The position numbers and the translations under genes were made by a program. A stretch of 36,153 bases of DNA from Gemmatimonadaceae bacterium (lineage in GTDB: Bacteria > Gemmatimonadota > Gemmatimonadetes > Gemmatimonadales > Gemmatimonadaceae). Below, piece by piece: positions 1 through 36,153 of the stretch. Each line of letters opens with the position of its first letter. Positions within the stretch are counted from its first letter, which is position 1. The notes under the pieces are model-generated. The model saw only the letters and a list, made by a program, of their open reading frames with translations, had not been told where the DNA came from and did not search any database. The stretch covers positions 1 to 36,153 of the forward strand of contig DASXKV010000036.1 in assembly GCA_036496605.1 (NCBI GenBank), given 5' to 3'.

Positions 1-138
1 GGTAAACGTCACCACGACGTCGTCGAGTCGCTTGCGGGCGGCGGTGAGATCGACGCCCGTGAGCGATGCGGCATTCTCGTCGAGAAACGGTTGCGCGCGG
101 AGCAGCGCATCGAGTACAGCATTCTCTTGATACTTCAT
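1..138 (-). CDS. Hypothetical protein, N-terminal 46 residues (cut by left edge)
   Basis: An open frame begins at ATG (136-138, reverse strand) and runs off the left edge. A purine-rich GAGAGGAGA sequence lies just upstream of the ATG, which is a convincing ribosome binding site. The visible protein begins MKYQENAVLD and is Ala/Leu/Asp-rich, with a likely helical segment and a basic AARKRLDD stretch. There is no signal peptide and no motif I can name. It resembles small soluble proteins of unknown function that I associate with soil bacteria, but this is only an impression. It points away from the 21-bp repeat array, so the array lies in its upstream region. Confidence 0.7.
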   Translation of the reverse strand, partial: MKYQENAVLDALLRAQPFLDENAASLTGVDLTAARKRLDDVVVTFT

Positions 139-179
139 AATCTCCTCTCGTTTGGTTGATGGACGCGGACAAAGCAAGC

Positions 180-208
180 GGCCACCGTGCGCGCCGGTCG
201 CGGTGGCC
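180..208. repeat. Inverted repeat upstream of the left-edge gene
   Basis: GGCCACCG at 180-187 is matched exactly by CGGTGGCC at 201-208, with a 13-base spacer that is itself G+C-rich. It lies about 40 bases upstream of the start codon of the leftward gene (138). It could be an operator or a 5'-leader hairpin. There is no T-run, so a terminator is unlikely. Confidence 0.45.
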
Positions 209-249
209 GAGGAAATGGAAGTGCGGTGTGGCGACGTGAGGACGTCGCC

Positions 250-1404
250 GGCGGTTTGGTTCATCTCAACGGGGGCGGTCGTGCCCTGAGCGGCAGCGTG
301 GTCAACATGGTTGGCGAGGGACGAGAAGTGGTTGGTGAGGAGTGCGATGTGAACGGCGGCGCATCACATGGCTTCTGGGATTGTTGCTATTGCCGTCGGC
401 AACGGTGCGACGCGATGTGGGATGATCGACATGGACTCGCGGCGTTGTCGATCTCGTCGGCGGAGTGATGGATGTCGTCGCCGGAGTTGTTGATCTCGTC
501 GGCGAAGTGAGTAGTGTCAGCTATAGTCCGATCACCTCGAGCTGGACATCGGTTCATCTCGACGGTGATCGCGTGAGTCCCTCGCGTACAGGGTGAGACG
601 CCACCTGTACGGCGAGCAGAGGACTCCGAACGGCGGTGAATTCGAGCGGGACGTCGCGCTATTGCACCCAGACGCGTGTGCATTCCTGCTGTACAGCCGC
701 GCATTCCTGCTGTGCAGCCGCGCATTCGTGCTGTACAGCCGCGCATTCGTGCTGTACAGCCTCGCATTCGTGCTGTACAGCCTCGCATCCCGGCTGGACA
801 GCCTCGCATCCCTGCTGGACAGCCTCGCATCCCTGCTGGACAGCCTCGCATCTCTGCTGGACAGCTTCGCATTTGTGCTGGACAGCGTCGCATCCTTGCG
901 GCGACGCAGTCACTTCAGTCGGGACCGAGAATCATCTCTTCCGGACGGCTGTTGATCCGTGCTGGACGATGGTCAGCTCCTGGTGGACGGCCGTTCATTC
1001 CTCCGGCACGACGAACGATTCCCTCGGGACACCGATCCGTTCGAGCGGGACGAGTTGCATTCTCGCCTGTACACCGATCAATTCGACCGGCACTGCTCTT
1101 CGTTTCATCTGGACAGCCATCAATTTGTCCGGTACGAGCGTTCGTTCCGTCGGGACGAAATGGAGACTCTTCGATACAAGATTCAACGCTCGCGGTACGC
1201 GATTCCATTCGATCTTGTCGGTGTCGCGATACGAGTGGCGGCCCTGATCATCGAGCGAACGAAACGTTCGCGGCGGTTGTACGCGTCTCAGTTTGCGCGG
1301 CACGAGCTTCTAATTCCTCGCCGCAGCTCGTCGCGCTCGGTGGATCCGCCTCATGCTCGTCGGTACGGCGAAGCGATCGACTGGCGACGCGTCAGGGTGA
1401 GCAC
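250..1404. repeat. Phase-locked 21-bp tandem repeat array, about 55 units
   Basis: Ten units starting at 680, 701, 722 and so on to 869 are nearly identical (pieces GCATTCCTGCT and GTACAGCC or GGACAGCC). Taken from the frame beginning at 691, the same 21-bp register continues in both directions without an indel. G[GT]AC or a one-base variant recurs at 544, 586, 607, 649, 796-880, 922-985, 1027-1069, 1111-1153, 1195, 1279 and 1363. Units diverge progressively away from the centre. Because 21 is a multiple of three, several frames read as heptapeptide repeats. The plus frame is open from 637 to 1425 (RIPAVQP-like units). A minus frame is open from 1247 to 387 except for one TGA at 915-917 (RGCTARM-like units). 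No good ribosome binding site or conserved start decides a frame, so I do not call a gene. It may be a decayed repeat-protein gene or a non-coding array; 21 bp is also two helical turns. Confidence 0.85.
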
Positions 1405-1595
1405 TTCGAATTACTCTGTTTGTGAAAAGCTGGATACCGTTGACGGCAGATGGCGCGGATGAAAACAAAAAAAAGCGACTCGCCACTCATTCGGCGAAGC
1501 GTTCCGCCCGGCGGCGTTCCATCGCGAAGACCGTGATTGCGTCTGGCCGTCCGGAAGGATATAAGGAGCGATAGTTTCCCTCCTTCGAGGCGCCA

Positions 1596-2813
1596 GTGAT
1601 CAGGGCTCGATTGCTCACCCTCGCGAGCGCGGTCGGCTCGCTCGTCCTCGCACCGAACGCATCACCGCAAGGCACGACCGCAGTCGTCGCGCTCCGCGGC
1701 GCCACCGTCCACACCGCCGCCGGTTCCGTCATCAAGAACGGCGTCGTCCTCATTCGGGATGGCAAGATCGCCGACGTCGGCGCCGGAATCTCGATTCCCG
1801 CGGGCGCCCAGGTCGTCGACGTCTCGGGACGCGAGATCATCCCCGGGATGGTCGACAACCATTCCCACATCGGCGCGGCGCCCGAGGACCTCAACGAGCA
1901 AGCCGTCTCGTTTGGCCCGCAGCACCGCATGGTCGACGCGCTCAATCCCGACGACCGCGGCTGGAAACCCGACGCCGATGCCGGCGTGACAACGGTCGTC
2001 ACCGGTACGGGCAGCGGTGAGGTCTCGAGCGGTGAAGCAGCAGTCGTAAAGACCTGGGGACCCGACTTTCAGAAGCGCATCCTCAAGGAAGCCGGCGGGC
2101 TCAAGATCGCAATGGGACGCAAGCGTCCCGATCGTCCACCCTCGACGAGCCCCGCGGTCACCTCCGGACTCCGCGACATGTTCATCCACGCGCGCGAGTA
2201 CATGGACGCGTGGAACCGCTGGGAAGCGGGCGGCAAGCAGGGCGCGCCCCCGCCGCGCGACCTCGGCATGGAGACCGTCGCACGCGTGCTTCGACACGAG
2301 GACTACGTCCGCGCGCACGTACACTCGGCGGCGGATATCATGGCGCTCCTCAAGCTCAAGGACGAATTCGGCTTCGACCTCGCGATGCATCACGCGACGG
2401 AGGCGTACAAAGTCGCTGACGAGATCGCGAAACGACACGTCGACGTCGTCGGGATGCCGCTATTCGTGCGCATCGGGCTCAAGGAAGAGATCATGCGCAG
2501 CCCGGTGACGCTCTGGAAAGCGGGTGTGTTGTACGCGTTTCACACCGACGACCCCGTCGTGCAGGGCAAGTGGTTTCGATACTGCGGCGCGATGGCCGTG
2601 CGCTATGGGTTGCCCGAAGAGGAAGCACTCAAGGGCCTAACGATCAACGCCGCGAAGATCGCGCGGGTATCCAACCGCGTTGGCTCGATCGAGAAAGGAA
2701 AAGACGCGGATATCGTCGTTCTCGACGGACCGTGGTACGAGCCAAAGACGCGCGTCGATCTCGTTTACGTCGATGGCAACGTCGCGTACGATCGCGCGAA
2801 GGAGGGAAAATGA
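1596..2813 (+). CDS. Secreted metal-dependent amidohydrolase (imidazolonepropionase-like)
   Basis: 405 residues from a GTG start; GAGG at 1587-1590 is five bases upstream and a TAG stop at 1572-1574 excludes longer forms. Residues 1-25 form a signal peptide, so the enzyme is probably periplasmic. The fold is the amidohydrolase TIM barrel flanked by a small beta domain. The beta domain opens with an ATVHT strand and closes with GKDADIVVLDG (residues 368-378). Metal ligands appear present: the HSH pair at 89-91, histidines at 241/243 and 265/266, and the catalytic Asp in FHTDDP (318-319). Substrate is unknown; relatives hydrolyse cyclic amides or the C-terminal residues of small peptides. The stop overlaps the start of the next amidohydrolase (ATGA), so the two are co-translated. 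Confidence 0.88.
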   Translation: MIRARLLTLASAVGSLVLAPNASPQGTTAVVALRGATVHTAAGSVIKNGVVLIRDGKIADVGAGISIPAGAQVVDVSGREIIPGMVDNHSHIGAAPEDLNEQAVSFGPQHRMVDALNPDDRGWKPDADAGVTTVVTGTGSGEVSSGEAAVVKTWGPDFQKRILKEAGGLKIAMGRKRPDRPPSTSPAVTSGLRDMFIHAREYMDAWNRWEAGGKQGAPPPRDLGMETVARVLRHEDYVRAHVHSAADIMALLKLKDEFGFDLAMHHATEAYKVADEIAKRHVDVVGMPLFVRIGLKEEIMRSPVTLWKAGVLYAFHTDDPVVQGKWFRYCGAMAVRYGLPEEEALKGLTINAAKIARVSNRVGSIEKGKDADIVVLDGPWYEPKTRVDLVYVDGNVAYDRAKEGK

Positions 2814-4219
2814 TACGGGCAGAGGGTAGTGGGTCGGGGGCGGAGTGTCGTGGGCGGCGCGTCATGGCGGCGCTGGCTGCCTGTGCGCTCGTTGTACCGA
2901 TGATTTCGCGCGCGCAGGATACCACCCGCAACACTTCGCGCTCTGCCCTCCACGCAATAGCCATTCGGAACGCAACCGTGCTCACCATGAGCGGTCCCGC
3001 GCTACGCGGGGCAACGGTGCTCATGCGCGGTGGCAAGATCGCCGGCGTCGGGACGAACCTAACGATTCCGTCGGACGCGACGATCGTTGACGGGACGAAC
3101 AAGTACGTGATGCCCGGTCTGATCGACGCGATGACATACTTCGGTATCGATGCGCAGGACCTCGCCGAGGCGAGCGATCCGATCACGCCGGAGCTGCGTA
3201 TCATCGACGCATATGATCCGACCGGGATGGGTTTCGCGAGCGGCGCGGGCCCGCTCCGCGCAACGGAGCTCCTCACCGGCGGCGTCACCGCGCAGTACGT
3301 CGGGCCGGGTGACGCAACAGTCGTCAGCGGCCAGGGCGCGATCGTGAAGACAGCCGGCCAGAGTCTCGCCGACATCACCGTGAAGGAGCCGGCGGGAATG
3401 GACATGTCCGTCGGCGCCGGGCCGACGAAGACGTTCCGCGCGAAGAATCGAACGCCGAACACGCACCCGGCCGTGATGTCGCTGCTCCGACAATCATTTA
3501 TTCGCGCGCAGGAGTACGACCGTGCCTGGCAGGCGTACAACGCGCGGCCCGACTCGGTTCGCGCACGCACGGCGCCGCCGAAGCGCGAGCAAGGGATGGA
3601 CGCCCTCGTTAGGGTCCTTCATCGCCAACTGCCGGCACGCATACAAGCCAACACGGTGACCGACATCCGCGGCGCGATGCGGCTCGCGGACGAATTCGGC
3701 TTCGATCTCGTGATCAATGGCGGCGCGCAGGCGTATCAGATGAAAGCGGAGCTCGCCGCGAAGAAGATCCCCGTCGTGCTCGGGCCGATTTCAAATCCGT
3801 TCATCTCCGGCGACGAGATTCCCGATCTCAAGGAGTATCCCGCGCCTGACGAGCGAAACACGGCCTGGCTCCATCAGGCGGGCGTCCCCATCGCCATCGC
3901 GAGCTACTCGCACGGGCTCGGCGGCCTCGCACAGCCGATCACGGGCAAGTGGCTCCTCATCGACGCCGCGCTGGCGCAGGGTTACGGATTGCCGGAGGAA
4001 GAAGTGCTGCGCGCGGTCACTTTGTATCCGGCGCAGATCCTCGGCGTCGCGAATCGATTGGGCAGTCTCGAGAGCGGCAAGGACGCGGACGTGATCATCC
4101 TCGATGGCCCGCCGCTGAGTATGAAGACGTGGGTGGAAAGTGTGTACGTAGGCGGCGAGCTGGTTTATAGTCGCTCGGGGTCGGGCGCGGTGCTCGCCGG
4201 AGAGCAGCGTCGCCCGTAA
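2810..4219 (+). CDS. Amidohydrolase-like protein lacking the metal ligands (putative pseudoenzyme)
   Basis: 469 residues starting at ATG 2810, which overlaps the previous stop as ATGA and has GGAGGG at 2801-2806. A longer frame exists but runs inside the upstream gene. A hydrophobic segment at about 19-35 ending near SRAQ suggests a signal peptide after an unusual polar N-terminus. The whole barrel aligns with its neighbour: VMPGLIDAMTYFG against IIPGMVDNHSHIG, LADEFGFDL, YGLPEEE, and the closing GKDADVIILDG. Each recognisable metal site is replaced. The HSH pair becomes M108-T-Y110, H243 becomes N281, H265/H266 become N303/G304, and the Asp of HTDDP falls in a YSHGLGG stretch. The frame is intact and long, so this is not ordinary gene decay. 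It may be a partner subunit of the upstream enzyme or a binding protein. Confidence 0.82.
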   Translation: MIRAEGSGSGAECRGRRVMAALAACALVVPMISRAQDTTRNTSRSALHAIAIRNATVLTMSGPALRGATVLMRGGKIAGVGTNLTIPSDATIVDGTNKYVMPGLIDAMTYFGIDAQDLAEASDPITPELRIIDAYDPTGMGFASGAGPLRATELLTGGVTAQYVGPGDATVVSGQGAIVKTAGQSLADITVKEPAGMDMSVGAGPTKTFRAKNRTPNTHPAVMSLLRQSFIRAQEYDRAWQAYNARPDSVRARTAPPKREQGMDALVRVLHRQLPARIQANTVTDIRGAMRLADEFGFDLVINGGAQAYQMKAELAAKKIPVVLGPISNPFISGDEIPDLKEYPAPDERNTAWLHQAGVPIAIASYSHGLGGLAQPITGKWLLIDAALAQGYGLPEEEVLRAVTLYPAQILGVANRLGSLESGKDADVIILDGPPLSMKTWVESVYVGGELVYSRSGSGAVLAGEQRRP

Positions 4220-4264
4220 TAGCCAACTGTCATCCGGAGCGAAAAGCTCAGGATAACAATCCCG

Positions 4265-4299
4265 CCCTCTACCCTCTACCCGCTACCCGCTACCCTCTA
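4265..4299. repeat. Heptanucleotide tandem repeat at a convergent gene end
   Basis: Five 7-bp units, CCCTCTA twice, CCCGCTA twice, then CCCTCTA, run from 4265 to 4299. They lie between the end of the rightward amidohydrolase pair (4219) and the end of leftward susD. The TAG stop codon of susD (4297-4299, complement of CTA) lies inside the last unit. Similar C-rich heptamer repeats occur at the convergent ends near 16200 and 27120. Confidence 0.75.
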
Positions 4300-5622
4300 C
4301 GCGTTCCGATCGATGCACCCGTGGAAGTTGGGATTGTTCCTCTCACTGATCGGGATGATGATGTTGACGTCCGTCCCGCGCATGAGATTGTCCTTGTGAT
4401 ACGCCCCCGTCGGAAAGACCGTTTCCGGTCCGCGCCCGTACTGCCTGACGAGCCGGCGTAGATCGCCGAGGCGATGGCCGGTCATGAAGAGCCAGAAGGC
4501 GCGCTCGTGGAACATGAGATCGACGCGCGCCGTCGCCGTTCCCGGGTCCGTCAGCGGTGCGAGGCCCGACACCGTCGCGCGCGCGACATTCAGCTTCGCG
4601 AGCCAGGTGGTGGCGTCGCCAACGGCCAGCGCTGCCTCGGCCTCGATGAGTCGGGCTTCGATCCCGCTCGCCTGCACGACCGGTGAGGAGAGACTGTTGT
4701 ACTCCAGGAAACGAATCATCGGCGTCACGCCGTCGAAGCGCGAAAGGCCGCTACTCTGAACCGGCAGACGCGGGTCGTTCGCCGACGCGAAGTTGAGCCC
4801 ATTCTGACCCTCGGTATCCGAGACGGATAGTCGGTCGGCGTTGAAGATGTCCGTGAACATGTAATTCTTCTCGCGGTCGGTCGCTACGCTGTGGTATGTC
4901 TGGTAGACGAACGACGTCGGGACCGCGGCGACCGCGGCGGCAGCGGCCGCGAAGTTGGCTTGGTCCACGAGCGTCCGCCCGCGCAGCACCGCCTCGAGAC
5001 TCGTGACAGTCGGATCGCCATTCGCGTTCGACTTCGCCTGATCGAGCCGAGTGATCGCGCGTGCAAAGATCGCCGCGGTCGTGAGCGGCTGCCCATAGAC
5101 GAGGGTGGGCTGGGTCGTGCTGAACGGCACCCCCGAGCAGTAGTCCTCGGCGAGCAGGATGTGAACGAGCGCCGAGATCGCGTACATCTCGCCAATGCGC
5201 GGGTCCTGCTTGTTGAACTGCGTGAGCGCCGCGGCAGCGCGCTCGGCGCCCTCGCGCGCGCGGTGCAGGTCGAGATACATCTCCTGCCACGCGTCCGCTT
5301 CCTCGCGCACGTTGCGGAGATCCATCTGCTTCACTTCTGGGGGCGTCCCGCCGAAGCGGGCTTCGTCGGTGAACCACGCACCCGCCTCGACGAGGGCGGG
5401 GCCGGTGAGGCCGCTCCCGTCCACCGACAGTGCGAAGTCGCCGATGGCGCCGTTGTACAGGGCCGCCGCGCCTTGCGCGGTGTTCACTGCGCCCGGGTCG
5501 ATCACGTCTGGGTTCTCCGTCTGGAGCAACGAATCTGCCTTGCACGCGGCGATCGTGAACGCGACGGCGACCGAGAGGGTCGCGCCGAACGCTGCTCGCG
5601 CGAATGTGATGGTCTTTCTCAT
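4297..5622 (-). CDS. RagB/SusD-family outer-membrane lipoprotein
   Basis: 441 residues. I chose ATG 5622 rather than 5631 because GAGAGG then sits nine bases upstream; at 5631 it would touch the start codon. A lipoprotein signal ends in the lipobox IAAC with the acylated Cys at 27. The body is the alpha-helical, TPR-like SusD fold. It includes a DLHRAREGAERA helix, a VHILLAEDYC helix, and a C-terminal region (ERAFWLFMTGHRLGDLRR, then a late PISERNNP) typical of the family. SusD proteins cap the SusC transporter at the cell surface and hold the ligand, often a glycan or peptide. It lies 15 bases after susC and is surely co-transcribed. At about 440 residues it is at the short end of the family. 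Confidence 0.9.
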   Translation of the reverse strand: MRKTITFARAAFGATLSVAVAFTIAACKADSLLQTENPDVIDPGAVNTAQGAAALYNGAIGDFALSVDGSGLTGPALVEAGAWFTDEARFGGTPPEVKQMDLRNVREEADAWQEMYLDLHRAREGAERAAAALTQFNKQDPRIGEMYAISALVHILLAEDYCSGVPFSTTQPTLVYGQPLTTAAIFARAITRLDQAKSNANGDPTVTSLEAVLRGRTLVDQANFAAAAAAVAAVPTSFVYQTYHSVATDREKNYMFTDIFNADRLSVSDTEGQNGLNFASANDPRLPVQSSGLSRFDGVTPMIRFLEYNSLSSPVVQASGIEARLIEAEAALAVGDATTWLAKLNVARATVSGLAPLTDPGTATARVDLMFHERAFWLFMTGHRLGDLRRLVRQYGRGPETVFPTGAYHKDNLMRGTDVNIIIPISERNNPNFHGCIDRNA

Positions 5623-5637
5623 GAGACGCATCCTCTC

Positions 5638-8600
5638 TTAGAAGCCAAGGTTCAGGCGCACCGTGTAGATGCGCGGCGGCGCGAGCTGAACGAAGTTGTA
5701 CACCGCGGCATCGTCGCCCTGGGTTGCGATTTCCGGATCCCAACTCGTGAATTTCGACCACGTCGCCAGGTTTCGAGCCGTTAGGCGCACGATCGCCGAC
5801 GTGGCGCGAAGACGGGCGACGTAACGCTCCGGGATGTTGTAGCTCATCGACAGCTCGCGGAACTTCCAGAAGGACGCATTCTCGATGTACGCACCGATGC
5901 CATTGCCGCCGGCGATCGCCTTGGCCTGATCGAACAAGGACGCCGAGGGATCGTTGATCGCGCGGCAGTTCTGCGTCGGCACGCACTGGAACCACTCGTT
6001 GACGTTCAAGTTTGCGAAACCTGCGCGCCGATCGAGCAAGCCGGAGATGGTAAGACGCTTGAACAGCGTCAGGCTGGGGGAGAAGGAAAGCGTTCGCGTC
6101 GGCACCGTCGAGCCGCCGAAGAGCGTCGAGTCCGAGACCGTGACTTCGTTCGGCTCGATGATGCCGTTGTGGTTCGCGTCGCTGTAGGACGTCATCTGCG
6201 GCCACCAAAGGCCGAAGAGCGGATAGCCGACGCGATTCTGGTAGCCGAAGCCGGTGATGGGCGGCAGACCACCGAGGTCGACGAGCTTGTTGCCATTCTG
6301 CGAGGCTTCGACGTTCAGGTCGAGAGCGATGTTCTGCCGGTCGACCAACCGCCCGTTGAGCGAGAGCTCGACCCCTTTGTTGGTGACGACGCCGATGTTC
6401 TCGATGCGCGAGACGGTCGCACCTAACGAGCCTGGCAGCACACGCTGGATCAGCGCGTCCGTCGTGCGCTTGTTGTAGTACGTGAGCTGGAGGTTGGCGC
6501 GTTTGCCGAGGAAGCCGGCGTCGAAGCCGCCCTCGAACTCCTGCGAGCGCTCCGGCTTGAGTGCGTCGTTGCCCAATCCAGCGAGCGTGACCGCCGGCTG
6601 GTCCACGCCGAAAATTGCCGTCGTGATCGGCGAGAGATATTGCAGCGCATCGGTCGGTCCGGGCTGCTGGCCGGAGACCCCGTATGCGCTCCGGAATCGC
6701 AGCTCATCGAGCCAGCGCAGAGCACGGAGCCCGCTGCCGTTGTCGATTGCGACCCAGGACGCAGAGATCTTCGGATAGGTGGCCGACCGATTCTTCTTGC
6801 CGAAGGCGCTGTTCTGATCGTAGCGCAGCGCGCCAGTAAGGAAGAATCGCTGGTCGAGACCGAACTCCTGCTCGACATATTGGCCGAGCGTCTTGCTTTC
6901 CACGGTCTTCTCGCCCGAGCTCTTGATCGCACCCGCGTCGATGCGCGTGATCCCCGGCGGGAAGACGTTGGCGGTGTTGAGCGTGCCATCGAGCTGGTCG
7001 CGAATGAACTGCACGCCGACAGAGGTCTTTGATTCGATGCGGCGCGTGAGCTCGCGCGTCGCCGTCGCCCCGAAGTCAGCGGTGTATTTCGCGCTCACGA
7101 ACTTGTTGATCGTGCGCAGACCCTCGCGATTCAGATCGCAGATCGTGCACCCTTCGCCGGACGCGTTGTTTGCCTCATCGGAATAGCCGACGTAATCCAA
7201 TCCGAGCGTGCCGCGCGCCGCGAGGAAGCTCCATGGCCGCCAATTACTCTGCAGGCTGTTCGTGAAGCGACTGTCGCGGCGATAGATGACGTCCGCGAAC
7301 CCCTCCGCCGGCCGCGCGAACCCCCATGGATTGCTCGCCTTCGCGGGATTGGCGCTGCCGAAGAGCGCGGCGCCGAGGATGCCTTGGGTGTTGTCGCCCG
7401 TCTGCGGCAAGCGATTGTCGCTGTTCACGAAGCCGCTCGACAGCGTGACGTCGACGTTGTTGTTGAGGATTGCACTGAGGTTGCTTCGGAGATTTAACCG
7501 CTGCAGCTCGTTAGGGTTGAGCTGCTCCCCAGGCAAAATCGACACACCGCGCTCCTGACGAAGGAACGCTTGCTCCATCTGCGGCATACGGAGCGTACCA
7601 TCTTCATGATCAGCGGCACCCGAAACAAAAAAGCGTACCTGCTCCGAGCCACCGTTGATCTGGATGCCGCGCTCGGCGCGGTAGCCGGCTGCGAGCGGCG
7701 TCGTGCCCGCGTCTTGCAGCAGGTTCCGCGAGTAGAGTTGCGTGATCGTGCACTGATTCTCGGCCTGCTGCCACGGCAAGCATTGACGAATGCCGCCTGT
7801 CGCCTTGTCGGTGCCCTGCGAGTAGTACTGGCCGGGATAATCGGTCACGTCCTTGTTGTAACCTTCTTCGTCGTAAAGCAGCCACTGCGTGCGACCCGGC
7901 TTCGCATGCTTCGTCGTTATGCGAATGACGCCATTCGCCGCTTGTGTGCCGTACAACGTCGCTGCCGACGGGCCCTTCACGATCTCCATGCTCTCGATCT
8001 CGTCGGGATCGATGTCGTTGAGGAACGAGGGATGACCGCCGCCGACGTATACCGTGCCGTCGAGTCGGGGCGAGCTCGTCTCGACCTTGATGCCGTCGAC
8101 GTAAACCAGCGGGTCGTTCGAGAGCGAGGCGCTGCTCAACCCGCGGATGCGAACGCGCGATCCCGAGCCGACGGTGCCGTTCTGTTGTATCAACGTCACG
8201 CCGGAAACCCGGCTGTTGAGCAAATCCTGCATGTTCGTTATCGGCGCGCTCTCGACCACCTTCGCCGCGTCGACCTTGGCGACGGTATTGCCTAGCTCGC
8301 GCGTGCGTTGCTCGCCGGTAGCCGTCGTCACCACTTCCTCGAGCACGAACGGAACGTGGCTGACGATGAAATCCGCGGTCGTCGATTGACCGCCAACGAT
8401 GGCGACAGTGCGCACTGCCGGACCATATCCCACACGGTTGACGCGGACTTGATGGGTGCCCGCCGGAATGGCGCGGATCGTGTAGACTCCCGAGTCGTTC
8501 GTGACTGCGCCGAGACTCGAGCCAGTAACCACGACAACGGCGCTGGGTACCGGTTGACCGTTGGACTGATCGGTGACTCGGCCCGTCAGGCTACCCTGGC

Positions 8601-8682
8601 GCGACACCCCAGCCTGGGCGTGCACAGTAGCGACAGCAGCGACGGAACAGAGAACCGCGACGACGAGTGAGCAAGTTCTCAT
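5638..8682 (-). CDS. SusC/RagA-family TonB-linked outer-membrane transporter
   Basis: 1014 residues, with GAGG seven bases before the ATG. A signal peptide ends near VHAQA (residue 23). A carboxypeptidase-regulatory-like beta domain follows at about 30-110 (GSLTGRVTD, then AIPAGTHQVRV), which is the hallmark of SusC proteins. EEVVTTATG near 115 is the region of the TonB contact. The plug domain runs to about 260 (SRVRIRGLSS, VYVDGIKVE, then NGVIRITTK), followed by a 22-strand type barrel that ends in Phe, the usual barrel-assembly signal. It imports a large nutrient using TonB energy with the downstream SusD protein as lid. The adjacent secreted amidohydrolases suggest a peptide-like or amide substrate, but this is inference. 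No sigma/anti-sigma pair is adjacent. Confidence 0.92.
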   Translation of the reverse strand: MRTCSLVVAVLCSVAAVATVHAQAGVSRQGSLTGRVTDQSNGQPVPSAVVVVTGSSLGAVTNDSGVYTIRAIPAGTHQVRVNRVGYGPAVRTVAIVGGQSTTADFIVSHVPFVLEEVVTTATGEQRTRELGNTVAKVDAAKVVESAPITNMQDLLNSRVSGVTLIQQNGTVGSGSRVRIRGLSSASLSNDPLVYVDGIKVETSSPRLDGTVYVGGGHPSFLNDIDPDEIESMEIVKGPSAATLYGTQAANGVIRITTKHAKPGRTQWLLYDEEGYNKDVTDYPGQYYSQGTDKATGGIRQCLPWQQAENQCTITQLYSRNLLQDAGTTPLAAGYRAERGIQINGGSEQVRFFVSGAADHEDGTLRMPQMEQAFLRQERGVSILPGEQLNPNELQRLNLRSNLSAILNNNVDVTLSSGFVNSDNRLPQTGDNTQGILGAALFGSANPAKASNPWGFARPAEGFADVIYRRDSRFTNSLQSNWRPWSFLAARGTLGLDYVGYSDEANNASGEGCTICDLNREGLRTINKFVSAKYTADFGATATRELTRRIESKTSVGVQFIRDQLDGTLNTANVFPPGITRIDAGAIKSSGEKTVESKTLGQYVEQEFGLDQRFFLTGALRYDQNSAFGKKNRSATYPKISASWVAIDNGSGLRALRWLDELRFRSAYGVSGQQPGPTDALQYLSPITTAIFGVDQPAVTLAGLGNDALKPERSQEFEGGFDAGFLGKRANLQLTYYNKRTTDALIQRVLPGSLGATVSRIENIGVVTNKGVELSLNGRLVDRQNIALDLNVEASQNGNKLVDLGGLPPITGFGYQNRVGYPLFGLWWPQMTSYSDANHNGIIEPNEVTVSDSTLFGGSTVPTRTLSFSPSLTLFKRLTISGLLDRRAGFANLNVNEWFQCVPTQNCRAINDPSASLFDQAKAIAGGNGIGAYIENASFWKFRELSMSYNIPERYVARLRATSAIVRLTARNLATWSKFTSWDPEIATQGDDAAVYNFVQLAPPRIYTVRLNLGF

Positions 8683-8738
8683 CGATGACCTCGAAGCAGG
8701 GGAGAGGTCGGGCCCGCGGCGGCGCGAGGCAGTGCTAG

Positions 8739-8774
8739 TTGGCGCGAACTTGAAGCGCCAAACCCCTGTTTGGC
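8739..8774 (-). promoter_or_regulatory. Two overlapping, mutually exclusive hairpins upstream of susC
   Basis: TTGGCGC (8739-8745) pairs with GCGCCAA (8755-8761). GCCAAA (8757-8762) pairs with TTTGGC (8769-8774). The two stems share the GCCAA segment at 8757-8761, so only one can form at a time. They lie 57 to 92 bases upstream of the susC start, in the probable leader or promoter. This could be an attenuator or a repressor operator; no T-run is visible after either stem. Confidence 0.45.
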
Positions 8775-8878
8775 AATAGATGTCTCAGGGACGGCACGGC
8801 TCGTTGGGGTGGTGAGGCGCTATCTACTGATGGCCAGATGCCGCTCTTCGCACTCCCTCACGATCATATCGACTCCCA

Positions 8879-9400
8879 TTAGTCGCCGAGATCGCGGAGC
8901 TGAGAAGGTGTGAGCGACCAGCGAAGCATCGCCTGGCCTTTCGCCGGCGCGCGATCGAAGCGGAGCAGGCACGCGGCTCCCTTTTTCAGCTCGACGCGGG
9001 TGTCGTCGCCGGCCGTCATCAGCCAGGTCACGAGGCCACTCAAGTGTGGCTCGTGCCCGACCACGCCGACGGTACGGTCCGCGTCCTCGTTAGGTAACAT
9101 GGCTCCCTGCAGCCACTCGAGAAATTCGTCATATGATCGATCGGGCCGCAACGCCTCCACGATCTCGACGCGCGCAACGCCGAGCGCCGGCGCCACGATC
9201 TCCGCCGTTTCACGTGCGCGGACGAGCGGGCTCGATGCAAGGTGCGCGAGCCGCCCGATAACAGCGCGCAACCCCTGCGCGCCGCGACGCATCTTGCTCC
9301 GGCCCTCCTCGGTGAGGGGACGCAGGTCGTCGTTACGGCCCGTCGCCGCGAATCGCTCCTTGTCCTCGGCGATGGCGTGCCGGATCACCAACAGATTCAT
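8879..9400 (-). CDS. sixA: SixA-type phosphohistidine phosphatase
   Basis: 173 residues of the histidine phosphatase superfamily. The N-terminal LLVIRHAIAE supplies the Arg7-His8 pair that becomes phosphorylated. Arg61 in SSPLVRARETAEI and His116 in GHEPHLSGL complete the pocket. The short length and ELKKGAACLLRF ending fit SixA, which removes phosphate from histidine phosphotransfer domains of phosphorelays. It lies 26 bases after the hybrid kinase gene and ends a leftward run of signalling genes, a context that fits damping of the local phosphorelay. Relatives of similar size act on other phosphohistidines, so the target is inferred. Confidence 0.85.
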   Translation of the reverse strand: MNLLVIRHAIAEDKERFAATGRNDDLRPLTEEGRSKMRRGAQGLRAVIGRLAHLASSPLVRARETAEIVAPALGVARVEIVEALRPDRSYDEFLEWLQGAMLPNEDADRTVGVVGHEPHLSGLVTWLMTAGDDTRVELKKGAACLLRFDRAPAKGQAMLRWSLTPSQLRDLGD

Positions 9401-9426
9401 ATATGAAGGGCCTCGTACCGTAGCGG

Positions 9427-11661
9427 CTATCGCTCCGCGCTCAACGCTCCGCGGGCCGCATCCAGCATCTCCCGGACCTTCGCCGCCAGGAAGTCCGGAC
9501 GGAAGGGTTTGCCGAGGAAGCCGACCGTGGTTTTGCGCAGACCCTGATGAAGGATCGCGTCCTCGGTGTACCCGGACATGAAGAGCACGCGCGTCTCGGG
9601 TCTGGTGCGCCAGAGCTCGAGCGCGAGCTCGCGTCCGCCGAGGTTCGGCATCACGACGTCGGTGACGAGAATGTGAATCGAGCCCTCGTACGATGCGCTG
9701 ACCGCGAGGGCCTCCTCGCCGTCACCCGCGGCAAGGACGCGGTAGCCGAGCTCCTCCAGCACGCGCTGCAGGACCTCGCGCAACGCCTCGCCGTCCTCGA
9801 CGAGCAGCACCGTCTCGCCCGCCTCGCTGCGCAGGCATCCTTCCGAGCCTAACGGGCGCCGCTGCCCGGCTCCCGCGTTGGTATTCTCGACGGAGAGAGG
9901 CGTTAGGCGCCGCGCCACTACGCGCGGCGGCACCCCTTCTTCTCCGGTAGCGACCGGGAAGTAGATGCGGAAGGTCGTGCCGCGGCCCAGCTCACTATCG
10001 ACTTGAATGTTGCCCCCGGACTGCTGAACGATGCCGTAGACCGTCGCGAGGCCGAGACCCGTCCCCTCGCCCTGTCCTTTCGTCGTGAAGAAGGGCTCGA
10101 AGATACGCTCCCGCGTCTCGTCGTCCATCCCCAATCCGGTGTCGCCGACGGAGAGCAGCACGTAATGGCCGGCGGAGACGCCTGGATGTGCCGCGGCATA
10201 CGCCGAGTCCAGAAATGCCTCGTCGGTCTCGATACGCAGGAGGCCACCGTTAGGCATCGCGTCGCGCGCGTTCACGGCGAGGTTGAGCAGCACCTGCTCC
10301 ATCTGCGCGGGATCCGCGCGGAGCGTCGATAGAGTCGGGAAGGCGCGCGTCTCGATGCGAATGCCCGTGTCGATCAGGCGGCGCAGCATCTCCTGCATCC
10401 CGGCGACAATGTCGTTCAGGTTGAGCAGCTTTGGCTGGAGAAGCTGCTTCCGGCTGAACGTGAGGAGCTGATTGGTGAGCGCGGCCGCCCGCACGGTGGC
10501 GTTGTAGATCTCGTCGACGTCCGCGCGCCGCGCGTTGCCCTCCTCGACGCCCTGCCTGAGCAGCTCGCAGTAGGTCCCGATCACGGTAAGGAGATTGTTG
10601 AAGTCGTGTGCGACACCGCCCGCGAGGCGTCCGATGGCTTCCATCTTCTGCGCCTGTCGTGTCGTCTCCTCGCTGCGCCGGAGCATCTCCTCGTGCTGCT
10701 TGCGCGCCGTGATCTCCCGCGCGACGATGAGCACGCCCGTGACCCGCTCCTCCTCGCGAATCGCATTGCAGGTTACCGCATACCATCCTGGCTCGCCCTG
10801 AGCCGTTAGGCGAAGCTCTCGTTGGCGGCTCTCGCCGTCGGCCGCCGCGTTGACGTCGGCAGCGAGCATTTCCCGGTCGTCCTCGTACGCGAGCAGGGCA
10901 ACCTGTCGCCCGATCAGTCCAGACCCTGCAGAAATCCGAGGCCTCCCGCCATTCTCCCCGTCCGGCCTAGCGATCTCGGTTCGCATTGCGTACAGTCGCG
11001 CCGCTTCGTTGGCCGACACGATGGCCCCGTTTCGGTCGGCACTGAGAATCATGTCGGGTGCGGTTTGCATGAGCAGCTCGTACCGCTCTCGCGTGCGGCG
11101 CATCACGCGCACGAATGTGAGCTGCACCATCCCGAAGGTCGCGATTATCGTCGTGCCGAAGAGCGCGACCGCGAGCGCGATCGCATAGTTCTCACGCAGC
11201 GGCGGAAGACCGGCGAAGCCGACGGGAGTGATCACTCCCATTGTCTCACCGGCTATGAGTGCGTTGAAGCAGCACAGCGCGTAGAGCGCGGCGTATTGGG
11301 CGCGCCGCCGCGGAAGCGTGGCGAACGCGAACGTGACACCGAAGGCGACGAGCGTCACCGCGATCCACCAGCCGCCGCCGATCATCGCGCACGCGAGCGT
11401 CACGATCGTCGCGTCGAGATAGTACGAGACAGTCTGCACGAGATCGGCGTCATTCGCCGATCGAGCGCGTCGCAGCACGAGCCCCGCGAGGAACGTGAGC
11501 GCCATCCAGAGCGCGAACACCGCGTACACCCACGGAGACGCGCGCAAGCCCGCGATCTGGAACACCGCCGTGACGACGGTGAAGAGCGCAATGAGCACAC
11601 GCCGTCGAGAGGCGGCCAGCTCGGCGCGAGCGACGGCGAGAGCGAAAGCGGTCTGGGACAT
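9427..11661 (-). CDS. Membrane-bound hybrid histidine kinase with PAS and C-terminal receiver
   Basis: 744 residues from ATG 11661 (MSQTAFAL). The frame could extend to a GTG at 11757, but that segment is Pro-rich, starts inside a small hairpin and has no ribosome binding site. Residues about 21-185 carry six or so hydrophobic helices. A PAS domain follows (about 190-320). The dimerisation helix contains His352 in [11 protein letters not shown]. The ATP-binding domain shows the N box with Asn464, [15 protein letters not shown] and [12 protein letters not shown]. The receiver (about 615-735) has the acidic pair in VEDGE, the phospho-acceptor Asp668 in LVTDVVMP and Lys718. The layout resembles CckA-type kinases. 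No histidine phosphotransfer protein is encoded nearby, although SixA follows directly. Confidence 0.9.
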
Positions 11662-11811
11662 GGCGACGGGATGCGGCAGCGAGGGAGGAGGACACGCTCC
11701 TCGGACCTGCCGTTGATTCACAGACGTTTGCCGCCCTGCACCGTCACAGAGACTCACGCTCCGAAAGCGTGCTCTTTTGTCGGTGAATTCCTTTATCGAA
11801 GGACGTCGGCG

Positions 11812-13674
11812 CTATGACACCCGGCCAGCTTCCGCGACTGCCGCCGGCGACGATTCGGCAGCGATCGAAAAGGAGAACGTGCTTCCTTCGCCCGGGGTGC
11901 TCTCGAGCCACATCCGGCCGCCATGGGCCTCGATGATGCCTTTGGCAATCGATAGGCCGAGTCCCGTGCCGCGCTTGTTCGCGGTGCGTCTCGCGTGCCA
12001 GTAGCGATCGAAGACGCGTGGCTGATCGGCGACCGGAATGCCCGGACCCGTGTCGGCCACCGCGAAGGCCACGCTGCCGCCGCGCGACTCCGCACGGACG
12101 GTAATTCGTCCGCCATCGGGCGTGAACTTCAGCGCATTCCGCAGGAGGTTGCTCAGCACTTGCACGATGCGTGAGGCATCGACGTTGAGGGCGGGAAGTT
12201 CTGCCGGCGCGTGCGAGGACAGCTCGATCCGCCGGCCGCTCGCTTCGACCTCGAACATCCGGAGCGCCTTGCCGACGATCGACGTTGCACTCTCCGGATG
12301 CCGCTCGAGCGACAGGCGCCCCGCCTCGATGCTCGCCACGTCGAGCAAGTCCTGGATCAGGCGATTCATCCATTCCGTCGACTGTACGATCGTCGTTAGT
12401 AAGTTCTCACGCTCGGCGCCCTCGGGCCAGTTTTCCCGGAGCGCGCTTGCGCACATCGCGATCGCGCTGATCGGGTTGCGCAGATCGTGCGACACGACGC
12501 CCAGGACCTGGTCGCGACCCTCGGTGGCGCGGCGCGCCTCGCGGTACAGCCGCGCGTTCTCCAGCGCAAGCGACGCGTGCGACGCGAATTTCTCGGCGAG
12601 CGCTCGGCTGTCCGGGCCATACGGCGAACGGCCGTTCAGCGCGAGAAGGGTCAGCGCGCCGAACGTTCGCTCACCCAACGTCAGCGGCACGACGAGCATC
12701 GAGCGAACGCCAAGGCGCTGCCATGTCGTTAGGCTCATCGAATCGTCTTCGTGGGCCTCGAGCCAGGCGTCGTCGACCTGCTCGACGATCTCGGCTCGGC
12801 CTCGTCGCATCACGTCGACGGCGGGCGCGAGCGAATCCCACGTCAACTCGCCGCCCGACGTGAGCGCGCTCCTGACCTCGTCGCGGGCTGGCTCAGCGCC
12901 GTTGGCCACGCGCCGCACGAACTTCTGCCCGTCGAGCACGTCGACGATCGAGGCATCACCCAACATCGGCGTCGCGCAGTCGGCAACGGTCTGCAGTACC
13001 TCCTCGAAACCTAACGACGCAGAGAGCCGCGCCGAGGCGTCGGCGAGGAAGTGCTCGCTCTCCTGCGCGCGCCGCCGCTCCGTGATGTCGCGGACGACCG
13101 CGGTGAAAACGCGGCGCCCTCCCGGCAGATCCAGCTTGGAGATCGAGGCTTCGGCGGGAAATTCCGATCCGTCGCGACGGCGGCCCGCGACCTCGCGCCG
13201 ATGTCCCATGCGTCGCGCCGATTCCGCGGCGCGCCCGAACTCGGCGACGAATGCATCGTGACGCGGCCGGAATCGCTCCGGCAAGAGCGCGTTCAGGTGT
13301 TGGCCCAACGCTTCGCTCGACGACCAGCCGAAGATCTCCTCCGCGCCCTTGTTGAAATGGATGATGCGATGCGATTCGTCGATCGTGATCACCGCATCGG
13401 CGGCGATCGCGAGAATGCCCACGAACATCGCGTCCGACGCGTGGCGCGCCTCTTCCAGCCGCTGTCGCTCGGCGAGGAGCGTCCGAACCGCTCGCTGTCG
13501 ATACAGGGAGAAGCCGACCGCGGCAGCGGCGCCGAGCACTGCGAAGAGTCTGAGCCACGCGGCCCCGTCCGCACCATTCGCCAGTTCCCGCAGCGTGACC
13601 CCTAACGGGAGGACCAGGACCGCGAGAGCGATGATGAGTGCAATCGAGACCGCGCGGATTTTCAGGAGCGGCAT
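11812..13674 (-). CDS. Membrane-associated PAS-GAF histidine kinase
   Basis: 620 residues. Two N-terminal hydrophobic segments (about 9-28 and 40-58) anchor it. A PAS domain (about 80-200) has the canonical GAEEIFGWSSSEALG and ends in VRDITERRRAQE. A GAF domain (about 210-375) follows with VVPLTLGERTFGALTL. The kinase core has His396 in VVSHDLRNP, an N box in LSNLLRNALKFTPDGG, DTGPGIP, and GTGLGLSIAKGIIEAHGG. There is no receiver. It lies between a NarL-type regulator (43 bases upstream) and the hybrid kinase, all on one strand, so co-transcription is likely. The ligand of the GAF domain cannot be read from the sequence. Confidence 0.9.
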   Translation of the reverse strand: MPLLKIRAVSIALIIALAVLVLPLGVTLRELANGADGAAWLRLFAVLGAAAAVGFSLYRQRAVRTLLAERQRLEEARHASDAMFVGILAIAADAVITIDESHRIIHFNKGAEEIFGWSSSEALGQHLNALLPERFRPRHDAFVAEFGRAAESARRMGHRREVAGRRRDGSEFPAEASISKLDLPGGRRVFTAVVRDITERRRAQESEHFLADASARLSASLGFEEVLQTVADCATPMLGDASIVDVLDGQKFVRRVANGAEPARDEVRSALTSGGELTWDSLAPAVDVMRRGRAEIVEQVDDAWLEAHEDDSMSLTTWQRLGVRSMLVVPLTLGERTFGALTLLALNGRSPYGPDSRALAEKFASHASLALENARLYREARRATEGRDQVLGVVSHDLRNPISAIAMCASALRENWPEGAERENLLTTIVQSTEWMNRLIQDLLDVASIEAGRLSLERHPESATSIVGKALRMFEVEASGRRIELSSHAPAELPALNVDASRIVQVLSNLLRNALKFTPDGGRITVRAESRGGSVAFAVADTGPGIPVADQPRVFDRYWHARRTANKRGTGLGLSIAKGIIEAHGGRMWLESTPGEGSTFSFSIAAESSPAAVAEAGRVS

Positions 13675-13717
13675 GCGCGCGAGGGCAGAGTCGGTGCGGT
13701 CGCCGGGCGCGCCGGTG

Positions 13718-14380
13718 TCAGGATTTGGCGAGCAGCCCCAGCTTCAGCGCAAACTGCACGTAGTCCGAGCGATGGGCAATGCCAAGCTTCTCCTGGATCC
13801 GTTGCTTGTAGGTGTCCACAGTCTTTGGGCTGATGAACAACTGCTCGCCAATCTCCGGCGCCGAGTAGCCTTGGGCGATGAGCCGCAGCACATTCTGCTC
13901 GCGCTGTGTCAGCTGGTCGAAGCGCTGTTGCTCCGAGTGCGCCGCGGCGCGTTTGGTGAGATTCTGAGCGAGCACGCGTGCCGCGGCCGGCCGCACGTAC
14001 ATGTCGCCGCGCGCTACCGCGCGAACTGCGTCCACGAGCTCGCGATCGGCGACGCTCTTCACGAGGTACCCGGCCGCGCCCGCCTCCATGAGTGGAATGA
14101 GGTAATCGTCCTCGAGGTGCATCGTGAGCACGAGCACGCGCGCGCGGAGGCCCTTCTGCCCAATCTCCTTCGTCGCCTGGATGCCGTCGACGTCGGGCAT
14201 CGTTAGGTCCATCACAATGACGTCTGGATCGAGACGCTCTGCCATTGCCACGGCTTCGCGGCCGTTCTGCGCCTCACCGATGACGTGAATGTCGCGCGCC
14301 GCACCGAGGACCGCTTTGAGGCCAGTGCGGACGACGGTGTGGTCGTCTGCGAGAATGACGCGGATCTCGCCATCACTCAT
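13718..14380 (-). CDS. NarL/FixJ-family response regulator
   Basis: 220 residues. The receiver domain (1-120) has acidic Asp12-Asp13, phospho-acceptor Asp58 in VIVMDLTMPD, Thr86 and Lys108 in YLVKS. A LuxR-type helix-turn-helix (about 150-215) has LTQREQNVLRLIAQGYS and ISPKTVDTYKQRI. Its start overlaps the stop of the upstream kinase by eight bases (ATGAGTGA), so it is almost certainly the cognate regulator of that kinase. It is a close paralogue of the regulator at 17198, with a nearly identical recognition region, so both may bind the same DNA sites. Confidence 0.93.
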   Translation of the reverse strand: MSDGEIRVILADDHTVVRTGLKAVLGAARDIHVIGEAQNGREAVAMAERLDPDVIVMDLTMPDVDGIQATKEIGQKGLRARVLVLTMHLEDDYLIPLMEAGAAGYLVKSVADRELVDAVRAVARGDMYVRPAAARVLAQNLTKRAAAHSEQQRFDQLTQREQNVLRLIAQGYSAPEIGEQLFISPKTVDTYKQRIQEKLGIAHRSDYVQFALKLGLLAKS

Positions 14381-15518
14381 GCGATGCTCCGTAGTTGTGG
14401 TGGAGGAGGTCGGTCAGCGGCACCGACGCTCTGATATGCGTGCCGGAGCCGAATGTGCTCCGGATCTCGAAGCGGCCGCCGGCGAGCGCAATACGCTCGC
14501 GCATCGTGAACAGGCCCATGCCCGGCCGACGTTGTTCCGCGTCCTCGACGTCGAACCCATGGCCGTCGTCGATCACCTCGAGCACCGCGTCGTGGTCCTC
14601 AACCGTTAGGCGAAGGTCGACGTGATCGGCCGCGGCGTGCTTGACGACGTTGTGAACTGCGGTCTGCGCGACTCGATACAAGGCGGCCGCTGCCGTCGCC
14701 GGCACGGCATGCCCCCGCGTATCGGACGTCACTTCGATGTCGATGCCGCTCACGTCGGCCACTTCGCGTCCGAGCTTCTTGAGCGCCGCCGCAAGACCCA
14801 GATCGTCGAGGACGCGAGGATGCACGGTGTGCGATAGCAACCGGACTTCTTCGAGCGTTGCCTTTGCCTGATCTCGCATCGAGTCCAGGCGCTCCGTCAG
14901 TGCGGGATCGTTCGCGTCGCGCGCAGCGGCGCTGAGCTGAAGAACCAGCGCCGCGAGCTGCTGTGCGGTCGAATCGTGCAGCTCTCGCGCGAGACTGGCG
15001 CGCTCACGGTCGCCGGCGTCGATCACCGCGGTCGCGAGCGCCCGCATGCGCGTGCGATCGGCGACGAGACCATTGAGCAGCAGATTGAACGTCGTGCCGA
15101 TGCGTTTCATGTCTCGATCGGCGACAGGTGACGCGTCGACGCGAGCGCCAAAGTCGCCGCGCCACACGCGCGAGGCCACGGCCTCGATACCGCGCAGCGG
15201 CAGCAGTGCAATCGCCGCGAGGACGCCGAACAACGCCATGGCCGCCACGGCGGCGACGATCATTCCTGCAGCCGACAGTCTTGCCGGAGAGAGCGCATAC
15301 GCGATCGCGATGACGACGCCAAGCGCTAGCGCGTTGGCGCCAAGCAGCTTGATAACGAGCGGGATGCGCAGCGCGGTCGACCCCGTTGGCCGCGGCTCAG
15401 GTCGCGTGCCGGATGGCGCCAGCCTGGGCGACGTTGGATTTACGGTTGGTTCGACCTCACGAATGACGGGCACCGCTGAATCCCACGCTTGAAGGTCTTC
15501 GAAGTATGGGCCGCGCAA
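14373..15518 (-). CDS. NarX/DesK-type sensor histidine kinase
   Basis: 381 residues as called from a TTG at 15518. The start is uncertain because no ribosome binding site is visible; a GTG 45 bases downstream is an alternative. Two transmembrane segments (about 53-78 and 84-106) are followed by a HAMP-like linker and a HisKA_3 dimerisation helix with His181 in LARELHDSTAQQLAAL. The ATPase domain is short, as usual in this class, with HNVVKHAAA, DDGHGFD and GMGLFTMRERI. No extracytoplasmic sensor domain is present, so it probably senses membrane state or an interacting protein. It overlaps the NarL-type regulator gene downstream. Confidence 0.88.
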   Translation of the reverse strand: MRGPYFEDLQAWDSAVPVIREVEPTVNPTSPRLAPSGTRPEPRPTGSTALRIPLVIKLLGANALALGVVIAIAYALSPARLSAAGMIVAAVAAMALFGVLAAIALLPLRGIEAVASRVWRGDFGARVDASPVADRDMKRIGTTFNLLLNGLVADRTRMRALATAVIDAGDRERASLARELHDSTAQQLAALVLQLSAAARDANDPALTERLDSMRDQAKATLEEVRLLSHTVHPRVLDDLGLAAALKKLGREVADVSGIDIEVTSDTRGHAVPATAAAALYRVAQTAVHNVVKHAAADHVDLRLTVEDHDAVLEVIDDGHGFDVEDAEQRRPGMGLFTMRERIALAGGRFEIRSTFGSGTHIRASVPLTDLLHHNYGASHE

Positions 15519-15551
15519 GAGGGATAAGCCTTCGGGAACCGCCTGAATCTA

Positions 15552-15570
15552 TGTAGGGGAACGCCCGACA
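15552..15570. promoter_or_regulatory. Candidate NarL-type operator, site 1
   Basis: TGTAGGG (15552-15558), five bases, then CCCGACA (15564-15570); six of seven arm positions are complementary. It lies in the divergent region between the NarX-type kinase (start 15518) and the Nim-type gene (start 15667). Sites at 23402 and 28302 share the pattern TGTMRGR-N5-CCYGACR. A matching left half only (TGTAGGGGA) is at 17054, upstream of the second NarL regulator. Confidence 0.4.
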
Positions 15571-15666
15571 CAGAGGTGAGCGAGGGACCAATGGCGAGAT
15601 GGTTGGGCAACAACGCACATTGCTGGCGACCCGATCATGTGCCGATTCCACGAGCGGAGCCGACCG

Positions 15667-16164
15667 ATGAAAAAGCCGACCAAGAAACGAGCACAAACCC
15701 GAGCAACCATCGCGCGGTCTTCGCCCGCTCCAAGCTTTCGAGTACTGTCTCGACAGGAGTGCGAGGCGCTTCTCCACCGAAATAAAGTCGGAAGGATTGC
15801 GTTCACCTTTCACGACCGCGTCGATATCGAACCGGTGCACTACATCCATTCGGACGGTTGGCTGCACGGACGTACGAGTCCGGGCACGAAGGTGGCCACG
15901 CTCCTTCATCATCCCTGGGTGGCGTTCGAGGTCGATGAAGTGGAGGGCCTCTTCGACTGGCGGAGCGTGATCGTGCACGGTGCCGTGCACATCCCGGATG
16001 TCGACGGCTCGCCGTCCGATCGCGCCGCCTACTCGTCGACGCTGGCGTTAATTCGCGAGCTGGTGCCCGAGGCACTCATACAAGGCGATCCGACGCCAGC
16101 TCGTCAGGTGCTGTTCAGAATTCACGTGGACGAGGTCACAGGGAGAGCGTCGAGTACGAAGTGA
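15667..16164 (+). CDS. Pyridoxamine 5'-phosphate oxidase-like FMN-binding protein (Nim type)
   Basis: 165 residues from ATG 15667, which has GGAG seven bases upstream; an ATG 30 bases earlier lacks a ribosome binding site. After a basic, disordered start (MKKPTKKRAQ), the split-barrel fold begins at SRQECEALLHRNKVGRIAF. The hallmark HYIHSDGWLHGRTSPGTK stretch follows, where flavin-phosphate contacts are expected, then a VHGAVHI strand. Relatives bind FMN, F420 or haem and include nitroimidazole reductases, but most have unknown substrates. In other bacteria such genes belong to hypoxia or stress regulons alongside universal stress proteins, which fits this neighbourhood. No signal peptide is seen, so it is cytoplasmic. 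Confidence 0.82.
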   Translation: MKKPTKKRAQTRATIARSSPAPSFRVLSRQECEALLHRNKVGRIAFTFHDRVDIEPVHYIHSDGWLHGRTSPGTKVATLLHHPWVAFEVDEVEGLFDWRSVIVHGAVHIPDVDGSPSDRAAYSSTLALIRELVPEALIQGDPTPARQVLFRIHVDEVTGRASSTK

Positions 16165-16178
16165 GAAGGGGGAAGGGA

Positions 16179-16230
16179 CTAGGGGCACCAAAGCCGCCCC
16201 TAGCCCCTAGCCCTAGCCCCTAGCCCCTAG
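16179..16230. repeat. Hairpin plus heptamer tandem repeat at a convergent gene end
   Basis: CTAGGGGC (16179-16186) pairs with GCCCCTAG (16196-16203) across a nine-base loop. The right arm opens a tandem run of CCCCTAG units at 16197, 16204, 16217 and 16224, with one 6-bp unit (CCCTAG) at 16211. It fills the space between the rightward Nim-type gene and the leftward hydrolase gene and may act as a two-way terminator. Confidence 0.6.
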
Positions 16231-16234
16231 CCAC

Positions 16235-16954
16235 TTATGGCACGCCCGCCAACATGCCGTCGATGAACTCGACCGCTGCCGGGCGCGCGTCCAGCGCTTC
16301 ACCGAACCAGTGCTCCGCCTCGCACGCCACACGATCGAGCGCCATCGAATCGTCGAGCAAATGGCCGGCGTTAGGCACCACCTCGAGTCGCGCAGTTTCG
16401 GGTAATAGCCAGTAGGCGCCGCGGCTCGCGTCGATGTGCGCAGTGTCGCGCTCGCCGACCAACAGCAGCACCTGGGCGCGCACGCGGCGAAGCTGCGGCA
16501 CGACGAGATCGACGCGCGCGCCGCGGCAGACCACGGCACGCACATTGTCGGCGACCGATGCCGCGGCGAGCGCGGCTCCCGCGCACAGACCGCTTGCGAA
16601 GTAGCCGATTTCAAGATCTCTAAATACCGGTCGGCCGCGCAGCCATTGAGTCACTCTCATCAGCCGCGACGCGAGCAGGCTCTGATGGAAACGTAGCTCC
16701 GACGTTTCGGCGTCTTCTGCCGCCTCGTTTGGCGTGAGCAGGTCGATGGTGAGCGTGGCGAATCCAGCGTCTTCCAGGCGCTCAGCCACGAAGCGGTTGG
16801 TCTCGTCGTAGAGATGATCGCCATCGCCATTCGCGATAATCACCAGCCCACGCGCGTTCTCGGTGAGAACGAGGCGTCCGCAGAGGTAAATCGACGCGAC
16901 CGGAATCTGCATCGCGACGCCACGACTCTGATTTGCATATCGCATGTTCGACAT
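16235..16954 (-). CDS. Small alpha/beta hydrolase of the dienelactone-hydrolase type, Cys nucleophile
   Basis: 239 residues, with AGGGG six bases upstream of ATG 16954. The fold begins with a GLVIIANGDGDHLYD strand-loop and continues with FATLTIDLLTPNEAAED. The nucleophile elbow reads GLCAG, so Cys124 sits where most alpha/beta hydrolases have Ser. Asp170 (GERD) and His198 (PNAGHLL) can complete a Cys-Asp-His triad, as in classical dienelactone hydrolase. Related proteins of this length occur fused to, or beside, phosphoribosyltransferase-like domains in stress clusters. The substrate is unknown. No signal peptide is seen. It converges on the Nim-type gene and is divergent from the NarL regulator at 17198. 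Confidence 0.8.
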   Translation of the reverse strand: MSNMRYANQSRGVAMQIPVASIYLCGRLVLTENARGLVIIANGDGDHLYDETNRFVAERLEDAGFATLTIDLLTPNEAAEDAETSELRFHQSLLASRLMRVTQWLRGRPVFRDLEIGYFASGLCAGAALAAASVADNVRAVVCRGARVDLVVPQLRRVRAQVLLLVGERDTAHIDASRGAYWLLPETARLEVVPNAGHLLDDSMALDRVACEAEHWFGEALDARPAAVEFIDGMLAGVP

Positions 16955-17197
16955 GTGATCCCCCTGATCGGACCAACCGTTGTTGCCTTCGTACGCCTTG
17001 TCACAAGGTGCGCGCGACGCGCTTTCGCCGAAGTCGGGGATTGCTGGATTTCCTGTAGGGGACGGGGGTCGCTGAACCGCACTTCATTCGCGCGAGACGA
17101 TCGCGTCGGAGAACCCCTTACGACAAGGTGACCTAAGCCCGACTGACGGGACTCAGCCGTTGTGCCATGCTATGGGCATGCGCTCCAGGATGGCACT

Positions 17198-17875
17198 ATG
17201 CCTACAGAAACGATTCGCGTGATGCTCACGGACGACCACCACGTCGTTCGCACGGGGCTCCGCGCCGTATTGGGATCAGCGAAGGACATTGTCGTCGTTG
17301 CCGAAGCCGCGAGTGGCCGAGAGGCAATCGCGCTCGCTGGCCGCGTTCAGCCGGACGTCATTCTCATGGACCTCTCCATGAGCGACATCGATGGACTCGA
17401 GGCAACGCGACAGATCACCGCCACGGAACCGCATCCACGGATTCTCATCCTCACGATGCACGAGGAAGAGGAATATCTCGCGGAAGCACTCAAGGCGGGT
17501 GCGTCGGGATATCTCGTCAAGAGCGCCGCGCATCAGGAGCTCGTCGATGCAGTGCGCGCCGTGGCGTACGGTGACGTGTACGTTCGTCCCGCGGCCGCTC
17601 ACGTGCTGGCGCAGCGGATGCGAGCCGCCGATCGATCGAGGAGTGATCGTACGCTCTTCGAGAAGCTCACGGAGCGCGAGCGCGACGTGCTGGTCCTCGT
17701 CGCGCAGGGCTACTCCGCGCCTGACATCGGCGAGCGGCTCTCGATCAGTCCGAAGACAGTCGATACGTACAAGCAGCGCATCAACGAGAAGATCAAGTTG
17801 GGTGCGCGGCCGGATTACGTGCGCTTCGCGTTGAGATTGGGGCTGTTGACGCCAGAGCCGCAGAGCGCGTCGTAG
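17198..17875 (+). CDS. Orphan NarL/FixJ-family response regulator
   Basis: 225 residues from ATG 17198 (MPTETIRV); an upstream GTG at 17162 gives a poor N-terminus. The receiver has Asp12-Asp13, phospho-acceptor Asp58 in VILMDLSMSD, the Thr of LTMHEEEEY and Lys108. The LuxR-type helix-turn-helix carries LTERERDVLVLVAQGYS and ISPKTVDTYKQRI. It is highly similar to the regulator at 13718 along its whole length. No kinase gene is adjacent, so the NarX-type kinase at 14373 or another enzyme may phosphorylate it. Its position in the middle of the stress island suggests that it controls part of it. It converges with the P-ATPase gene with only eight bases between them. Confidence 0.92.
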   Translation: MPTETIRVMLTDDHHVVRTGLRAVLGSAKDIVVVAEAASGREAIALAGRVQPDVILMDLSMSDIDGLEATRQITATEPHPRILILTMHEEEEYLAEALKAGASGYLVKSAAHQELVDAVRAVAYGDVYVRPAAAHVLAQRMRAADRSRSDRTLFEKLTERERDVLVLVAQGYSAPDIGERLSISPKTVDTYKQRINEKIKLGARPDYVRFALRLGLLTPEPQSAS

Positions 17876-17883
17876 CGCTCTGT

Positions 17884-19710
17884 CTAGCCGCGACTCGCCC
17901 GCAACGCATTGGCAATCGACGCAATGTCGATTACTTCCTGAAGGAGGGCGCCGATCGTCGGCGCAATCGAGCCGAACGACGCGGCGATCATTGCGATAAT
18001 ACTCAATCCCAGGCCGAGCCAGATGCTCTGCCGTGCGACGTCGAGCGTGTGATGACCAATCTCGACGGCGTCGGCAACGCGGGACACATCGTCCGCGAGT
18101 ACGACCACATCGGCAGCTTCGGCCGAGATGCCTCCGCCCTGACTCGCGAGCGCGACGCCGACGTGTGCGGCGCTGAGCGCCGGAGCGTCGTTCGTCCCGT
18201 CACCAACCATGAGGACATGATAACCCTCGCGCACGAGCTGCTGCACGACGGTGACTTTGCCTTCGGGAAGAAGATCACCGCGCGCCTCGACAATACCAAT
18301 CTCCTGCGCTACGGCACGAACGTTCGGCGCGTGGTCACCCGAAAGGAGGATCGCTCGTTCGATGCCTAACGTTGCGAGTCGCGCGCGCAACTCGCGCAAG
18401 CCGGGCCGCGTGCGATCCGAGTACTCGACGACGCCGGCGAGGCAGCCGTCGATCGCGATATAGGCGCGCAATCCGACCTCCTCGCGCTCCAGGCGCGACA
18501 GCACGGCCGGATTCGCGCGGGCGCGCTCGAGGATGAAGGCCCTCGACCCGACCGAGACCTCGTGCCCTTCGACCTCGGCCGTCACGCCTCGACCGGGAGA
18601 TTCAATGTGGGCGCGAGCGAGCGGCAGCGTGGCACCCGAGTCCAGCGCCGCGTCGACCAGTGTGCGCGCGAGCAGATGACTGGAACCTTGCTCCACGGAG
18701 GCGGCGAGACGCAACAACTCGGCATCACTCAGATCGCCCGTCGTGAGCACGCGCCGCACGAGTGGCTTGCCGATCGTCAACGTGCCCGTCTTATCGAACA
18801 CGGCCACGTCGACGCCGCTGAGCGCCTCGAGGGCGCCGCCATGTCTGACGATGATCTGTCGTCGAGCTGCGCGACTGATGCCGCCGATGATGGCGATCGG
18901 CGTGGCAAGGATGAGCGGACAGGGCGTCGCGACGACCAGCACCGCGAGTACGCGCGTCGCGTCATGCGTCGCCAGAAAGGTTAGGAGGCAGACGAGCAAC
19001 GTGGCCGGGGTGAACCACACTGCGTAACGATCGGCTAAGCGTACGAGCGGCGCTTTCGTCGACTGCGCCGTGCGCACGAGCTCGACGATCTTCGCGTACT
19101 GGCTGTCCTCGGCGCGTGCGGTAGCCGTGATGGTGAGCACGCCTTCGCCGTTGATGCTGCCACTCATCAGCGACGTGCCGGGTGCGGCGGCAACGGGTAC
19201 GGGCTCGCCCGTGAGGCGTGCGACATCCACGAGTGAATTGCCGTCGCGGACGACGCCGTTGCACGGCACCAACTCGCCGGGTCGGACGAGGAGCGGATCT
19301 CCGATATCGATCGCGCCGGCGGGAAGATCCTCGACAGTCGTTAGGTTCGGGCCGATGAGACGATGCGCGATGCGAGGCGCTGCGGCCTCGAGCTCCCGCA
19401 ACGCCGCCGATGCGCGGCCCGCGGCGTATTGCTCGAGCGCCTCGCCGCCCGAGCGCATGAGCACGATGACGAGGCCCGCGAGTGGCTGACGCAGAAGAAC
19501 CGCGCCAACGATCGCAAGGACGGCGACGACATCCGTCGCCCAGTGTCCATGGCGAGCCTCGAGCACCGTGCGCCACACGATGGGAGCACCACTGATGATG
19601 AGGCCCACGAGCCACACCGTTGGCGCCCACGCGGGCACGATGAACTTCAAAAGCAGCCCGACAATGATGACACCGAGACTCGCCGCAGCGAGGCCGCCTC
19701 GCGGCGTCAT
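17884..19710 (-). CDS. P-type ATPase, heavy-metal-type with TPCP ion motif
   Basis: 608 residues, short because there is no N-terminal metal-binding domain. It has about eight membrane helices. Conserved parts in order are LTGEP (166-170, actuator), TPCP (262-265, ion site in the sixth helix), DKTGTLT with catalytic Asp306, and the hinge GDGTNDAP (503-510). In copper and zinc pumps the ion motif is CPC or similar; here the first Cys is Thr and a Pro follows. The nucleotide-domain SEHPLA signature reads SSHLLA. The transported ion cannot be named. The ATG overlaps the stop of the universal stress protein gene upstream (ATGA), so the two products are made together. Confidence 0.88.
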   Translation of the reverse strand: MTPRGGLAAASLGVIIVGLLLKFIVPAWAPTVWLVGLIISGAPIVWRTVLEARHGHWATDVVAVLAIVGAVLLRQPLAGLVIVLMRSGGEALEQYAAGRASAALRELEAAAPRIAHRLIGPNLTTVEDLPAGAIDIGDPLLVRPGELVPCNGVVRDGNSLVDVARLTGEPVPVAAAPGTSLMSGSINGEGVLTITATARAEDSQYAKIVELVRTAQSTKAPLVRLADRYAVWFTPATLLVCLLTFLATHDATRVLAVLVVATPCPLILATPIAIIGGISRAARRQIIVRHGGALEALSGVDVAVFDKTGTLTIGKPLVRRVLTTGDLSDAELLRLAASVEQGSSHLLARTLVDAALDSGATLPLARAHIESPGRGVTAEVEGHEVSVGSRAFILERARANPAVLSRLEREEVGLRAYIAIDGCLAGVVEYSDRTRPGLRELRARLATLGIERAILLSGDHAPNVRAVAQEIGIVEARGDLLPEGKVTVVQQLVREGYHVLMVGDGTNDAPALSAAHVGVALASQGGGISAEAADVVVLADDVSRVADAVEIGHHTLDVARQSIWLGLGLSIIAMIAASFGSIAPTIGALLQEVIDIASIANALRASRG

Positions 19711-20978
19711 CGCAGGAGGGTCAGGATCGTTTGACCGCTGCCGTGATGCAGCCGCAGGGCCACGTCGCGACCGGCGTCGTCCGTGAGCACGTCCAGTGAG
19801 TCGACCTCACCGACGCTTCGCGAAAGATGCGGCTCACCCGCTCCGAGCTCGCCGAGCATGATCTCGACACGCTCGTCGACTGGATCGAATGTGACGCCTA
19901 ACAACGGGTAGTCCTGCTCCTGCGCCTGCGCGCCGAGCTCGGGATCGTTCACCTCGAGACGAGTTCGACGGCCCACGTTCGATTGCGTGAAGTCGTCGAG
20001 CACCTCACGCCAGCGCTCTCGGTCGAGCGTGAGCGTCGCGCCCGAGGCGGCGCCATTCCGATCGGAGTGAGCTATGTCCGCTGGAATCACGAGCACAGCG
20101 CACGTCGCCATGCGGAGCAGCTTCGTCGTCACGCTGCCGACGACCAGCCTCGTGACAAAGCCGTGTCCATGGCTACCCGCGGCGATCAGATCAGCACCGG
20201 CTCGCGACGCATAGGATTGGATCTCCCGCGCAGCATCACCGCTCAGGATCACGTCCTCGACTCGCACCCCGCTCGGCACGTCGAGCCGCGCGACGAACCG
20301 GGTGAGCGATTGACGGACGTAGCGCGTGTAGTCTTCTTCCGAGACCCATGTGTCGAAGAGCAAACGCTCACGCGGGATCACGTGCACCAGCTCGAGCAAA
20401 CCATCGTCGGCGAGTAGCCGAAGCGCTCCCTCCGCCGCGCGCACACTCCCCTCGCTGAAATCCACGCCGACGACGGCGTGCCGCGGTGCGGCAGCCCCGT
20501 GCTCCGGTACCGCGAGCACCGGCACGTGGCTCAGCCGCGCGACCTTCAATGCGGTTTCGTCGCCGAAGATGCGATCGACGAGCTCGTGTCGCCCGAGTCC
20601 GACGACAATGAGCCGCGCGTGCTTGTCGACGGCACTCTCGGTGATCACCCGCGCCGGCTCACCGTTCAGGACTTCGCATGCGTCGACGCGCGGCCCCTTC
20701 TTTTCGATCAGCGTGCACTGTTCGCGGACTCGCCGCACGAGATCGTCGCGTATGCTCTGCGCCACGCTTGGGTCGAGCAGCGTCTGGCCGTCCGCGATGA
20801 CGAGCATCGGCCATTGATGGACGGAAACGACACGCATGGTGGTCCCGAACCGGTCGGCGAGTGCGCGAGCGGTCTTGAGCGCTCCACGCGATTGCGGCAA
20901 GCCATCGGTCGCGACCAGGATCGGCTCCGATTTCGTTGCCGGCTCGGTCTCGACGCGTTTTTCGATCACGGTTTCCAT
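19707..20978 (-). CDS. Tandem universal stress protein with C-terminal DUF5335-like domain
   Basis: 423 residues from ATG 20978, with GGAGGG four bases upstream; an in-frame ATG at 20990 would place that ribosome binding site inside the gene. Two UspA domains are visible. The first spans about 15-155 (PILVATDGLPQSRGAL, IVVGLGRHE), and the second about 160-300 (HAVVGVDFSEGS, then AGSHGHGFVTRLVVGSVT, the ATP-loop G-2x-G-9x-G-[ST] pattern). The last about 110 residues (from LDRERWREVLDDF) look like DUF5335, with DYPLLGVTFDP at its centre. This last assignment is less certain. Such proteins are stress-induced and may bind ATP. The gene overlaps the P-ATPase gene, so a sensor or regulator role for the pump is plausible. 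Confidence 0.85.
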   Translation of the reverse strand: METVIEKRVETEPATKSEPILVATDGLPQSRGALKTARALADRFGTTMRVVSVHQWPMLVIADGQTLLDPSVAQSIRDDLVRRVREQCTLIEKKGPRVDACEVLNGEPARVITESAVDKHARLIVVGLGRHELVDRIFGDETALKVARLSHVPVLAVPEHGAAAPRHAVVGVDFSEGSVRAAEGALRLLADDGLLELVHVIPRERLLFDTWVSEEDYTRYVRQSLTRFVARLDVPSGVRVEDVILSGDAAREIQSYASRAGADLIAAGSHGHGFVTRLVVGSVTTKLLRMATCAVLVIPADIAHSDRNGAASGATLTLDRERWREVLDDFTQSNVGRRTRLEVNDPELGAQAQEQDYPLLGVTFDPVDERVEIMLGELGAGEPHLSRSVGEVDSLDVLTDDAGRDVALRLHHGSGQTILTLLR

Positions 20979-21025
20979 ATTGCCCTCCATCGATTGCCTA
21001 ACGAGCTGGATTCCTGGACGAAGAC

Positions 21026-21051
21026 GGCGCGCGACCCCTCGGTCGCGCGCC
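21026..21051. terminator. Strong hairpin terminator between porin and USP genes
   Basis: GGCGCGCGACC (21026-21036) and GGTCGCGCGCC (21041-21051) form an 11-bp perfect stem with a four-base loop. A T-rich tract (CCTTTTCTT) follows on the plus strand. On the minus strand, where both flanking genes lie, the tail is GTCTTCGTCC. It probably ends the porin transcript, and the USP-ATPase promoter must lie within or just after it. Confidence 0.7.
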
Positions 21052-21111
21052 CGTCCTTTTCTTCAACTGCCGTGTCCGCGTCACCCGCTGTTTCCGCAGG
21101 ATCCGCATTAC

Positions 21112-22536
21112 TCAGAAGGCCAGGACGCCCTCCACCATGAAGCCCTTGAATTGCCCACCGTTGCGGATGTCGGTCGCCGGGAAGTCGAGGTACTTCTGGT
21201 TCACATACTCGAGCTTCGTCAGGAGCAGCGGGGTGACGAACCAGCCGCCGCCGTATTGCCACCGGTTGACGCTGATGTCGTTCGTGATGCCCACCAGCTC
21301 TCCTTTGAGCATGTTGTATCGCGCGCCGACGTACAATTGGTCGTTAGCAAACCGGTACAGTCCCTCGCCGACATACTGCCGGACCGTTCGGTTGGTCAGC
21401 TCCGTCGCGCCCTTACCCGTCGCCGTCTCGAGGTTTCCGAAGAGCTCGACGCCGGCAACCTTGACGAACGGGTTCACGACGAACGAATGGACGTTGTTGC
21501 TGAACCCGGGGCGAATCGCGCCCGACCAGGCATTCGCGGTCTCTGTCGACGACGTGTTCTCGAGCACGTCGTAGTAGCGCGAACCAGCGCGGTCACCTGT
21601 GAATAGCGTGTTGCTCGCCGATTGACCGTTCGCGTACATCGAACCGGTGAGGCGGAAGCGCAACTCCTTGGCAAAGCTCTTGTCGACACCAACCTTGCCG
21701 ATGAAGCTCGCCGAGCGCTTTGCCGGCGTGGTCACTTGCCCATGGATCTCACCGCCCGTGACGCCGCCCATGGCGAGCCATGGACCGTTGCGGAGGTAGA
21801 CTTCGCCGCCGATCTCTGTCGTGAACGCGTCGAGGATGTAGTTGCCGACGAACGGATTGTACATCGCCTGGCCGTTGTCGCTGCGGCGATAGTGCGCATC
21901 GCCGTAGTCAATCTCGAAGTGTCCAACGCGGAGCGTCGTGTACTTCATGATGCTGTTCAGGATCGAGTTGTCGATCGGTGATTCGTCGATCAGCGCGTAG
22001 CCGTCCTTGATCCAGGCTTCCTGGTGGTGCCGCGCTGAGGCGTAGGTCGTCATCTCGAGGCGAATGCCCCGTGCGACCTGAGCGTTCAGATAAATGTTGG
22101 CGACGGCGTTGTTGAATCCGTTTCCGATCCCGATCAGTTGATTCGCGTTGACCTGCTTAGTCGGATCGGTCGGGAAGTTGGGGTCCTGGACCATTTTCAC
22201 CGCGGCGGTATTGCTGTGTTGAAGCCCCTGGAATTGCTGCGTCATCGCCGCGCCCCAACCGAGCTTGAATCCCGTGTAGGGAATGGAGTCGTTCTTCGGC
22301 GGCTCGAAGACATTGAGACCGCGTGCATCGGCCGGACGGATGTGCTGGAACTCGATCGCCGGCACGCTGGTGATCTTCTTCGCGCTGGCCGGGTCCTTGG
22401 TGGAATCGGCTTTCGGCTTGGCGGTCTCTGTCTTCGTGCCGGAGTCGGCGACTTGCGTCGTTTGCTGCGCAACGAGCGATACGGCGAAGAAGGGGATCGC
22501 GACGGCGGCGAGCAGCAGCTTGGTTGAGTATTTCAT
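21112..22536 (-). CDS. Outer-membrane beta-barrel protein (porin-like)
   Basis: 474 residues with GGAGG close to ATG 22536. A signal peptide (about 1-23, ending LVAQQ) precedes a Lys/Thr/Asp-rich linker (about 26-55). The rest is rich in alternating strands with aromatic edges (YDVLEN, YVGARYNMLKG, RWQYGGGWFV) and ends with Phe, the signal for barrel assembly. I cannot place it in a named porin family, and the ligand is unknown. It follows the YceI-like gene by 54 bases on the same strand, and the hairpin at 21026 closes the unit. Similar barrel genes occur next to YceI-family genes in other bacteria, from memory only. Confidence 0.75.
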   Translation of the reverse strand: MKYSTKLLLAAVAIPFFAVSLVAQQTTQVADSGTKTETAKPKADSTKDPASAKKITSVPAIEFQHIRPADARGLNVFEPPKNDSIPYTGFKLGWGAAMTQQFQGLQHSNTAAVKMVQDPNFPTDPTKQVNANQLIGIGNGFNNAVANIYLNAQVARGIRLEMTTYASARHHQEAWIKDGYALIDESPIDNSILNSIMKYTTLRVGHFEIDYGDAHYRRSDNGQAMYNPFVGNYILDAFTTEIGGEVYLRNGPWLAMGGVTGGEIHGQVTTPAKRSASFIGKVGVDKSFAKELRFRLTGSMYANGQSASNTLFTGDRAGSRYYDVLENTSSTETANAWSGAIRPGFSNNVHSFVVNPFVKVAGVELFGNLETATGKGATELTNRTVRQYVGEGLYRFANDQLYVGARYNMLKGELVGITNDISVNRWQYGGGWFVTPLLLTKLEYVNQKYLDFPATDIRNGGQFKGFMVEGVLAF

Positions 22537-22590
22537 AATTCCTCCGGGGGACTCGAGCGGGTGATGAGTGTCGGTTTCTGTCGTCTCGAG

Positions 22591-23232
22591 TCAGCGTGTT
22601 TCGCCGGCCAGAGCGGCGCTCAGGGTTTGGGGGCCAATGAGGAGTGAGAACTTCACGGTGATCTTGTTGTCGGTGCGGAGCGTGCCGAGTAGCGCGGTCG
22701 GCGGCTTCACGCCGAAGTCCGTCATGAGGAGCGGGAGCTCGCCCTCGGCTTTCACGCCGCCGTCGGGGAGCCGAGCCGCCGTCACTTCCATGTCCACCGT
22801 CTTCTCGGTGCCCGCGACAGTCAGAGCGCCGACCGTCTTGACGGTGAACGAATCGCTCGTGGCGCCTTGCACGACGTCGAACGTCGCGAGGATGTAGCTG
22901 ATCTCGGCCGAGCCATCCGCCTTGAGCGCCTTATAGAGATTGTTGTCCATTCCGCCATGCCCGCACTTGAGATTCCTCACGGGAACCTTGACGGTGACCT
23001 TCTTGAGCAGCGTTGGCGTGACGCTGGTGCTCCTCAGGAACGCTTCGTCGACCTCGATTGCCGCGTCGAGCGAGCTGGCCTTGCAGCTCCAGCCGTGAAG
23101 GTTCGAGCCGCCCTCGACCCACAGCTTGCTATCGGGGCCAACGGCAAGGCGAACGGATTGAGCTTGCGCCGAGCCGGCGATCGTCAGCAGCGCGGCGGTC
23201 AGCGCGAGGCTCGTTAGGGACCTTTTTGTCAT
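22591..23232 (-). CDS. YceI-family periplasmic lipocalin-like protein
   Basis: 213 residues from ATG 23232, with AGGAGA eight bases upstream; longer frames add a polar stretch before the signal peptide. The signal peptide ends at GSAQAQ (about residue 25). The mature part is the YceI beta-barrel: SNLHGWSCK near the start, KVTVKVPVRNLKCGHGGMD in the middle, a central ISYILATFDVV strand, then TVAGTEKTVDMEV. YceI proteins bind isoprenoid chains such as quinone precursors in the periplasm and are often induced by pH or redox stress. Two Cys residues in the mature part could pair. The gene leads a two-gene unit with the porin. Its upstream region carries candidate operator site 2 and a lone TGTCAGG half-site at 23335. 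Confidence 0.85.
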   Translation of the reverse strand: MTKRSLTSLALTAALLTIAGSAQAQSVRLAVGPDSKLWVEGGSNLHGWSCKASSLDAAIEVDEAFLRSTSVTPTLLKKVTVKVPVRNLKCGHGGMDNNLYKALKADGSAEISYILATFDVVQGATSDSFTVKTVGALTVAGTEKTVDMEVTAARLPDGGVKAEGELPLLMTDFGVKPPTALLGTLRTDNKITVKFSLLIGPQTLSAALAGETR

Positions 23233-23401
23233 GGGGCCATCTCCTCTCACCGGGGGGCGGCTATCGGAGGATCCGATGAGCGCCAGCACGCGATTGATTG
23301 TGCTGTGAGAGTACCGATTGCCCGTTGGTCCAACTGTCAGGCGGAACGAGGAACAATCGTGAGGAGAAGACCCGATGTTTTGTAATGGATCGCGGACGTG
23401 A

Positions 23402-23420
23402 TGTCAGGAGAAGCCTGACG
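23402..23420. promoter_or_regulatory. Candidate NarL-type operator, site 2
   Basis: TGTCAGG (23402-23408), five bases, then CCTGACG (23414-23420), with six of seven arm positions complementary. It sits about 170 bases upstream of the YceI start, in the 227-base gap before the DUF4389 stop. Same architecture as the sites at 15552 and 28302. A hairpin role in ending the DUF4389 transcript is possible instead. Confidence 0.4.
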
Positions 23421-23439
23421 GAGGGAGGGGCTAGGGCAT

Positions 23440-23453
23440 AGGGGCTAGCCCCT
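23440..23453. terminator. Perfect 14-bp palindrome after the DUF4389 gene
   Basis: AGGGGCTAGCCCCT is a perfect palindrome seven bases past the stop codon of the DUF4389 gene. A related GGGGCTAGGG stretch precedes it. As RNA it would make a tight hairpin; no T-run follows. It shares the CCCCTAG element of the tandem repeat at 16197. Confidence 0.4.
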
Positions 23454-23459
23454 CGGGTT

Positions 23460-24128
23460 TCACGCCAACGAGAATGGCGGATACTGATCGTGAAGGAGTA
23501 GCAAGTACGCTTCGACGCGGATGTTCCAGCGCAGCACTCCGACGCCGAATTCGTAGAGTCGCGCCGGATAGCGGCCCGTTAGCAAAATTGAAAACCACGC
23601 GATGATAGTCGTGATGACCCATGCAACGCCGAGCGCCCACAGTGCAAGGAGCTGCGGAATCACCAGAATCAGACGAAAGGCGACGCTGATGCGATCGCGC
23701 GGCGGCGACGGCCTCTCGAGCACGACCGAAGCCGGATACTCGCCGTCGCCGAAGGGCGGGTACTCGTCTCGGAGGAGCGACGTATAGGCGAGCGCGCGTG
23801 CGCGCCAGCGCAGATAGAACGCCGCGAGATTCCACAGGCCTGTTGGATATTCGCCCGTGAATAGAATCGCGAACCAGGCGATGACCGCGACGATCGCCGC
23901 GACGGCGCCGAGCAGGCCGCCGGCGCCCCAGTCCGTCCGGCTGTTCGCGTCGCCGGAGGTCCACGTCATCGCACCGGCGATTGGCCCGCCGACCAGTATG
24001 AGATGTGGAATCGCCAGGATGATCCGGAAAGCAGTCGTCAGCCGGTTTCGACCGTCGATCGCAGGCTCGACTCGAAGCTGAACGGGCTCGATCGTCTCCC
24101 CGCCCAGTCTGGTTGCGGCTGTGCTCAT
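23460..24128 (-). CDS. DUF4389 membrane protein with internal duplication
   Basis: 222 residues from ATG 24128, with GAGGGA four bases upstream. Two copies of one unit are visible. Each has a basic amphipathic start (RNRLTTAFRIILAIPH and RDRISVAFRLILVIPQ), two membrane helices with IAWFAILFTGEYP or IAWFSILLTGRYP between them, a helix ending LRWRARALAYTSLL or LRWNIRVEAYLLLL, and a closing DEYPPF or DQYPPF. The family function is unknown. It is a leftward single gene between the YceI promoter region and the decayed flavodoxin. Confidence 0.85.
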   Translation of the reverse strand: MSTAATRLGGETIEPVQLRVEPAIDGRNRLTTAFRIILAIPHLILVGGPIAGAMTWTSGDANSRTDWGAGGLLGAVAAIVAVIAWFAILFTGEYPTGLWNLAAFYLRWRARALAYTSLLRDEYPPFGDGEYPASVVLERPSPPRDRISVAFRLILVIPQLLALWALGVAWVITTIIAWFSILLTGRYPARLYEFGVGVLRWNIRVEAYLLLLHDQYPPFSLA

Positions 24129-24199
24129 CGTTCCCTCACTCGCGAGTAGACAGACGCCCATTGCTCGGTGTCACTTGAGACTTCACTCAATCGAAGCGC

Positions 24200-24601
24200 T
24201 TACATGGCATTACTTGTACTTGGAAGCAGACGATGAGCACGAATTGACGCCGAACCGGAGGCATCATTGGCGCCGGACTCGGCGCCACCGCGGCGAGTGG
24301 AGAAGCGAGCATTCCGCTTGGCGATCTGCATCATGATCGAGCGGAGGAGAGGGCCGTACTTCGTGTACGCCATCGCTCCGCCGATCAGCTCCGTCATTGC
24401 AGGTCGCCAGTGTGTCGCGCGAAGAAATTCCTCGGCGCAACGCCGCGCGTCTGCGCGCCCGCGCTCGTCGGGGCTGGCGGCCGATCCGCTCACTGAAAAG
24501 AATGCCGATGGCATCCTGTCAGCATGTTGTAATGTCTGCTGACGAACTCGTGCACCGCCCGTAATGCGTTGCGTAGAGAACGAGAACGCGATGGGGCGCA
24601 T
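24200..24601 (-). pseudogene. Decayed flavodoxin-like (HemG-type protoporphyrinogen oxidase family) gene
   Basis: An open frame from ATG 24601 still has a good GGAGGA ribosome binding site, but the protein is broken. In a shifted frame the opening codons (24558-24590) read RVLVLYATHYG, the classic flavodoxin first strand and FMN-phosphate loop. In the open frame the sequence instead resumes at PSAFFSVSGSAASPDERGR (near 24514) and continues RRCAEEFLRATHWRP, ELIGGAMAYTKYG. These are hallmarks of the C-terminal half of menaquinone-type protoporphyrinogen oxidase homologues. About 80 residues between the two parts are missing. The usual C-terminal GGDTDTSRDYE segment is absent, and the frame runs on into unrelated residues. 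I conclude an internal deletion, a frameshift and a lost C-terminus. Confidence 0.7.
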
Positions 24602-24922
24602 GGAATCCTCCGGTAGCGCAGGAGGGACAAAACAACTCTGTCGAGCAAACTGATCACGCTCGCGTCGCGGTTCTGTCCGTAGACGGAGTACACTGCGTCG
24701 GAGAAAGGATTACTTCTACTAGTTCGCTCAACTCGCGCCAGCGGACCCGCTCTTGCCCTTCATGAATCGGGCTCGTGTCACGTCGCGCGACGAATCGACG
24801 TCGTCAGGCAATTGCTTACGGAAGAGCGTCTCGCCGACTACAGACCCGGGCATTGCGCCGGCTCATCCTTCTCGTGTCCGCGCAGCGAACAGTGATCGTC
24901 AACGCGCACCGAGGGTCTTCCC
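24602..24922. other. Gap with no recognisable gene before the CheB gene
   Basis: No convincing coding frame is seen on either strand. The short open frames here are basic, low-complexity translations. Towards the left end is the leader of the decayed flavodoxin gene, including a GTCGGAGAA match at 24697 to half of the candidate operator at 28302. The promoter for the cheB-CBS pair should lie to the right. Confidence 0.5.
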
Positions 24923-25498
24923 ATGGCCGACTACGATTTGATTGCGATGACCGCCTCCGCAGGCGGCATCTCCGCGCTCGGTCACGTGCTGGCCGCGCTG
25001 CCGGCCGACTTCGACGTGCCGATTGTTGTCGTGCAGCATCACACGCCGGGACGCACACCCGGCCTGGCGCAGGTCCTGTCCAAGCTCTCGAAGCGACCGG
25101 TGCGCATTGCCGAAGCAGGACAGCGCATCAGGCGAGGAACTGTCTATCTCGCGCCCGGAGCCGAACACCTGGTCGTTAGGCCTGATCGATCGTTCGACCT
25201 CACGGACGGCCAACGCATCGCGTACGTCCTCTCGTCTGCCGAGTCACTGTTCACGAGCGCGGCCAAGGCATACGGGCCACGCATGATCGCGGTCGTCCTC
25301 ACGGGACTTGGCCGCAATGGCACCGACGGGGTACGCCGCGTGAAGGAGGCGGGAGGGACGGTCATTGCGCAGGACGAAGCAACCTCGCGCTATTTCTCGA
25401 TGCCGCAGGCCGCCATCGCGACCGGCGCCGTCGATTCCGTATTGCCACTCGGCGCGATCGCGCCGGCCTTGATTCACCTGACGGCGAAAGCCGCCTAA
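24923..25498 (+). CDS. Stand-alone CheB-type methylesterase domain
   Basis: 191 residues from ATG 24923, with GAGGG eight bases upstream. It is only the CheB catalytic domain, with no receiver. The nucleophile Ser12 is in TASAGG, followed by QHH (His39-40), and Asp135 in GRNGTDGV, the expected Ser-His-Asp triad. ATSRYFSMPQAAI holds the substrate-side Met. CheB removes methyl esters from glutamates of chemoreceptors, but no receptor, CheR or other chemotaxis gene is in the window. The target may be another protein. Similar stand-alone CheB proteins occur in stress gene clusters. The stop codon (TAA) is inside a CCTAACG heptamer. The CBS gene follows after 26 bases. Confidence 0.88.
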   Translation: MADYDLIAMTASAGGISALGHVLAALPADFDVPIVVVQHHTPGRTPGLAQVLSKLSKRPVRIAEAGQRIRRGTVYLAPGAEHLVVRPDRSFDLTDGQRIAYVLSSAESLFTSAAKAYGPRMIAVVLTGLGRNGTDGVRRVKEAGGTVIAQDEATSRYFSMPQAAIATGAVDSVLPLGAIAPALIHLTAKAA

Positions 25499-25524
25499 CG
25501 GTTCGTTGATCCTCGAGGTGTACC

Positions 25525-26142
25525 GTGCTACGACTCAGCGACATTATGACCACCAACATCGTGGTAACGACGCCGGAGATGACGCTTCGCGAGGTGGCCG
25601 AGTTGTTCGCGACGCATCACATCAGCGGCGCGCCCGTCGTCAGCGGAGCGAAAGTGGTCGGCGTCGTCTCGGCCGCCGACATTCTGGAGCTCGCGGCAAC
25701 ATCACGCGGCGTTCCCAACGGTGTCGACGAGCGATCGGAGCTGCTTGGCTGGAACGACCCGGCGCTCGACGGGGACGCCACGCGCGATGGTGCTGCGCCA
25801 ACGGCCTATTTCACGGATCTCTGGTCAGAAGCAAGCGACGACGTCACCGAGCGTGTGAACAATCCCTTAGCCAGCGATGTCGATATCCTCGATGAGCGCA
25901 GCGTCGAGGATATCATGTCACGACCGCTCGTCGCGCTCGCGCCGCACGACGACGTCTGCAGCGCCGCCGATCTCATGCGACGAAAGTCCATTCACCGCGT
26001 GCTCGTCGTTCAGAACGGTGAGCTCGTTGGAATCGTCACGACGCTCGACATCGTGAAGGCTGTGGCCGACGGCAAGTTGATGACGCGGACGTACGTGTTC
26101 GATCGCGCTCGATCGGCTACGAATCGCGAGCTCGAAGCTTAG
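25525..26142 (+). CDS. CBS-domain pair protein
   Basis: 205 residues from GTG 25525, with GAGG about eight bases upstream. The first CBS motif is at about 1-58 (LRLSDIMTTNIVVTTP, APVVSGAKVVGVVSAADIL). A polar, acidic insert of about 70 residues follows, then the second CBS motif (VEDIMSRPLVALAPHD, HRVLVVQNGELVGIVTTLDIVKAV). Paired CBS motifs bind adenine nucleotides and act as energy or stress sensors. Stand-alone CBS proteins are common members of hypoxia and stress regulons with universal stress proteins. It is probably co-transcribed with the CheB-type esterase, and a stem-loop follows at 26164. Confidence 0.9.
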   Translation: MLRLSDIMTTNIVVTTPEMTLREVAELFATHHISGAPVVSGAKVVGVVSAADILELAATSRGVPNGVDERSELLGWNDPALDGDATRDGAAPTAYFTDLWSEASDDVTERVNNPLASDVDILDERSVEDIMSRPLVALAPHDDVCSAADLMRRKSIHRVLVVQNGELVGIVTTLDIVKAVADGKLMTRTYVFDRARSATNRELEA

Positions 26143-26163
26143 CGCTCGTTGTGATCCAATGCA

Positions 26164-26201
26164 CACTCGAACGAGGTGGGCTGTGCCTACTCGCTCGAGT
26201 G
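26164..26201. terminator. Long imperfect hairpin after the CBS gene
   Basis: CACTCGAACGAG (26164-26175) and CTCGCTCGAGTG (26190-26201) pair with one mismatch over 12 bases, with a 14-base loop. It lies 21 bases after the CBS stop codon. No T-run follows, so it may be a processing or factor-dependent end. Confidence 0.5.
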
Positions 26202-26290
26202 CGTGATCAAACATCGGCTTCCGAAGTGCAGCCCGCTTGCCGGAACGCATCCTGCTTCTCGTCAGGCAACTCGCGATGAGAGGACGACGG

Positions 26291-26551
26291 ATGCCAGACA
26301 GTAACGCGAACGGCGGCGCCAAGGGCGCCGCGGATTTCTCCGACGTGCAAGCCGGCAGCTCGAGCACCGCGCCCGCTGACAAGCCGCAAAGCTACACGGT
26401 CCAATCGGGCGATAGCTTGTCGAAGATTGCCAAGCACGTCTACGGCGACGCGAACAAATGGCACGCCATCTACGATGCCAACCGCGACAAGATCAAGAAT
26501 CCCGACCTGATCCAACCGGGCCAGGTGCTCAGTCTTCCGCCTAACGCCTGA
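26291..26551 (+). CDS. Small LysM-domain protein
   Basis: 86 residues from ATG 26291, with GAGAGG seven bases upstream; the next ATG upstream (26276) has no such site. A disordered Gly/Ser/Ala start (about 1-32) leads to one LysM domain: SYTVQSGDSLSKIAKHVYG, then NKWHAIYDANRDKI, and QPGQVLSLP at the end. No signal peptide is visible, which sets it apart from cell-wall LysM enzymes and likens it to the cytoplasmic YgaU/Kbp type, a potassium-linked stress protein that also has a BON domain; the BON domain is missing here. The lipoprotein gene follows after nine bases. Confidence 0.85.
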   Translation: MPDSNANGGAKGAADFSDVQAGSSSTAPADKPQSYTVQSGDSLSKIAKHVYGDANKWHAIYDANRDKIKNPDLIQPGQVLSLPPNA

Positions 26552-26560
26552 GGACATGCG

Positions 26561-27028
26561 ATGATGCGACCATCAATCATGAGTCGGGCGACGACCCGTG
26601 TCGTGCTGCTCCTCCTGGGGCTGATGACGGCCAGCGCCTGCGGAAAGAAGGAGCAGCCCGCGACGCAGACCTCGGGAGGAGCGATCGCTCCCGGGACTAC
26701 AGCGCTCCAGGTCGCTGATGTGACGCTTGGCCGCAGCGTGGGCGCCGACGAGCGCATTGCTGACCGGACGGACACGTTCTCGCCAGGCGACACCATCTAC
26801 GCGTCAGTCCACACGACGGGTACGACCCAAAATGCAAATCTCGCGGCGCGCTGGACGTATCAGGACGGTCAGCTAGTCACCGAAAGCAACGAGACCATCT
26901 CTCCAACTGGCGACGCGTACACGGAGTTTCACATCTTCAAACCAAGTGGCTGGTTGGTTGGCAAATACACATTGCACCTGCTGGTGAACGGCCAAGAGGT
27001 GCAAACGAAGGATTTGGCGGTGAAGTGA
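26561..27028 (+). CDS. Putative lipoprotein, beta-sandwich type, function unknown
   Basis: 155 residues, with GAGGA about six bases before ATG 26561. The signal ends in a lipobox TASAC with Cys27, followed by GKKEQ. A single beta-rich domain follows: VADVTLGRSVG, FSPGDTIYASVHTTG, LAARWTYQDGQLV and a closing GKYTLHLLVNG. The layout resembles small domains that follow 'loss of charge, gain of strand' surface lipoproteins, but I cannot name a family. It is coupled to the LysM gene, and its end converges with the NirK-like gene across a long hairpin. Confidence 0.75.
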   Translation: MMRPSIMSRATTRVVLLLLGLMTASACGKKEQPATQTSGGAIAPGTTALQVADVTLGRSVGADERIADRTDTFSPGDTIYASVHTTGTTQNANLAARWTYQDGQLVTESNETISPTGDAYTEFHIFKPSGWLVGKYTLHLLVNGQEVQTKDLAVK

Positions 27029-27062
27029 GCGGGTAGAAGGTTGTCGGCAAAGGGTTGTGGGC

Positions 27063-27134
27063 AGAGGGCAGAGGGTTGTGGGCTGAGGCAGTGTGTCTAC
27101 GCGCTACCCGCAACCCTCTACCCTCTACCCTCTA
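27063..27134. terminator. 20-bp inverted repeat with heptamer repeats at a convergent gene end
   Basis: The arms 27063-27082 (starts AGAGGGCAGAGGG) and 27107-27126 (ends CCCTCTACCCTCT) are complementary at 18 of 20 positions, with a 24-base loop. The right arm runs into three CCCTCTA units (27114, 27121, 27128). The TAG stop of the leftward NirK-like gene (27132-27134) falls in the last unit. A two-way terminator for the convergent genes is the simplest reading. Confidence 0.6.
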
Positions 27135-28172
27135 GTGATTCATTGTCGCGTACACCTTCGGCGCTCCCACCTGAATGATGCCGATCGCGCCCTTCTCCGC
27201 ATCCGCGAAGCTGTGCGTCACGAATGGATATAGACCTTCGCCACTCGCATCTCTCTCGAAAACCGTCTCGAACACGCCGCCGCCGCCGGCCGGTACGGTG
27301 TAGGTTTGCACACTCGTTAGCGCGTGACGCGGATCACCGTCGGGGTACACGCGGTCGAAAACTGCACCGACGATGTGAAAGTCACTGTTGAAGCTCGGTC
27401 CCGCGTTGACGACGAAGAAGCGCACGCGATCGCCGACGTCGACCTTGAGTGGATTCTCCTTGTACTGGAACGCACGTCCGTTGAACACGACATAGCTCGC
27501 CTGCTTCGCCATCGCTGCCTGCCAGTCTGCCGTCATCGGCGTCATGATCGCACTCTGCACCGTCGAGCCGTCGGTCGGCTTCGCGTAGAACTCGCTCTGT
27601 ACGAGTACGAATTCCCTATCCGCCGTCGTCCCCCAGCCACCCTTGGGATCGACGATGATCGGCAGATACATCCCCTGCATGATGTGCATCGTTACCGGCG
27701 GCGTCCCGCAATGCACCATAAACGCACCGGCGTCGCGGGCAACGAACGCGAACGATACTGAGTCGTTGGGCATGATCATTCGATAGGCGACGTTCGCCGG
27801 AATGCGGGCGGCGTGGAAGTCGATCGAGTGCGGCATCGGTGACTGGTTCACGACCGTGATACGAACCTCGTCGCCGACGCGGACGCGAATGACGGGGCCC
27901 GGCACCGTCCCGCCGAACGTCCATCCGCGATACGTGACGCCCTTCGCGATCTCGACCTTCGCGTCGGTGATCGGAATTCTGAAGACCTTCACGTCGGCGT
28001 CGGATGCCGGGGCGATGCGCGCATCGAACACCGGCGCGGTCGCGCGCAGCACCTGACCGAAGTCAACCACCTCGACGTGTTTCGTGCTCAGGCGTGCCGC
28101 GGTAAGCCCAAGAAAGCCCATGCCGAGCGTAAGCGCTGCCAGAATCATTGTCATGTATGAGCGCGATCGCAT
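27132..28172 (-). CDS. NirK-like two-domain multicopper protein, complete copper sites
   Basis: 346 residues with AGGAGA five bases before ATG 28172. A hydrophobic segment (about 8-27) is a signal peptide or anchor, so it acts in the periplasm. Two cupredoxin domains are present. Type 1 copper ligands by comparison with copper nitrite reductase are His115, Cys155, His163 and Met168. Type 2 ligands are His120, His154 and His320, with Asp118 as the proton donor. The signatures are PHSIDFHA, FMVHCGTPP, MHIMQGM and VTHSFADAEKGAIG. This fits copper nitrite reductase or a related two-domain oxidase. The sequence alone does not prove nitrite as substrate, and no other denitrification gene is in the window. 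It is divergent from a paralogue that lacks the Cys. Confidence 0.82.
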   Translation of the reverse strand: MRSRSYMTMILAALTLGMGFLGLTAARLSTKHVEVVDFGQVLRATAPVFDARIAPASDADVKVFRIPITDAKVEIAKGVTYRGWTFGGTVPGPVIRVRVGDEVRITVVNQSPMPHSIDFHAARIPANVAYRMIMPNDSVSFAFVARDAGAFMVHCGTPPVTMHIMQGMYLPIIVDPKGGWGTTADREFVLVQSEFYAKPTDGSTVQSAIMTPMTADWQAAMAKQASYVVFNGRAFQYKENPLKVDVGDRVRFFVVNAGPSFNSDFHIVGAVFDRVYPDGDPRHALTSVQTYTVPAGGGGVFETVFERDASGEGLYPFVTHSFADAEKGAIGIIQVGAPKVYATMNH

Positions 28173-28301
28173 TGCAATCTCCTAAAGTCGTGGGCCATGG
28201 CCCATGAATGGTTGTCGTTGTTTGCAGCCGGAAATTGCGCGATGCGTCGGGCATTCTCCGTCGGGGGCAAACCGAACCTTCGTCGGGGTCCTTCCGGGAT
28301 T

Positions 28302-28320
28302 TGTCGGAGAATCCCTGACG
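28302..28320. promoter_or_regulatory. Candidate NarL-type operator, site 3
   Basis: TGTCGGA (28302-28308), GAATC, then CCTGACG (28314-28320). This is a weaker inverted repeat than the other two but the same pattern TGTMRGR-N5-CCYGACR. A second inverted repeat, GGGATT (28296-28301) and AATCCC (28310-28315), overlaps it. It lies in the divergent region between the two cupredoxin genes. Confidence 0.35.
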
Positions 28321-28406
28321 ACCCAACACCCATCGTCGGTGAGATGGCCGACTGACCTCATCCAGAGAGCGTTGTCACGTGGAGAGACCAGACATGGCCG
28401 AGACCA

Positions 28407-29270
28407 ATGCTGTCCTCCTCTCGAAAGCAGTGGAGGCGACGAACCTACGACCCCACTCTGCAGCCGTTACCTAACGAGCGACAGCAGCGGCTCCATTGGA
28501 CCGCGCGACAGCTGCCCATTCGCATTTCCGCCAACACGGTCGTCGGCGCATGGACCTTCGAGGGTCACATGCCAGGCCCTATCGTGCGCTGTCGCGTCGG
28601 CGACACCATCGATTTCACGCTCACGAACGAGGGCGACATTCCCCACTCGATGGACTTCCACGCCGCGCAGATCGACGTCAAGTCCGCCTTTCGGTCGGTC
28701 GCCAAAGGACAATCGGTTGCCTATACTTTCAAGCCGCGTTATGCAGGAGCTTTCCTCTATCACTCCGGCAGCTCTCTGGTCCTCATGCACCTCGGCGCAG
28801 GGATGTTCGGCGCGATTATCGTCGATCCCCCCCAGCCACTGCCGCGGGCCAAGGAATTCGTGCTCGTCCAGAACGAGTTCTATCTCGGCGCCGCCGTGAA
28901 CGGCGTTCAGCCATTCGACTATACGAAGATGCTCACGACGCTGCCGGATTACGTCGCTTTCAATGGCCGACCAGGGCAGTATCAAGCCGAGCCAATCCGC
29001 GTAAGGCAAGGTGATCGTGTTCGCTTCCACGTCGTGGACGCTGGGCCGACGATCCCATGCGCTTTCCACGTTGTCGGCGAGCAGTTCGACACCGTCTATC
29101 TCGGCGCGCCACCGGCGAGTGCGATCCACGGCGTGCAGACGTTCAACGTCGCCGCCGGCGGTGGGATGATTCTCGACCTACTCGCTGACGTGGCCGGTGA
29201 ATTCCCCTTCGTGAATCATGGCTTCGGTCATGGGCAGAAAGGCGCCATCGGGATTTCCGTCGAGCCGTGA
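28407..29270 (+). CDS. NirK-like cupredoxin protein with type 1 copper Cys replaced by Ser
   Basis: 287 residues from ATG 28407. The start is uncertain: a better ribosome binding site (GGAGA) precedes ATG 28394, but that frame ends at a TAA at 28471, hinting at a frameshift. No signal peptide is visible (start MLSSSRKQWRRR), unlike relatives. Both cupredoxin domains are present (AWTFEGHMPGPIV, PHSMDFHA, VNHGFGHGQKGAIG). Type 2 ligands His85, His119 and His271 and the Asp83 donor are kept. Of the type 1 site, His80, His128 and Met133 remain, but the Cys next to His119 is Ser120 (LYHSGSS). The blue-copper electron entry site should therefore not form. It could be a type-2-only protein, a copper binder, or a gene losing function. 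Confidence 0.78.
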   Translation: MLSSSRKQWRRRTYDPTLQPLPNERQQRLHWTARQLPIRISANTVVGAWTFEGHMPGPIVRCRVGDTIDFTLTNEGDIPHSMDFHAAQIDVKSAFRSVAKGQSVAYTFKPRYAGAFLYHSGSSLVLMHLGAGMFGAIIVDPPQPLPRAKEFVLVQNEFYLGAAVNGVQPFDYTKMLTTLPDYVAFNGRPGQYQAEPIRVRQGDRVRFHVVDAGPTIPCAFHVVGEQFDTVYLGAPPASAIHGVQTFNVAAGGGMILDLLADVAGEFPFVNHGFGHGQKGAIGISVEP

Positions 29271-29271
29271 C

Positions 29272-30288
29272 CTACTCGTTCGGTCCCTCGGCGGTCCAGA
29301 CTCCGCTGGCCCATTGCAACGCCTCGGCGTGCTGCTCACTTGCGCCAAGCTCGGTGAAGATCCCCATCGCCGTCGCGATCTGCCGTCGCCCCCCTTCTCG
29401 ATCGCCGCGCGTCACGAGGCACTCGGCGAGCACGCGGAGCGTTTCGCCCTCGACCAGCCGACTGCCGTGCGCGCGGGCCATCGCGAGCGCCTGAGCGAGC
29501 GCTTCCTCGGCGTCGCCGAGTCGCCCAAGCGTTAGGCGCGCGGCACCGACCACGCGCAGAGAGTCGGCTTGCCTGATCGGATCGGGAATCCGTGCAAACT
29601 GATCCGCAGCGCGAGCCGCGCCGACCTCCGCGAGTGCGGCGTCGCCCGATTGCAGCGAAAGGTCCGCACGTTCGAGCCACGTCAGCGCGAGCAGCGGACC
29701 ATTGGCGCATTCGGTCGCGTAGCCGAGCGCACGACGTGCGCACTCGGTAGCGCGCTCCGGCTGGCCCAGGTGACGGAAGCTGATTGCCATGTTGTGCAAG
29801 CTCTGCGCGAGCCCCGCGACGTTGCCCAACCGCTGGTACGCTGGAATGGCAAGCTGATAGAGTGCCAGCGCTTCGTCGCGACGGCCGCGAATGTTCGCGA
29901 TCGCTCCCATGTTGTTCGTCGCGTGGGCGATGAGCAGATCGTCACCATCGGCGCGCGCGAGATCGAGCGCCCGGCCGAAGACGCGCTCCGCGGCATCCAG
30001 CGATCCGAGCTCGATCTCGGCGACGCCCAGTTGATTGACGGCCTTCCGGAGCGCCGCACGATCCCCACTCCGCTCGATCGACGGCAGTATCGCCGTGAGC
30101 CACTGGTGCGCCTCACGAGGATGGCCGGTGCGCAACTCAGCGTCGGCGCGCATCGTTGCGAGCTCCGGCTGATTGCGCGCCGCATCACCCTGTTCTCGAA
30201 GAATCTGAAGCGCATCCGCCCACTCGCCCGCCGTCGCGTGACGGCGTGCCTGTTGAAGAAGCGTCTCGACCCCGGAGGAAAGCACCAT
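29272..30288 (-). CDS. Tetratricopeptide-repeat protein
   Basis: 338 residues from ATG 30288; a longer frame reaches into the upstream gene with an Arg-rich, implausible start. It is made of helical repeats of TPR type almost throughout. Examples are EWADALQILREQG, LGSLDAAERVFGRALDLA, GRRDEALALYQLAIPAYQ, LGQPERATECARRAL and LGRLGDAEEALAQALAMA. No signal peptide, enzymatic domain or helix-turn-helix is present, so it is probably a cytoplasmic scaffold. It starts 11 bases after the stop of the EF-hand lipoprotein gene without a clear ribosome binding site, so translation is probably coupled. The end is one base from the stop of the convergent cupredoxin gene. Confidence 0.8.
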   Translation of the reverse strand: MVLSSGVETLLQQARRHATAGEWADALQILREQGDAARNQPELATMRADAELRTGHPREAHQWLTAILPSIERSGDRAALRKAVNQLGVAEIELGSLDAAERVFGRALDLARADGDDLLIAHATNNMGAIANIRGRRDEALALYQLAIPAYQRLGNVAGLAQSLHNMAISFRHLGQPERATECARRALGYATECANGPLLALTWLERADLSLQSGDAALAEVGAARAADQFARIPDPIRQADSLRVVGAARLTLGRLGDAEEALAQALAMARAHGSRLVEGETLRVLAECLVTRGDREGGRRQIATAMGIFTELGASEQHAEALQWASGVWTAEGPNE

Positions 30289-30299
30289 GCGCGCGCGGA

Positions 30300-30902
30300 T
30301 TAGTAGGCGAGCGCGTAGCCCGTGAATCCCGTGATGAAGGCTTGCACTTCGTTGACGTCTGCCTCGACAGTGCTGCCGACTTTTATCCACGGCGCTCCGG
30401 GCGTCTCCTGTCGCCACGTCGAGATGAGTGGAAGCAGCGCCGCGTCGGCCGAATTCACGACGCCGTCGCTGTTGATGTCGCCGTCGCACTCGCCAAACTC
30501 GAACTGCAACCTCGCTGGCGCCGAGGAGGAAAACTTCAGTCCGGCGGGCTGAAAGTCGGCTTGGAGCTTCGTGGGATCGGTCACCGTGATCGTGATGAGA
30601 ATCGAGTCACCTTGCGCGAACGAGCTCCCATCCGGCCGCTGAGAGAGTGAATTCCCGAAGACACGAAATCGCAGATAGTCCTCGCCATTCTGAAATTTCA
30701 CGCGCGCTTCGCGATCCTCGCCCACCTTCGCGTAGAAGGACACCGTCGTTGCCTGAAGCGCTGGTGCCGAAGGACTCAGCTGAAGGAAGTGAAGGTCACT
30801 TCCCGGCTTCTCGATGGTGTTCGGACCTGTCGCATCCCCCCCGCACGCGCTGACCAGTAGCACCGTAAGCAACGCGATGGGCGTTGCAAATTTGGTAATC
30901 AC
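30300..30902 (-). CDS. Lipoprotein with dockerin/EF-hand-like calcium loop
   Basis: 200 residues from GTG 30902, which overlaps the stop of the sigma54 activator gene (GTGA); AGGTGG is four bases upstream. The lipobox VSAC gives Cys20, followed by GGDATGPN. A beta-rich middle (about 40-130) has no family I recognise. Near residue 140 the stretch [17 protein letters not shown] matches a dockerin or EF-hand loop (D-x-N-x-D-G-x-V-x-x-x-D), and a second acidic piece ([10 protein letters not shown]) lies near the C-terminus. A surface or periplasmic calcium-binding role is inferred. It is the middle gene of an overlapping set: activator, lipoprotein, TPR protein. Confidence 0.78.
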
Positions 30903-32281
30903 GTTTCCACCTCGGCTTCGTCGTTGAGCTCGGAGTGTGCGTCTATGCTCACGTCCAGCAGCCGCTGCAGGCGCGGACGCGAGATGCCGAGACGGCGCGC
31001 CGCCTCACTCTTGTTTCCCGTGCAGAAGTCCAGCATCGAGCGCGCGGCCGCGCGCGTGATCATGGCCATGGTCGCCGGGAACGGGATGTCCTGGTCGACA
31101 GAGCGACGCACCGACGGCGCTTCCGCGAAATCGTCGGCGTCGAGCGTCAACTTCGGCGTCAGCAGGAGCGTGCGCTCCATGAGATTTCGCAGCTCGCGAA
31201 TGTTGCCGCTCCACTCGCGACCGGCGAGCGCTCGCTCCGCCGCCGGCGACAGCAGCGGTACCGGCAATCCGTACTCGCCAGCGAAGCGCAGCAGAAAATG
31301 TCGGGCGAGCAACGGAACGTCTTCCCGCCGCGCTCGCAACGGCGGCAATTCGATCGGTACCACATTGAGCCGATGGAACAGATCCTCGCGAAATTCTCGA
31401 CGCGACGCGGCCGCGGCGAGCTCGACGTGCGTCGCGGCGATGATTCGAACATCGATGGAAATCGCTCGCGTACCGCCGACACGCCGAATCGTTCGCTCCT
31501 CGAGCGCGCGCAGCAGCTTCCCCTGCAGCACGAGTGGCAGATGTCCAACCTCGTCGAGAAAGAGCGTTCCACCATTGGCGAGCTCGAACAGGCCAGGCTT
31601 CGCCACCGTGGCGCCGGTGAACGCACCCTTCTCGTGGCCGAACAACTCGCTCTCGAGCAGCTGTTCGGGAATCGCGGCGCAATTGATGTCGACGAATGGG
31701 GCGCCGCGCCGCGGCCCGTTGTAGTGAATCGCGCGCGCGACGAGCTCCTTCCCCGTTCCGGTTTCGCCCGTCAGTAAAACCGTAACCGAGGCGTACGGAA
31801 TGATGCGCGCCGCCCTATCGAGCGCCGCCCGCAATGCGGCGCTCGCGCCAAGCACGCCCTCGAATCGGAACTTCGACGCCTCGGACGCGACGAATTCGAG
31901 TCGGCGCGTGTCAGCACGAAGCGCTTCAGCTCGTTCGCGCAACCATGACGCGAGGAGGGCAGCGTCGTCAGGCAACGCGAAATATGTCGCGGCACCCGCT
32001 CGAACGAGCGCGGCTGCGAGCCGATGATCAGGCCGCGCGCCGGCGGCGGCAATCTCGATGGCACCTCGTTCTCCGCTCGCCGTCTGCCGTAGTGTCGCCT
32101 CGAGCTCCTCTTCCATACCGCCGCCGCTGACGACGCCGACCGCTCCTGTTAGGCGATCGAAGCCGGCGGCCGTCTCGAGCGGCGCGTACGCGAGACCACA
32201 TTGGTCCGCAAGCGTTGGCCACATGGACGAAAAGGAGTCAGAGAGCGACAGGACCACGAGTCTGGGAGGCGAATTCGGCAA
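30899..32281 (-). CDS. Sigma54-dependent activator with degenerate receiver and Fis-type DNA-binding domain
   Basis: About 460 residues from a TTG at 32281. The start is uncertain; the longer frame overlaps the upstream lipoprotein gene by 128 bases, and a GTG at 32257 is another option. The N-terminal domain looks like a receiver fold ([11 protein letters not shown]) but lacks the phospho-acceptor (VVSGGGM where D-x-x-M-P is expected) and the Lys. The AAA+ domain is complete: Walker A GETGTGKE, the sigma54-contact loop GAFTGA, Walker [11 protein letters not shown], and an arginine-finger region. The C-terminus has a Fis-type helix-turn-helix ([20 protein letters not shown]). It should activate sigma54 promoters without phosphorylation by a kinase. 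Its stop overlaps the start of the EF-hand lipoprotein gene. Confidence 0.88.
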
Positions 32282-32351
32282 TGGGCGGCGCTTGTTTGGC
32301 CGAGCCGCCCGGAGTGCGCCGAACCTAACGAGGCTCGGCGCTACCTGGCGG

Positions 32352-33125
32352 TCAGCGGTGATCGTCGTGACCGTCGTGATCGTCGTCTTCGAAAGCGCGG
32401 AACGATCCAGCGATGTTCGCCGCGATGCGCGCCGCATTGGAACTGTTGCTCGGATCGAGCGTTCCGCCCGAGCCGTCACTGAACCACTTACTCAGATCAA
32501 TCGCCACGGTCACGTTCGGGTTCGTGGCATCGACCGTGACCGGCGTCGCGAACGCCGTCTCGATGCGGGTGTCGATGGCGCTCGTAAACACGAACGCCTT
32601 GCCATTGAACGTCCCTTGGATGCGAATGCTCACCCCTTTGAATTCGGGGTGTGCAGCGAGGAAGGCCTCGCCACTTCGGTTACCACTCGATTCCGGGCGG
32701 ATCCGGATCTCCAACGCCCGATAGGTGCCCGCGGGGACGCTCGCGGAAATGTTCGTCTCGAGTGAGGCGTCGACAGGAATGTCGAGCAGCGCTGGGCCGA
32801 CTTCGACCTCGGCGCAGCCGTCCTCGACCTCGGCGTCGTCGCCGCTCGACTCCTCCATGGCCGTACACCCCGAGGCACTCGCTGGCGCGAGCTCGATTCG
32901 GCGCGCGAGAAGTTGCGCCTTCGTGATCACGAGCGTGCTGGTCCCCGTGGCGACCGTGATGTCGGCGCGCGCGCGATCCGCCACCGCGGCTTGCGACTGC
33001 GACGTGAGCGATACGCTGAATGGCCGCTTCGCGGCGTTGCTGCTCGTGGCATCGCTGCAAGCACTTGCGCCGACGGCGGCGCAGAGTAGCAATGCGCTCC
33101 GTTTGACGTTGAGCATGGGGGGCAT
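32352..33125 (-). CDS. DUF4382-like lipoprotein
   Basis: 257 residues from ATG 33125, with GGAG six bases upstream; the longer frame has no such site. The lipobox GASAC is near residue 22. A beta-sandwich follows: [42 protein letters not shown], and [11 protein letters not shown]. The pattern of an early strand, an acidic insert and the AGTYxxLxIRI motif fits DUF4382 surface proteins, though I am not certain. The acidic insert [16 protein letters not shown] and the C-terminal [11 protein letters not shown] tail could bind metal. It is the first gene of the leftward group with the sigma54 activator (gap about 70 bases). Confidence 0.72.
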
Positions 33126-33344
33126 GGAGATCTCCTGAGGCAATTGGGTGTCGGTAGTCACGCCTTTGTCGGAGCGTCCAATAGCAGAGCCGGCGCCACG
33201 CCCACGGCCATCGGTAGTTGCCGGCAAATCGATGTACACTATGACGTTGGCGCCTTCCCTTCTCGGTGTAGGCACATTCAGGACTGGATCGAATCGTTAC
33301 GTGTCTCTATCAGAGCAATGCAGCAATTGAGTCCGTTCTCACTT

Positions 33345-33358
33345 CACTCGCGCGAGTG
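33345..33358. promoter_or_regulatory. Perfect 14-bp palindrome before the HAD gene
   Basis: CACTCGCGCGAGTG is a perfect palindrome ending nine bases before ATG 33368. It covers the usual ribosome binding position, so a bound protein or an RNA hairpin could block translation. The rest of the 242-base gap back to 33126 holds the promoter for the leftward DUF4382 group; I see no other clear element. Confidence 0.35.
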
Positions 33359-33367
33359 TCACTCGTG

Positions 33368-34009
33368 ATGCATTGCGATGCGCTCCTCTTCGACCTCGAT
33401 GGTGTGCTCGTCGATTCGGCTGAATGCGTTCGTCGGATCTGCACCGACTGGGCGATCGCTCGCGGCCTCGACCCCGGCCATGTCTTGCGATGGTCGCAGG
33501 GCCGTAGGGTTCAGGACACCGTACGCGCGGTTGCGCCCCATCTCGACGTCGACATGGAAGTGGCGGCGCTCGTCGCGATGGAGGCCGCGACAACGGCTGG
33601 GCTGCGCTCCGTGCCCGGCACGCACGCCCTGGTGCCCACGCTCCCGCCTAACGCGTGGGCCGTGGTGACATCCGGCGCACGACCAGTCGCGACTTTGCGG
33701 CTCACTCATGTTGGCCTGCCACTTCCACAGATACTCATCACGGGCGACGACGTCGCGCGCGGCAAGCCGGACCCCGAGGGCTATCTCGCCGCGGCGGCGG
33801 CTCTGGGCGTTGCGCCGGCTGATTGCGTCGTGATCGAGGATGCACCAGCTGGACTCGAAGCTGCTGGCGCCGCTGGCATGCGCTCGGTCGGCATCGCCGG
33901 CACGGTCCCCGCCTCCGAGCTGCGAAGCGCGACCGTGGTCGTGCCTTCTTTCGCCGTGCTCAGGATCAGCCTGTCCGCCCACTCGCCTCGGATCCATCTG
34001 GGCCATTGA
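33368..34009 (+). CDS. HAD-superfamily phosphatase (beta-phosphoglucomutase/sugar phosphatase-like)
   Basis: 213 residues from ATG 33368 (a GTG 12 bases upstream is possible). Motif I is LLFDLDGVLVDS with nucleophile Asp9 and general acid Asp11. A helical cap follows (about 15-80), then motif II in AVVTSGA, the Lys of GKPDPEGYL, and motif IV in CVVIEDAPAGLEAA. The cap type and DGVLVDS signature place it with phosphatases of small sugar or glycerol phosphates and beta-phosphoglucomutases. Mutases usually need a longer cap, so phosphatase activity is more likely. It stands alone, 97 bases before the ArsR-methyltransferase gene. Confidence 0.85.
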   Translation: MHCDALLFDLDGVLVDSAECVRRICTDWAIARGLDPGHVLRWSQGRRVQDTVRAVAPHLDVDMEVAALVAMEAATTAGLRSVPGTHALVPTLPPNAWAVVTSGARPVATLRLTHVGLPLPQILITGDDVARGKPDPEGYLAAAAALGVAPADCVVIEDAPAGLEAAGAAGMRSVGIAGTVPASELRSATVVVPSFAVLRISLSAHSPRIHLGH

Positions 34010-34034
34010 CAGAACCGCCCCTGCGTTTGACCTT

Positions 34035-34054
34035 TCATCCGGATATTAGGATGA
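34035..34054 (+). promoter_or_regulatory. Likely operator/promoter of the ArsR-methyltransferase and ahcY unit
   Basis: TCATCC (34035-34040) and GGATGA (34049-34054) form a perfect inverted repeat with an eight-base, A/T-rich spacer (GGATATTA). The centre is 62 bases upstream of the TTG start at 34107. The size and symmetry fit an ArsR-family dimer site, and such regulators usually bind their own promoter. This A/T-rich patch stands out in a high-G+C stretch. Confidence 0.5.
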
Positions 34055-34106
34055 TCAACCCTTCATACGTCTAGCTTCTGCTCGCCTAGTCCCCAGGGCC
34101 TTCTTC

Positions 34107-35078
34107 TTGTCCGTCTCCATCCTTGACCGCATAAGCGCCCTCGCTGATCCGACGCGCAGCAGGATCCTGCTGCTGCTCGACGGTCGTGAGCTCATGGTCG
34201 GGGAGCTCTGCGCCGTGCTTCAGCTTCCGCAATCCACTGTTAGCCGGCATCTCAAGATCCTGAGCGACGAAACCTGGGTGGTCGCCCGTGGCGAGGGTAC
34301 GAGCCGCTTCTATTCGATGGTACAGAGCCGGCTCGAGCCGGCAACCAAACGGCTCTGGCACGTGGTGCGCGAGCAGTTCTCAGCCGCTCCGAGCGCCGCC
34401 CACGACATCCGCCGGCTGGAGGGGGTGCTGGCTCAGCGGGTGGCGACGCGACGGAGCCGCTCCCAAGCTTTCTTTTCCAGCTCGCATGGCACCTGGGATG
34501 AGATGCGCTCGGACATGATCGGCACGCGCACCGACCTCTTGGCGTTGCTGGAGCTCTGCGACGAGCGCTGGGTCGTGGGCGACCTCGGGTGCGGCGCAGG
34601 ACATGTGAGCGAGTTGCTCGCACCCTGCGTCGCGCGGGTCATCGCGGTCGACGAATCCGGGCCGATGCTCTCGGCCGCTCGCGCGCGACTCGGTAAGCTC
34701 GCCAATGTCGACCTGCGTACGGGCGCCGTCGAGGAACTGCCCATCGAGAATGGCGAGTTGGACGTGGCGTTGCTCTTTCTCGTTGCTCACTTCGTCGCCG
34801 ACCCGACAGCGCTCCTGCGCGAGGTTCAGCGTGTGCTAAAGCCCGGCGGCAAGCTGCTCTTCGTCGATTTCATGATCCACGATCGCGCCGACTACGCCAT
34901 TCAGCTTGGACACGTCTGGCAGGGCTTCGACGAACCGCAGATTGTCGGCTGGCTCGAGCAGACGGGCTTCGTTGGCTCGCGATTCCGGGCGCTTCCGGCC
35001 GATACGACGGCGAAAGGGCCGTCGCTGTTCGCCGCAGCGGCGCGCAAGAAAGCACGCAAGAATGGTTCTCATCGTTAG
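34107..35078 (+). CDS. ArsR-family regulator fused to a SAM-dependent methyltransferase
   Basis: 323 residues from TTG 34107; no ATG is usable without losing the DNA-binding domain. Residues 1-90 are a winged helix (LADPTRSRILLLLDG, ELCAVLQLPQSTVSRHLKIL) with no CxCxxC-type metal site. Residues about 145-270 are a class I methyltransferase: motif I VGDLGCGAGHVSELL, acidic VDES, and the post-motif VLKPGGKLLFVD. The gene lies 24 bases before S-adenosylhomocysteine hydrolase. SAM is the methyl donor and SAH the product, so the fused domain may sense the SAM/SAH ratio and control ahcY, as the ArsR-family SahR does in other bacteria. This role is inference. The stop codon TAG lies inside a CGTTAGG heptamer. 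Confidence 0.86.
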   Translation: MSVSILDRISALADPTRSRILLLLDGRELMVGELCAVLQLPQSTVSRHLKILSDETWVVARGEGTSRFYSMVQSRLEPATKRLWHVVREQFSAAPSAAHDIRRLEGVLAQRVATRRSRSQAFFSSSHGTWDEMRSDMIGTRTDLLALLELCDERWVVGDLGCGAGHVSELLAPCVARVIAVDESGPMLSAARARLGKLANVDLRTGAVEELPIENGELDVALLFLVAHFVADPTALLREVQRVLKPGGKLLFVDFMIHDRADYAIQLGHVWQGFDEPQIVGWLEQTGFVGSRFRALPADTTAKGPSLFAAAARKKARKNGSHR

Positions 35079-35099
35079 GTTTTCCACCCATAGGATTGA

Positions 35100-36153
<1,054 letters not shown>

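Follow-up and report, generated by a model that had tools for sequence, protein, structure and literature searches.

A non-coding 21-bp satellite array and the gene family that it precedes in Gemmatimonadota

The window analysed here (that is, the whole stretch of 36,153 nucleotides, which is the entire contig C36 of a 5.97-Mb genome and ends inside a minus-strand gene) carries a non-coding satellite of 21-bp units, which makes up one module together with the gene lying downstream of it. In every class feature that was compared, the array fits the published and unexplained bacterial satellites of constant size and variable sequence; the satellite class is already known, and within it the gene-linked module is a new form. 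The remark in the initial annotation that no named family exists for the array was overtaken by the literature, given that satellites of this kind (20–21 nt, with variable sequence) have already been published (PMC8161180). Such satellites have so far been reported without function or partner, and the linked family is a first candidate partner gene for them. The gene family and its occasional operon appear to be undescribed, and a literature search of incomplete coverage found no description of a gene link to 21-bp arrays. Now that such satellites can be tied, within one phylum, to a single family of proteins whose structure is modelled with confidence, and show a 10.5-bp conservation signal, experiments on binding and helical phasing can ask what holds the unit length, and the gene–array pair shows where to look in other phyla.

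The array and its linked gene

By core-profile phase test, autocorrelation and indel-tolerant decoding, a phase-locked array of approximately 48 units of 21 bp (without strand assignment) occupies positions 385–1393. On the plus strand the unit reads roughly ATTCnnnCGG[GT]ACnnC, of which the short motif G[GT]AC is kept across units. Tandem Repeats Finder places a homogeneous core, also unstranded, at 680–893 (period 21, 10.2 copies, 92% matches, zero indels; consensus GCATTCCTGCTGGACAGCCTC), which confirms the nearly identical central units described initially. The autocorrelation and profile analysis proposed for the flanks likewise recovered the array on both sides: the top lags are 21, 42, 63, 105 and 84 in 250–679 and 42, 63, 105, 126, 84 and 21 in 890–1404, and a profile built from the core alone, scored at the 21 possible phases of each block, returned the core phase as the best of 21 at 511–679 (z 5.8), 890–1015 (z 7.1), 1016–1141 (z 7.0), 1142–1267 (z 4.4) and 1268–1393 (z 2.9), and as rank 2 at 385–510 (z 2.6). 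This signal was absent at 139–258, at 259–384 and to the right of 1394. At 250–384 (unstranded), a probable decayed left edge of the array, the core profile has no match and only lag-21 autocorrelation responds (0.44 against a mean of 0.29, s.d. 0.04). On the basis of both tests the array is firm for approximately 385–1393 and probable to 250; the array of about 55 phase-locked units first claimed for 250–1404 is therefore real, but firm only for the 48 or so units given above. The further claim that the register runs into both flanks without an indel agrees with the 21-bp rows, in which no net indel is seen by eye through 1372; the register is weaker to about 250. Columns decay unequally in the right flank, the prominent ones being 9, 11, 13 and 14.

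A non-array leader at 139–249 (unstranded) separates the gene start from the array and is homologous in the paralog on contig C33, whose alignment with the window begins at 101. On the far side, the module is bounded by a neighbouring plus-strand ORF at 1596–2813 (from the ORF list), which lies outside it and, by eye, looks like an amidohydrolase. The window also contains short arrays of 7-bp units at 4265–4300, 16196–16232 and 27096–27134 (CCCTCTA, GCCCCTA, TCTACCC), and 7-bp repeats like these seem to follow genes elsewhere in the same genome.

The linked gene lies at 1–138 on the minus strand (138 to 1 in its own direction), so that the array sits directly upstream of it; this gene, at the left end of the window, was missed by the initial annotation. 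Its first 46 codons (MKYQENAVLDALLRAQPFLDENAASLTGVDLTAARKRLDDVVVTFT) are present and the remainder is cut by the contig end. Contigs C44 and C46 start with the same sequence as this gene end, and the assembly therefore broke within a repeated module; the C44 copy is intact and, counted with the first codons from the window, encodes 250 aa; the C46 copy has decayed.

Upstream of nearly every testable family gene, 21 is the top repeat lag. Among 39 modules with approximately 11 kb of context each, an upstream array was found in 31 at z > 4.5 and in 28 at z > 5.5, and a downstream array in 4 and 3, respectively; the array lies downstream of the gene at L066, L076 and L087 and about 2 kb upstream at L090. 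Arrays accompany this one gene family in different genera and in two bacterial families, and zero 21-periodic segments were found in the 200 kb scanned from a relative that lacks the family. Array and protein similarity give a Mantel r of 0.21 (p < 0.001) in the same orientation and 0.07 in the opposite orientation.

The family proteins are approximately 240 aa long, all-helical and basic (31/32 members; median pI 10.1), and an all-helical AlphaFold model reaches a pLDDT of 96 and a pTM of 0.81. Most end in -AA: an Ala-Ala C terminus follows a low-complexity P/A/T-rich tail in 33 of 46 family genes (loci L019–L104), compared with 11 of 177 control ORFs (6%), and could be a putative degradation or docking signal. 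The C44 protein has zero Pfam or NCBIfam matches above cut-off, Rep and Par domains are absent from the linked protein in these databases, fold and domain searches found no known DNA-binding domain in it, and Foldseek against the PDB and viral models returned nothing at E ≤ 0.001. VIA-align gave helical-bundle matches only, with HBM-type sensor domains such as that of McpS as the best (Z 9.9, 176 residues aligned). We take this likeness as a shared helical arrangement only, given that the Z is below the informative level for helical bundles and often reached by helical models by chance, and that the sequence matches are weak (Pfam HBM, PF16591, in 2/32 members, best E 0.0068).

Fixed unit length and free sequence

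The 21-bp unit length is the same across unrelated loci, and the unit consensus is unrelated between most of them; no unit motif common to all loci was found, units being shared only by close paralogs, and not by all of these. The window's own genome holds window-type, C38-type, C4-type and C67-type units, with related arrays on four other contigs. Indel-tolerant decoding shows few indels in the main array segments, and size differences between the window and its paralogs total 21 or 42 bp; gaps of a single base occur now and then. Homogeneous stretches occur anywhere in an array, not always in the middle, and some arrays contain two homogeneous sub-arrays; of the repeated central expansion suggested initially, the gain and loss of whole units stands, but the central position does not. 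Arrays turn over between conserved flanks. In one genome, two 94%-identical proteins have flanks that are homologous on both sides and gene-proximal sub-arrays that are unrelated, and the adjacent protein therefore cannot read most of the unit. Of 48 arrays, 38 have columns that decay unequally (p < 0.05).

Column conservation peaks at 10.5 bp, a statistic taken across 48 arrays whose size varies with the null model (z 5.5 against column permutation; z 2.7–3.9, p 0.001–0.008, against block permutations that keep local clustering). It has no 3-bp component in these 48 arrays (z approximately 0), in contrast to base composition, which has a weak one (z approximately 3). Together with the recurrence of a 21-bp unit at unrelated loci, the 10.5-bp component favours the reading of the unit as two helical turns, one of the two offered in the initial annotation.

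Arrays also occur without the gene. In the own-genome census, which scanned 1.04 Mb of the 5.97 Mb, 4 of 6 strongly 21-periodic segments had no family gene nearby, and arrays without the gene lie on C33, C8, C4 (at 201 kb and 204 kb) and C67 (at 73 kb). By eye, only the first gene codons remain on C33 (MKNKQNAVLDALLSR, then a stop). Either genes are therefore lost while arrays stay, or arrays can arise alone. In locus coordinates, arrays with no detectable family gene nearby lie at L121:1381–2100 and 4621–5820 (G000:C4), L140:2761–3780 (G000:C67) and L010:6241–7620 (G000:C8); on C8 and at C4:201 kb, units of two types take turns, forming a 42-bp higher-order repeat.

The class to which the array belongs was described in Bacillus by Subirana and Messeguer (2021) as non-coding tandem repeats of constant size (20–21 or 52 nt) and variable sequence (PMC8161180). 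In that work, 20–21 nt equals two helix turns, species differ in repeat sequence and so do the repeat families of a single genome, a short sequence is common to the repeats, and a protein that polymerises on DNA or a small RNA is proposed; its text, searched by word for genes that neighbour or flank the repeats, mentions none (PMC8161180). The arrays studied here share the length that is constant across loci and species (20–21 nt), the unconserved unit sequence with several same-length families in one genome, and the non-coding nature with a short motif kept within the array (in the window, G[GT]AC). Unlike the published satellites, they lie in Gemmatimonadota beside one gene family and sometimes its operon, their flanks have decayed past the repeat-finder threshold for approximately 300–500 bp on each side of the core, and they have recognisable conserved flanks and a 10.5-bp conservation component.

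Contiguous head-to-tail units with no spacers rule out a CRISPR array. Iterons, parS/parC-type centromeres and operator arrays are direct repeats of approximately two helical turns that set same-face sites beside a gene, usually in far fewer copies and with one conserved site matched by a Rep or Par protein. The present arrays likewise consist of two-turn repeats adjoining a gene, but they are not tied to any one sequence, and Rep and Par domains are missing from the linked protein. An iteron or partition array was rejected on the absence of any adjacent Rep or ParA/ParB-type gene, the conserved neighbours being DUF2188, membrane and cell-wall enzyme genes, and one with a single cognate site on the 94%-identical proteins beside different sub-arrays. 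Eukaryotic centromeric satellites keep their unit length while the sequence evolves fast, and have homogeneous cores and decayed edges. The arrays here resemble them in all these respects and differ in their 21-bp unit, their size (0.2–1.2 kb), their number (several per bacterial chromosome) and their gene linkage.

Candidate explanations for the constant length

Our best reading, held tentatively and at somewhat short of an even chance, is that the array is a same-face DNA scaffold for a protein that steps every two helical turns, the binding of which we infer. Such a protein would assemble along the array on one face of the DNA, with one protomer per two turns, and would read only a few columns per unit. 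Units bearing indels would break the register of the filament and be lost, and whole-unit duplication and deletion would be tolerated and lead to array turnover. The filament would cover the upstream region and may control or insulate the operon, a local effect being likeliest. The adjacent protein would be the first filament candidate, and another (for example, a nucleoid protein) could serve. We infer that unit length is held because assembly proceeds on one face with a two-turn step. The phase lock, size changes by whole units, the scarcity of indels, sequence turnover at fixed length, unequal column decay, the 10.5-bp component, gene linkage, the correlation of array with protein similarity and the basic protein all count for the scaffold. 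The lack of a known DNA-binding domain, the gene-less arrays and the three arrays downstream of the gene count against it, and its weakest point is that most of the unit sequence cannot be a target for the adjacent protein. That there is a dedicated system, in which the basic helical protein, or a polymer that it organises, would assemble with a two-turn step on a fast-evolving satellite beside its own gene and read spacing and a few bases, not a fixed sequence, we consider possible but doubtful; if true, it would explain constant-length, free-sequence satellites in unrelated bacteria.

Unequal exchange also gives very fast turnover, locus-specific units, arrays that are homogeneous in the core and decayed at the edges, and orphan arrays, and the patchy distribution and many fragmentary gene copies would equally suit a selfish or neutral satellite, in which replication or recombination favours 21-bp duplication, no function is served and persistence beside the gene reflects co-duplication. 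This explanation is nevertheless unlikely: it does not predict a length that fails to drift despite total sequence replacement, columns that decay unequally with a 10.5-bp component, or arrays that stay beside the same gene family in different genera and in two bacterial families. It seems quite improbable that the array is instead transcribed into a repeat-rich or processed RNA (a sponge, antisense RNA or leader) that acts as RNA, although Bacillus coagulans transcribes 52-nt satellites of broadly this kind (PMC8161180, PMC8625621) and the array is placed immediately upstream of a gene. A structured RNA was rejected on zero Rfam matches for the array and on folding that shows no excess for the two strands (mean z −0.5 and −0.8, 48 arrays); moreover, the core has no match to non-array DNA of its own genome, and an RNA would leave the 10.5-bp component without a reason.

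About as improbable is a contingency locus, in which slippage alters unit number and so tunes the downstream gene, much as phase-variable promoters work, and the 21-bp step keeps promoter elements on the same face. Whole-unit gain and loss between paralogs, the upstream position and flanks that are kept while the interior changes accord with it, but the arrays are far longer than known contingency repeats, are often so strongly decayed that slippage would be slower and in some cases lie downstream of the gene. That the array encodes, or until recently encoded, a heptapeptide-repeat protein, the other reading offered initially, is already contradicted and very improbable. It drew on the equality of 21 bp and seven codons and on long open frames, which do exist as described (plus strand 637–1425; minus strand 1247–387, with one TGA at 915), and stops are somewhat fewer than in column-shuffled arrays (520 versus 623). 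This deficit, however, falls on both strands and in no single frame, and several arrays carry stops in all frames. Codon-position substitutions are even between the window and C33, C69 and C67 (36/44/36, 32/31/25 and 28/27/24), and run 28/51/42 in the most diverged comparison (C8). On these stops and non-3-periodic substitutions, together with the missing 3-bp conservation, coding in any frame was rejected.

Distribution and downstream genes

A phylum-wide search found the family in 32 of 298 Gemmatimonadota genomes from two bacterial families, often in several copies; within Gemmatimonadaceae, the window's own family, it occurs in 25 of 179 genomes. Apart from the window's own genome, the family was found in MAGs of Gemmatimonadales and Gemmatimonadetes, on which basis the window was placed in Gemmatimonadota. 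It is patchily distributed, and many of its copies are fragmentary. Beyond the phylum, a first contig scan gave no family match, and a second brought up three contigs from Gemmatimonadota MAGs and a fourth from a MAG labelled Proteobacteria (L057, JADGRC010000392.1), the sole copy found outside Gemmatimonadota. Given that the family is absent from the other 283 genomes searched in the phylum of that MAG, this contig may be a binning error. Relatives may also occur in Acidobacteria, a suspicion on which we place no weight. Plasmids gave no match to the array or the proteins and viral contigs none to the family alignment, and a plasmid or viral origin was rejected on these searches.

A DUF2188 gene lies directly downstream on the same strand in 9 of 46 modules, and in zero control stretches. 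Other modules encode downstream a small protein that, by eye, appears to span the membrane, and a cell-wall or protease enzyme (Amidase_2, Muramidase PF11860, SLT or Peptidase_C70) or a sigma factor. From their predicted genes, some loci look like a lysis-type cassette, which most modules lack; varying lysis-like cargo was noted at L066:5893–7504, L084:5751–7311, L019:3571–3972, L078:5711–6481, L079:5745–6518, L023:998–1789 and L024:1022–1402. A sigma-70-like gene follows the module at four loci of genus g36 (L090:6149–7581, L091:3374–4548, L092:2469–4459 and L097:4084–4671; Pfam was run on L090 only), three of which have a second similar gene. In genus g23, a conserved block lies downstream of each copy of the family gene (L072:4494–4801, with counterparts in G106, G144, G595 and G217); it encodes a small protein of 79 aa and contains a palindrome.
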